A DNA stretch of 64,000 nucleotides from positions 48,630,052 through 48,694,051 of the forward strand of contig CM055097.1 in NCBI GenBank assembly GCA_029204225.1, in the 5' to 3' direction. Below are positions 1 to 64,000 of the stretch, piece by piece (the stretch's first letter is position 1; the number at the start of each line of letters is the position of its first letter). The notes under the pieces were generated by a model. The model ran no database searches and was not told the origin of the DNA. It was given only the letters and a program-made list of their open reading frames with translations. The position numbers and the translations under genes are program-made. The DNA comes from Diphasiastrum complanatum (Eukaryota > Streptophyta > Lycopodiopsida > Lycopodiales > Lycopodiaceae).

Positions 1-436
1 TGAAGTACTCTTTGTAGAAAGTCATGTGTGAACTTGCTATACTATGAATCCACCATGGATCTAAATCCATGGCTTTTCCACTTCCATTCACTTGAGAGTG
101 TCTCTCATTATCAACCAAAGAGCCCTCTCTGTGCTGTCCCATATTGAGAGTAGGTTCAATCCCTTTTCCTTTGTTTGTCCCAATTGAATTGGCTGATTTT
201 TGTGCCCATTCCTTGCTCAATCATGGTTGGCTTGTAGACGTTGCACCATTAAGCTTCAAACCTCCTTTCTTGCTTGCAAAAAATAGCCTCATTCAAGGCT
301 GGAAAATCAGTCTCCAACCTCTGGTAGATGGGCACCCCACCTCCACTTGAAATGGTCTCCATAGTCCCCTCACAATCCATCGTGTAATGTTCTCCATCAC
401 CCTTCATATATATTTCACACATATTCAATATCAAGT
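1..436 (-). pseudogene. possible retroelement gag-like fragment
   Basis: On the minus strand a broken reading frame contains a short stretch (GEHYTMDCEG, around 370-400) that resembles the second half of a CCHC zinc knuckle. The first Cys pair is not in the expected spacing. Several stops follow toward base 1. I see no other retroelement motif, so this is a weak call; it could be random AT-rich DNA. From 437 to 1119 I see no gene or repeat. Confidence 0.2.
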
Positions 437-1116
437 GGTTCTACTCAAGTTTGAGAATCAGACATGCAATAGTGGAGTCAACAATGCATGTACTTAAGAT
501 AAATTTTCATACTTATCCATCTTCTTTGAGCTTAGGAATTTGACTCTACAAAGGTAGTGGATTTTTTTATAAATGGACCATATCTCTAATCTTCCTCCTA
601 ACATATGGGAGAAAAAAAAGTTTAATTAAGTGATACTTTTTTTTATAAAGGGTAGAAGTGTAGATACTACCATGATGCAAATTATTTGGTTGATTTTAAG
701 GGTAACATATAGAAGACAAAACAAGAGATGAAGGTATGTTTAATTGTAACGACTCTAGTAGAACCCTCAATGCTATTTTCTTGTAAACTACTATGGACTA
801 TCACCAAATTCATACGGGTGCATGTTATGAATCTTATAATGGAATGCTATCTATCAAAATATAGATGATGAAATACACCAACAATGGGGTGGTATGATGA
901 CGAATATTTGAAACCTGCACGGAGAGCCACGAGGATTGAGTAGACCATTTGTTGGGAGTATGCTACGAGAAGCTGAGTAGACCTGGCTACCATTTCTTCT
1001 ATTTCTTTAAGTAACACCCTTCAAGTGGATGCATAAATAGCTTCAATTATGTTTGAACTTGATGATCGAACCTCTAGAGAACACCACTAAGAGAAGAGAG
1101 AGAAGAGAAAACAATA

Positions 1117-1119
<3 letters not shown>

Positions 1120-1207
<88 letters not shown>
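1120..1207. repeat. (GA)n microsatellite, about 44 units
   Basis: An uninterrupted GA run of about 88 bp, preceded by impure GAGAGAA sequence. The apparent serine-leucine ORF on the other strand is only a translation of this repeat. Confidence 0.95.
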
Positions 1208-5186
<3,979 letters not shown>

Positions 5187-5199
5187 TGGTATCAGAGCC
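5187..5199 (+). other. copia primer-binding site (family A)
   Basis: TGGTATCAGAGCC, complementary to the 3' end of plant initiator tRNA-Met, directly after a CA dinucleotide that would end the 5' LTR. The leader of a copia element follows. Confidence 0.85.
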
Positions 5200-6892
5200 A
5201 AGTACAAGAGGATTTATTAAGATTTGATGGGGTTCATCCAAAACTAAGCCCAAATTAGCAAGTTTTTGGAAACTAGCTTATTTTGATGTGGCGAGTTGGA
5301 ATAGATAGGTATACTCAAAATTTATGCATCAAACTTGTTTGGGGGATTCAGGGGTACTCTTCACACGTGTGAGGATGTACAGTACCAGTTTTTGAGCCTC
5401 ATGTTACAATTTGATGCTCATACACCCAAATTAGCAAGTTTGTGGAAACTAGCTAATCTTGAGGTAGAGAGTTTGAATGGATTGATAGATTCAATATTTT
5501 TCTGTTGTAGGCTGCAGGTGTACTTTACACACGTGTGGGACCGTACATATCCAGTTTTGGTTGATAAAATTCAAATTGATGCATAATTTGACTCATATAC
5601 CCAAATTTAGAGATTTTTAGTGCATTTTCAAGCTTTTTCTATACAGATTCTATTTCTATGCTTTGTTCTTGGATTAGATCATCCAAATAATTTAATATGA
5701 AGATTGAAGGTGCATTAAATGTGTTTCTCTGATTTTTTGAGTACATGTCAAAGTTGAGAGAGAAATTGCCAAAAATTATAGATTAAGGAGTGATATGCAA
5801 GGTGAGAGGATGAAATCCATTGTATCATCACTCTAGATTTGTTCAAGAGTGATAGGGTCAAGTTTAGAAGCATCAATTTGCTAGAAAACATCCTTGGATC
5901 TATCCTCCAAGTGAAACCTTTGAGAGTTTCGTGTGCATATATAGCATCTATGCAAATCTTTTGTAGAATTTGACATAGATTGGCTTCAAGTGAGAGTTCT
6001 AGAAAAGAGATTGAGATCCAAGTCACATTATTCAACCCTACTCAATATGTTTGAGTGTTTTTGAGGCTTGAAAAGAGTATTGAGTGTGTATGGCAAATGT
6101 GTAGAGAGAGATCCAATTTTCTAAGAATTCCTTCCTTTGTAGAGAGGGCAAGATCTAGAAGCTCATTTTGTGTTGGTATTGGAGAGTTTGTCTTCTCCTA
6201 AGTGATCAAATCTTTCTAAGTGGCATTAGCTCTTTGAAGCACAATATCTTAGTGAAAAGAATCACAAATTTTGATTTTGAATTTCATTCCAACTCTTAAG
6301 AGGTAGAGTCATTGGTGGAATCCAATATGGGTGAATGAATTCAATTTATTGAGCAAAAATTGACATAGTGTGTATGAAACTCAAATTAGTTCTATTCAAC
6401 TTTCTTTTTGAGAGTGTGAGGGTCAATTTGTGATTCCATTGGATGTCTAGAACAAGGAGGAGTCCATATTTGAGTGCTCATGCATGGTTGAGATCTTTGT
6501 GAATCTCTAGATGTCTAATTTTTAAGCTTGATGAAAAATTCTGGACATAGGTTTTTATCAAACTATTCCAAATCCATTCCAAATCTCAAGAGAGAGATTA
6601 TTTTGGGAAAGAGGGATTCGAAAAGGGATGATTGGATCTTAATTTTATGTGTTTTAATCAAATGTACATGTCAAGTTTGAGTGATCTAGTGTAGATCCTA
6701 TGTTTTGTGAAAATTGGTGGTATAGTTTGCTGTCAAATCAAATCAAATTCATTCTAAATCTCAAGAGTGAGATTATTTGGGTCAATAGTCAATAGAATTG
6801 ATAGATTCATACATTTGGCAATCAACACCTCTTGTAGATTGGTTAAGTACAACCAATCATTGTCCTTTTTATTGAAAATCAACAATTGCTAC
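5200..6892 (+). mobile_element. leader region of copia family A
   Basis: Untranslated leader between the PBS at 5187 and the gag start at 6893. It contains CACACGTGTG-type palindromes. About 5690-6130 is closely similar to 30470-30880 in the non-autonomous element at 29.3-32.9 kb (shared landmarks: GTGATAGGGTCAAGTTTAG and TTCTAGAAAAGAGATTGAGA). No long ORF is present. Confidence 0.7.
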
Positions 6893-7790
6893 ATGGCTAC
6901 ATCAAGTGGAGTCATGTTGGAAGCCAATGATAGGCTTACATCAAGTAACTATTCATTGTGGAAGGTGAGGATGGAATCACTTCTTGAGATGAATGATGTT
7001 TTGGATATTGTTGTAGGTTTAAAGGAGATGCCAACAACACAATGCAATCAAATGAGATATGACAAGAGGGTCAAAAGGGTTCTACACATGATAAAGATGA
7101 ATGTTACCAATGACCTTCTCAAGGAAGTTGGTAAGAGTACTTCATCAAAGGATGTTTGGGATTCATTGAAGAAGATTTATGAATCCAAGTCTACTTCTAG
7201 AGTGTTGAATCTAAGAAGGAAAATGTTTTCTTGTTTGCAAAAGAAGGAAGAAAGTCCAAACACTTTTATTTTGAGAGTGAAGGCATTGAATGATGAGTTA
7301 GCTTGCATTGATGGCAACATTAAGGAAGGAGAGCTTGTTCAAGTTAATCTTAATGGATTGTTGGATGCTCATGTTAAAATTGTTCAAAGTCTTGCTATTC
7401 AAAAGACTTTGCCAAGTTTGATTCATCTTCAAGAGATCTTGATCAATGAATAATATAGACTTCAAGCAACAGGTGGATCTTCATCAACATCTCAAGTTGG
7501 AGAGGAGGCTATTTTCATCAAGGGAAAATTCAAGGGCAAAAACAAAAGTAAGTGGTCTAAAGGGCAAGGTCAAGGGGAGGCTTCTTCAAATGGCAAAAAA
7601 GAAAGATAGACCAAAGCTCAAGTGCTTCTATTGTGGTATCAAAGGACACTTTGCAAGTGAGTGCTACAAGAAGAAGAGAGATCAAGGAGACAAGCAAGAT
7701 AATCTTACTCTTGATGAGGATGGTTTGGATGTTCAAGATGCAAATGATGATGCTTTTGTGATGTCTTCATGTATGCTTGATAATGATTAA
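6893..7790 (+). pseudogene. gag: copia Gag with CCHC zinc knuckle, one frameshift
   Basis: Capsid-type Gag of a Ty1/copia element, which would package element RNA in the cytoplasm. From the ATG at 6893 it shows the plant copia N-terminus (LTSSNYSLWKVRMESLL near residue 16) and the UBN2-like helical region (WDSLKKIYES). The first frame stops at 7451-7453; a second frame from 7446 continues with basic residues and the knuckle CFYCGIKGHFASEC (C-X2-C-X4-H-X4-C). A single frameshift near 7446 thus splits an otherwise complete Gag. Protease, integrase and RT do not follow; a LINE begins instead near 8000. Related Gags occur on the minus strand at 53-57.5 kb. Confidence 0.88.
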
Positions 7791-8001
7791 TATGGTGGAG
7801 GAAGACTCAATGAGGCATGCCATTTCATGCCAAAAAGACCCACAAAGTGACCCCAAAGGTAGGCAAGGTTTGTTCCCCCCAAGTTGCTTGGAAGTGAAAT
7901 GGAAGTGTCGAAAAACTTGAGACAGACACACTATGACATAAATACTCAGCTACAGGTGACTAATTTGTTGTACAACAGAACTCTAGAGGAACCATCACAT
8001 C

Positions 8002-8565
8002 ATGAGGAAGGTACTCGATGTTTGTTATACAATCAAAGTGATATGTGGTCCTAACCATGATTGGACTAAGGTGAAGATTTTGTGGAAGGGGTGTTTCTTC
8101 AGCATCTTCTTTGTCTATGCTAAGAACACACCTGGGGAGAGGAGTCGTCTGTGGAGAGACTTGGCTGAGAAAGGTGATAAACTTTTATTGATAGGAGATT
8201 TCAATATGGTAGAGGCTCAACAAGATAGATACAAAGGAAAATGCAACATTATCTCAAGTAGAGAATTTGAGGATTGGATGCGACTGAGACAACTCAATGG
8301 TTTTTAGGAGATAGAGGGAACACACGACTCCACATGGAGCAATAATCAGGGAGGCGAGGACTTGAGACAAGCCAGGTTGGATAGAGGCTATATCTCTCAG
8401 AATATGAGAGTACTATGGCCCATAGTTGAATATTATGTGAAAGGGGATTTTCTATTCTCTGATCATAAACCGGTGCTATTCAAAATTGAGGAGGCAAAGA
8501 CTTTCACAAATGCTCTTGGTTTAGAACCGACCCCAAACTACTTGAGAGGGAGGAGGTGCAATTAG
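8002..8565 (+). pseudogene. LINE (L1-like) endonuclease domain, one stop
   Basis: Apurinic-type endonuclease of a non-LTR retrotransposon, which nicks the target DNA. Visible motifs are IGDFNMV (catalytic GDFN), then after an in-frame TAG near 8305 the RLDRGYIS and FSDHKPV motifs that close the domain. Both halves are in one frame. The N-terminal part is missing, so the element is 5'-truncated or disrupted at about 7800-8000, right after the copia gag. Confidence 0.85.
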
Positions 8566-9117
8566 CCATAAGGAACATCCTATTGAGGGCAGGAAAGAGA
8601 AGAGGATCAACCACAAAGATTTGGCTCGAAGCTATCAAGGAGACTCAGAGTTTTTGGGCCACTACCAAGAAGATGATCTCATGAAAGAAAGCAAAAGAGA
8701 GGACAACCCTCTTTCAAGAGGTGGAGAGGCTGGAAAAAAGAATAAGGAGAAAGAGGATTGGCTGGAGTTTGTAGTCATGGAGGAGAAAAGAAAACTAAAA
8801 GAACTAGAGAGGCAGGGAATTGAGCACCTTCAAAAGTTTATGAGGGCTTGTTGGGCAGGAAGAGGGGATAGCCGGTGAAGGAGACCTTCAAGGTGCTCAA
8901 AATCAAGCAAGAAATGGACCATATACCTATGCTCATTAATGAGATGGAGCACCCGGCCAAGGATGCTAAAGAAAATGAGGAATTCATTCTCGACTACTTT
9001 AAGGGGCTTATGGGTCAAAAAGAAGAACTAAAAGAGGACAAGAGGATAGCAAGACAAGAGGTCCTATCACACCTTCCAAGAGTAGTGGAGGAGGAAGATA
9101 AGCTAAGTTTGGAGTAG
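8566..9117 (+). mobile_element. LINE linker between endonuclease and RT
   Basis: Lys/Glu-rich broken frames, as expected for the region between endonuclease and RT in plant L1-like elements. Several frameshifts and stops. No separate gene. Confidence 0.6.
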
Positions 9118-9525
9118 CCACTCACCCTTGAGGAGATTAAACAATCAATCAAAGAACAAAAACAAGGCAAAACACCTAGAATTGATGGGATGGGGGCTGA
9201 GTACTTTAAGATGTTTCAGGATGAGATTGCTCCTTTACTTCTAAGGGTATCGAAAGAATCAATGAATAAGGGGGCACTCCCAAGGATCATGAACCAAGGT
9301 ATCATCAAGATGATCCACAAAAAGAGACCTAGAAATGAGCTCAAAAATTGGAGACCAATCTCTATGCTCACTACATGGTACAAGATTCTAGCTAAGGCTA
9401 TGGTTGATAGGATGAAGGCAAAAATGGCCAGCTAGATAAACGAGGAGCAAAAAGGTTTTGTGGCTAGGAGACATATCCAGGAAGTCATTATGACCTTGGG
9501 AGATAGGGAAGCAAAGGTTGCTAAA
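9118..9525 (+). pseudogene. LINE reverse transcriptase, N-terminal part only
   Basis: Shows the RT blocks before the catalytic centre: LTLEEIKQSIKEQKQGKTP, IKMIHKKRPRNELKNWRPIS and LANKAM-like LAKAMVDRMK, then a stop and EEQKGFVARRHIQE. The fingers/palm part carrying the YADD site is absent: the frame runs into C-terminal sequence after about 9525. A large internal deletion has removed the catalytic core, so this copy cannot encode a working RT. Confidence 0.88.
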
Positions 9526-10115
9526 AAAATGTCACACAAGGGCATAACTCATTGGGGAGATCTATGGGATTGGGAAAAAGGCAAATGGAAGAAAAGGAGG
9601 GAAATCAAAAACACTTTCTAGCTAAGGGCCCATAGTGTAGACTTCTCTAGGATAGATGGAAGGCCTACAAGATGGAGAGCTCAAAAGGGGAGGGGCAAAG
9701 AAGAGGACCGAAAGTGGGCTGGTTTCTTTGGGATGGGAGAATGAAAGCTATGCCTAAACCCCCAGGAGTGGATAAGATTCTAGGAGAGCTATTGGACAAA
9801 CACAATAGAAGGTGGACTCTTAGTTGGACCGGGGTGACCTGCTTTAGGGACATTTGGAGAGGTTATGTTGACCAGAAGGTATCTATTTTACTGTGGAGGA
9901 TAGCCCACATGGACATATGGATAGGGGGGACAGCCTTGAATTGGGGTTACTCTGATGGGAATTGCGACAAGTGCAGCAGCTCGAGGGACAATCTCCAGCA
10001 TACCTTTCTCTTCTGTGAGAAAAATGAACCTTTGAAGTCCTTATTGGTAGATGTATCTAGGTTTGTAGGTTTGTCTTCTTTAGATGAGCATGCATGGCTC
10101 CTTGGTACTCTTTGA
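9526..10115 (+). pseudogene. LINE C-terminal zinc-binding region (zf-RVT)
   Basis: Continues the LINE after the deletion. The last frame (9672-10115) has the plant LINE zf-RVT pattern: FRDIWRGYVDQKVSILLWR, then GNCDKCSSSRDNLQHTFLFC with the Cys-Cys-His-Cys ligands. A tail of about 300 bp follows, ending in an AT repeat at 10422. Translation stops at 10113-10115. Confidence 0.85.
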
Positions 10116-10419
10116 TTTGGTTAGCTTGTCGTGCTTCTATGTTATGGTCTACGTGGAAACTTGGGAATACTTAATTTTTGGCTCCTTAATAAGTGTTAAG
10201 CTCCTACTCGCTGATCTTTGGGGCATGCTACATAGTTATGTAGGGTCAGTCTATAAGAAGTTTGGAAAGAAAAAGTCTCAGCAAAATAATCAGTTGGAAG
10301 CCCTCTCTGAAATCAGAGGCTGGTTTTTGTGTTCGGTAGAGAGGCTTAGACTTTCTTACCTCTCTCAGGATGTATAGTGTACACATTACTCATTAATACA
10401 ATTCCTTACTGCCTACTTT

Positions 10420-10421
<2 letters not shown>
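10116..10421 (+). mobile_element. LINE 3' region
   Basis: Decayed 3' end of the LINE with further coding remnants and a final CATTAATACAATTCCTTACT segment typical of plant L1 3' ends. There is no plain poly(A); the element runs into the (AT)n repeat. Confidence 0.55.

Positions 10422-10455
<34 letters not shown>
10422..10455. repeat. (AT)n microsatellite
   Basis: About 17 AT units directly at the LINE 3' end. It may have grown from the LINE tail. Confidence 0.9.
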
Positions 10456-10458
<3 letters not shown>

Positions 10459-11840
10459 GTTTATATACAATGATGTAAAAATCTATGCCACAACCTATGT
10501 AGTGAGCCCATCTCAACTGTAATGTCTTCTTTTATATTGCGTATATATTGGGTGGTTGAGGTCCTCCAAGATGCCCCTATGATAATTTGTCAACTTCATG
10601 TAGGGTTATACGTAAGGCAAATCCATCATATTATTTGACAGTGCGTCTCTTTCTAACATTTAGTTTTATTTGCTCACTTTTAAATTATTCTATTAAAGTT
10701 GTCTTGGACAATTTATCAAAGGGAGATCCTTTTCAAACTTTTTGGTTTATTTGCCACATCTCTTTTAGTTTGGTTGTCTTCTAGATGATACTATTTTACC
10801 ACAATTAAATTGATAGCCATATCTTACCATCATAATAGAAGGCCTTTGTGAAACATTGTTTGACAATGTTCTTTCAATGTTTCTTATAGAAAGTTGAAAT
10901 TTAGTAGTATAATTGTTTTCAACACACTTTTATGTGCATGTGAACAAAATTGTGCATCAAACTCATGCTTGTTGGGGAATAACTAGGGATATATGTGTCA
11001 AAATTTAATTTATGAAGTTGATGTGTCATGGAATGAGCTAGGCAGATGACACTCTACTTGGTAAAGAGTCATAGGCAAAGCTCGAAGGGGCTGAGATTGT
11101 TTATTCATCAAGTCTTGAAATGGTATTATAAAATTGTATCCAAATTCACAAGAAAGTGGTCTCAAAGAAGATTTTTGCTCCCCAATATCAAGTTAGAAAG
11201 GTGAATTTTTTTATGGCTATCACCAAAGAAATGGATGGAATGTTGAAACTACTCTGCAGGCTCCCATCTAGCTCACCTAATTTCCTTTCAAATTAAACAT
11301 TGTAAATATATAAAAAAAAGCTTTTAAAACTTCAAATCACATTTCAAACTTGATTCTTGAACTGCATAGCATTCCTCTAGAGTCTAAATAACCAGTTCCA
11401 TGTGACACGCAATGGGTGTTGTCAGAGACGATTTGAGAACCCCTTTGCAGCTATATGGGTATACAAAATTTGAAAGTAATAGGTAATATGCCAATTTCCT
11501 CAACGAGCTTGTGAAACTTTTATGTATTTTTTTTATTGCATGTGGGTTGATAATCGATAACGTACAAAAATGTCTTGTCATTGCTCTTCATGTTGAAATG
11601 CCATTCGTCTCCTACTTCAAACTCAGGTTGCTAAGTCGCTTGCGAGCGTCTTCCTTAGCACTCTTGCTTTTGTTGCTTTTATTTTCTCAGTACTGCTAGG
11701 ACTAATCAGTCAGAACCCGTGCCTCACTTTTAGACACTTATAGTTTTAGTTAATTAGCTCTATTAGTTTAGTGTGAATCTGTTCAATAATTCGATTACTG
11801 GCTTCAGCCTGACAGCCTGACATAAGTAGGGGAAAGAAGG
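10456..11840. other. no gene seen; 5' flank of the ATL gene
   Basis: AT-rich, no recognisable coding region or repeat on either strand. Short ORFs here lack any motif. Confidence 0.5.
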
Positions 11841-11844
11841 TCTT

Positions 11845-11850
11845 CACGTG
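11845..11850. promoter_or_regulatory. G-box (CACGTG) upstream of ATL gene
   Basis: A CACGTG palindrome about 300 bp before the ATG of the RING-H2 gene, in TTCACGTGTGC context. G-boxes bind bHLH and bZIP factors; function here is inferred from position only. I see no convincing TATA box. Confidence 0.35.
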
Positions 11851-12146
11851 TGCAGTGTGCACCAACATGCCAGCGAAGGAGCAACAGCAGCGTGACAGAG
11901 CAATACAATTTGAAATCCAAACGCTGTAATTTTCCTCCAGTGCTTCTGGAAAAAAATTTAGTTGCTATTCCCTTGTGATCAGATTCGCAAAACTGCATAC
12001 GTAGTACTAAACATTCTTGAAGCTAGAAGGCTTTTAGTTTCTGGAGTTCAAGAGCTACATTCTGCGCGGGTGCTTGGAAGGCTAGATTCAGGGAGGGATC
12101 GAATCTTTGTATCTGAGTGCTGCTTTTACAACGTCATCGAAAGTTC

Positions 12147-12743
12147 ATGTCAATGGTAGCCACTGATCAGCCACAGGTGGTGCTTGCCATTCACAAGAAC
12201 TTTAAGTCAAGCCAGCTTGTGTTTGTGGGCGGAATTATGGCCATCGCAGCTCTACTTTTCGTTTTCTTTCTAGCTTTGGGTTGGTTGAAAAACTGGTTTA
12301 AGAACATATCTAGATTGTCGTCTCCTGGATCCACAGAACCGCCTCAAAATAGTTTAGATGGGATAGATCCAGCGGTGCTGGAAATGTTTAAGATGGTCGT
12401 CTTCTCGTATGGGAATGAGAATAAAATTGATGCGGAATGCGCAGTCTGTCTCAGCTTGTTTAAGGACAATGAAGTGCTCCGACTTCTTCCAAGCTGCAAG
12501 CATGGCTTTCATCTTCACTGCATCGAATTATGGCTACGATCGCATTCTACGTGTCCTCTTTGTAGAAGCAACCTTGTGCAGGTGATGAAGGATGAGCTTG
12601 CAAGAACTCATGCAGTTCTCAAGGATCATACTTCTGAGCCGTCAGTAGTATGCCATCAGTCGCTGGAAATGCCTAAGCTATGTGATAAAGATAAAGCAAT
12701 TGTCTCAGCATCTGCATCCGATAGCCATACAACTTTGGTTTAG
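12147..12743 (+). CDS. ATL: ATL-type RING-H2 finger E3 ubiquitin ligase
   Basis: A 198-residue membrane E3 ligase that would take an E2-ubiquitin and ubiquitinate substrates at an endomembrane or the plasma membrane. Residues 24-47 form one hydrophobic span (FVGGIMAIAALLFVFFLALG). The ATL GLD-type motif follows (LDGIDPAVLEMFKMVVFSY, 70-88), then a canonical RING-H2: C98-X2-C101-X15-C117-X1-H119-X2-H122-X2-C125-X10-C136-X2-C139, with the conserved Trp (ELWL, 129) and Pro137. The C-tail is Ser-rich with no motif. No introns, typical of ATLs. The ATG at 12147 is chosen because the TM and GLD segments follow at usual spacing; a second ATG at 12153 is equally possible. This is the only fully intact host gene in the window. 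Confidence 0.95.
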   Translation: MSMVATDQPQVVLAIHKNFKSSQLVFVGGIMAIAALLFVFFLALGWLKNWFKNISRLSSPGSTEPPQNSLDGIDPAVLEMFKMVVFSYGNENKIDAECAVCLSLFKDNEVLRLLPSCKHGFHLHCIELWLRSHSTCPLCRSNLVQVMKDELARTHAVLKDHTSEPSVVCHQSLEMPKLCDKDKAIVSASASDSHTTLV

Positions 12744-13960
12744 GCAAGGTGGTTGATGGGTGCATCAGTGCACTGTGTGAAGAACTAATCAAGTACGAGC
12801 TGCTTTCTGCCACAGGGACTTAGCACTTGTATCAGAGCTTATCCTTTTACAATATCTCTTATTTGATTCTAGCAACAATATATAGTATGGATTTTTTTCC
12901 CTTCCATGCCGTATTAATCTAATGTGCTTATGTTTGAAAGTATGGAACCTGTACTCCCAAGAGACCAATTGGTTTTGGTTGTAAAGCATTGGTGTTTGGG
13001 TGGGTAGTTGGTGCATTTTATTCCCACCTCCTACAATCTCAAGCTAAGATTTCTTGCCATTTTGGTTTTTTCACACTTGGATTACATGCTAATTTTGTAG
13101 TTTTTCAATTAAACTAGGACAAAAAAATGAATTACCCCCTCGCCCTCCCAAAAACAATCATAATGAATATAAAGAACTCATTTCAGAATTGAATGAAAGT
13201 GAGAACAGGATTGTGAGTGGATCATAAAGTTAATTTTTTGATGTTTTTTCAAAAGACTTGCATTTTGGTCTTCTACCCTTCTCTCACTATATGAGCATGG
13301 TGTAGAGATAGGAGCCTGCCGTAAATCCATTCTTAGAGCACCCTATAAACTACCATTTAAAAAGAGGACAAGGATTTAAAAGACTTTAATGGATAATATA
13401 AAAATTGTTGGGTTCAACCTAGTAATTCTAGGCTTTCATTGCACCCACTTCATTGGTACAAAAGAATACATTAACTTGGTCTTGTTGCTTTTGTGTCATT
13501 AAGATCATTATAAGATATTCTTTTGTTGTTCCAACTATAGATGACTTGATTACTATGTTGAGGGGTTTATGTAATGGCTCTAAGATATACTTGAGAAGTA
13601 GGTACCATCAATTTTTTTTTTCAAAGCAATAAGTTTCTATAACCACTAGGACAAGGCATGAATGTTATGAGTTTAAGGTGCGACCATGTAAATTATACAC
13701 CAACCATCTTTCTGTTGGATTTATCTCATCTATTCTCCTAAATCCTATGTTAATCTGCCTCCATTCATGCTACTGCATTTTTACTTGTGTTGTCCCACAG
13801 TCTGCATATTTGAACTGTTTGTCACTATAGTCTGCATTATTACTCAGAAATTTTCACAAGCGAAAAATCCAACATTGTCGTCTTTTCACCTTCGAGCCAT
13901 CCTGAGCAACTAAGTGTTTGTGACACTTCCAGAAAAGCGACAGCTGCACAGTTTGCATAA
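12744..13960. other. 3' flank of ATL gene; no further gene seen
   Basis: The first 200-300 bp probably hold the ATL 3' UTR (T-rich, AATATATAG near 12880). Beyond that I see no coding region. A (C/T)GCGAAAAAT-like motif appears from about 13860 and leads into the tandem repeat that follows. Confidence 0.45.
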
Positions 13961-13962
13961 AT

Positions 13963-14055
13963 ACACGAAATTTATGACAAGCAAAAAATGCGACATTGCA
14001 TTTTTACACGCAATTTATGACAGGCGAAAAATGCGACAAAGTGTTGCAATTTTTG
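13963..14055. repeat. 43-bp tandem repeat, two copies
   Basis: Two units with period 43 (starts at 13963 and 14006), each with ACACG(A/C)AATTTATGACA followed by GCGAAAAATGCGACA-like sequence. Related GCGAAAAA motifs recur at 37.9-38.0 kb and in the 16.2 kb minisatellite (TTTTTCGCAC). Confidence 0.7.
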
Positions 14056-14666
14056 CATTCTCACCAGCATCAATTTTAGCGAAGCCCGACGTCGCGGCCT
14101 CCTCACGCTCGTTCTATGCACTGTGCAATCAGATTTGACAATGATAGCAGCCACCCACGATCTCCTATAGGCGGCACAACCACTTTTGTACCTTTTTCAT
14201 CTGCACACCTATAAAATTTGTGTATATAGTATTCACAAATAGAGAATGAAGTATGATTGGTAACATGTGAGACAAACATTTTAGATGCTTTCACGCATCG
14301 ATTCTTTTTTTCAGACAAATTGTCAGTAATGGGTTCATAACCTCTTTGCTTTGTGAAGCACGTGGTTACGTCCGCTATTGTTTTGTGCTCACTTGCATTA
14401 TTGACTTGTATATTTCGTTATACTTAATCTGATTATAGCTCTGTTGGTTCTGCGTTCAAATTCGTGTCAATACTGCAATGCTTCTCCATGTTCTGTTTGA
14501 CTATCTAATTGATTTGTCTGGTTGTCTGCTCATCGCCTCCGTTACCACCGTGCATTAGAAACTCTAAAATTATTATGTTCTTGTGTTCACCTACTAAGTC
14601 ACCAGTAGTGCATGCACTGAGAGAATTGAAGGGGATCGATCTATCCTTCCCTCGACTTCTCCGACA

Positions 14667-14679
14667 TGGTATCAGAGCC
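14667..14679 (+). other. copia primer-binding site
   Basis: TGGTATCAGAGCC directly after TCCGACA, the likely 3' end of a 5' LTR that would lie upstream in 14.1-14.66 kb; I cannot place its start. The gag at 14875 belongs to it. Confidence 0.8.
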
Positions 14680-14874
14680 AAAGATACCAGAACTCATTTG
14701 ATTCTTTAAGCGGTTTCATTTCAAAGCTATTTCTATAGCCTGAATGGCTTCCACATAAACAAGACTCTACTAGCCGATAGAGTGATTGTCTTTTTGTCTT
14801 TTTATTTTAGCACCAAATTTTTATACTTAAGTCACTTATAGTAATTACTACTATCACCTAGACTAATCTTCCAC

Positions 14875-15585
14875 ATGAATTCTCAAGGGAAAGCCAGTCC
14901 TATCATGGACAAGCTTGATGCAGCTAATTACCATCTATGAAAATTTAAGATGAGAACTGTGCTAATGGCTAAGGAGTTGTATGACGTTGTTACAGGTGCA
15001 GAGGGAATACCCGAAGCTGATGACATAGCAATCTCCAGATGGAAGCTGAAGGATGGCAAAGCATTTGCACTGCTTATCCTCAATATTTCGGATACTCAGA
15101 TCGTCCATGTGTTCGAAGATCAGACATCCAAGAAAGTCTGGGACATCTTGAGCACAATATACGAAGTGCGAGATATAGTTTCCAAGCTACATCTCAGGAA
15201 GAAATTTCGCTCAAGATGACAAATGGTGATTCCCTGCAGAATGACATCAACCAGTTCAAAAACATGCTGAAGCAAATGGCCATTGTCAGATCTGTCATAG
15301 ACAATCAAGACGTAGTAATGCAACTGCTTACAAGCTTGCCAAGCTCATACGACAGCTGGGTGATGATCATCACAATGCATCCAGAGCTAACTCTTTCAAG
15401 AGTCATTGCAATGTTGTTGCAGGAAGACACGCGGAGGAACGAAGCAACTGATTCTCACGCCTTGTACACCAATAGAGGCAGACTAAGTAGAAGAAGAAGA
15501 AAGGCTCGAAGCAATCAAAACAAAATCAGAAACCAACACAGCACAAAGAATAGTCAAACCTGCATACTAAGTTGCCTCTACTTAT
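14875..15585 (+). pseudogene. gag: copia Gag, stop and frameshift
   Basis: Gag of a Ty1/copia element starting at the ATG at 14875 (MDKLDAANYHL region), with one early stop (TGA at about 14938), then LMAKELYDVV and KKVWDILSTIYEVRDI (the UBN2 pattern). A frameshift near 15215 moves it into a second frame with LTSLPSSYDSWVMIITMHP. The zinc knuckle is not reached: at about 15590 sequence from family B in inverse orientation takes over. Confidence 0.85.
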
Positions 15586-15589
15586 TCAA

Positions 15590-15785
15590 GGTTGCAACGA
15601 GAATTCTTCATAAAGAACCCTTGATCTACAACTGATCCCATTGATTTGATAAGATCACTGAAGAAGAGATTGATGAAACACAGGAAAGCCTCAAGTTGCA
15701 TTGGTTCTGCATGGGTTGACATGATTCAAGCAACAGGACATTCAATAGTCTTCTTACCCAGTATCTCTCTTGATTGGATAGGCTA
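15590..15785 (-). mobile_element. inverted fragment of family B 3' internal region
   Basis: Its reverse complement is closely similar to 50424-50610, downstream of the acidic ORF of family B copy 2 (landmarks: AGAAGACTATTGAATGTCCT and TCAGTGATCTTATCAAATC). It separates gag from the integrase C-terminus of the surrounding copia element, as filler at a deletion or as a small nested insertion. Confidence 0.75.
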
Positions 15786-16154
15786 TCCAATTCCAGATGT
15801 ATCTTTTTTCGTCCCAACATGTTCTATCAACAGCAGCCTACATGCAGAATTGATGTTACTAAAGGAGTACATGATAGCAAAACCCCTCACGAAGTTTGGA
15901 TAGGATCCAGACCTTCATTGAAGCATTTGAGAGAATTTGGATGCACTGCCTATGCTCATGTCCCAAAGGACAAAAGGAAGAAACTTGATGAGCATTCATT
16001 TGAAACTATTTTTATTGGCTATTGTTCCTCTAACGGATTGTATCGATTGTACAACATTGAAACCTGTAAAGTATTCACTAACAGGGATGTGACTTTTCTT
16101 GAAGATCAGTTTGTTAGATTTTGCCCATGCTCAGTCTTAAAATCATCCAAGTAA
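15786..16154 (+). pseudogene. copia integrase C-terminal part
   Basis: Shows the end of copia integrase and the IN-RT linker: KTPHEVWIGSRPSLKHLREF, GCTAYAHVPKDKRKKLDEHS, YRLYNIETCKVFTNRDVTF. Integrase core and RT are missing. The frame ends at 16152-16154. Confidence 0.85.
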
Positions 16155-16204
16155 TGAGCATCCTAAAAACAACCGAAGTCCCGACTACATTTTGTCGGAC
16201 CTTT

Positions 16205-16289
16205 ACATTTTTCGCACCTTCGCATTTTTCACACCTTTGCATTTTTCGCACCTTCGCATTTTTCACATCTTTGCATTTTTCACATGTCG
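16205..16289. repeat. 17-bp minisatellite, five copies
   Basis: Units follow GCATTTTTCGCACCTTC with CG/CA and C/T variants, period 17. It abuts the presumed start of the family B LTR, so it may be target DNA or part of an LTR edge. Confidence 0.85.
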
Positions 16290-16814
16290 TGTACTTTTAG
16301 TACATCAGTGCTTTTCAAGGCAACATAATATCCATTGTAAGCTTTGTAGGCCCAAAAGGAGCTATTAGCCTTAAGAACAAGGCGGTTCCCTCTTTAGGCC
16401 CTCCAAAGTAATTAATAAGGATAATAGGCCAACAAGGGCCCAATGTAGCCTAAATAGTACTTAACAAGGGATAACTATCCCTCAAGATAGTTAATTTTAG
16501 TTAAGTAAGAGCACTGTCTATAACTAGGCAAGAGACATCAATTTGTGAATCTTTTGGCTCATTTGCAAGTGAGAGCTTCTAGCTTCCTTGTGAATGTGAG
16601 CCATAGGGATCTCCATTGCTAGGTCTCATGTGCCCTATCTACATGAATCCATGCTCATTTACATTGCTTTGTACTCTTCTTTTCATTGCTAATGTGATTC
16701 CATTGAGTCTCATTGTTTCTAGCTTTCTATGATTATGCTATCTTGAATGCTTTGTACTTTTCTTGCTCATAGCTTTAATTCCATTGTAATTGCTATTTGC
16801 TTAGATTTGGCACA
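16285..16814 (+). mobile_element. family B copy 1, 5' LTR (approximate ends)
   Basis: Presumed LTR from TGTCGTGTAC at 16285 to the CACA before the PBS. Its 3' part (AATTCCATTGTAATTGCTATT...GGCACA) matches the ends at 46.22-46.41 kb and, inverted, at 39.9-40.08 kb. Start is inferred, since no second LTR of this copy was found. Confidence 0.5.
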
Positions 16815-16824
16815 TAAAATTTCT

Positions 16825-16836
16825 TGGTATCAGAGC
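16825..16836 (+). other. family B PBS, copy 1
   Basis: TGGTATCAGAGC about ten bases after the LTR end, complementary to initiator tRNA-Met. The gap between LTR and PBS is larger than in the copia elements here. Confidence 0.75.
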
Positions 16837-16839
16837 ATA

Positions 16840-17616
16840 GATACTTGATTCATGATGATTCTATGAGAATTCCATTAGATTTGATGAGTTTATTGTTTTT
16901 GTAGCTTTCTTTTTGCTATTTTTTAGCTTTGATTTTTTCAGTTATGTTCAGACAAATTTTTAGCATTCAATTTAGTTTTTTATTTCTAATTTGATTCAAT
17001 AGCTTTGTAGAGCTTTGTTTCAGCTTTAATTTGCACCAATTTTCAAGGCATTTGGATAAGAGATGCAAAAGTTATTGCACTTTTCCCAAAGGCTATCAAA
17101 ATAGGTGACTAGGATTTTGCTTTCACTGGATTTGAATTTTTCAGATTTGATCTGAGTTTTTATTTCTAGTTTCTTTCCATAGGATTTTAGAGCATTGTCT
17201 TAGCTTTGATCTGATCCATATGGCAGGTCATTTAAATTAGTATCCAAAAAGTTATGACAAATCTTGATTCCTAGCTCTAGTTTTGTTAGTTTTCTTTCTT
17301 CAAAATTTTCAGTCCTGTTCTGTTGATAATTTGACCTACCAAATCACATTCAATCATTGATTTGATACTATAGCCTGATAGAGATTGTTGTTAGCTTTTC
17401 AAAGGTACTGAGTTGTGTGATTTGGATCAATATTGAGTAAGTTATGTTCAAATTTGTGGAGATGGGTCAGAATTGCCAGAATTTTGAAAAAAAAATTTGT
17501 GGATTTTTTGAAGTGAGAGAGAAGCACTTCAAGTTTTCAGGCTTGAAGTTTTGTTTCTGTTGTAAATTTTTTTCACATTTTTCAATTTGAAGTTTGATAA
17601 AAACAAAAAAAACAAA
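16840..17616 (+). mobile_element. family B leader, copy 1
   Basis: T-rich untranslated leader with repeated TTTGAT/CTGATCC motifs; the same type of sequence occurs at 46440-47000 in copy 2. No ORF. Confidence 0.6.
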
Positions 17617-17754
17617 AACCTAACCTCACCTACCTACAGCCTAACCTACATATAGCCCTAACCTAAACCTAAAAGTGTCCAAACCCTACGTGTTTCAGTC
17701 CTAATCCTAAACCCTAACCTGATTTAACCCTAAACCTAACCCCCTTCTCAGTCG
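17617..17754. repeat. degenerate telomere-like CCTAACC tract in leader
   Basis: About 140 bp rich in CCTAACC, ACCCTAACC and TTAACCCTAAACC, resembling the plant telomere unit CCCTAAA but not in perfect tandem. A shorter tract sits at the same place in family B copy 2 (47003-47040). Confidence 0.7.
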
Positions 17755-17883
17755 TGACTCGGCTACCGGTTCAGTTTGGCTCCACAACTGTTTCAGGATC
17801 ATAACTGTTTCAAGATCAATGAAAAGTTAGATGCAGTTAAAAGTTAGATGAGAAAGTCAGTGAGTTAGAAATTGCTGCTTGAA

Positions 17884-18001
17884 TTACAATGTTAAGATAA
17901 ATCGGTGGATTCTGATCGCTGGCATTGGCAAGTCATCACGATCATTGACAATTGCACGACAGGGTGTATAGCTAGCAGAGATAGTTTCAGCTCGCAGCCA
18001 C
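17884..18001 (-). pseudogene. coding-like antisense fragment, unidentified
   Basis: Open minus-strand frame continuing from the actin piece (contains [20 protein letters not shown]). It does not match actin after RGYSF, so it is probably another captured piece. I do not recognise the gene. Confidence 0.3.
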
Positions 18002-18076
18002 TGAAATGAGTACCCACGTTCTGTCATAATTTCCATCAGATAGTCTGTGAGATCACGCTCAGCAAGATCCACCCTT
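18002..18076 (-). pseudogene. captured actin fragment (antisense)
   Basis: Translates on the minus strand to [20 protein letters not shown] followed by YSF, diagnostic of actin (canonical [23 protein letters not shown], about residue 180). Only about 25 codons remain. It lies antisense in the 5' leader of retroelement family B, next to RAD23 and PPR pieces, so it is a captured fragment and not a gene. Substitutions versus normally invariant actin residues suggest decay. Confidence 0.8.
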
Positions 18077-18079
18077 CTG

Positions 18080-18232
18080 CCTCTGCCAGATCATCTAATT
18101 CTTGGCGCAACTCCTCGCGAACACTTGTTCCTCCAACACAGAATCTCTGAACAGAAGGTAGCGGTCTGCCAGTACCAGACTTAGCTTGCTAAATCACCAC
18201 ATCATCCACAAGCTGTACGTCAGCAACTTCGG
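18080..18232 (-). pseudogene. coding-like antisense fragment, unidentified
   Basis: Between actin and the RAD23 UBA half, one minus frame reads [12 protein letters not shown], then a stop, then GRPLPSVQRFCVGGTSVREE and an acidic helix-like [13 protein letters not shown]. It looks like protein-coding sequence, but I do not recognise the source. Confidence 0.35.
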
Positions 18233-18234
18233 CA

Positions 18235-18325
18235 GATCTGGAATACCATTGTACAGATATTCTACTGCTCGCTCTAGATTATTGTAGGTAGCACGCAGAG
18301 CACGAACAATGGTATCTCTATCAAA
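18235..18325 (-). pseudogene. captured RAD23 UBA-domain fragment, second half
   Basis: Minus frame gives [20 protein letters not shown] followed by [10 protein letters not shown], the second half of the first UBA domain of plant RAD23 (ubiquitin receptor of nucleotide excision repair and the proteasome; usual [22 protein letters not shown]). It is separated from the first UBA half (18595-18690) by a PPR-derived piece, so RAD23 sequence is split by a foreign fragment inside the captured block. Confidence 0.85.
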
Positions 18326-18339
18326 GGAATTACACCAGT

Positions 18340-18590
18340 TCTGAAGTCATTTACCAGCTTGCGCATGCGTTGAGGCTGGCCTCCATTCACGTATGCATGT
18401 AACAAGGAGGCATAGCTATTGTCGTTTGGAGCCAAGCCATTCTTCTCCATCATTGTAAAAATCGTTCGGCCAATCCCCAGTTTTCCTCCCTTGCAAATGC
18501 TGCCAACAGAGAATTGTAAGTAGCTATGTCAGCCTGGTATCATGCTTTCAGCATACCCTTGTACATTTGCAAGGCATGATCAGATGTCCC
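18340..18590 (-). pseudogene. captured PPR-protein fragment (antisense)
   Basis: Minus strand in two frames: ADIATYNSLLAAFAREENWG then, after a frameshift, IFTMMEKNGLAPNDNSYASL followed by [19 protein letters not shown]. These are consecutive 35-residue pentatricopeptide motifs (TYNSLLxAF...ME..G..PN..SYASLL.AY). It sits between the two RAD23 halves. Confidence 0.8.
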
Positions 18591-18594
18591 AACT

Positions 18595-18690
18595 CCCACA
18601 ACCCGTGTCCAGTAATTGTTGTATTATCTGTTCAACACCAGAACCTGCAACAAGATTGGAAGCAGCCTATCCATAAATTTCGCCTACAGG
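18595..18690 (-). pseudogene. captured RAD23 fragment, first half of UBA
   Basis: Minus frame shows GEIYG, a stop, AASNLVAGSGVEQIIQQLLD and TGCGSWD, matching the RAD23 segment that leads into UBA1 (YGQAASNLVAGxNLExxxQQxLDMGGGSWDR). The rest of the domain is at 18235-18325. Upstream on the same strand, to about 18760, an open stretch (ITALREMNLEYLTADAQPV) may be more captured coding sequence. Confidence 0.85.
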
Positions 18691-18794
18691 TTGTGCATCT
18701 GCAGTCAGATACTCCAAGTTCATTTCTCGAAGAGCCGTGATGCGAGGAAGAAACGATGAATCGCCATTAATCAGATGAATCTCCTTTCTCCCTC

Positions 18795-18919
18795 CGGTTG
18801 AGATTTCACGCGTTTACTCCGGTTGAGATGTCACGCCTTTCCTCCGGTTGAGACTTCACGTGTTTACTTCGGTTGAGACTTCACGTGTTTACTTCGGTTC
18901 AGATTTCATCCAATTCTTC
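18795..18919. repeat. 25-bp minisatellite CGGTTGAGA..., five copies
   Basis: Units start at 18795, 18820, 18845, 18870 and 18895 and follow CGGTTGAGACTTCACGTGTT plus ACTT/CCTC. Units with CACGTG create repeated G-box-like sites. The same CGGTTGAGAT core is repeated at 47741-47880 in family B copy 2, so the array belongs to the element. Confidence 0.88.
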
Positions 18920-19572
18920 TCCTCCGGTCGAGTTTATTCTCTCTCTACCCTACTTCGGTTACCCCTACTTGGATTACCTTTTTTTCTCTCTACCTATTCC
19001 CTGCTCAGAGAAAAAAAGAATTTCGTTTTTCTCAAAAAAAAAATTTATGGTTGCCCAAGCACCAAAACAATCCATGGATCTCAAAGTTTATACAATCCAA
19101 AAATTTTACAACCCTCTTTTTTAAGTTGAATGCTCGTTTTTCCTTCTCATTCTTTGAGCGCCCATAACTTCCTTGTTTGAGCTCAGATCCCAGTGCTATA
19201 AAAATAAAAAGTGATCAAAAAAATGAGCTTGACACTGCTAAGTTATTAAAAATGTGTCATTATTACTTTCAAATTTCTTTGAAGACCCCTTTTCTTGAGT
19301 CAGATTTTACGTATTTTTTATTAGTTATTTTTGAAGTTTCATATCTTTTCAGTTTGAGCTTAGAATTCGATGTTGTAAAAAGCAAAAGTTCTCAGTTTCA
19401 TATGAACTTCAAAGTTTTTCCATTCTCAGTTTTACTCATCGTAGAACTCTAAGTTTTAAGTGGGTGGAAAGACTGTCAAGATCTTATTTCCTTGCAAAAA
19501 TCTAACTTCGCAATTTTTTCTATAAGGGTCTTTATAAATTTACAGACTCATATTCTCCCTTGGTTTGTAAAA
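18920..19572 (+). mobile_element. family B region before the acidic ORF, copy 1
   Basis: T-rich, with CTCTCTACC motifs near 18940-18990 as in copy 2 (47.8-47.9 kb). No coding region. It may act as leader of the acidic ORF. Confidence 0.5.
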
Positions 19573-20472
19573 ATGGATTTTGATTTTGATTATGAGGTGG
19601 AATTTGATAATCAATCTGAATGTGATGAACAATCATATTGTGATCATCAATACGAGGAACGAAATGATGGTATTTCAGATCAATATTATCAGTATGGGGA
19701 GCACAAAGACAATAATTAAGATCAATATGAGCAACATGACTCATATGGAGACTGTTTGAGTGATGATGAAAACTATTCTGACCAAAATAAAAACCATGAG
19801 CTACACCAATCAAATCAATCTAATATTGATGGTGGTTTTTATAGTAGTGACAATGATGATGAGCTATATTTACGACAATCAAAACATCATCGCAATTCAC
19901 AAGGTGATGAGCACGCACAGTGGTACATGAGTTCTACGTGCCAACATGAACAATCGTCATCTCCTTTGCAACGTTGCATACAGAATAGCACAATCAATAA
20001 TGCCACTCCTCATACCCATTATGGTTCATCATTACTATTGTTCAATGGACAATTGAGCCTTATTGAAGAAGTGATGGAAGAACCGCAAGTTTTGAACCAA
20101 CAAGGAAACATATTAAGTAAACTGCATGCCACACAAGATCTGATAGTTGGAATGTTACGAAAAATGAAACAAGATCGGCAAGCTGACGAGGTGACATGGG
20201 AAAGATTGTTTGCTAGCCTATTTGGTGGACAAGAAAAAATTGCGGGAGCTGATCAAAGAGGTGATGAGCCATGTACATCGTTCCAACCACCATCTCTATC
20301 ACAAAATGTAACATCTTCTCAAGATGTCCGGAGAATTGAAATGGATAAGGGAAAACAGGTATTACAGAGTCATACTGGATATCCGGTTGGACTTGGAAAT
20401 AACAAGAAAACATTGGAACAACGAGCACAATTGAAGGTGAAAGAACAATCAGAGTCAAATTTCAGAGAGGTG
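19573..20472 (+). pseudogene. acidic Asp/Glu/Gln/Asn/Tyr-rich ORF of family B, copy 1
   Basis: Starts at the ATG at 19573 (MDFDFDYEVEFDNQSECDEQ) and stays in one frame to 20472, broken only by TAA at 19717-19719 (codon before DQYEQHDSYGD). The first 120 residues are very acidic and rich in Gln, Asn, Tyr and Ser, low in hydrophobics, so likely disordered. From about residue 170 it becomes more ordinary: LSKLHATQDLIVGMLRKMKQ and TWERLFASLFG look helical. It matches copy 2 (48497-50419) at the start (MD-D-E-NQSYCD). Its place between leader and pol-like sequence suggests a Gag role, but I see no zinc knuckle or capsid motif. The frame runs on into copia protease/pre-integrase sequence at 20473. 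Confidence 0.6.
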
Positions 20473-21803
20473 AAGTCCAAGTTGTTGTCCAACGTTCTCC
20501 ACGTTCCAAATCTGACCAAGAATCTACTCTCAATTAGCATAATCACTGATTCAGGTCGGAGGGTCGAATTCAATACAGACGGCTGCACAATTCTTGATAC
20601 AAACCAAAAGAATCTAGTCTTTGGAAGAAGAAGAAGCTATCTTTACAAACTCAACCACTGCTACTCTTCTAACAGTCAAGCTCTTCACACAAGTACTTTT
20701 GAATCAACTGACATGATGTGGCATTTCAGACTTGGCCATCTCAACTATAATAGTATTCCAAAAATGTCAGCTCAGAGTCTAGTATAAAATCTTCTGTAAG
20801 CCAACTTCTCCATGTGAAAGCTATATTATCAACAAGCATGCTAGAAGCCCTTTCATTTCAGACTCAGTTCATACTTCCAAGGGATTCCTAGTTGTACATA
20901 GCGACATTTGTGGCTCGATGTAGACTGCTTCGATTGGGGGGGCTCTCTATTTCCTAACTTTCATCTATGACTTCTCACGAAGGACTGCTACTTACTTTCT
21001 AAAGAACAAATCCGAAACATTCAAGTTCTTCAAGCTGTTCAAGGCATCTGTTGAAAATCAGACCCAGAGGAAGATCAAAGCTCTATGCACAGATAGAGGG
21101 GGAGAATATCTCCACATAATTCAAGGAGTTCTACAAGGCTAGTTGAATACATCAAATATACAACAAGCTACTCACCTCAGTCCAATGGTGTAGCTGAAAG
21201 AAAGAATCAAACACTCATCAAAAGTGCCAAGAGCGTGTTGGCCCATGCCTCTCTTCTAAAGAAGTTCTGGGTAGAAGTTGTTACTACAGCTGCCTATTAA
21301 ATTTCGCAGAATTGATCCATCACAAAGACCCTGAATGGCCAAACACCTTATGAGGTATGGACATGAATGAAACCATCACTAAAAAATATTTGGATGCATA
21401 GCTTACGCTCGGATTCCAGAAGATCTAAGAAAAAAGTTGGACAACAAAAGCAGAAAAATGATTTTCATCCGCTATTCCCCAAACCACAAGGCATACAAGC
21501 TCTACAATATGGATACCCAAAAGACATTCACCAGTAGAAATGTCATTTTTGTGGAAGACGAGTTCATCAACTACAAGGAAAAAGTTGTTGAAAAATCCGA
21601 CCCAAGGATCGAACTACCAAATTTTGACCCATGGATCCAACTGCAGAAAAGCAACATTGACTCTGACAATGAGTCAGAACCTCAATGAGTCAACCCATAT
21701 CAGAAGATCGAAGGTCGAACCAGTCTAGACAACCTCCATCCAGATTTATGGATGATCCTGCTCGCTACTTTGTTCAGAAACCAACCACCGTTTTTGAGGT
21801 GAT
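20473..21803 (+). pseudogene. copia protease-end, pre-integrase and integrase, decayed
   Basis: First part (to the stop at 20785-20787) is in frame with the acidic ORF: SNVLHVPNLTKNLLSISIIT and MMWHFRLGHLNYNSIPKMSA, i.e. the copia GAG-pre-integrase. Integrase follows in shifting frames: HSDICGSM, LYFLTFIYDFS, CTDRGGEY (catalytic Asp), a damaged AERKNQT region near 21195, then GCIAYARIPEDLRKKLDNKS and FTSRNVIFVEDEFINYKEKV. It stops at the start of RT (QPPFLR/TTVFEV) at 21.80 kb, where a family C LTR begins. At least six stops or shifts. Confidence 0.85.
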
Positions 21804-22487
21804 CTAGTGACTAAAAAGGCCAAAAACTAGTTTTCTAGACATATGACACAAGGCATCAATCTATTGATTGCATGAGCCACATCCTTTGGATAGGTGCCAT
21901 ATCACATGTGTAGAGGATAGCTCACATGTGTGGAATAAGCTGAAGTAGGCGAATTTTGACTTCTAGAAGATTTCCAAGTAGATCTCCATATAGAAGGAAA
22001 ATGGACCAAAAGTGCTCAAAATAGAAGGTTTTGTCCAAGTGTCAGTTTTGCATGATGAATCATCATATGAAAAAGCACCTTCACACATGTGGGATCAGAG
22101 GGATGATCAGTACCACGAGCTCCCACTTTTTGTATATATAGAGCCACATTTGGCCATAATCATTAAGAAACACCAATCTTGGTTTTGGAGGCAATTTTGT
22201 GTCAATCTCTCCATTTGTCTTGATTTTTCTTGGTTGTTTTGAGGTTCTATCATACTGTACTTGATTTTCAGGTTGGAGTCCGTACTCTGATAGGTTTTCA
22301 CACGTGTGAAACCAGCAAGTACATTTACCTTCATTAAATGATTGTTCTTGTTAGGATTATATGTCTAGAATTGATCTAGATTGATCTTAATCTTATGTAG
22401 ATTGATACATCAAGTAAATCTAACATTCAATCCCTCTTGAGGATCAGATTAGTATCCACTCTTGGTCCATTTTGTACTTTTTCCACA
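21804..22487 (+). mobile_element. family C LTR, 5'-truncated solo copy
   Basis: Aligns along its whole length with 29446-30110 and 32254-32919, from CTAGTGACTAAAAAGGCC to TTTTTCCACA. It lacks the first 165-170 bp of the LTR. TATATATA at 22133-22140 is the same promoter element as in the full LTRs. It lies between copia integrase/RT-start (before) and copia RT-end (after). Confidence 0.9.
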
Positions 22488-22489
22488 AA

Positions 22490-22650
22490 TCAATCATCGG
22501 ATCTATGATGTATGCTATGATATCAACCAAACTTGATCTCGCATACGCCATAAGCTCTTTAAGCCAATATATGGCTAACCCTAGTATGGTCCACTGGAAA
22601 GCTCTTTTAAAAGTACTTCAATATGTGAGAGCTGAACTTTCATAAACACA
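22490..22650 (+). pseudogene. copia RT C-terminal / RNase H junction remnant
   Basis: Reads LDLAYAISSLSQYMANPSMV and HWKALLKVLQYVRAELS, the conserved region where copia RT passes into RNase H. It ends in stops. About 600 bp of RT expected between 21.80 kb and here is missing. Confidence 0.85.
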
Positions 22651-23930
22651 CTAGTAGGTAATAGAGACTTGGAAGTAGTTCTTGGGCATCATGAATCATA
22701 ATACCCTCACTTGTGCTTGGAAGAAAACAAATAGTTGTGTAAGCTAATTGTTGAAATTTTTATTTCACCAATTAGTGTCAAATTTTTGTAGATGTTTTAA
22801 AAGCAAAAAACATTACTGGTCCTAGTCATAGATTTCCAATTTATGAACTGTTATCTAGTATTTTATTGTTGTTCAATATCATTTGAGGTGTTGCAAATTT
22901 TTTATAGGGTTATCTAGGAATAAAAGCCATGTCACTCACTACCTAACTTTTGGTTTGAAGATGATTATATTTATGTAGGACAAAAAAGAGTTCTCTTTTT
23001 CTTGTTTTGGAAAAAAGAAATCGGTAAGTGACCCTCACCAATGACCATTCTAGTATAAGAACATACTAGAGCATATCTTGCAACACAATTGAGGGTGCAA
23101 CATGCTCACCTAACATTGAAGTATACCTCTAAGATGCCATCATGAAATCTAAACCATCACCAGGCCTTCTCCCTTGTTGGACGAGGATGAGGCCCCGTTT
23201 CCACCCAATGTGCTCCATAATAAGCTATCAACTTCTTAAAGGTGGCCCAAGGGAATTCATATTGTATCAGAGGCAAGTGAGCGAGTTGTGTGTGAGAAAT
23301 TCCTGCTATGTAATGAATTGTATATAATGGCAAATTCTACCTGCTTTTAGGTCACTTGGAAGGCATAATGTGCTATTATTTTTTAGGCACATGATTTTAA
23401 TCTACAAACATACACGTGTCTATTCTATTTTATGCATTAAATTTCATAAATACATATGCCTATTATGTTTATAATCATCATGTGAGATTACGCCATATAC
23501 AATCCATAATGCAAAGAAAAGTATCGTGTTGTCTGATAAGGACTCCCAAAAATGTTAGGTGCAACACAAAGCATAGGACATTTCCCAAAAAACTTAGATG
23601 TGTCTACCAAGCATATAAATTTTTTGGGAGTTTTTATTGATACGTAGATGCAGGCTCAAGCCCCAACTACTTTGCTCATTGATATGCTTAGAGCTTGATC
23701 GCATTCAGCCTAATAGTTGTAAGTTTGTGCATGAGAGGCTTGGTAGTTTGATATACTTTGCATAAAGAGTTTCTTAAAGATACCCATGAAATTGTCACAA
23801 CAGGTCCTTCATGTTTGATATCAGAAAGTTGTGTTTCCGTACACTCATCGCTCCTTCATCTTCATGGTAAAGTCAAATTTTACATTTTAATAAAAAAAAT
23901 GGTGGCGCCTCACAGACCGGAATTTGCGGG
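22651..23930. other. no gene seen
   Basis: AT-rich, with only short motif-free ORFs on both strands. TGTATCAGAGGCAAGT at 23264 resembles a PBS by chance or decay, but no LTR end precedes it. Confidence 0.4.
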
Positions 23931-23934
23931 GCAA

Positions 23935-24150
23935 AATGTTTTTACATGCACCTTCTTGGTTTCAGAAGGTGCACATAAAAAATTTACTTGTTTTTACACA
24001 CACCTTCCGCTCGGAAGGTGTGTGTAAAAAAAATCTACAGGAAAAAAGAAAAGAAAAAGTTTTTAAAAAAAAAAAGTAAAAAGTAAAAATGCATTTCATG
24101 TCCAGGAAGGACGCCCTCCTTGGGCATTCCTCCAAGGAAGAGCGTCCCAC
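23935..24150. repeat. three consecutive hairpins
   Basis: Hairpin 1 (about 23937-23982) has arms around GCACCTTCT / AGAAGGTGC. Hairpin 2 (23991-24030) has perfect 18-bp arms, TTTTTACACACACCTTCC and its complement, with loop GCTC. Hairpin 3 (about 24107-24150) pairs GGACGCCCTCCTTGG with CCAAGGAAGAGCGTCC. Hairpins 1 and 2 are related in sequence. Confidence 0.8.
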
Positions 24151-25120
24151 CCGAGGGCAGGAAAGCCCTTGAAGGGTGTTGTTAATTTTCTCAAAAATCA
24201 GCTCTTGTGAAAAGATGATGTAGGGTGATGTAGCGTGCGGGTGATGGGATAAGCATGGAAAGAGCCCATAAGTACTTAAAAGATGGCCCCGCTTACACGA
24301 CGATAGAGTTTTGAAAAACCTTCAATTACATCAACCCAAGTGGGTAAGCATATTATAGAAACTTTGCAACAAAAATGTTCAATAATTAGAGTCCAACAAT
24401 GCTACCGCACATGTCAATAATAAGAGAATTAATCTCATGGCTTTACGTACATGTTGGAGCTGAGAACACAAAAAATCAACTACTACTGCTGAGCACGATG
24501 TTTCTCCAAACCTCGATACGAGCTGCGAATTTGGAACTGACAAGCACCTCAAGTTTGATTGGTAATTAATCACGGCTTTCGGAAACGTTTTAGCAGCCAT
24601 ACATTAAACAGATGAATTATATTGCGATGCGACATTCGTGCTTTATTAAAAGTTGTATTCTACCGACATTCGAAAATTCATTATATCTTCCCTCCTCAAA
24701 CCTTTTGAGCAAAACCGTCTGAGAGACTTCAGCTTTGTATTGATATGCTTTATCGACGCTGTCACTCCCTCATCTTCCTTCCATCATGGGATTTTAAGCT
24801 ACACATCAAGCTGCAATGCAATGCAAGCAGGTGATGTCATGACTCACTGAGCCAAATGATCGTCCTCTATCTATTCTTGAAGTCTGTGATAAGAGAGACA
24901 TCACTAACTCATTTTTATAAGTATTAAGTTCTCGATGTACTTTGGAACACCAGCATCATTGTCGCAAGATTCCTGTAAGGTTGAAGCTGCGATGGGCCAT
25001 GCCCAATTATTTCATATCACGAGATTCGCGATATCCAGTCTACGTCTAGCCCAGGCAGCTCGCGAACTTACTCGGTATAGTCTCGTGTTGGGGTCCACTC
25101 CCATCAAGGTCTGAAACATA
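24151..25120. other. no gene seen
   Basis: No convincing coding or repeat signal; a few short ORFs on both strands without motifs. Confidence 0.4.
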
Positions 25121-25124
25121 TTAT

Positions 25125-25253
25125 GGAAGGGGCCAGGCAGAGGACATTCTGCCCGGTAAGGAGTTTCAGAATTTTTAGGTGATGCCCGGGGCCTCACCTA
25201 AAAATTCTGAAACTCCTTACCGGGCAGAATGTCCTTTGCCCGACGCCTTCCAT
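25125..25253. repeat. long near-perfect hairpin (miRNA-precursor-like)
   Basis: Arms 25141-25182 and 25194-25235 are perfect 42-bp inverted repeats around the 11-nt loop 25183-25193. With a few mismatches the stem extends outward to about 25125 and 25253 (GGAAGG...GGCAGAGGAC against its partner). The sequence is GC-richer than the flanks. It could be a foldback transposon end, an inverted duplication or a hairpin RNA gene. Confidence 0.85.
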
Positions 25254-25539
25254 TGCATAATGGGTACCTGTGTTTTTTTTGCGGAGGCACTTTACGAAGT
25301 GTAATCGGCACTTGTGCTCTATTCGATTTTCTTCATTAGGTGGTTTTGGGCATTCAAGGCTTCCTCATTTTTGTTTTGCCGCCTCCATAGCCGTCACCAC
25401 CATAGCTAGGATTTCATTCTATCTTATGTAGATATGTGTTCATGACCGTTTCAGTTTCTGCAGCCGACATAGTCAGGTTTTGCTCTTCTATAGGCGATGT
25501 CTTTTGGCACAGGTGTGGCATATAGTAGGAGCTCTTTAG

Positions 25540-26181
25540 ACATCTCTTTTCATCTTTTCAGGCATGTTAGCAAGGGCCAGGCGTGATTGTGGTGTGCAAG
25601 GCTCAGAGCCGGATGGTTGATACAGCCTCCCCGTGACCTTGAGGCCAAGACTAAACTCATCAATGATGTCCTTTATAACTCGAACCATGGGGGCTCTTGG
25701 TATAAGGAATTCAATGGACTTTGGTATTGTCTGATCTCTTTGAGCCACATTGGAATTCGTGTCTTTTGTTGTCGTCTTGGCGGGGGTGGTTGCATCCTTC
25801 GAAGTTGTTTCCCTGCCCAAGGTGGTGGTGGAGTCCTTGCCCCGTCTTCGATGGACTGGCTGTCTATTCGGGCTCTTGTTCCTCTGCTTGATTTTTCGTG
25901 GATTTATCCGGAGCTTTTGGTTGTCTTCTTGTCATCGTCTTGGGCCATGCCCTGTGGCTTGTCACCTCCGATGAGTCTTTATCGAATCCCACCAACAAGG
26001 CCATCATAGGCCCCATCACTAGGCCTTGAACATTCGCAAGAAACTGCAATGGTGTTGAATCCCAAGATGGTAGTCCCGTGCCTTGTGAACCAGCCAATAG
26101 ATCGAGTAGAGCGAAGAAATTGGTCAGCCAACGGGAAGCTGCAATGGCTTTCTTGGACACAAAGCTAGTGGCTCCATGCAA
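25540..26181 (-). pseudogene. histone H3 / CENH3-like pseudogene (partial, frameshifted)
   Basis: Minus strand around 25757-25640 reads, across a frameshift, MWLKEIRQYQ then KSIEFLIPRAPMVRVIKDII followed by DEFS. This follows the alpha-N to alpha-1 part of H3, and fits centromeric H3 better (usual ALKEIRQYQKS..LLIP.APF.RLVKEI...FS) than canonical H3, which has LLIRKLPF. The stretch before it is Pro/Arg/Gln/Lys-rich like an H3 tail (PPPPRRQQKTR). The rest of the histone fold is not recognisable after about 25640. Upstream to 26181 is open on the minus strand (105 codons) but I do not recognise it. The frameshift argues against a working gene. Confidence 0.4.
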
Positions 26182-26529
26182 TCTTTTATTTGGGATATTT
26201 CTATTTTTACTAGTGTCTTTAAGAAAATTAGATTTTTCAAAAATAGTAATGCACCATACACGCTTACATTACAATAACTATAAACCCTAAACCCAATTCA
26301 ATCCCAAATGCATCATAGAAAATATAAAGATATGGCATAACAACGCATTCCCATTAAAATTCCTTGCTTTCAAAAGTTTAATTTAAAAAAACCTTTTTAA
26401 GTGAAGTACATGCATAATCCAAATAAATTTACAAACACTGTTATTGTAGTACGATGATATATAAAAGCATCTCAGTCTCACAAATTTTTAATATAGCAAA
26501 ATTTATAAGCAAATTGCGATTCTGGTCCT
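26182..26529. other. no gene seen
   Basis: AT-rich with a short ACCCTAAACCC motif near 26283. No coding signal. Confidence 0.4.
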
Positions 26530-27303
26530 TTTTTGCATGTCTTCTAGGATCCACATAGATGTCTAATATTCAGCAAAAACCATGTGAAAATTGCTAAATT
26601 TATCTTTTCCTCTTGAAACTTCTATTCCTAATATGAAATGAAGATACCAAGATCCACCATCTTAAACTCCTTAAACAATGCTACTTTCACTTCTTGTATA
26701 CCATCAAGATCATTTCCACTAAGGATAATGTCATCAACATACAAAATGAGAATGATGATTTTACCATCATTAGATCTTAAGTACAAAGAAGGATCAAAAG
26801 CACTTACAACAAACTTAATAGAGTTCAAGAAGGTATTCAACCTAGAGTACCAACCTAGAGTACCAAGCTCTAGGTGCTTGCTTAAGCCCATAAAGGCTTC
26901 TTAGCAACAAACACACTTTTTCCTCTTGATCTTCTTTGATGAAGCCCTTGGGTTGCCTCATGAAAATATCCTCTTCCAAATATCCATTGAGAAAAGCATT
27001 AGTCACATCAAGTTGAAATAGAGGCCAATTGAAAGTAGTTGCAAGAGAAATAATCAACCTTATGGAAACTAGCTTAGCAACAGGAGCAAAAGTTTTATCA
27101 AAATCTACTCCCTTGGTTTGCAAGAACCCCTTTGCCACTAGCCTTGCCTTGTGTTTGTTGATGCTCCCATCTTGATTGTACTTCAATCTATAGATCCATT
27201 TGCACTCAAGTGGCTTTCTTCCTTGAGGAAGATCCACAAGTTTCCATGTATGATTCTCCATAAGAGCATCATACTCCAAAACGGGAACCTCAACCACCAT
27301 CAA
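26530..27303 (-). pseudogene. copia reverse transcriptase, nearly intact, two frame breaks
   Basis: On the minus strand from 27303: HTWKLVDLPQGRKPLECKWI, RLVAKGFLQTKGVDFDKTFA, FQLDVTNAFLNGYLEEDIFM, CLLLRSLYGLKQAPRAWYSR, then the catalytic YVDD in ILYVDDIILSGND and KMVDLG. One frameshift is caused by a 13-bp tandem duplication at 26838-26863. A second near 26640 leads into HFILGIEVSRGKDKF. RNase H is missing on one side and integrase on the other: at 27303-27308 the sequence switches abruptly to a plus-strand gypsy element. Little decay apart from the two frame breaks, so this copy is relatively young. Confidence 0.92.
26838..26863. repeat. 13-bp tandem duplication inside copia RT
   Basis: CAACCTAGAGTAC repeated twice in direct contact. 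The +13 change shifts the RT frame right after WYSR; without the second unit the frame would continue. Confidence 0.9.
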
Positions 27304-27305
27304 CT

Positions 27306-28670
27306 TCTTTTGAGGGACCTGCCAAGACTATACCTCTCAATTTGAAGGATGATAATGAAGATATAGACCGTATCATGCACGTAGGAGCCCACCTTAATCC
27401 AACCCAATTACTGGATTTGGAATAGTTATTGCACAAATACAAAGATGTGTTTGCGTGGAGTTTTAAAGAAATGAAGGGGGTTCCTCCTGACGTTGTTGTC
27501 CATACAATCCCATTGTAGGATGGTGCCATACCAATCAGAGCAAAACCTTATCGCACCAATCCTACCTATCGTGAGAAGATATAAGAAGATATTGAGAAGC
27601 TTCTCGATGCTGGTTTCATTTATGAAATCGAGCATACTAGTTGGGTATCGCGCCGATTGTGGTGGTACCAAAGAAAAATGATAAACTCCATATCTGCATG
27701 GATTTGAAGAAACTTATTGACCAAACAGAGAAAGATCATTTTTCCTTACCTTGGATAACACAAATCCTCGAAGATATGACAGAAGCAGAAGCTTTAAGCT
27801 TCCTAGATGGTTTTAGTGGCTATTTCTTAGTCCAAATTGCTCCTGAAAATTGATTCAAGATGGTGTTTGTTATAGAGTTTGGCACCTTCGCGTATCAAGT
27901 TATGCCATTCAGTATGTGCAATGCCCCCTCCACTTTTCAAAGGGTGATGCAACGAGATTTCAAGGATCTGTTACACAGACATCTAGAGATTTCTCTCGAT
28001 GATCTTGGTGTGCATTCCTCTCAAGACAGGCATCTTGATGCCCTTGAACATGTGTTCATACACTCTCGAAGATTTGGAATTTCATTAAACCCTAAAAAGT
28101 GCCAAATCATAGTTACCCATGGTGTGGTGTTGGGCCGTATCATTTCTTGAAATGGTATAGTCATTGATCTCGAAAAGATCAGAGTGATTCTAGAAATGCC
28201 CCTACCAGGAACAGTGAAAGAAATTTACGTCTTTCTGGGCCAAATATGTTATTATCAAATTTTTATAATACACTACGCTGATAAAGCACAGTTGGTATAT
28301 CAAATTGTTACTGATCCAAGGTGGACAGAAGACAGGATTAAAGCCTTCAAAGACCTCAAACAGGCTTTAGTCACTGCACCCATTCTTCGCATGTCCAATT
28401 ATAATAAGAAGTTCCATGTGCATACGAACGCTAGTAAGTATGCTATTGTTGTTGTTTTAACGCATCTCGAAGAATTCAGAAAGGATTTTCCAATTCGTTT
28501 CCTAAGTCGTCAGCTTGTTCCAACTAAAGTTAACTATTTCACAACAGACCGAGAAGCACTAGCAATGGTCTATGTTTGCTAGGCCTACCTTTTATTTTCT
28601 ATAATGACCACCATGCTCTTCTTTACCTATTGAATAAACCTTGCAAAACTGGGCGAATTGCATGATGGTT
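27306..28670 (+). pseudogene. Ty3/gypsy reverse transcriptase and RNase H
   Basis: Frames on the plus strand show the gypsy RT blocks: PIVVVPKKNDKLHICMDLKK, ALSFLDGFSGYFLVQIAPEN, VMPFSMCNAPSTFQRVMQRD, and ISLDDLGVHS in place of the usual YLDD (Tyr to Ser before the catalytic Asp pair). RNase H follows: VHTNASKYAIVVVL (first acidic residue lost, Asp to Asn) and NYFTTDREALAMVYV, then HHALLYLLNKPC-like sequence in another frame near 28600. At least five stops or frameshifts. Protease, integrase and LTRs are not seen. Its left end abuts copia RT of opposite strand. Confidence 0.92.
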
Positions 28671-29263
<593 letters not shown>

Positions 29264-29277
29264 GGATAGTATCTAAT

Positions 29278-30110
29278 TGTGAAAAATGCAAAAATAAGCT
29301 TGGTAGAGGCCAAAAATCTTGTATATAGATAAACACACATGTGTGGATCCTGTTCCCACGTGTGAAACTAGTGTACTTGTCATGTACCATAATCATATAG
29401 GATGTACATATGATTTAATTCAAGTTCTAGTGACTAAAAAGGCCAAAAACTAGTTTTCTAGACATATGACACATGGCATCAATCTATTGATTGCATGAGC
29501 CACATACTTTGGACAGGTGTCATATCACATGTGTAGAGGATAGCTCACATGTGTGGAATAAGCTGAAGTAGGCGAATTTTGACTTCTAGAAGATTTCTAA
29601 GTAGATCTCCATATAGAAGGAAAATGGACCAAAAGTGCTCAAAATAGAAGGTTTTGTCCAAGTGTCAGTTTTGCATGATGAATCATCATATGAAAAAGCA
29701 CCTTCACACATGTGGGATCAGAGGGATGATCAGTACCATGAGCTCCCACTTATTGTATATATAGAGCCACATTTGGCCATAATCAGTGTGAGACACCAAT
29801 CTTGGTTTTGGAAGCAATTTTGAGTGATTCTCTCCATTTGTCTACATTTGTTTTGATTGTTTTGAGGTTCTATCAATGTGTACTTGATTTTCAGGTTGGA
29901 GTCCGTACCCTGACAGGTTTTCACACATGTGAAACCAGCAAGTACATTTACCTCCAATAAATGATTGTTCTTGTTTGGATTTTATGTCTAGAATTGATCT
30001 AGATTGATCTTAATCTTATGTAGATTGATAGATCAAGTAAATCTAACATCCAATCTCTCTTGAAGATCAGATTAGGATCCACTCTTGGTCCTTTTTGTAC
30101 TCTTTCCACA
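29278..30110 (+). repeat. family C 5' LTR
   Basis: 833 bp. TATATATA at 29756-29763 is the likely promoter, so U3 covers roughly the first 500 bp. Several CACATGTG/CACACGTGTG palindromes lie in U3 and near the end. Confidence 0.95.
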
Positions 30111-30123
30111 TCGTATCAGATCC
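30111..30123 (+). other. family C primer-binding site
   Basis: TCGTATCAGATCC directly after the LTR; two changes from the TGGTATCAGAGCC consensus complementary to initiator tRNA-Met. Confidence 0.8.
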
Positions 30124-30985
30124 AAGTACAAGAGTTTTTGTTGAAATTGATAGGGTTAATCCAAATCAAAGCCAAAATTAGCAGTTTTTTGGAAACTAGT
30201 CAAATTTTGTGTACTGTGTTGGATTTGATAGCTATCCTCAAAAGTTTTGGTCCAGATCTTGTTGTGGGATGTAGGAACCCTTTTCACACATGTGAGGCCA
30301 TACAGCTCCGGTTTTGGCTGAGAAAATTCAAAAATTTGTAGAGTTTGACTCACATACCCAATTTGAGTGATTTTTGGTGCAAAATCAAGCATTTTCTATA
30401 GAGAATCTAATACCTTGATTAGTTCTTGGATTAGATCAGCCAAGAAATTAAATTTGAAACTTGAATTAGGTGCATTAATTGAATATCTCTGATTTTTTGA
30501 GTGCATGTTGAAGTTGAGAGAGATTTTGCTAATGTGGTATGCAAGGTGAGAGGTTGAAATCCATTGTACTATCACTCTAGATTTGTTCAAGAGTGATAGG
30601 GTCAAGTTTAGAAGCATCAATTTGCTAGAAAACATCCTTGGATCTGTCCTCCAAGTGAAACCTTTGAGAGTTTCTAGTGCATATAGAGCATCTATGCAAA
30701 TCTTTTGTAGAATTTGACATAGATTGGCTTCAATTGAGAGTTCTAGAAAAGAGATTGAGATACAAGTCACATTGTTCAACCCTACTCAATTTGTTTGAGT
30801 GATTGTAAGGTTTGAAAAGAGTCATTAAGGTGTCTATGGCAAATGTGTAGAGAGAGATCCAATTTTCTAAGAGTTCCTTCCTTTGTAGAAGGCAAGATCT
30901 AGAAGCTCATTTTGTGTTGTTATTGGTGGAGAATTTGTATTCTCCTAGGTGATCGATACCTTTTGATTTCAATATTGAAAAAATC

Positions 30986-31939
30986 ATGCCAAGTTGTGGT
31001 GATTTTTGGACTTATGTTTCTAACATAAGTAATCTTGATAATCATAGGAAGTGCATATTGAATGGCCATACTTGTTGTGATCATTATGAGACATAGAGGC
31101 CTCAGATTTTCATCAAGAAGGAGCATCATGAAGAGGATCTTAAGGAGTCATCTCAAGGTTCAAGTGTGCCAAGGATTGAGGAGGAGAGACCTTCTCAAGT
31201 TGTGATTCCAAAAAGAAACTCAAGAAATATGGTTGATTCCATGTGGCTCACATTTCAAGGGAAAGAGGAGCATATCTCATGTGGTATACATCTCATACTT
31301 ACTTCTCTTATGTCATTTGATAAATCAATTTGCTTTAGTGAGATCATTGCATCTCAAAATTGGAGTAAAGCCATACTAGTTGAGTATGAAGTCTCTCTTG
31401 AGAACATAGATGATGTTCTTAAAAGGTTGAAATTGATTTTAAATCAATTAGAAAGCAAATGGTTATTTCATCAAATGTATGCTCTTGAGTCATGTAAGAG
31501 CAAAAGTGATTTGTTCACTCATAGTTTGAAAATTTGTATTGAGACAAATTGTAAACTCTTTATGAGAGTAAGTGAATCATGTTCTAAAGACACTTATCTC
31601 CATAATGAAGTATTTAGCCTCATTGGATCTGAGATTAGCATGGTAAACAAGCATGAAGATATGATGCAAACACTTTGTTATTATAGCATGCATAGTCTTG
31701 CCAATTTGGATAAGTCTAATTCTCTAGATCATGGTAACATGATGTTAGATCTTTGTGATCCTAATAAGTCAAAAAGAAATCTTTATTTTCTCATGGAGGA
31801 GCATGCACATGAAGAAGGAGCAAGCCTCAAAGTCAAGCATCTACATGAAATTTGGAAGGAATCAATTTCGAAGATGCTAGGATGGTGCAAAGTTCTCAAG
31901 TTCATCAAAGATGTCAACATCAAAGAAGCACTATCATAG
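30986..31939 (+). CDS. orphan ORF of family C, one internal stop
   Basis: From the ATG at 30986 one frame runs 318 codons to the stop at 31937-31939, broken only by TAG at 31094-31096; the part after it is open for over 280 codons. The N-terminus is Cys/His-rich (C-X18-C and HTCCDHYE), followed by a charged Glu/Lys stretch and a mainly helical region (SLENIDDVLKRLKLILNQLE, HEIWKESISKMLGWCKVLKF). No gag, zinc knuckle, protease, RT or integrase motif, no signal peptide or membrane span. The family is unknown to me. Long openness in a recently inserted element hints at function, but it could be a captured host gene piece. The stop implies this copy is damaged. Confidence 0.55.
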
Positions 31940-32074
31940 ATATGGTGATTTCAGATCAACATCAAGCTCATTGGCCGATCTTCACACCTTTTGAACCAGC
32001 AAAGACCAATTCAGCCCATGGAGTCAAGTTCAAGATCATCATGTTTTCCATCAAGCTAAATTTACCAAGCTAGA

Positions 32075-32085
32075 TTTTTGAGGAG
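32075..32085 (+). other. family C polypurine tract
   Basis: TTTTTGAGGAG immediately before the 3' LTR; short purine tract primes plus-strand synthesis in LTR elements. Confidence 0.6.
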
Positions 32086-32919
32086 TGTGAAAAATGCAAA
32101 AATAAGCTTGGTAGAGGCCAAAAATCTTGTATATAGATAAATACACATGTGTGGAGCCTGTTCCCACATGTGAAACTAGTGTACTTGTCATGTACCATAA
32201 TCATATAGGATGTACATATGATTTAATTCAAGTTCTAGTGACTAAAAAGGCCAAAAACTAGTTTTCTTGACATATGACACAAGGCATCAATCTATTGATT
32301 GCATGAGCCACATCCTTTGGATAGGTGTCATATCACATGTGTAGAGTATAGCTCACATGTGTGGAATAAGCTGAAGTAGGCGAATTTTGACTTCTAGAAG
32401 ATTTCCAAGTAGATCTCCATATAGAAGGAAAATGGACCAAAAGTGCTCAAAATAGAAGGTTTTGTCCAAGTGTCAGTTTTGCATGATGAATCATCATATG
32501 ACAAAGCACCTTCACACATGTGGGATTAGAGGGATGATCAGTACCACGAGCTCCCACTTATTGTATATATAGAGCCACATTTGGCCATAATCAGTGTGAG
32601 ACACCAATCTTGGTTTTGGAAGCAATTTTGAGTGATTCTCTCCATTTGTCTACATTTGTTTTGATTGTTTTGAGGTTCTATCAATGTGTACTTGATTTTC
32701 AGGTTGGAGTCCGTACCCTGACAGGTTTTCACACGTGTGAAACCAGCAAGTACATTTACTTTCGATAAATGATTTGTTCTTGTTTGGATTTTATGTCTAG
32801 AATTGATCTAGATTGATCTTAATCTTATGTAGATTGATAGATCAAGTAAATCTAACATCCAATCTCTCTTGAGGATCAGATTAGGATCCACTCTTGGTCC
32901 TTTTTGTACTTTTTTCACA
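32086..32919 (+). repeat. family C 3' LTR
   Basis: 834 bp, aligned end to end with the 5' LTR; TATATATA at 32564-32571. Confidence 0.95.
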
Positions 32920-32924
32920 CTAAT

Positions 32925-33981
32925 GTCATATCACCCACAATACTGTCTCAATTAATTTTGGACTTTTTAATTTATTTAGGACTATTTTCTACATATGGTA
33001 CCAAAAGAGCCAAATAAGAAAAACAATAAAAACTTACTAATTCTTGAAGTGGGATTTTCTCAAGTTTGAATCTCATTTCAATACAATTGTAAGCCAAACA
33101 AGACAAATTTGATCAACAAGTCACAGTTTAGTTTCTAAAATTTATAAATGCTTTTGTCCAATAGCTATGAGCACCTAATATAATTGTAAATCATTCCAAT
33201 TGTTAGATCAAGGGGGTTATGGTGGATGTTTTTGGGAAATCGGATATAATCAAGAAACATAAATATAATTTGATATTTAAAAGAAACATAAACATTACTG
33301 AATCATATACTACTTTGAACAAGCTGTATTATAAGAACTCTTATAGAAATTTAATCACAATGTGTCACTTGCCACTAAAAGTGGTGCATATTTATAATTA
33401 ATGGTCTTGGGCCAAGCCCTACATTAGTCAAGAGACTATTACAAAAGATGCACAACTTTGGTGCAATTCTAAGCAAATTTGTAGAAGTTTATCCTTTTAG
33501 ACTAGTGATTTACTATTTTAATATTCTAAAGGTTGAGAATTAGAAACTATTTCCAACCTTTAGAATTTCTAAAAGTCGTTAAACTTTCTACATCATGATT
33601 CTTCATGGTCTTACAATACACATGCCATGGAATATGATTTACTTATAATAGGGTGACATGCCCACACCCTAGCATACAAAGAGTTGGCTTTCTACAAAAC
33701 TGCCAAGCTAGATTACAACTGAATTTACAGAAGGAATTACACGTCTTTTGGAGCCAAATTTGGCCTTGTTGCAGATTTGAAATTTGCCAACACTCACTAA
33801 ATTAAATACATTACAAGTCCAATAATTATGGTGACAAAGATTGTAACCAGGACTCTACAACTACAATCATGAACTCTACTCATCAATATGAGCTGCACAT
33901 TCATCGGATAATTTGGACAGGTATTCTTTGATGTGTGCCACTGATATTTTCAGAATAGATATTGATTTTTCCATAGTATAG
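32925..33981. other. no gene seen
   Basis: AT-rich right flank of the family C element. No motif in either strand. Confidence 0.4.
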
Positions 33982-34460
33982 TCATGTGCTTTTCGCCTTT
34001 GATTTCCATGCATGAACAACTGTATCTACATCCATATATTGTGGTCTATCGTTGTTCGAAATCCATTCTTTCTCTAAGCAATTTTTGTACAGCTCCGATT
34101 TGTCAACTTGTCTCTGGTTTCTATGTCGTTGATTAGACTTTGGTTCATACCACAATGCTTTAAACTCTGTGGCCAAGCCTTCTGACTTTTTCTTCACTTT
34201 GACAAAATTTGCCACCCAAATAGGTATGTAACCCTCCACAACATCTTCATCTGGAGGCCGCATTGCAACGAACTTGTCCAACACAACTTGAATTCAGCCA
34301 GAGGTGCATCATCTTTTCGCCCACAAAACCTCCGGGGTAATAACTCTACATCCATTTCGACCTCATCGATCGAAGTTGATACAGATGAATCGAAAGTGGT
34401 TGGCAAAGATTGTGGCCAAGCAACCTCTTGGTTATACATTGATCCTGATAACATTTTTTA
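33982..34460 (-). pseudogene. unidentified protein domain in copia 3' region
   Basis: Minus strand, one frameshift near 34284. First frame ends APLAEFKLCW; the second begins VVLDKFVAMRPPDEDVVEGY and continues IPIWVANFVKVKKKSEG, EFKALWYEPKS and DVDTVVHAWKSK to a stop at 33982. Spaced aromatic residues and the IW..FV...W.EP pattern look like a small beta-barrel reader domain, but I cannot name it. It occupies the place where RT should follow integrase in the copia copy upstream, so it may be foreign sequence joined to it. Confidence 0.35.
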
Positions 34461-35954
34461 TTTGAAAAAATAATAGCATCGTTTATCGATGGTTGTTTGA
34501 AATCATAGTATGTATGTTCTTGAAATATTACATCTCTAAAGACAAATACTACATTGGTGGATGGATCATAAAATTTATAAGCTTTATGTTCATCAGGATC
34601 AACTAAAGATTTTTAAATGGCTGCCACTAGGCTTGTGCCCATGTCAAACTTTATAAAGAGTTTTGTTGTTGACGGCTTTGGTTTTGCATCTGTTTTGCAC
34701 ATAACAGGTTGTGGTAGTAGCTTCTGTCCAGAACTTCGCAGGTAGGTGTGCTTGATGCAGCATGGATCTGGCTGAGTTGAGAAGAGTTTGATTCTTCCTT
34801 TCTGCAATCGTGTTTTGTTGAGGTGAATAGGAAGTGGTGAACTGTCTTCTAATACCATGTTCAGCCATGTAGTCGGACATCTCATTAGAGATGTATTTGC
34901 CACCATCAGTTCGGAGTGCCTTCACATTTGTAGACGTTTGTGTCTCAACCATGGCCTTGAATCTCTTGAAGCATTGAAACGCTTCAGATTTGTGCTTAAT
35001 GAACATGACTGTAGAATATCTAGATAATCATCTATGAAAGTGATAAAATAGATTGCATCTCCTAAGGACGGAGTTGGCATTGAATCACAAACATCGCTAT
35101 GTTCAAGATCCAATACATGCTTTGTTTTGATGGAATGTGATTTGGAAAATTTGCTTCTAGAGTGTTTGTCATAGACGCATGATTCACAAAAGAAAGATTT
35201 CCTATCTAATGAAGAAGAAAAATACAATCCATCAACTAAGTTATTACAACGCATATAGGAAAGTGATCTTGTATTCACATGTCCAAATCGACTATAACAC
35301 AAAATAGCATTATCGTTTACATTTTCATTAGAGATAATAGCTAATGCAACTGAATTAGAGAGTACGTAAAGATTTTCGACTCTAGTGCATGTAGTCAGAG
35401 TAGTACCTTTCTCGAATATTGTACACTGCTCAGATGAGAAAGTAACAGTGTAGCCCTCATTAGTTATCTTAGAGACTGATAATAGGTTCTTTGATAATTG
35501 AAGAACATGAAAGACGTTGGGAACACAAATAGATAGATCATTGTTGAAAGTGATCTTCATTGTTCCTTTGCCTTCCACATGTATGGTGCTTGAATCTCTG
35601 AGGTAGATGAATTGATCTCTGCTATAAGCTGCATACTCGGTAAACCATTCTTTGCGAGAGGTCATGTGTTGGGTAGCACCGTTGTCCAGGTACCAGCTAT
35701 CACAGTCTTCGTTGTTGTTGTTGTAAACCATTAACAAATGTATTTCTTGCTCCTTGAATTCCGTTGCGTTGGAGGAGTCTGGTTGTTGCTGTTGTTGCTT
35801 CTTTGCCTCGTTGTAAATCTGGATACGACACTCTTTGATGTCGTGATTGGCTCTCTTGCAATATCTGCAGAAAAGCTTCTTGCACGGTCGACCATGCTCA
35901 CCTTGAGTGTGAGGCTTCTGCTGTTGCTGCTGCACTTGATTATTGCCCTTGCAT
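34461..35954 (-). pseudogene. copia Gag end, protease and integrase
   Basis: Reading leftwards on the minus strand from 35935: a poly-Gln stretch, zinc knuckle CRYCKRANHDIKEC (C-X2-C-X4-H-X4-C), a second Gln run, protease WYLDNGATQHMT (catalytic DSG changed to DNG), NVFHVLQLSKNLLSVSKITN, pre-integrase, SDVCDSMPTPSLGDAIYF, then after a frameshift near 35010 KALRTDGGKYISNEMSDYMA and SYSPQQNTIAERKNQTLLNS (second Asp and Glu of the DDE triad). The IN-RT linker (DEHKAYKFYDPSTN) extends to about 34.46 kb. RT and RNase H are absent. Gag's 5' part continues beyond the MITE at 35957-36327. Confidence 0.9.
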
Positions 35955-35956
35955 TA

Positions 35957-36327
35957 GGGGAGTTTTGAGCTCCAAAAAGACCCTTTAAGATTTCGTTCAA
36001 GATGATGTCTTTTATATTATTAAAATATTATAACACTTATACATTTTACTTGCCATAACTTTTTAATTATAGCTCAGAAGTATGTTATCTAACATATCAT
36101 TGGAAAGCCCTTGCTAAACGCTTTCCAATGCACCAAACTGCGCTAAATTTGGACTTACCACTAAAAATTTATGCCATTTTTAGTGTGGAATCAAAATGTG
36201 GACTCAAAAAGTTACGTTACGTACATTTCAAATTTGAGTGTTTTAATTGGTCCATGTGTAAGAAAAATTTAAGAAAAAATATAAAAAGAATCTTTACAAA
36301 GGGTCTTTTTTGGATTTAGAACTCCTC
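35957..36327. mobile_element. MITE with about 40-bp terminal inverted repeats, TA flanks
   Basis: A 371-bp non-coding insertion with ends GGGGAGTTTTGAGCTCC and, inverted, GAGGAGTTCTAAATCC; pairing continues through AAAGACCCTTT to about 40 bp. It is flanked by TA on both sides (35955-35956, 36328-36329), as in Stowaway/Tc1-mariner-derived MITEs. The inside has short complementary parts (CATTGGAAAGC...GCTTTCCAATG). It splits the gag of a minus-strand copia element, so it inserted after that element. Confidence 0.85.
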
Positions 36328-36329
36328 TA

Positions 36330-36985
36330 ATGGAATAGTCTTTCTTCTTGGTGTATAGAGCTATGGATTTGTCTTTGATAGACATGCTGCTAGTCTTTCT
36401 CCGTATTTCTTCTTGAAGTAGGTGACCAAACCTTTTAAGGAGTGAGGTCAGGTTGTGTGGAGATCATCACCACAGAGTGCTCATATGATTTTGGAAGAGA
36501 AGAAAGCAAGATGATGCACATCATCATCTTGAATAGAACATCCTACAGCTGATAACTAATCCAATAAAAACTTGAAGTTGTTGATGTGATAAGTGATGGC
36601 AGTAGAATTAGACATGCTAAGAGTAAAGAACTTCATTCTAAGATGTAATCTAGTGGCTATATCATGAGTCTCATAGAGATTTGATAACAAATCTAATACA
36701 TCCTTAGAGATCTTGCATGTGGTAACATGGGATATTTGGGAGTTGGCCAAATTGAGTCTGATACATGCTACGGCCTTCTGATCTTTGATCTTCCATGCCT
36801 TTGCTTGATCACCATCTTCTAGTTTCAGGTCAGCACCTTCTACTACATCTTAAAGATCTCTATCTATCAACATCATCCGGGGTTTTAACTTCCAGATGTA
36901 GAAGTTAGAACCATTGAACTTGTCAATGGTTCTAGCCTCATTGGATGATGACAAAGGGCTACCAAGATGAGACATGATAACAATA
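36330..36985 (-). pseudogene. gag: copia Gag, N-terminal part
   Basis: Minus strand from about 36985: FNGSNFYIWKLK-type start, VVEGADLKLEDGDQAKAWKI, CKISKDVLDLLSNLYETHDI and RLHLRMKFFTLSMSNSTAIT (UBN2 pattern). One stop early (DRDL*DVV) and another at LLD*. It is the same element as 34461-35954, separated by the MITE. Confidence 0.85.
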
Positions 36986-37028
36986 ATATAAATGGAACAA
37001 ACTTAATCTCTCGGTTTATTTGAGCTAT

Positions 37029-37040
37029 GCTTTGATACCA
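37029..37040 (-). other. copia PBS, minus strand
   Basis: GCTTTGATACCA is the complement of TGGTATCAAAGC, one base off the initiator-tRNA consensus. It belongs to the copia element at 34.5-37.0 kb. Its 5' LTR should start at TGATGGGG (37044) and extend right. Confidence 0.8.
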
Positions 37041-37043
37041 ATC

Positions 37044-38080
37044 TGATGGGGCAAGGGAGATAGAAAAACGTAACCGGAGAAGAGAGCAAGAATATTGCGG
37101 AACAACTCTCCTGTTACAATCAGTTGCTAAATGCAAAATAGTCTAATAGACAGGTTATGCTAAATGTAATCACAGCTTTAAGTGTTCTAATTGTCCAACA
37201 GGATCTTAAAAATTAATTCATACTCTCAAAAACCAAGAGTACAGTCCACAGAAGTGATTAGAAATGGTTTGTGTGTGGTATTACTGAGAAAGGATTCAAT
37301 GTGAAGTATGGTTCTGAAATAAATGGAAGAGCATTATGATATTGCGAGTCTCTCATGCGTCAAAGATAGCCATTGTCTGATCAGAAACTGAGGAGTCGTA
37401 GACGTCCATGTTTTGATCAGAGTGAGTAAACAAGCACAGTCAAACAACAATAAAGTGCAGTGTAGCTTAAATCTGTTATTGTATTGTTCCCTGATTTCAA
37501 TCACAACAAGCATTCATTCTACGCTATACACAGATAGAAAGCAAGGTGCTGCTATATTACACTGAAGCACGAATAGCAATTACAACCAAAGATTGACGGC
37601 ATAACTGGGAGGCTCAAATAATGTCTTATGGACGGAGCGTCTCACGTAATCTGTGCTGGAATGATCTATTTATAGATTGCATCCATATATTAACTACTAT
37701 AAATGATTGCCACCTAATTAGATAAGTCGTTGTACTTGGAAGTATATGGCTTCTGTGACAACTGTGCATAATGTAACCCATAGGGAATGTTGACGTGGAT
37801 GAGGGCATCTATGTTCTCTCACTCACATTCTAGGGAAAGTGGCTTTCTCTCACTTCGCAAATTTGGGAAGTGGCTGGGAACGTCCCTCGTTCAAAGTAGA
37901 TGACATTCAGCATTTTCTCTCTTTTCAGGATTTTGCGAAAAAGCCGAAGGTGCCCTTAAAATGTTAGTGTCTTTAACAGTTTAACTCTCTCGCACTTTTC
38001 AGGAAAATGCGAAAAAAAACCGAAGGTGTTGATAATACAATTTGTTGAAAAAATTAAAGAAAAATTAAATCAGAGACAAG
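37044..38080 (-). other. probable copia 5' LTR, then non-coding DNA
   Basis: The start of this stretch should be the 5' LTR of the minus-strand copia element; its outer end is not defined because no second LTR is seen. At 37921-37955 and 37999-38030 two related motifs occur (TCAGGA(T/A)3TGCGAAAAA followed by GAAGGTG). Confidence 0.4.
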
Positions 38081-38083
38081 GTC

Positions 38084-38575
38084 ATGCGAGGAGCAATGCC
38101 ATCACTTCTTGGAGATATTTTTTGCAAAGTGAAGACCTCCAAAGGCAATGAAGTGATTTGTTGTGGGGTTGACGAATTGAACTTCATGGCCATTCCTTCA
38201 TCTGCTTGGGAGAGTCCGACATTGTACATTTTTTATAATCTTGAGTCGAACAGTTCAAGTTACATCACTACATTGGTGCGACATTGCCTGGCCACCCTCA
38301 TGGCAGAACACAAATTGTGTGTTATTGTGCTATTTTTGGAACAGAGTATTAAAGAGGGAGTCAAGGGAAGTTTAAAAACAATGCAGGACATAAAACTCTC
38401 GATATTTGAGGGTTATTACGAGCTTGCTATCCCTTTAAAACAAGGCGGAGTGCAAATGCAAAATTTGCAACCTGTTCTATATGTCCTATACAATGTGGAT
38501 GCACCAAGTGATCTGAGTGCATGTGTGCATCACATTTTTGAGTCTGTGTTTTGGCGACCAAGGGAAGGTGCCTAA
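38084..38575 (+). CDS. orphan ORF, 163 residues, unknown function
   Basis: Uninterrupted from the ATG at 38084 to the stop at 38573-38575. No membrane span, signal peptide or motif I recognise. Alternating hydrophobic pattern (LYIFYNLES, LCVIVLFLEQS, LQPVLYVLYNVD) suggests an alpha/beta fold. After the stop another frame stays open (RAKHWEGIN, FFGRKFEPPLGNQE) toward 38760 with two stops, so the ORF could be the intact part of a longer decayed gene. Neighbours are retroelement remnants. It may be a captured gene or a transposon ORF. Confidence 0.35.
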   Translation: MRGAMPSLLGDIFCKVKTSKGNEVICCGVDELNFMAIPSSAWESPTLYIFYNLESNSSSYITTLVRHCLATLMAEHKLCVIVLFLEQSIKEGVKGSLKTMQDIKLSIFEGYYELAIPLKQGGVQMQNLQPVLYVLYNVDAPSDLSACVHHIFESVFWRPREGA

Positions 38576-39159
38576 AAATTTTGTGACTTGTACTCCGGCT
38601 GCTAAAAGCAGAGCAAAACATTGGGAAGGCATCAACTCCATTGTTGAGTCTTAGGTTGCCATCCAAAGTTTCTTTGGTCGCAAGTTTGAGCCTCCCCTTG
38701 GAAACCAAGAAGCATTGTTGAGTCTTTCTCTGCTGGTCGGCGGTCTGCTTGTTCAGGTTATCTTATTGTGTGGTGCCGTTATTAAATGTCATGGGTCACA
38801 AACTTATATGTGTCAACACTCCCAAAAATATCGGACGGACTAAGTCTTATCTCGATGTTGTAAGATCTTTGCAGTTGAGTTCTAAAAGCTAGTCTTCCGG
38901 AGAACCGTAGTCGAGGGATGTGGGTTCTCATGATGTAGAATTAGATTCAGGTTCAGATAATACTTAGGGCAAGGCATAGATTCATATATTTTGTAATACA
39001 TTGTAAATGCTCCAAGCGGTAGGGGTTGTTACCACCATTTTGCATAATATAATAGACAAACTCATTTTCAAAATCAGTTGTTATGGATGTTTGTTGAATG
39101 TCTCATAAGATATTTGAATATTTTCATTTGAATAAGAGATTCAAAATCAGTTGTGATAG

Positions 39160-39896
39160 ATGTTTGTTGAATATCGTACATACGTGAGCCAGATTTGGCT
39201 TGTTACTCCACCATCCTTCATGTGGAGTAGTGTGAGGAACGTCAGATTTGCCAGTCCTGTTCTGTAGGTAGGCAGTTGCAGCTACTGCTTCAGCCCATAG
39301 TGATTTTGATGCCTTTGAGTAGGTCATCATGCACCTTGCTGCTTCCATGAGAGTCCTATTTTTCCTCTCTGCAATACCATTGGGTTGTGGTGTATACACT
39401 GTAGTCTTCCTATAAAGGATGTCGAGACTGCTACAAAAATCAGCAAGTCAGTTGGAGGCATGTTCTCCACCTCTGTCGGTTTGTAGCTGCTTCACTTTCT
39501 TCTCAGTCCATTTCTTTGCCCAATTTACATATTTTGTAAATTTGTCAAGTGCTTCTGACTTGTTGTGGATGAAGTAGACAACTACAAACCTACTGAAATC
39601 ATCAATGAAGGTGATATAATTTCTCGAGCCTCCCACAGAGACTACATCAAAGGGTCCACAGATGTTCAAATGTACATGACATCTTGCCTTTGTTGCACAC
39701 ATCACAAGATGTGAGATTGGTTGCATCTTTGATGCTAACACCTGTGAATACTTCATTTTGGCTAGCCTTGTATAAAGACATCGTATTCATATGACATAAT
39801 CTTCTATGCCATAGAATGTCCATAGACTCATGGATCTGATGAGCTTGTTCTATGGCAAGGCATACCTTCAAGTGATACAGGTTGCCTTTCTGCTTG
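39160..39896 (-). pseudogene. copia pre-integrase and integrase
   Basis: Minus strand from 39896: DKQKGNLYHLKVCLA, DILWHRRLCHMNTMSLYKAS, HLNICGPFDVVSVGGSRNYI followed by TFIDDFSRFVVVYF (catalytic Asp), LQTDRGGEH (second Asp), then after frame changes YTPQPNGIAERKNRTLMEAA (catalytic Glu) and YLQNRTGKSDVPHTTPHEGW. RT and gag are missing. Three frames are used. The right end joins a family B LTR piece at 39.9 kb. Confidence 0.9.
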
Positions 39897-39897
39897 T

Positions 39898-40078
39898 CAT
39901 GTGCCAAACTTAGCAATCAAACATCTAGTCCATTCATTAACATCAAATTATAATGGAAATGCAAGAAAGAAAAAAAATAAGCCAAAAACCAAGAAACTAG
40001 ACAAATGTAGCAAAACTTCACCAAATTATGCAAAGTAAGGTATTATTATTCATGATTATTGATCATTCACAAGATATT
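39898..40078 (-). mobile_element. family B LTR 3'-end fragment (inverted)
   Basis: Reverse complement aligns with 46222-46412 (landmarks: TTGTGAATGATCAATAATCA and TTGGCACATGA). It ends with the LTR terminus at 39898. It separates two oppositely oriented copia pieces. Confidence 0.8.
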
Positions 40079-40084
40079 GTTGTT

Positions 40085-40705
40085 CTGTAGATACTGCAAG
40101 AGAAACAACCACGAGATTCAAGATTGTCGGATACTACAAGCAAAGAACAACAACAAGGGACAATCAAATCAAGGGGCCAATGCAGCTACAGAAGCTCCAT
40201 AGCCCATTCAAGAATTGGATCATGATGTCTTCATGACCAGCCATCAAGGAGCATCCAACAACAATTCTTGGTTCCTAGATTTCGGTGCCACTCAGCATAT
40301 GATTAGCCTCATTGGATGTTTCGAGTTCTATACACCACACAGTACCAACAAATACGTTCACCTTGTCGATAATAGCACACAGGCTATTAAAGGTGAAGGT
40401 ACTGTAAGATTAAGCTTTGAAAATGATCAGTCTAAGATACTCTCTAAAGTCCTATATGTACCCAATCTATTTACAAATCTGCTCTCTGTAAGCAGAATCA
40501 CAAATCTAGGACATAAAGTAGAATTTGAATGTGATCAATGCAAAGTAGTTGATAGGACAGGCAAGATCCTAGCACTTGGAAAGAGGCATGAATACTTGTA
40601 TAGATTAAGTCATTGCTTTTCTGCCTCTAGTCAGGCGCTCAGTACTTCTATTTGAGCAAATAAAAGTTTACTTTGGCATTATAGACTTGGTTGCTTGAAT
40701 CATGC
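40085..40705 (+). pseudogene. copia Gag end, protease and pre-integrase start
   Basis: Plus strand: zinc knuckle CRYCKRNNHEIQDC, a stop, then DHDVFMTSHQGASNNNSWFL with protease FLDFGATQHM (DSG changed to DFG), KVLYVPNLFTNLLSVSRITN, YLYRLSHCFSAS, a stop, and LLWHYRLGCLNHAS, where it is cut. The likely continuation of this element (integrase C-terminus) resumes at about 43322, with 2.6 kb of other DNA between. Confidence 0.88.
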
Positions 40706-40712
40706 TTCTGTA

Positions 40713-40732
40713 CAACAAATATATATTTGTTG
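40713..40732. repeat. 20-bp perfect palindrome at copia break
   Basis: CAACAAATATATATTTGTTG is its own reverse complement and sits at the left edge of the DNA that interrupts the copia element. Confidence 0.8.
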
Positions 40733-41345
40733 ATTTTTTCTCGAGTGCTAGTATTCGTAGGACACCAACTTTATTTGTTTGCAAGAATTTATCAGATGAG
40801 ACTTTGTCAGATCTCATGGATCAAGGCTGGGATAGTAAAACAAATAATGACATAGAATGCAGGATTAAAAAGTCTTCAATGATCTTTCGTTATCATATCG
40901 AAAAGCAAATGCTCAATCTCACATTTAGCTATCAGAGATACAAGAAAATTGAAGGTACATGGCTACCACTGGATCAAGACTTTGAACTAAATGGTCACAC
41001 AAACCGAATGGAGATAAGCATTATCTATAATGAGGAATATTTGACTATGGTTGAGGTGGAAGAGCATTGGAAGCTTGATTTTATCAGAACAGAGCTCATG
41101 CTATTACAAACCAATCTACCAACATATTTCAGATTTATCATCAACGGAAGACTCGTAAGTACTTTATGTTTATTGCCATTTCAAAATAGAACAAAATAAT
41201 TGAAAATGTCATCATTTACAATTGCACATTCACTAATATTTGTCATGTCACAGGTGCGAAAAAGACAACAGTTGATAACATGTCTGCAAAGATCTATCTA
41301 CAACAATTACCATTGTGGGAGAACAATAGCTTCAAATAAACTTTA
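40733..41345 (+). pseudogene. gene-like fragment with one intron, unknown product
   Basis: Exon 1 is open through 41155 (TLFVCKNLSDETLSDLMDQG, YKKIEGTWLPLDQDFELNGH, LPTYFRFIINGRL). It ends exactly at a consensus donor CTC|GTAAGT (41156). A fitting acceptor GTCACAG| near 41252 continues the frame with VRKRQQLITCLQRSIYNNYH and stops near 41345; AATAAATG near 41377 may be a poly(A) signal. The 5' end is not defined (AG at 40752 is one possible acceptor). I do not recognise the family. It lies inside a broken copia element and faces another gene-like piece on the minus strand. Confidence 0.4.
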
Positions 41346-41525
41346 GTAAAGATCTATGTATACACTCTTTCATTCAATAAATGAAAGCCCAAGTTGGGCA
41401 TTAGTACATGTATTTTGTGCTCCCAAATTCATGAAATGGAGCAGCATTTGATATATCAATGTATATTTTTCTATGAATTATATACATGTGCAATCTATTT
41501 TTGTTCTATGCTATCTGTATTTGTT

Positions 41526-42351
41526 CTAATCTTTATTTAGTATAATTACATCGTCCTTTGCACCATCATCAACAATGGGAGGCTGAATCCTTGCCCTAGC
41601 CAATATGATCAGGATAATTTCTTGTCTAAATCTGTACACCTGGTTTGATGTGTACTCAGGAAGTGTAAACTACAAGATAGAACATTCATGTATTAGTAAT
41701 GGCTAAAAACATCAACAAAATAGAAAACTAATTTTCTTTAGCTGCAATGCTGAGAACTATTTCCATTGATAATGCCAATGATAAAGCATTAAACAGCAAG
41801 AAGCATTTAGTATATCTTACTTGGTATGATAAGGGACGAGCAGGTATTTTGTTGCTATTGTGAATGCACTACTCAGACACTGTGACAATGTGTCATTATT
41901 CTCCTTGAAGGCCTGAAGCAAAAAGTTACTTAGCACCAGCAACTCATTGGATGAATCTCTTGCAATGCCATATTGGATGAATCTCTTGCAATGCCATATT
42001 GCAAGAGTGTAAGCCTAGACTCTATCATAGGATCACTAATAGAAGCCCGTCTATTTTTGAGATCCAAACAATCAACAACTCTATAATTTATACTGAAGTC
42101 AAGTTCCTCTAGTCTAAAACAAAAAGGAATACCAATTCTATCTACAACATCGGCTATGTCCTTCTCAAATTTAAGATAATCATCGGAATCTATATATGTA
42201 TAAATATTTGAAAGAGGAGGAGGAGGTGGATGTGTAGTATCTATAGGAATTACAGGGGTATCCAAAATCGATGTAGCTATATTTACAACATTATCAAGAG
42301 CAGCATTATCTACAATTGGTTCCGGGTTAGGCTTCGTAAATTCTGTGGTAT
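41526..42351 (-). pseudogene. gene-like fragment with introns, 26-bp duplication
   Basis: Minus strand. Exon 42351-41821 begins after acceptor TTTTCTTAG and ends at AA|GTAAGA. It reads TTEFTKPNPEPIVDNAALDN, a Pro run, DDYLKFEKDIADVVDRIGIP and MIESRLTLLQYGIARDSSN. A 26-bp tandem duplication (41949-42000) shifts the frame; on the far side the expected frame resumes as ELLVLSNFLLQAFKENNDTL. A second exon 41669-41526 (after CTTGTAG) reads FTLPEYTSNQVYRFRQEIIL and ends in a stop. The splice phase between them does not fit exactly, so there may be a further indel. Product unknown. Confidence 0.45.
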
Positions 42352-42359
42352 CTAAGAAA

Positions 42360-43320
42360 ATTCATGAAACATTCGCGACTCTCTTTCAAGATTCGGATGG
42401 AGTTCAGATGCGTTTGATGGGCACTGCCAACTGAAACACTCCTACAATCCTCTAGAGGGTAGTCAGGTACTACTGATCTACATTCATAAAATTAATACAG
42501 CATTCGACTTCATTTCAACCAAGGTGCGGAATTCAAAGAGAACAAGAAAACTCAAACATTAAAATAAACAGCATAAGTATTCGACATCCAAGATCAGACA
42601 CAACCAGAAAAATAATCTATATTAATTTTCTCTGATTTCTTCAGGGCACTGCATGCGAATCCACGTAGTGTGTTGGCGTGAGAGAAGCACGGCTCTCTCA
42701 CGAGTAGTAGTCTCGCTTCACTAGCGGACAATTGGATCTTCTAATCCTAGACAGAATTATCTTCTCGCACGCAAGCGGAGCTTCTGTTTGTGATCATCTT
42801 GATTGCTTACTAGCATCAAACTTCTTCTTGGGTATATCTTTTCTTTAGTTACACTCTATGTATCTTGTTCTGATATGTGTCGAGTATAATTCAGTAAGTA
42901 CGATCTCTCTCTATGCAAATCTAAGATTAGAGTGATTAAGCATCTACAACTAACCAAAGAATTACAAGAGTGGCAGATTAGCCACGACCTAGGAAGTATT
43001 TGCTGACGTCATGCCATCAGGTCAGATCTCTGTACTTCTGGGTACTTGCGTGATCTCTGGTGGTACTCCTAGGAGCGTGAGTATAGAATGGGTTTCATTT
43101 ACCTCATCTGCCTTTCTCTCTGGACCGCAAAGGAATCTTGTTCGTGGATCCTTACTGTTCGCAAACCGTTCGTGTTCGCGAACCATTCGTCTTTGTCTCT
43201 ATTGACTTTTGTGTTCGCGAACCTCTTCATGTTTCGTGTCTTCATATGTTCGAGTTCGCGAACATCTTCGTTGAGTGAAGGACTGAAAGCTAGCAAGGCT
43301 TTGTAATCAGAAACACTTTG
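42360..43320. other. insert remainder; no gene seen
   Basis: Part of the 2.6 kb separating two halves of a copia element. No coding motif. It holds the GTTCGCGAAC palindromes listed separately. Confidence 0.4.
43157..43263. repeat. cluster of GTTCGCGAAC palindromes
   Basis: Perfect 10-bp palindromes at 43174-43183, 43213-43222 and 43254-43263 plus one variant GTTCGCAAAC at 43157-43166. The three perfect sites are about 40 bp apart. Confidence 0.9.
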
Positions 43321-43321
43321 T

Positions 43322-45168
43322 TTCTTCAGAGGTGTGGACAGGCTCCAAGCCTTCTGTGAAAAACCTACGAGTGTTCGAAAGCATCGCCTACACATAGATC
43401 CCGAAAGAGACAATGAAAAAATTTGACTTCCAAGGTCTCAAGACCATTTTGATTAGTTATACTTCATCTGACAACACATACAAGCTATATGATCCTAATA
43501 CCCAACAAATCTTGTTCAGCCGATATACATTCTTTATCGAGGATCATTTCATTGACATCAAAGACAAAGGCATTGTTCTAGGAGGCACATCAATAAGAAC
43601 TTCAGGCTCAAGCGTATCCATCGTCGATCCACTACTTGATAGCGAGTCAGATGAAGATGTTGCTGCTACCCAGCAACAAGTCCCAGGAATGGTTCATCAG
43701 TCAATTCCTCCAAGAAGATCAAGCCGAGTGCGCAGACAACCTACAAGGTATACTTCTGAGTCTGTCTGTCTTTTGATACAAGAACCGACGACAGTCAAAG
43801 AGGCACTTAGCCAACTAGACTCTGAAGAAGCCATGGACAGAGAGTATTCCTCTCTGATCAAGAACCAGATGTGGTCATTAGACGAAGCTCCTGTTGGCTG
43901 CAATATCATCAATTGCAAATGGATCTTTAAGATCAAGTACAATGCCAATGGAGAGATTGATAGAAGGAAGGCAAAACTAGTAGCACGAGGATTTACTCAG
44001 ATTCACAATGTTGACTACATTGAGACTTTCAGTCCAGTAGTCAAACATTCATCGATCTGAGCCCTCCTATCATATGCTGCAACAGCCGACCTTGAAGTGC
44101 ATCAACTTGATGTGCGTTTATCTAAATGGAATTATAGAAGAAGACATCTACATAATCCAACCCGAAGGATACATTCTGGAAGGTATGAAGAATATGTTTG
44201 TAAACTCCATTAGACACTTTACGGCTTGAAATAGTCTGCTAGAGCTTGGTTTCAGAAGATCAATACATTCCTCATCCAACAAGGTTTCCAACCAAACACT
44301 GTTGATTGCAACGTCTATTTCAAGTCAGTGCAACAATCCTTCATTATCATCACCTTATACGTGGATGATACATTGTTTTTCAACAACAATACCAATCGAG
44401 TTAAGGATGCTAAACAGATGCTGTTTTCTGAGTTCGACATGACTGATCTGGGTGAAGCTCACTTTTGTCTGGGCATTCAAATCCACCGAGACAGATTGAG
44501 ATGACTGATTTATATTACTCAACAAAGCTATCTTCATAGTGTTCTTGACAGATATAATCTGATGAATTGTAAGTTAGCTCACTCACCGATGGATCCAGGC
44601 CTGCGTTTGTCAAGGGACCAATGTCCTCAGACCAAGTAGAAAGAGGAGCAGATGAGAGAGTATCCTTATCGATCGATACTTGGATCTCTCATGTACGCAA
44701 TGGCCTATACAAGACCTGACATATCTTTTATAGTAGCTCACTGAGCCAATTTATGGCTAATCCTAGCATTACCCATTGGAAGGCTCTCATAAGAGTCATG
44801 AGGTATATTTGAGCTACCATGGACCAGTGCATATGCTATGGAGAAGTCAACAGTAACAATCTTCATCAGCTCAGTGGATATTTTGATACAAGCTGGGGAG
44901 GAGATGTAGACAATCGTAAGTCCACATCTGGATTTACATTCTTCTTCAACGGCGGTCCTATCTCATGGAATAGTCGTAAACAATACTCTATCGCTCTTTC
45001 ATCTACAAAAACAAAATACATTGCTGCTTCTCAATCTATTACAGAAGCATTTTAGTTGAAAAATTTACTGTCAGACATTAGTTTGAATTAGTACAGCCCT
45101 ATTATCATATTTTGTGATAATCAGAGTGCTATTGCCTTATCGGCCAACCCTAGATTTCACTCTAGGAG
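43322..45168 (+). pseudogene. copia integrase end, RT and RNase H, decayed
   Basis: Starts with EVWTGSKPSVKNLRVFESIA, IPKETMKKFDFQGLKTILIS and the IN-RT linker with SSRVRRQPTRY. RT follows: PTTVKEALSQLDSEEAMDRE, CKWIFKIKYNANGEIDRRKA, KLVARGFTQIHNVDYIETFS, a damaged QLDV region near 44110, TLYGLK, ITLYVDDTLFF (catalytic YVDD), LGSLMYAMAYTRPDISF, then RNase H with FDTSWGGDVDNRKSTSGFTF and ALSSTKTKYIAASQSITEAF, and NPRFHSRS at the end. Several stops and frameshifts after 44058. The final HIE/HYHF motif is lost at the junction near 45168. Probably the other half of 40085-40705. Confidence 0.92.
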
Positions 45169-45184
45169 TGTGCCGAAGGTGGCA

Positions 45185-45760
45185 TGGTTAGAATAGGTAG
45201 TGGGAGTGGTGTAGTAAGGGATATGGTGGTGATAGGAGGAATTGTGGTAGTGGTGGTGGTGGTAATGATGGGAATGACAACGGGATGAATAAGAGAGAAT
45301 GTGAGTGGAAGGGTGACTGTAATGGGTGATGATGTGGCGAGATGACGAGAGTCGTAATGGGAGAAGATGTGGATGTTGCAACAATAGAAGGGATTGGCAA
45401 TGATAGTGGAACGGATGGGGCTAGGGGTGGGAGATGTGATATTAAGAAACGGAGAAGAGTGAGTAGGGCTGGTACATGGGGGAATAGAATGTGTGTGGAT
45501 GGGAGATGGAGTAGGTGATATAGTGAAGGTTGGGGCCGACCACCAGTTGCGCGAGTGTATTTTTGGGAGGTGGCTAAGATGGGCTATCTGTTGGGGTGGT
45601 GTGGGGAGGTGTCTGGAGACCTAGATGTTCTAGGCCTGGTGATGGCGAGGGTGATAAGCAAACCACCACAGGTGATCCGTCTAGGACGTTTGAAAGCGGC
45701 TTGTAGCTCCTTACTCAAAAGTGTAGCCTAATCATAAACATTGTTTGGTCCCTTCATCAT
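45185..45760. other. strand-skewed G/purine-rich block
   Basis: The plus strand is strongly G-rich (GGTGGTGGTG, GGGAGATG motifs), so the minus strand is C/pyrimidine-rich and gives Pro/Ser/His/Leu low-complexity frames. One minus frame toward 45760 begins KGPNNVYD and KELQAAFKRPRRITCGGLLI, which looks coding, but I cannot identify it. From 45760 to 46040 no feature is seen. Confidence 0.3.
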
Positions 45761-46043
45761 GGTTGTCATGACCATGGCTTGCTTGGACACGCAGGTAGGG
45801 CGGTGGGTACTCACAAGAATGGTGACTAATAGAAAGTCTATCGCCTTTCGGATATTGGGGTTTCTAATTTGAGAAATTAGATATCCATCGTTGGTTTTGG
45901 TCTTGATTCCACCCTGATTAGGGAGAAAAAAGACAAATATGTCGTATTTGGCAAGGGCTCAGATTACCGGTAGGTGGATGGTATGAGAAAGTTAAGCGCC
46001 AATGAAATTAGTGGAGACTTATAATAGATGCACAAATGACCAC

Positions 46044-46414
46044 TATAAATAGTTGAGGTCGTGCTAAATTTGGAGGCTATTGTTCATTTTGGAATTTTGA
46101 GTTTTAAGTGATCTTGGAGCTTCTCTTTGAGAGCTTTCTTGATGGAAAAAGTGGTTCATGTGCCTAAAATCGCATGAGAGCTATGATCATGCTCTAGAAT
46201 CAGGCTATGATCATGCTCTAAAATCAAGCCCCTATCTTGTGAATGATCAATAATCATGAATAATGATGCCTTACTTTGCCTATTTTGGTGAACTTTTGCT
46301 ACTTTTAGCTATTTTCTTGATTTTTGACTTACGTTCTTGATTTCTTGTATTTCCATTGTAATTTGATGTTATTGAATGGATTAGATGTTTGAATGTTAGA
46401 TTTTGGCACATGAC
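46044..46414 (+). mobile_element. family B copy 2, 5' LTR (promoter to end)
   Basis: TATAAATA at 46044-46051 is a likely LTR promoter. The 3' part from 46222 to 46412 matches the inverted fragment at 39898-40078 and resembles the LTR end of copy 1. Upstream limit of U3 is not defined. Confidence 0.55.
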
Positions 46415-46419
46415 AATTT

Positions 46420-46431
46420 CGGTATCAAAGC
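46420..46431 (+). other. family B PBS, copy 2
   Basis: CGGTATCAAAGC, two changes from TGGTATCAGAGC, at the same distance from the LTR end as in copy 1. Confidence 0.65.
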
Positions 46432-46439
46432 ATTAGATC

Positions 46440-47040
46440 CTTTCCCCATCAGATTTGGTGGATTTTGCTAAGTTCGGTAGAGTTTCTTGTTCTAGTTTTC
46501 TTGATTTTTCAATTTCCAGCAAGCTTTGATTCAATTTTTTACCATTTAATTCTCAATTTTTTTTTTTTGTGTGTAGTTTCTTGTTGTAGATCAATAGATC
46601 TATCTTTTAGCTTTCTGGAGGTACTAAACTTTTTTGATTTAATGCTATAATGACCAAGTTATGGCCATTTTTGTGTTTTCATTCCAATTTTAACTAGTTA
46701 TAGTTTTTGCAATCTGTTTTCTTCCAATTTTTTTGGCTGAGCTTTTGGCTGAATTTTGTGACTGTAATTTTGTAAGATTGTAGATCTCTGTCTTAGCTTT
46801 AATTTGAGCCAATTTGCAACCAATTTGGTTAAAAATTGAGGGAGATATGGCAATTCTTGTGAACGAGGTCTAAAATTAGTTTTTGGTAAGATTTTGGGAG
46901 AGAATCACTTCCATTCTTCATTCTTTAAGTTTTGTTTCCTTGTAAAAAAAATTTCATTTCTTCATTTTAAAATTTTCACCAACTCATCTAAGAAAAAAAT
47001 CTGACCTAAACCTACCTACCCCAGCCCTAACCCTAACTAC
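46440..47040 (+). mobile_element. family B leader, copy 2, with telomere-like motifs
   Basis: T-rich leader like 16840-17616 in copy 1 (shared phrases such as AGCTTTAATTTG and TTTAGAACTTTTGTTT-like runs). It ends in CCTAAACC and CCCTAACCCTAAC (47003-47037), the counterpart of the telomere-like tract in copy 1. Confidence 0.6.
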
Positions 47041-47268
47041 CATTTAAAAGATTAAAAAAAAAAAAACCAAACCTGTTCTCCACGCACCCGGCGCCCTCCT
47101 CTCCACGCATTCTGGACCGATCACTTCTCGACCGAGCCATTTTATTGAGCTCTCGGTGGAGCCGAGTAAGTGGGCCATTCTCACGACTCCCTTATTCACT
47201 CCCCCTACCTTTTTCCGCGTGCCCCCTTCCTCCCCTCGATTACTTCCTCTCCCGTACCCCTATCTATA
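47041..47268 (+). mobile_element. family B spacer before captured genes
   Basis: C/T-rich stretch with GGCGCCC, TCTCCACGCA and TCTCGACCGAG motifs. No recognised coding sequence; it may be additional captured DNA or element sequence. Confidence 0.35.
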
Positions 47269-47576
47269 CCCCGTACAATTATCAGACAGCTTCCTAACCC
47301 TGTCAAGGCATAGGTCCACAATCTCTTTTCCAACTGTGTAATGTCCTCAGGCAAAATTGTTGGCAGCGTCTTCTTTGCCAGATATCAGTTGCTCTAGGTG
47401 AAACTGTATGTTCCAGTTCGAACTTCATCGATGACCGTTGGCTCCAGATCAACGAATACTGCTCTTGGAACGTGCTTTCCGGCACCCATCTCCCAAAAAT
47501 GTGTTGAAAGCATCGTCACCGCGGCCTATAGTCGTATCGCTTAGCATGCGTCCATCAGGCTGGATCCCATGTTTCA
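47269..47576 (-). pseudogene. captured alpha-tubulin fragment (antisense)
   Basis: Minus strand reads [20 protein letters not shown] followed by AFNTF, then in a shifted frame [20 protein letters not shown] followed by EVRTGTY, then SGKEDAANNFA, GHYTVGKEIVDLCLDRVRKL and SDNCTG. This is alpha-tubulin from about residue 28 to 131, continuous with no intron. At least three frame breaks. It is fused directly to an SR140 fragment (47577-47740) on the same strand and lies in the 5' leader of retroelement family B. The missing introns are compatible with capture from mRNA. Confidence 0.92.
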
Positions 47577-47740
47577 GCCTTTCCCCAACCAATTCGCAGC
47601 TCATACTCATACACAATAACACCTTGCATTTCATCCTTTGCAGCTTGAGCTTCTACTCGATTCATAAAAGCAACAAATCCACAATTACGCTGCCTCATCC
47701 GCTCCAGCTCGGTCCAGATCTCTTCCGATTGCTCTCCATT
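47577..47740 (-). pseudogene. captured SR140 / U2-associated RRM fragment (antisense)
   Basis: Minus frame reads EEIWTELERMRQRNCGFVAF followed by [20 protein letters not shown] and [10 protein letters not shown]. This matches the second half of the RRM of plant SR140 (U2SURP), usual [25 protein letters not shown] and YELKIGWGKSV. The frame is open. It ends within GWGK and switches at once to alpha-tubulin, an abrupt chimera of two nuclear genes. Confidence 0.9.
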
Positions 47741-47880
47741 CGGTTGAGATCTCTCTCTCTACCCTTCTCTCTCTATCGGTTGAGATGTCTCTCTCTACCC
47801 CTTCCCTGCTTCGGTTGAGCTGCCTCTGTCTCTACCCGTCCCTGTGTCGGGTGAGATATCTCTCTCTCTCCAACCCTCTC
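47741..47880. repeat. CGGTTGAG-based minisatellite of family B, copy 2
   Basis: Four units beginning CGGTTGAGAT/CGGTTGAGCT/CGGGTGAGAT, each followed by CTCTCTCTACCC-type sequence, period 35-40 bp. Counterpart of 18795-18919 in copy 1. Confidence 0.8.
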
Positions 47881-48496
47881 TCTCTCTTCTCTCTCTCTAG
47901 CCCCCTCTCCCTGTCCCTGTCCGCGCACCCAGCGCTATCAAAGCCCCATTTTTCTAGAATATTCCTTTTAACATTTTTCTAGTATTATTTGGTATATACT
48001 TTACCTCACATTCCAATTCAGTGTCGCAAGAAAAAATTGCCATTAAGTTTTAAATTTTTTACGATTTATTGTTATTCCACGAGCACACAAATGTTCCATG
48101 AAATCCAAATCTTGTTAAATCCAATTTGTAAAATTTTTTTAAGAGGCTCTATCTCAAGGTTCCTGTATTTTAAATTTTCGAAGTCCCTTTATTTTCTCTT
48201 AGTTGTAATAGATTATAATCCATTTCTTCAAAATTCCATATCTCTTTTGTATGACCTAGGATTTTACTGCCGTAAAAAGCAAACCTCTGCAACTCACCAA
48301 GATTGACAGTGTGGAAGGCTTATTTGAACCAAAAAAAATTGACCTCTTCAAAAGTTTCTGTATTTGCTCTATCAAAAAAAAAATCATGTCTCTCATCACT
48401 ACTACACCTTGCTAAATCCGATTTTTATATCACTTCAAAATTCTTCCCAAGATTACAATCCACAATTACAAATTCAATTATTCCCCATCGAATCCA
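47881..48496 (+). mobile_element. family B region before the acidic ORF, copy 2
   Basis: CT-rich then T-rich, no coding region. Equivalent to 18920-19572. Confidence 0.5.
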
Positions 48497-50419
48497 ATGG
48501 ATTGGGATTATGAACAAGAGAATGACAATCAGTCATACTGTGATGACAGTTATGACAATGATGGGACGAATATTGGGATCAAGGTGATGATTACAATGAA
48601 GGGTTATGATCAAGGTGACAATAAACATTATGATCAAGGTGACGACATCGCTGATGACAATCAGTATCAAGACCAGAATGGCAATTTTGCTAGTGATGAT
48701 CAATATCAAGACTTCAGTGACACTTCTGAACTTGACCATTACTCTGAAGATTTCAACAATGATCAATTGAACGAAAAACAAAACGAACCAGTCATTGAGG
48801 ATTGCTTTGCAGATGAAGCAGGTGAACCATTCGATGGTCATGATGAAATAGAGTTCAATGATGGTGATTACCAAGATCAAGATCAATTCCAATTTACTAC
48901 TAAAGATCAATTTGAAGCGACAAGCATGGATGAGCAGCAACAAGTGCAAGGTGGAACAAAAGATCACTATGAGCCCATCGATCAATTCTATGATCTTGAA
49001 AAAATCAAAAGACGACATCACCAAGAAACAGAACAACATTTCGATCATAATGAAGATGACAATATTGATTATGAGGCCTATGAAGATACCTATGACAATG
49101 AAAGAATCGACGAAAGTGAAGGATGTTCTCTCTATGCCACTACCGGTATGATTGGTCCCTCTATGATGGGTACATCATTTCTTGACACAATGATTTTAAG
49201 GAAGGAAAGAATATTATTGTGGCAAGTGGAGTGACAATTTCCAGGTCCCATGTTAATTTGGGGCAACTTTAACGTCATCAACTCAACGACAGTAGATCAG
49301 CATTTGTGGAAGATCAAACGATATTGTAAGCCCTACTACGAGTAAGAAGAGCAGTGTGCACAATCAGTGCGATAGCACCATGACCAGATGGTGATATTGA
49401 TAGCAGATTGTAAATCTATGCTTGCTACCAAGTCCATGTCACGAAAATTGAATGCTAATCTTAATCTGGGTGAAACTAATCCCTTGCCAAATATAAATGT
49501 CAATCCCTACTCTGGCATGAAGGTTGATGACTTCACAACAACCCCCTCTATAATTCAGATGAAAACTTCCAAGCCAAAATTAGACAATGATCGAGATGTA
49601 TTGAGTAGACAAGATCATGAATCTTCTAATGAAGCTGATGGTTTCGAGGAAGAAAACAAAATTCTTAATATCGATCTATCCTCCACGGAGACAAATCAAT
49701 ATCAGCAAAGCACCAATGGACAAGTGGATGAAGACCAGTTTGAAAATTTAGATCAAGTCTTGTTCAATAGTTGGAATGATCAGGTCAAAGGTCAAAATAA
49801 AGAGGTATATTATGAGCAGAACGAATTTCTACAGTTGTAGCTAACAAATCATGGAGTACAATCTGATTGTCGAGAATTACATTCTACTCCACAAATCAGT
49901 GGTTATGACCATATTATTGACAATGATCTATATGGAATAACTTCTGAATATGGATCAACTGAGTGGTATAACACTAATACAAAATTCAAATACCAATACA
50001 ACAACGAGCTTTTTGATAGTGAAATTGGTATTAACATTGCTTCCATGAAGTTAATAATAATAGATACATCCCAAGATTTGAAGCAAATTCGTATTGGGCT
50101 ACCAACAAATGAGTCTAATGTGATATCAACAGAAGGATTTGGTGCAAAATCATCCAATATTCTTGCGTTAGAGGATGTCATCAATCCTATCAACAAGGAA
50201 AACAGGTTGACATGGGAACCGAATTCAAAAACTCCTTGTGTACGGATGACCAAAACGATCCCTTCACTACTCGGGATTTGTTCAAATGTGGAATGCTTGC
50301 ATTTATTCGATGCAATGGAGCTTCAAAATGAAATCAAGATCATTCATTATAATGTGGTACACAAGGCAATAACAACACCAGATGCAGGGACAAGAAAAGA
50401 TGCATTCGAAATTGGATAG
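48497..50419 (+). pseudogene. long acidic ORF of family B, copy 2 (641 codons, four stops)
   Basis: From the ATG at 48497 (MDWDYEQENDNQSYCDDSYD) a single frame continues to the stop at 50417-50419, broken only by TGA 49232-49234, TAA 49343-49345, TAG 49373-49375 and TAG 49838-49840, without any frameshift over 1.9 kb. The first 240 residues are dominated by Asp, Glu, Gln, Asn and Tyr in loose repeats (GDNKHYDQGDD, DDQYQDFSDTSE); the second half is milder (TRKDAFEIG end, VRMTKTIPSLLGICSN). No zinc knuckle, protease, RT or integrase. The N-terminus matches copy 1. Position after PBS and leader suggests a structural (Gag-like) protein, but this is inference; it may bind basic partners or phase-separate. 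Confidence 0.6.
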
Positions 50420-50423
50420 CCTA

Positions 50424-50610
50424 TCCAATCAAGAGAGATACTAGGGAAGAAGACTATTGAATGTCCTGTTGTTTGGATCCTGTCAACCCATGCAAAACTG
50501 ATGCAACCTTTTTTTCATTTATCTCTTCTTCAGTGATCTTATCAAATCTATGGGATCAGTTTGTAGATCAAAGGTTCTTTATGAAGAATTCTCGTTGCAA
50601 CCTTGTTCTA
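50424..50610 (+). mobile_element. family B 3' internal segment, also found inverted at 15.6 kb
   Basis: Closely similar to the reverse complement of 15590-15785. It includes a TTGGATAGCCTATCCAA palindrome at its start. Confidence 0.75.
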
Positions 50611-50796
50611 TGACAATAAGCTAAGGCAACAAAATATAATGAACGGTAGATGGCTACTGACAAGAATAATACAAGAAAAGATGTTTCTTATTCAAGGTGG
50701 CCAAATATTTTTTAACTACCGCCAAAGGATTCATGAAGCATGGCACTCAACAAGAACTGCATGGTTTTCATTCAAGTTTGAGGGCAAAAATGCCTA

Positions 50797-50808
50797 AAGT
50801 AGGGGGAG
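50797..50808 (+). other. polypurine tract of family B copy 2
   Basis: AAGTAGGGGGAG, followed by TATCATGTGTACATG where a 3' LTR would begin. The expected 3' LTR does not visibly match the 5' LTR piece at 46.0-46.4 kb, whose start is unknown, so the element end is uncertain. Confidence 0.5.
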
Positions 50809-50819
50809 TATCATGTGTA

Positions 50820-52400
50820 CATGTAATTAGCCCATGACTAAAAAAAGAAATGAAGGAAAGCTAAGTTGCCATGTAGGATTGGTAAATTTTGGCAATGAAG
50901 GCCAACCAAATTCAAATAATTATTAATGGATGCATTTTAGATAAGGTACTCGTAGATTGTTAAAATTTCACAACTCTAGCTTGACCAATTTTGGTCATAT
51001 TGCTAGTAAATTGTATTATGGTCATGTTGTGGCTTGTCACACATGCCAAATAGCATAGGATCCTCTTTGTAAGTCTCATTCCTAGCCTAGCATAGGAGTG
51101 GCACCTTTGGAATGAGTCCAAATAGTGCTTTGATACGCTAGAGATATTCTAGGAGCTAAAAATAGCATGTTTTTCATTGTTTTGGGATCTCGAGATCTTG
51201 ACCCCTAATTAGGGTGGACCAAGTGGATATTTAGGTTAGATCTAATGAGTTACCAAAAATAGCCATGGAGCTAAATTAGACAAGTGTGATTTAAGTATCA
51301 AACTAACTGTACACTTATTACAATATCACATTTGAAGCTTTCATAAATAAATCAAATCAAATCCAAGCTCAAATGTGATAAGAGTATCAAAATAAGATTT
51401 TTATTGAAATTTCTTCAAGCTTGGCCTTCAGCCCCTTCAGGGCCCTTCCTCTCCCCATCCAACGACCAATTTGGATCTAATGGTCCTTATTCATCCTCAG
51501 TAGCCCGATTTTCACCGTTGATCCTCCCTTCTTGCAATCTAATGATGTACATAACATTTGCGCGCCCAAACAGGTCCCTAGGACCGCTAGCACCTTCCGA
51601 CCACTATGGGCTCCATCAGATTGGTGCGCGTGAGGCTGATGAGTGCTCTCCAATCGGCCATCTCCCTCCTTGGAAGAGCTTTCTTGCTTCTTGGATATGG
51701 CAACCCCAGGTAAACATTGATGCAACTCCCTCGTGACTTCATGGCTGCCTTGAATGCTAGCTCGCGTTGCCAAGGCGCCCTCCTCTGTGCCTTTACAGCT
51801 TCAGATTTCGCTTCCTACAATGAGAAATCAATGCTTTTCTCTCTTGAAAATCTTGTTGTCCATTCTTCTCCATTTCAGGTCATTCCAACACCATAATTGA
51901 TGATTCTTTTTGCTTTTTGACACCGTGGCTGGCTAAGCCCTACTACTGTGCCCAAATTTGTGCTTTTACAGCACCAAATTCAACTTTTTATGAAGAGAGA
52001 TCACTAGTTTTTTGCCTGTAGACCCTAGTAGTCATTTCCATAGCTTCTAAAAAGAAGTATGAATTGCTCTTCTGTTCCCTCATGGTTTCCCATGGCCTCT
52101 TGCAGACTCCACCTGTCTATCCCAACACCTTATTGTAGCTTCTTACAGATTCAAAAACCTCCTCCTAGAGTGCGAGATCCACTTGTTTCTCTTTCAAAAC
52201 CCTGGTTGAGAGTTTTCAACCAATCCTTGCATGTTTTTAAGCTGTTTCTAATCCAAATACTGAGAACCAAATTGCTATGGTTGCCCTGTCTGTCCAACAA
52301 CCATTGTTAGCTCTTTCCGACACCAAATCATTTGTCAATCCATTGAGAATTGCTCCCGTTATCAGTATTTCTTGTGGGATGCCTCATAGCCTGCCTACTA
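50820..52400. other. no gene seen
   Basis: May start with a 3' LTR. No coding motif. ORFs at 51.4-51.8 kb on both strands lack recognisable features. Confidence 0.35.
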
Positions 52401-52404
52401 TGAA

Positions 52405-52589
52405 ATTTGTTTTACTTTGATTCTACGAATTGATTTCGTATGCACTGAATCAAAGGGCTATGCGTCTCCAATCACCTCGAACCATCCTGTACCTTGTACG
52501 ACATCCTTACCGTTGCTCGGTTCTGATGCTACCATCGATGGAACTACTCTTCCAGAGCTACGATCGTGCAAGTTCCTCCACAGCCTAAA
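52405..52589 (-). pseudogene. possible copia gag start, minus strand
   Basis: Directly after the minus-strand PBS a frame opens with MVASEPSNGKDVVQGTGWFE and stops soon. Short and weak; an N-terminal remnant of the element whose PBS is at 52590. Confidence 0.35.
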
Positions 52590-52602
52590 GGCTCTGATAC
52601 CA
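52590..52602 (-). other. copia PBS, minus strand
   Basis: GGCTCTGATACCA is the exact complement of TGGTATCAGAGCC. Confidence 0.85.
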
Positions 52603-52735
52603 AGTTAACATTCTATGCAGAAATTCTGATCTAGTGGAGAGTGCAGATTAGAGATGCCATAAACATCATCCACAAGTAACAGAGTGATGGAGGAGCTCAC
52701 ATCAAGCAAAGATCTCACAAAGCAAAAGCATCTTT
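52603..52735 (-). mobile_element. part of a copia LTR, minus strand
   Basis: Follows the PBS on the LTR side. Read on the minus strand it has TTTGTAATAAAGATGC (possible poly(A) signal AATAAA). At about 52735-52790 it meets the protease/pre-integrase of another copia element, so the outer end is truncated. Confidence 0.5.
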
Positions 52736-52739
52736 ATTA

Positions 52740-54123
52740 CAAAGAGACTGATACATATACAAGTAAAGGTCCCCTTTGCATGGGGACTCCATGTGGCATA
52801 GACCTAATAGATGCATGAAATTCACTATTGGCCCATACTTCCTCTTTGGAAACACAAGTCATCAATGCAACATCACATGCACTTGCATTTTCATGCACAT
52901 CTAACTTGAAAATGCCTCCATATCTAGATCCACTTGCTAGGATCTCATACCTTTCTTTATAAAACAATTATTGACATTGAATTCCACTTCAAAACCATCA
53001 TCAAATAACTTTCCAATACTAATCACATTCTTTGTGAGATCAGGAACATAAAGTACATTAGAAAGTGATAAACTCATAGAAGATGCAAGATTCAAGGAAC
53101 AAATTTCAATTCCTTCAATTGAACATGCATCACCAATAGTAGTGTATATTGATTCTTAAAGTTCTTGAAAAGGTTCAATAGAATGAAAGAACTCTTGGAG
53201 CAACTCACGTGAGTTGTGGCTCCACTATTAATATACCAGGATACATCATTAAAGGGTAAAGAGGAGAAACTAGACATCATGAGAGATGCTTCTCCTTCAC
53301 TTGCATTTGAGTCTTCTATGATAAAATTGGATTGATCTTCTTGAGTCTTCTTCTTGAAGTTAGAAGAATGAGTTGAATCATCTTCTACTCCTCCTTTGTC
53401 TTTGTCCTTTGCTTTCTCCTTTGATTTGTCCTTGGTGAAGTCTTGAGAAAATTTGTTCTTGCTCCTCCCTCTTGACTTGTCCTTGGTAAAGTGAGCTTTG
53501 CCATAACCACCATCCTTCCTTGAAAGTGTGTTGATCTTCAACAGCTTGTACTTTTGCCTGCATTCTTCAACAATAAGAACATCATGTAGAGTCTCCATAG
53601 ATGGTAGCTCCTCCATTATAGCATAAGTTTGCACAACATTTGCATACTCTTCTCTAAGTCCATTAAGGACTACTTGAACAAGTTCACTGTTCTCTAGAGT
53701 ATCTCCTATGCATGCTATCTCTATGTGAAGTTCTTTAACTCTCATTACAAAACTTGAAGCACTTTCATCAACTCTTTGAAAACTAGAAAAGATCTAATTT
53801 CTAAGAGTAAGAAGTCTTGATGTGATCTTTGCTTCATGAATGGGCTTAAGGATATTCCAAGCCTCCTTGGCTGAGGTGCATGAACTTATTTCTCTAAGCA
53901 TCTCATCAGAGATGTTTATCTTGATGATATGAAAAGCAATTCTTGCTCTCTTCTTGAATCTCTGAGCCTCATCATAAGCTTCAGGTTCAACTACAATTCC
54001 TAGCACAATGTCCATTACACCATAAGGAATCAACAAAGATTCTATCCTATCCTTCCAAACTGAAAAGTTGAAGGTATCTAGTCTCTCACTAGTTTCAAAG
54101 AGAAAATCTCCTATAGATGCCAT
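52740..54123 (-). pseudogene. gag: copia family A Gag to pre-integrase
   Basis: Minus strand from the ATG at 54123: MASIGDFLFETSERLDTFNF, VWKDRIESLLIPYGVMDIVL, then a stop at LTLRN*, FVMRVKELHIEIACIGDTLE, LREEYANVVQTYAIMEELPS, a Lys/Asp-rich region, protease WYINSGATTHVS (NSG in place of DSG) and, near 52950, FDDGFEVEFNVNNCFIKKG and ILASGSRYGGIFKLDV. I find no CCHC knuckle in the Lys-rich part. It is related to the gag at 6893. Integrase and RT are not present. Confidence 0.85.
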
Positions 54124-54229
54124 GAATGTGAAGACTCTTGTAAATTGGACAACAAAATGGAATTGAATGTGTTGCTTCTCTTTCACTATAGGAACCAAAA
54201 AAATTGGGTGTACTACCAAATCCTATGTA

Positions 54230-55262
54230 AAATGTTGCAACAACTATGTGAGATCTTGCTCACAACAGAAAATCAATCACTTTGAGCCTGAATCTAGCCT
54301 CTATCTACTGATGAAGCACTTACAATTCTGATGTCAAATTTTTCCACGAGTTTCAAATGAATGAAAAGCACTCTAGAAACACACATTCAACTCAAGACAC
54401 AACCCTTTATGTGAAATGATGTGACTATGACAACAGAAACTTGTCTTATCCAATTCTATCTTTGATTGAGTACAAAAAACTATGAATGATGAATCATGCA
54501 TGCAATATAATCAATTCAAAAAGTGTCCACTCGGGTTTTGGGTCTCTCCCTACTCTCCTTTAAGAGCTTATAACTCCTACTAGGATCATCAGAATGAATT
54601 GAAACCAATTGCAATGGAAAGAGGACTCTTCTAGCTTTCCAGAAAGCTATAATGTCAGTACCTTTGGATCTAACATAAAGGAAATAGAATGAAATGATGT
54701 ATTCTGGTTTTCACACATGTGAAAAGTCAGGGCTTCCAACAGAGATGAAGTTGAGAGCCGAGCCTGAGAGCACAAGAATTGTTAGTGCTAGAATGTGATG
54801 TATATTTTGTGAGCCCCATGGTAATTCCAGAAAGATGGAAACCCATGTGGGAGCTAGTAACTTAGACTCTCTCAACTTAAGTTATGTTTTTAATAAAGAG
54901 GCCTCCTATTATCATGTAAGAGGTGGAACCCAAATCTTTATAGAATGGGGTTTACCGTTTCGCGTAGACGACCTAGTAAAGGCTATCCAAGGCAGCGTTT
55001 CGCTTCTAGAGCTCTTGCCCTTAAATACAAGGCAAGTCTTTAGGAGATATATTTTCGAAAAATGATATAGGACTTTCCGTGATTTATATTTATCTAGCTC
55101 ATATCATTTTCGAGTATATCATGCCATATTTAGGTTAATATTCAATATTTAGCAATTTCGTGGCATCTCATTACCTTTGGACTTCTTGAAGCACTTGAGG
55201 CTCCTCCTCAAGTCCAAGTACAATATCTGTCACATCTTGTAGGATCAAAATTGACTCCATCC
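54230..55262. other. non-coding; possible copia leader and an insert
   Basis: Left part is probably the leader of the 54123 gag. A block near 54780-55190 with CCGTTTCGCGTAGACGACC is compositionally different and contains CGAAAAATGATAT / ATATCATTTTCG in inverted orientation. No identified gene. Confidence 0.35.
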
Positions 55263-55475
55263 TCACCTTCCAAATAGAATAGTGGAGGTGTTCAATCTCT
55301 CACCTTGCTCCAAGAGAAAAGACCCCATGGAAGCCATAATCACTTGAGAAATTGACTTGAAATGGACCCAAAAAACAAGTACCAATATTGCTTCTTTCTC
55401 AAAAAAGGATTTGATAATGGTGTCCAACCAAAACCAAATTGAGATCTTGCAATAAATATGTGAGGTCAATCTCAC
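55263..55475 (-). pseudogene. gag: copia family A Gag, N-terminal stub
   Basis: Minus strand: MASMGSFLLEQGERLNTSTI, the usual start of family A Gag, followed at a frame break near 55270 by KVRMESILIL-like sequence and LEEEPQVLQE-like residues to about 55180. Only the first 50 residues or so remain. Confidence 0.75.
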
Positions 55476-55811
55476 TAGCTATGACAATCTCTCTCAATCT
55501 AGATGCTTCTCTCCAAGGATGAAGTAAAACAAAATTTTGAGCCAACTTCTGTCAAGCACATGTAAAGAGCTCAAAGACACAACAATAGACTCAAATACAC
55601 TTGATTTACAAGAAACTATGTGACTATGGCCTCAAAATCACACCTAGACAAGATTGGCAAGCAAAAACATGAGTTTTTTTAAATCAAATAAGCTAGATAT
55701 GAGTCAAACTTGATGTGTCCAACCAGGTTTTTGCTCATCTATTACTTACCATCTATCACACATAATGAAAGGAAACTTTGGATAGTCTTTATCTAATATC
55801 ATTCTTTAATT
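55476..55811. other. no gene seen
   Basis: Probably leader of the Gag stub on the minus strand. No motif. Confidence 0.35.
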
Positions 55812-56098
55812 ATGGAAGCATTTACCATCGACAATCCTCAACCTATGAATGTTGTTACACTTATTGAAGATATCCCAGTCATTTAACAAGGAGAGCTACC
55901 TACCCAGCAAACGACCATTCGAAGATCTGCTCAAATTAGAAAAGAGTTTGATCATATCATCCCTCAAGCATTCATGAGTCACGATGAACCTATCTCAATC
56001 GTAGAAGCCTTGTTGAAATTAGATGCAGAGATACAAAGACATCATCAAAGACTCTTCATGATGCTCGGCCTCTTGATCAACAATATTTGCTCGGCTTG
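55812..56098 (+). pseudogene. short coding-like fragment, unknown
   Basis: Plus frame from the ATG at 55812: MEAFTIDNPQPMNVVTLIED, a stop, then TIRRSAQIRKEFDHIIPQAF and LLKLDAEIQRHHQRLFMMLG to a stop near 56098. RRSAQIRK resembles the RRS.R.R stretch before copia RT, but the rest does not. I cannot assign it. Confidence 0.3.
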
Positions 56099-56099
56099 A

Positions 56100-56453
56100 T
56101 TATGCACTCTTCTTCTTGATACATTCTGAAGCAAAGTGGCACATTTTACCACAATAAAAACACCTAGTCTTGTTTTTATCCTTCTTAGTCTTTCCTTTGT
56201 TTGAGGATGGCGCAGCAGATGAGTCTCCATCTTCCTTTAGTTGATCCTTGCTGCTTTTATTTGCCTTGCCTTTGCCTTTGCCTTGATGACATTGCTTTGT
56301 CACCTTTATCATGGAGCTCCCAAGCTTGTGAAGCATACAGTCCTTCATGCAACTCTCGGCCACTAGGATACCCTGCAAGTCTTCAATACTTGGAATATCA
56401 TCCAATATAGCATAGGCTTGCACAAGATTAGCATAATCATTATCTAATCCATT
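56100..56453 (-). pseudogene. gag: copia family A Gag, C-terminal part with CCHC knuckle
   Basis: Minus strand: NGLDNDYANLVQAYAILDDI, SIEDLQGILVAES, a Lys-rich linker and CFYCGKMCHFASEC (C-X2-C-X4-H-X4-C). Same gene as 57036-57477, split by the sequence between. The right edge is a perfect palindrome (56454-56511). Confidence 0.88.
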
Positions 56454-56511
56454 CATGTGAGAATAGGCTCCACACATGTGATCCCACATGTGTGGAGCCT
56501 ATTCTCACATG
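56454..56511. repeat. 27-bp perfect inverted repeat at insertion junction
   Basis: Arms 56454-56480 and 56485-56511 are exact complements with a 4-nt ATCC loop and contain ACACATGTG. It lies exactly where gag sequence changes to family C-like LTR sequence. Confidence 0.92.
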
Positions 56512-57035
56512 TAAAAAGTAAGCATAGAGAGGCTCATGCATAATATCAAAAGCCATGTATGTAAAATAACTAGTTTTGTAGTCAAGTTACAAAATTGGCA
56601 ATTTCTAGCTTTTTTTGGATGGTGCAAAATCATTGGATAAGGATGAGACACTATGATAGGCATGCATGCAAGTATAGTACCAACACCCACACATGTGAAA
56701 TGGGTCATACTAGCTTGAGCTATCTCCTTCATGTAAGTACTCCAAATTGGAGATCATTGAATAAAGAAAGAGCAAAAGTGAATTCGCATCAAGCTTGTAA
56801 TTCTCTCAATTGTCTTGCAATTTTTGTGATCCCATGTGGTAATCATTGTTAGTACTTTTGTGCTTAGACCTATGTCCGTACAATAGGTCGTCCTTCACAC
56901 ATGTAAAACCTATTTTGGTCATAAACACTCTGAATTTGATTGTTCTTGCTTGTTTTTTTATTGAATCATTGAAAGCAATGCATCCAATCCCTCTTGGAAA
57001 TTAAATGAATCCATATAAGGTCCTTTATGTATAAA
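56512..57035 (+). mobile_element. family C-like LTR fragment interrupting gag
   Basis: Plus orientation, diverged from the 29.3 kb LTRs but with the same landmarks in order: CACATGTGTGGAGCCT, ACACATGTGAAA, GATTGTTCTTG, CCAATCCCTCTTG, GGTCCTTTATGTA and a final TTTCAACA. It cuts the minus-strand gag in two. Confidence 0.7.
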
Positions 57036-57477
57036 TTTCAACACGCCCTCCTTTATGCCATCACCAATGCAAAACAAAATTCTATTTAATTCTTTGAATC
57101 TCAGAACAAAAGATTATGCACTCTCTCCTCTCTTTTGAAAAGATTGAAGGATATGATTTCTAAATGTCAACACTCTTGTAGTGTTCTTAGACTCATAAAT
57201 AAATTAAAGGATCTCCCATTCCTCCTTCTCAAAAGTATAGCCAACTACTTCCTTCAACAACTCATTAGAGACATTCACCTTCAAGCAGTGTAATCTTAGA
57301 CCTTTTCTTGAACTTGGCTACTTCTTGTGGGTTTTGAGGCTCCTCCTCACTACCCAAAACTATATCGATCAAATTTTGGAGCACTAAAATAGACTCCATT
57401 CTTACTTTCCACAAGGAATAATTGGATGAGTTAAGCCTTTCACTAGATTCCAACAAAAAGCTACTAATAGAAGACAT
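57036..57477 (-). pseudogene. gag: copia family A Gag, N-terminal part
   Basis: Minus strand from the ATG at 57477: MSSISSFLLESSERLNSSNY, SLWKVRMESILVLQNLIDIV, EEEPQNPQEVAKFKKRSK. A frameshift near 57290 leads into VNVSNELLKEVVGYTF and further gag sequence to CIGDGIKEG at 57.04 kb, where the LTR fragment begins. Confidence 0.85.
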
Positions 57478-57519
57478 TTTGATGGATGCACAACAAAGAG
57501 CTATTGATTGATTAATCAA

Positions 57520-58199
57520 ACTTACTATTTCAGCAAATTGGAAAGCAAAATTTGAATATCCTTAATCAATTTGGGAAGATCTAAAAGGATCTTGAACCTA
57601 TTGAAAACCAAACACAAAACTAGTGGCTTGATAATATAGAAATTTGATCAAAAATGACTTCTAAAAATCACCTAGATTTGAATCACTCCAAATATTAGAA
57701 TAACCACTCCACATGTTTAGGTGCTCAATAACCTTCCAAAATGTTGGATGAGATCAAACTTAATGATACAAATCAATACCATGCATCAAATTCTATCCAA
57801 CAAGCCAAAAATCCAAGCTAAAATTCCTAATTTGAATAAATATGTACTTTCAAGAAGTCGAATTGTTGATCTAGACCATAAAATAAAATTGGATTATGAT
57901 CATTGTATTGTTTCAAATTAAAAGAAAAGAGTTTTTGCTTTAGGTCTGAGACAATGATTTCTTTACAACTACGTCATTGTTGATAAGATATCTATTTGTG
58001 AAATTAGAATATATCCAATTTCACAAATTTATATAGAGAAGTCAGTGATGTCATAAGGTAAAGCTTAGAAACAATATACAAGCAACTCAAAAAATCAAAA
58101 AATCTAAGTCAGACCAATTATATAAAATTCAATCTTAGCCAAACATCATTTCTTATGTCTCATCAATATCCAACATAAATTGCTAACTGGGTTTCGAAA
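57520..58199. other. no clear gene; degraded copia sequence
   Basis: A few copia-like residues (RIVDLDHKIKLDYDHCIVSN near 57860-57920) resemble the protease/pre-integrase region of another copy. Otherwise nothing recognised. Confidence 0.3.
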
Positions 58200-58690
58200 A
58201 AATCCAGATTTTCTTGGGTAGACCCAGTGTTGGAGAGTTGTTCAATTCAAAGCAATGCACTATTTTAAATAAAGATCGTAACGAAATCCTCTCTGCAAGC
58301 AGAGAAGTTAATTTGTACATTTTGAGTCATGAGTATGCACTTTCTACCAATGTGAGTACTTCAAATGCCCAATTATGGCATCAAAGATTAGGACATTTAA
58401 ACATGAGGCAATATGGTTAAGGATTTAAATATTAATGCTGCCTTCACTGACATTAAACATGTCTGCGAGATGTGCTTACTAAGCAAACAACCTAGATCAA
58501 GATTCCCAAAGGGACAAGCCGTCATAGCGAAATCCATTTTAGAATTGATACATAGTGATCTGTGCGACCCTACGAGTACTCCCTCTCTGGGTTTAGCACT
58601 ATATTTTCTCACTTTTATCAATGACTATTCAAGCTTCACAAAGCATTATATGAATGAAAGCAATTCACTTATCTTTGGTTTCATAGATTA
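58200..58690 (+). pseudogene. copia pre-integrase and integrase N-terminal part
   Basis: Plus strand: LFNSKQCTILNKDRNEILSA, LWHQRLGHLNMRQYG, a frame change near 58415, HVCEMCLLSKQPRSRFPKGQ (zinc-binding Cys pair), LELIHSDLCDPTSTPSLGLA (catalytic Asp) and YFLTFINDYSS. Cut at about 58690. Confidence 0.88.
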
Positions 58691-59572
58691 ATTCGTTCTT
58701 CGTTGACAATGGTTTTATTCTTGGTGTTGATGATACTAATGTGTACTACAAGGTAGTACCTTTATCAGTATTCATCTTTTGATTGATGTTAAAGCAAAAT
58801 TGTCAAGTGAGTTTGATATGACGTTTTTGGTCCAACACACTACTACCATCAAGACAAGAAGTTAATTTCTATCAACCAACAAATACATCTCAAAAATGTT
58901 TTGGTCAAACATGATATTTGGAAAGCTTAAGTAAACTTTTATGCATCTTCTATGGTGGTGATAAAGACGATGACATTCATGTTCTTATCAACTTTTTGTA
59001 TGCTAAAGAGGCTTGAGATGTAGATACAAGGAAGTCTATATTCAATATATGCTTTAATGTTTAATAATGGTCCAATTCCATAAAACAATCTAAAGCAAAT
59101 TTCATTGTTTTTTTTATACTATACTTCAACATTGTCTCCAAATAGCTGCCAGAGTCAAAAATTTGAGCTATATTTCAACCCATGTATTCTCGATACTACG
59201 GCCAAAGTTGAAGATGATAAAAAAAAAAGTCAAAAGATTCGAGATCAAAAATTTACAAAATATTATCTTTCAAATGTTGGTATAATTCTCAATAATCAAA
59301 TTCTTAATCTCAATGGTTGCGAACAATCTCACATGTGTGAGCAACATCAACAAATATTGTGCTTCACACGTATAATAATACAAAAGATTATTATAAAGAT
59401 GTTGCTAACAAATTACAAAATCATTTAGCATATTTAAATACCTAATCTGACAACTCATAATAGCGACATATCATAGAAAGATGATAAAAGTATATGGTCA
59501 AATTGATGGATCTTGAAGTAGAGCTGGCAACAAAATAGCATAATTATTTAGAGTCAACTTTCATTGTTTTCA
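58691..59572. other. no gene seen; weak copia RNase H traces
   Basis: Scattered copia RT/RNase H-like residues may occur around 58.7-59.05 kb, all frames broken. CACATGTGTG palindromes near 59330 recall the LTRs. No confident feature. Confidence 0.3.
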
Positions 59573-59896
59573 TATGTTTGATACATAGAAACATTATCAT
59601 AGTAGTCAATGCATCATTATCAATTGTATTGTCTTATTTCTTGACACCATCCATCTGAGGTTTTCACATTTTAGCACATGTATCCCAATATCATTTAATG
59701 ATCCTAGAGCAAATTGGTGCCGACCATTTCTATGTTTGATACATAGAAACATTATCATAGTAGTCAGTCAATGCATCATTATCAATTGTATTGTCTTATT
59801 TCTTAGCACCATCCATCCCTTGAGGTTTCTCACATTTCAGCACATGTATCTCATCATCATTTAATGATCCTAGAGCAAATTGGTGCCAACCATTTC
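59573..59896. repeat. tandem duplication, period about 158 bp
   Basis: Unit 1 (59573-59730) and unit 2 (59731-59896) share nearly all bases, from TATGTTTGATACATAGAAAC to GCAAATTGGTGCC(G/A)ACCATT, with a few small insertions in unit 2. Confidence 0.92.
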
Positions 59897-60392
59897 TATG
59901 TCACACTTCTCTTTGACTTTGTCTTTTGTACACACTCTTTTGATAGTTTCATAGATCTTTCCAAAAAAAAACTACCAAAACATATTAAAATCATGAGAAT
60001 AATGTCCCAATTTTCAAAACTTATGAGTGGATTGATGAAAAATAGCATAGTAAAAGAAAATATTTGATCAAAATTACAAATGTGTAATTGCTTATTGTTA
60101 CCACATGGGGGGCACAATTTCATGAACCAACTACATTTGTAGTATATTAGTGTCAAAGTGCTTATGTTAGGCTAGCCATTTTTTGGAACATGAAATTAAA
60201 AATCAAATGATATTCAACAGTCTGGCTTTTGTGTCGAGTGTTTTAGCTATGCGATACATTCATGCCATGAAGCACCTTATCTTCTCTAGCGGGGACCCTA
60301 ATCTATCGATTAGATATAATGGCAAACACATCAATGGTAAATTTTGCTACCTTAATCATCAATTACAAATAGGCCTCCCTGTATAATGTTCG

Positions 60393-60451
60393 TTCACAGG
60401 ACTTGCCCCTTGTTTTTGTTTTTCATTCACAGGACTTGCCCCTTGTTTTTG
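60393..60451. repeat. 26-bp direct repeat, two copies
   Basis: Copies of a 26-bp unit containing CACAGGACTTGCCCCTTG at 60393-60418 and 60426-60451, seven bases apart. Confidence 0.88.
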
Positions 60452-61331
60452 CATGCATATCTTGCTATGGGACAATACTACAATCACTCACCAGACATTA
60501 AATGGGAATGGCCTCCATGAGGATTATTGTTACTTTGTTCTCTCTGGCTGGTTATGTCCGAAAAAATAGGCTGCTACTATCTACTATTGCATTACAAACA
60601 AAATGTACAAAAGCTGGAAAGTCTTGACAAGGGGAGCTCCCTAGTCAGTAAATTTGAAGATAAAGTAAATCACACGCACCATGCAGGGAGACTAAAGAGG
60701 ACACTAAAATTAGCCCCACATATTAAAAGCTTTTGTTGAAGAAAAACACAAGCACATAGAGGAAAATTCTATATATCAATTCATGACTATAATGAAATGC
60801 CCACCTATGCATGGCTAATACAACAAACGTAAATGGTAGTGTAGTCACAAGTGTTCATATCAAACAATGCCTTGAGGTCCAAGTGGTCCAAAGCACAGAA
60901 CCTACAAAGAGCCAAAACAAGACAGAGCTAGCACTAGTAAAAGAGTGGTCACCTAGTGGAATGGGTTTTACACCAAAAGGTGGAGGCTTAAATCTAGTTG
61001 AATGCAAAGCTCAATTCATAAGTAGTTGCAATGCAAGAAAAGGTGGCTAATAGTTTCTTCCTCCAAGGGTGAACTTGATTGGGAGGGTAGGACCATTTGG
61101 ATTTTAGCGGCAAAGTGAGAGAGCATTCAAAAAGCTATGGCTTTTTTAAAGCTTTATCAAAAATCTTAAAGCGAAAGTACAACAAAAAAATTATAACAAA
61201 TTTGAGCATCCAACAACAAATGGTTTTTCACAGTGGGCAGCGTTACAAGCTGTGTACATATGTACAATTCTGTATAGCTCAAAGCATATTCACAAGAGTA
61301 CAACTGAGTCAAACCCCACTTGAAGTTAGAG
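60452..61331. other. 3' flank of the minus-strand edge gene
   Basis: Right part (about 61100-61331) is probably 3' UTR of the edge gene. The plus-strand ORF at 60811-61050 has no known motif, and I do not call it. Confidence 0.35.
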
Positions 61332-63906
61332 TTAAATGCTAGATATCACCGAGCCAAAACCAGGAATGCTACCATTGAGCAAAAGACGTCCAAGCAAGGG
61401 TCTGGAATAATAAAAAATATCAATCATTTGCAACCTGATGTCCAACGTAAGGATGCCACACACACATGCATGGAATAAGATTGAACCTGTAAACATTCAG
61501 AGGGGGGAAAAGCCTCTCAATCAGTTAGCTTGTGGCTAGCTACCAATAGAAAAATTGCATGTGTATTGAATCATAAGTTTTTGGGTCAAAAAAAATGACA
61601 CAAACCTGGTACATCATAACTTTCACAAATTACTTTCCAGCTTGTAAAAGAAAACGTACTCATGGTATTTTCTCCAGCTGCAGTTTCTGTAATTAAAGCA
61701 CCTTGAGAGGTATACAACTTCCTCACATTTGCCGCTGTTCCAAACTTAGGGTGGTTTTCTGCAAGAACATGCATGAACTTCACACATTAGAAGTCTGAAA
61801 AGCAAACAAAAACAACACATTCTCCAAATGTCAAAGCTTTGGAGCAATATAGAGAATCATCTATACTATTACACCACCTCTAACCTAAAAAAAATACGCA
61901 GTTTACAATGTCTAACAAAGCAATGTAAACATCTTCCTGACATTAATTTTAGCAAGTGAGGATTTCGCTTCTATCCAACGATAAAACCAGAAGATATGAA
62001 AAAATGGAGTCTTGACATTTTCTGAAAGCAATAAACCATAAGTTACATTTTACTTGAAAAAATCAAACATTAAGTATGATTAAATTCCAGAATATAAAAA
62101 TGATTTCCCTTTCAACAATTGAATTGTTAAGTACTTACTATTGTATTCAAGAATGTCAGTCACTCCTGATATCCTATGCTCAGTCACTCCTGATATCCTA
62201 TGCTCACATGGACTACTTGCATGAAGGTTGAACAAACATAATCATATTAAGAATCGTGGAATCTATCAAAAAACATTCCATGATTGATTGCCTACTACAC
62301 ACTCTTGCACTACTACTTATCTAGCTTGTTTTTACAAATGCAGGATCGACCACGCATAGGACATGCTTGGCCCTTGCTAAATGATCTCAAAGTTTATTGT
62401 ATGGTTGAAATTGATGTTATTTGACTTCAAAAACCAAAAGCACTATGTACCAAGTAATTTATCGGAAATAGAAAAGGGGACAACCTTTGGAAGTAAGAAT
62501 ACATATGTTGATGCAAAACACTCTGAAGATCTTCAAAGTTGTTTCGTTAGTGGAGAATTTGTCAAATCCGAGGCCAAATAGCTCAAATGTATTAAAGCTT
62601 TCACTTAAGTACTGTGCTTCGTAATTGCCCAACATGTCTTTATGCTGTGGAGGTCACTGAAAGGATGACTACTCTTCTAGAATTGACAACAAAAGCATGA
62701 AAGATTAAACGTATGTGAGAGGCAGTGGTTCCTAAAGCACAAATAAAAACCCAAATTGGATGGCCATGAACAAATTTTGAAAATATTCAAGGGCCAATTA
62801 TCAGGTTAGTTGCATCTTCAATGACTTGAGCTGATTGACAGATAAACATCATCCAATGTTTTAAAGCGGCAAATTTAAGTATAATATCATTAGGTTGACT
62901 CCAAAACCTTTTTTCATTTCCAGAATAATCTCATATATTGATCCTGGATAGAATAAATGAATCTTTTAGCACTCATAAACTGAGTAAATGCCTCAAACTC
63001 TGAAAAAATTGAGCATCACCATCAACCAGTATGAATGCACTTAATAACTACTTCAACGTAAACTCAAGCTTAACCACATTTCAATGGGTAGCAATCAGGT
63101 AACTCCTCATAGTACACCTTTTTCCACATTTTTCGCACCATAGCAGCCTATTTTTATGGTTCATGTATTGTTATTTCCATCCTCTTTAAATCACATATAG
63201 ATATTTGCCTTCCCCAAAAACCATAGCCTGCTCAGGCATAGTGGACAAAACAGTATAGTAGTAATCAGAAACGTACTAATGTGGCTATCTAGAAGGACAT
63301 TTGGAACATGCAATTTAGATATCAAATTAAGAAATGAGGCTGACGAGGATTGTGCTCGCCTGGCCTGCAGCTTAAGATAGAAACTCAACCATATTCACAC
63401 TTAGTAATTGTGGAAATTTGGGAAAGGGGACCAAATTATCTTTTAGCTGCACACCATCAAGCCTAGATTCTGGGCACGACCAGGCACATTGTAGCCCTGC
63501 ATCAAACACATTAACTTTCTAGGTGGTTTCAGCAACATTAAAGAACTTCGGATGACTAAAAATCCAAATTCCAGAGTAGAGGTAATAAATTATTCTTTGA
63601 AAACGAAGATATTCAGTTTTTGGTGATATCTACCTGCTGGAAACAATCTCAAAGCAATGAAAAGCTATGTAGTACCTGTATTTCCCCAGAGAGTGAAAGT
63701 TCAGATTTGTAAACTATGGCCTTATCAGGATGTACCAGCCACCCAGCTTCTACATGCAAGTAACCCGCCTTATTTACATTGATAATGGACCACACTCCCT
63801 TAGGAAGGAAAATGCATCCATCTGAAAGGTCCTTCTCTTTCACCGTAGATGCTCCATATGTAAGCTCTGCCACATATTCTGGAACATTGTTTTTCGCACG
63901 TCCAAC
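61332..63906 (-). CDS. 3' part of a multi-exon host gene, unknown function
   Basis: Minus strand, partial. Exon 63906-63676 (after CATAAACAG, before GTACTA) reads RAKNNVPEYVAELTYGASTV, DGCIFLPKGVWSIINVNKAG and YLHVEAGWLVHPDKAIVYKS, 77 codons. Exon 62215-62139 (before strong donor GTAAGTA) reads SPCEHRISGVT, repeats EHRISGVT, then DILEYN. Exon 61758-61606 reads NHPKFGTAANVRKLYTSQGA followed by LITETAAGENTMSTFSFTSW and KVICESYDVP. The phase between the last two fits exactly (A|AA). The terminal exon starts either at 61486 or at 61401 (after TATTCCAG) and stops near 61332-61347. At least one exon between 62.2 and 63.68 kb is not found. The gene continues past the window's right edge upstream. 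I do not recognise the family; no membrane span is seen. Confidence 0.6.
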
Positions 63907-64000
63907 CTGTTTATGAAACAAAAAAATAGATACAATTTTACATCAAGGTTCTCCAACCTGTATCCAAGGCCACTGTTCACATCTCATTCTTCAAGTGAAT

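Follow-up and report, generated by a model that had tools for sequence, protein, structure and literature searches.

Antisense patchworks of host-gene fragments in the leader of an LTR retrotransposon family of Diphasiastrum complanatum

An LTR retrotransposon family in the genome of Diphasiastrum complanatum has almost certainly captured spliced host mRNAs, fragments of which it carries in its leader, at a recurring place and in antisense orientation. The copy described first lies in a window of 64,000 nucleotides (the whole stretch of DNA analysed, C6:48630052-48694051; the searched assembly comprises 1.745 Gb in 5,176 contigs), where positions 17884-18770 form a minus-strand patchwork of at least six sources, according to translation of that strand and alignments within the same genome. 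An initial annotation had proposed a RAD23-PPR-RAD23-other-actin mosaic from four or five sources; both lines of evidence bear out the minus-strand mosaic and its multiple origin, while the count has risen.

Composition of the mosaic

The named sources are actin, eIF4A (two pieces), RAD23 (split by PPR), PPR, and Sec1/KEULE, to which an unnamed piece of 53 nt is added. Followed along the minus strand from 18779 to 18004, the order is Sec1/KEULE, RAD23, PPR, RAD23, 23 nt, eIF4A, eIF4A, the 53-nt piece, and actin. Overlapping coordinates of neighbouring pieces denote bases common to both sides.

17803-18003, minus strand: tail in common with the EF1a/actin lineage (L021-L025) by alignment, source gene unnamed
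18004-18075, minus strand: actin exon fragment (same-genome match and PDB)
18062-18114, minus strand: unnamed 53-nt fragment, matched otherwise only in element L028, no gene
18106-18141, minus strand: eIF4A, downstream piece (donor-exon match)
18139-18197, minus strand: eIF4A, upstream piece (donor-exon match)
18198-18220, minus strand: 23 nt without assigned origin
18221-18322, minus strand: RAD23, 3' half, spanning a precisely removed intron
18314-18591, minus strand: PPR fragment within the RAD23 exon
18585-18695, minus strand: RAD23, 5' half
18692-18779 or beyond, minus strand: Sec1/KEULE fragment, one intron gone

The Sec1/KEULE fragment had been overlooked in the earlier source list, and it carries the mosaic to 18779 or further rather than to the previously given end at 18770. 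The piece formerly called unidentified contains eIF4A in addition to the 53-nt piece. Identity to the genome amounts to 96 % over 279 bp for PPR, 96 % and 93 % for the RAD23 pieces, 92 % and 94 % for those of eIF4A, and 90-92 % over up to 72 bp for actin, and such matches lie far above chance. Profile and structure searches point to the same families: PPR (E 8.5e-20) and actin (E 2.6e-5) were matched against PDB chains, and Pfam returned UBA for RAD23 (E 5.8e-8), a domain that is read across both RAD23 halves, DEAD-box for the eIF4A donor exon (E 4.1e-25), and Sec1 from the longer sister copy L020 (E 3.3e-10). The labels KEULE, eIF4A, RAD23, EF1a, and calmodulin are the names that we take these genes to bear; the Pfam models behind them are Sec1 (L020), DEAD box (donor exon), UBA, GTP_EFTU, and EF hand, respectively.

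The LTR element carrying the mosaic

The patchwork sits behind an LTR and a primer binding site, and the constant parts of the element frame it on both sides.

16285-16819, plus strand: 5' LTR, TGTCGTG...CACATAAAA
16825-16836, plus strand: primer binding site TGGTATCAGAGC, read directly
16837-17671, plus strand: leader common to the family; members with other cargo cease to be homologous at 17647-17672
17624-17750, plus strand: CCTAAACC-rich degenerate tract, left cargo edge (by eye; tandem part 17624-17665)
18792-18908, plus strand: 25-bp minisatellite CTCCGGTTGAGATTTCACGCGTTTA, right cargo edge
18960-20430, plus strand: 3' module common with other members, anonymous reading frames

The primer binding site is presumably of the initiator-Met tRNA type. 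Two complete relatives, 6.6 and 6.9 kb in length, possess LTR pairs (start TGTCATG, end CATGACA or CATGTGACA) flanked by 5-bp target site duplications (TATTG and ATAGA), and the polypurine tract AAGTAGGGGGAG precedes the 3' LTR in L011 and L021, so that the family shows the hallmarks of LTR retrotransposons. The window copy has only its 5' LTR, no second family LTR being found in the window, and its homology to other copies ends at 20430/20431. Pfam gave no match on either strand in the window leader or in the 3' modules of the window, L011, and L022, and thus no gag or pol domain in these modules; the family is apparently non-autonomous. The LTRs of the two complete relatives have diverged by K2P distances of 0.037 and 0.025, which, at a substitution rate of 1.3e-8 per site and year, corresponds to insertions about 1.4 and 1.0 million years ago, and to older ones at the slower rates of woody plants.

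That the LTR and primer binding site at 16.3-16.8 kb might stem from an unrelated insertion is contradicted by L010 (C3:66.37 Mb), which aligns to window positions 16285-20431 as a single block and hence holds the LTR and the mosaic as the same unit. L009 aligns in two blocks; together with L010 it represents one insertion that was duplicated with its flanks at 98 %. Mosaic parts are also present on C14 (L011, from window position 18196 onwards) as well as on C8 and C184 (L012 and L013, both without 18163-18519). At the level of genome sequence, these alignments demonstrate that the mosaic belongs to the LTR element and moved with it.

Several further features were seen in the window. A 17-bp tandem repeat, CCTTTGCATTTTTCACA, occupies 16200-16284, with five copies in the stretch scanned, and ends at the base immediately preceding the 5' LTR, and a broken copia-like coding stretch (20431-21687, by eye) adjoins the end of element homology. 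Another repeat, about 0.7 kb long and possibly representing a further LTR family, occurs three times (21803-22487, 29426-30110, and 32234-32919; 94-98 % alike), and arrays with 8-bp spacing lie at 2271-2639 and from 29037, with an inverted match at 1104-1210.

Donor genes and intron loss

Donor sites were located on C15 and C13 for RAD23, C4 and C1355 for PPR, C7 and C4120 for eIF4A, C3 for KEULE, and C14 and others for actin. The pieces do not derive from a single contiguous locus, the donors being scattered over different chromosomes, in line with the unrelated sources proposed earlier. The clearest evidence for the nature of the template comes from RAD23 and KEULE. In the C15 RAD23 gene an intron separates TACAAT from GGTATTCC, and the window joins TACAAT directly to GGTATTCC, as read from the letters themselves; in the matched stretch of KEULE, exons 1 and 2 are fused in the window. 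The longer KEULE stretch of L020 consists of five exon matches (88-100 % identity each, 97-100 % in four of the five), which lie 194 bp, about 19.3 kb, 143 bp, and about 350 bp apart in the genome; 10 nt without a match lie between the last two of them in the cargo. The earlier statement that continuous pieces lack introns thus holds for both genes, and the loss of these introns indicates that spliced mRNA served as template.

For further genes the corresponding observation is drawn from match coordinates only: the cargo is continuous where clathrin heavy chain genes have gaps of 173-179 bp (C9, two places, and C8), EF1a genes gaps of 96 and 99 bp (two places on C2), and HSP70 genes gaps of about 190-245 bp (C3, two, and C9). 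Clathrin and EF1a lend support, if less clearly, and HSP70 appears to be the weakest case. The gene nearest to its first half (C3:34519349, 96 %) does have the gap; four gapless matches (C23 twice, 92 %; C16 and C4238, 88 %), however, make a gene lacking that intron a possible donor. Contiguous matches by coordinates also exist for clathrin (C23 two, C28, C13 two, C12) and EF1a (C14 two), which we take for other elements or retrocopies. Those apparent donors of 17803-18075 with an intron of about 134 bp that were retrieved (L021-L025) proved to be other family elements or rearranged pieces, not genes. No upstream exon of the best RAD23 donor (C15) was found within the 4.8 kb searched, no poly(A) or poly(T) track was recognised by eye in the cargo, and the matches in the search for a calmodulin donor (L035) were dominated by a high-copy repeat, about 100 bp long, that lies within the cargo.

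Junctions and nested capture

The pieces meet at short sequences that are common to both sides, as template switching would leave them: TGGGACA (7 nt) from RAD23 to PPR, GACAGA (6 nt) from PPR back to RAD23, CTG (3 nt) between the two eIF4A pieces, where 125 nt of the exon have been lost, GGA or TGCG (3-4 nt) between eIF4A and the 53-nt piece, and TGGATCTTGC (10 nt) between the latter and actin, element L028 standing in for the gene behind the 53-nt piece at two of these five junctions. The shared bases total 29 nt, which none of 300,000 sets of random joins in the same sequences reached (maximum 23), nor did any such set have at least 3 nt at all five joins. This test excludes in-register self-overlap of eIF4A; if it is allowed, P is 0.00075 for a total of 30. 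A sixth join, between KEULE and RAD23, shares CACA as judged from the exon of the C13 RAD23 paralogue. It coincides exactly with the start of a RAD23 exon and falls one base before the end of a KEULE exon; trans-splicing, which this position suggests, was considered and rejected, since the upstream exon of the C13 paralogue ends in ...CCACACA and a switch at CACA in spliced RAD23 mRNA explains the join.

RAD23 is left and resumed at one and the same GACA, which is present at both ends of PPR; PPR therefore probably entered later, into RAD23 that had already been captured, and the notion of a later capture splitting an earlier one is upheld. The window KEULE piece moreover has approximately the same starting base as its counterparts in L018 and L020, and the join at which the actin piece ends recurs in L022 (by alignment also in L021, L023, and L024), from which it follows that two older lineages each contributed an end to the window cargo, with further pieces placed in between. 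The PPR insertion into RAD23 is probably newer still.

Cargo across the family

Judging by sequence matches, the LTR family is large, with 3,333 first-look candidates by LTR query and 1,833 by the leader alone (40 scored each). Twelve of the 40 scored leader matches were read. They share the leader up to 17647-17672, with the exceptions of L029 and L030, which share the window tail too, and nine of the twelve return to the window 3' module at 18837-19165 (at 20048-20061 in L033 and L035); in L030, L037, and L040 no 3' module was found within the 3 kb read. Between these constant parts the cargos differ from locus to locus. The mosaic, called unusual in the initial annotation, is no one-off; it exemplifies a family trait, with differing cargos at the same spot.

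Ten cargos of this leader-picked set were scanned, L032 (same cargo as L034) and L029 (almost no cargo) being left out, and five of them contain a nameable host gene:

L031: HSP90 and clathrin heavy chain
L033: Coq4
L035: calmodulin
L038: HSP70 and biotin synthase
L040: pinin and Cpn10

Together with seven regions found through the mosaic (the window, L011, L018, L020, L022, L025, and L028), 17 regions were scanned. Host genes were named in ten of these, eight scanned singly and two, L018 and L025, because their DNA resembles that of L020 and L022, and no host gene was named in the other seven. The 14 host genes are KEULE, RAD23, PPR, eIF4A, actin, EF1a, calmodulin, HSP70, biotin synthase, HSP90, clathrin heavy chain, pinin, Cpn10, and Coq4. 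The whole L031 cargo recurs at five further places (91-95 %), so that cargo-bearing elements evidently multiply or get duplicated.

In L034, L036, and L039, Pfam at a loose threshold (three frames per strand) returned nothing but sub-cut-off matches to eIF3_p135 (E 0.028; L034, minus strand) and DUF1652 (E 0.071; L036, plus strand), and a PDB search with one minus-strand frame each of L037 and L036 named nothing. A DEAD-box-like piece noticed by eye in L031 received no support from Pfam and was left out of the count. A long acidic antisense frame in L037 (1330-1709), for which neither Pfam nor PDB gave a match, may belong to a further host gene. The calmodulin cargo of L035 is split at 1100-1440 by the repeat of about 100 bp mentioned above, which is tandem elsewhere in the genome, and at C13:18514145-18514464 pieces of eIF4A and HSP90 lie side by side, by coordinates antisense to the LTR match at C13:18510313. 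L024 holds a rearranged EF1a/actin cargo whose nearest LTR has the opposite of the usual orientation; it was not counted.

Antisense orientation

In all cargos where a host gene was named and its orientation is readable, that gene lies in antisense, which applies to all 14 named genes (14/14). Coin tossing would give this with a probability of 6e-5 for the genes and of 0.8 % for the seven out of seven cargo lineages (KEULE, EF1a/actin, L031, L033, L035, L038, and L040; hand calculation). As the lineages share pieces, the 14 genes do not amount to 14 independent tosses, and the figure for lineages is the safer one.

On the minus strand, Pfam returned GTP_EFTU, Sec1, EF-hand models, HSP70, Cpn10, pinin, UBA, Coq4, and marginally Atrophin-1, to which PDB added HSP90, clathrin, biotin synthase, PPR, and actin. 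The plus strand (17 regions, 51 frames) yielded four families of retroelement type (Pol_BBD, gag_pre-integrs, DUF4219, and Retrotran_gag_3) and marginally NAD-GH; NAD-GH and Atrophin-1 are taken for low complexity, and Pfam found no credible sense-strand host gene in the 17 regions. Plus-strand controls against PDB, which cover two frames of L031 and one of L038 while the other PDB names stand without such a control, gave no match at E 0.1.

Mechanism and alternatives

The observations to be accounted for are the donors, the loss of introns, the bases shared at junctions, the co-mobility with the LTR, the recurring place, and the antisense bias. Donors, intron loss, and co-mobility support the earlier idea of serial capture of several unrelated transcripts by one retrotransposon. 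The mechanism that we somewhat favour is template switching, guided by microhomology, from the element to packaged host mRNAs, and the simplest stage for it is plus-strand synthesis. Spliced host mRNAs would enter the element particle, where reverse transcriptase may pause in or near the repeat-rich leader, jump to an mRNA at a few matching bases, copy a stretch, jump again, and finally return to the element. The chimeric DNA would then integrate, and later copies could inherit the patchwork, lose parts of it, or gain pieces inside old ones.

When a minus strand changes over to an mRNA in the usual course of reverse transcription, the insert comes out in sense; for an antisense insert, mRNA has to serve as template for the plus strand, or the complement of an mRNA for the minus strand. 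The switch is hence most simply placed in plus-strand DNA synthesis, in which a strand growing on mRNA would carry its complement. The cargo starts about 0.85 kb behind the primer binding site and is bounded by CCTAAACC-rich and 25-bp repeats; being thus flanked, and located in a part copied by the plus strand after transfer, it makes plus-strand switching the preferred choice. We infer this step solely from insert orientation, and the packaging of mRNAs, like any function of the cargo, is presumed. A bolder version, which we put forward tentatively at best, sees a dedicated cargo hot spot, situated between the leader and the 3' module, where plus-strand synthesis regularly leaves, copies several packaged mRNAs, and returns, building an archive that is always antisense and perhaps gives rise to antisense RNA.

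Switching might also occur in the synthesis of either strand with only antisense inserts surviving, which we deem unlikely, although selection against sense inserts would yield the same pattern as plus-strand switching. Sense exons in the leader could add start codons, small-RNA targets, or processing signals, and inserts in sense orientation might impair expression at the position of the cargo, which is flanked by the LTR and the 3' module. That sense capture is possible follows from published transductions, which according to a review are usually in gag-pol sense (PMC7264820). Against such selective survival speaks that no sense host insert was detected by Pfam in the 17 regions, even though badly damaged cargos are among them. 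Distinctly less probable is the involvement of an element RNA transcribed in antisense, from the 3' module to the LTR, that recombines or is co-reverse-transcribed with host mRNAs of the same polarity. It would likewise result in a single polarity, some plant LTR elements do have antisense promoters (PMC7264820), and GA-rich tracts occur on that strand in several cargos; yet it needs an extra RNA and a route back between the constant parts.

Very improbable is the insertion of a gene-fragment-laden DNA transposon or Helitron into the leader. Pack-MULEs have terminal inverted repeats, and no inverted repeat of at least 14 nt brackets the cargo in 17600-19100, the sole pair lying inside the PPR piece. 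The removed introns speak against it, also in the case of a Helitron, as do the common bases at which pieces meet and the differing cargos between the same element parts; what commends it is that Helitrons and Pack-MULEs of maize and rice hold many captured genes (PMC7264820). An assembly artefact or chance similarity has negligible probability, the whole mosaic or large parts of it being present at C6, C3 (two places, one duplicated insertion), C14, C8, and C184.

Here a single family offers many cargos with their donors still at hand, so that strand, joins, and capture order are readable, and it opens the testable questions at which step of reverse transcription non-homologous switches take place and which mRNAs enter particles. 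If the cargo-site reading is true, the copies would form a layered archive of recently packaged mRNAs, perhaps with antisense RNA against those genes. More speculatively, if the leader is transcribed, its antisense host pieces might serve as a source of small RNAs that target housekeeping genes.

Comparison with known systems

In the papers cited here, as far as their available text goes, host-gene capture by plant LTR elements is usually in sense and described as single cases or in surveys. Maize Bs1 likewise combines fragments from several unrelated genes in one LTR element (PMC13317346) and contains exons only (PMC4717578); its three host-gene transductions form part of a transcribed and translated chimeric gene (PMC13317346). 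The present family shares with Bs1 the intron-free host fragments inside the element (KEULE and RAD23; others from coordinates), whereas its named pieces are all antisense, deviating from the usual, if not strict, sense orientation of the Bs1 type, and lie in the leader, at a place that recurs in the family with different cargo. The soybean TRIM GmaRetroS15 is similar as an LTR element without genes of its own that holds pieces of three genes, among them a casein-kinase piece without introns, and has 5-bp target site duplications (PMC4717578). Gene-bearing TRIMs, however, measure 1.2-1.4 kb (PMC4717578) as compared to 6.6 and 6.9 kb for complete members here, and the text description of GmaRetroS15 includes neither nested capture nor a constant cargo place or an antisense rule (PMC4717578).

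The model of Tan et al. (2016), as described in PMC5408686, invokes LTR-mediated retroposition with template switching at microsimilarities and agrees with ours in that mRNA is copied after a switch at short common bases and that several switches are possible; that description makes no mention of antisense serial mosaics at a fixed place. Antisense extra DNA is also known from the aORF-3R frames of plant LTR elements (Grande, RIRE2, Retand), which lie between pol and the 3' LTR and have no host relatives outside transposable elements (PMC7264820), in contrast to the host fragments with broken frames in the 5' leader found here. Pack-MULEs resemble the family as collections of gene fragments inside a mobile element but contain exons and introns (PMC4717578), while donor introns were not seen in the present cargo, nor do terminal inverted repeats (minimum 14 nt) bound it.

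By term search, the main text of a survey of captured genes in rice and sorghum (PMC3726574) contains neither "antisense" nor "orientation", and in the open-licence literature (titles and abstract starts, with the terms used) no paper was found on serial mosaics of host pieces that lie in antisense at a fixed position of the leader. Plant LTR elements with intron-free pieces of several genes are thus known from Bs1 and GmaRetroS15, and what the family described here adds is the antisense orientation of all named pieces, at a recurring place in the leader.
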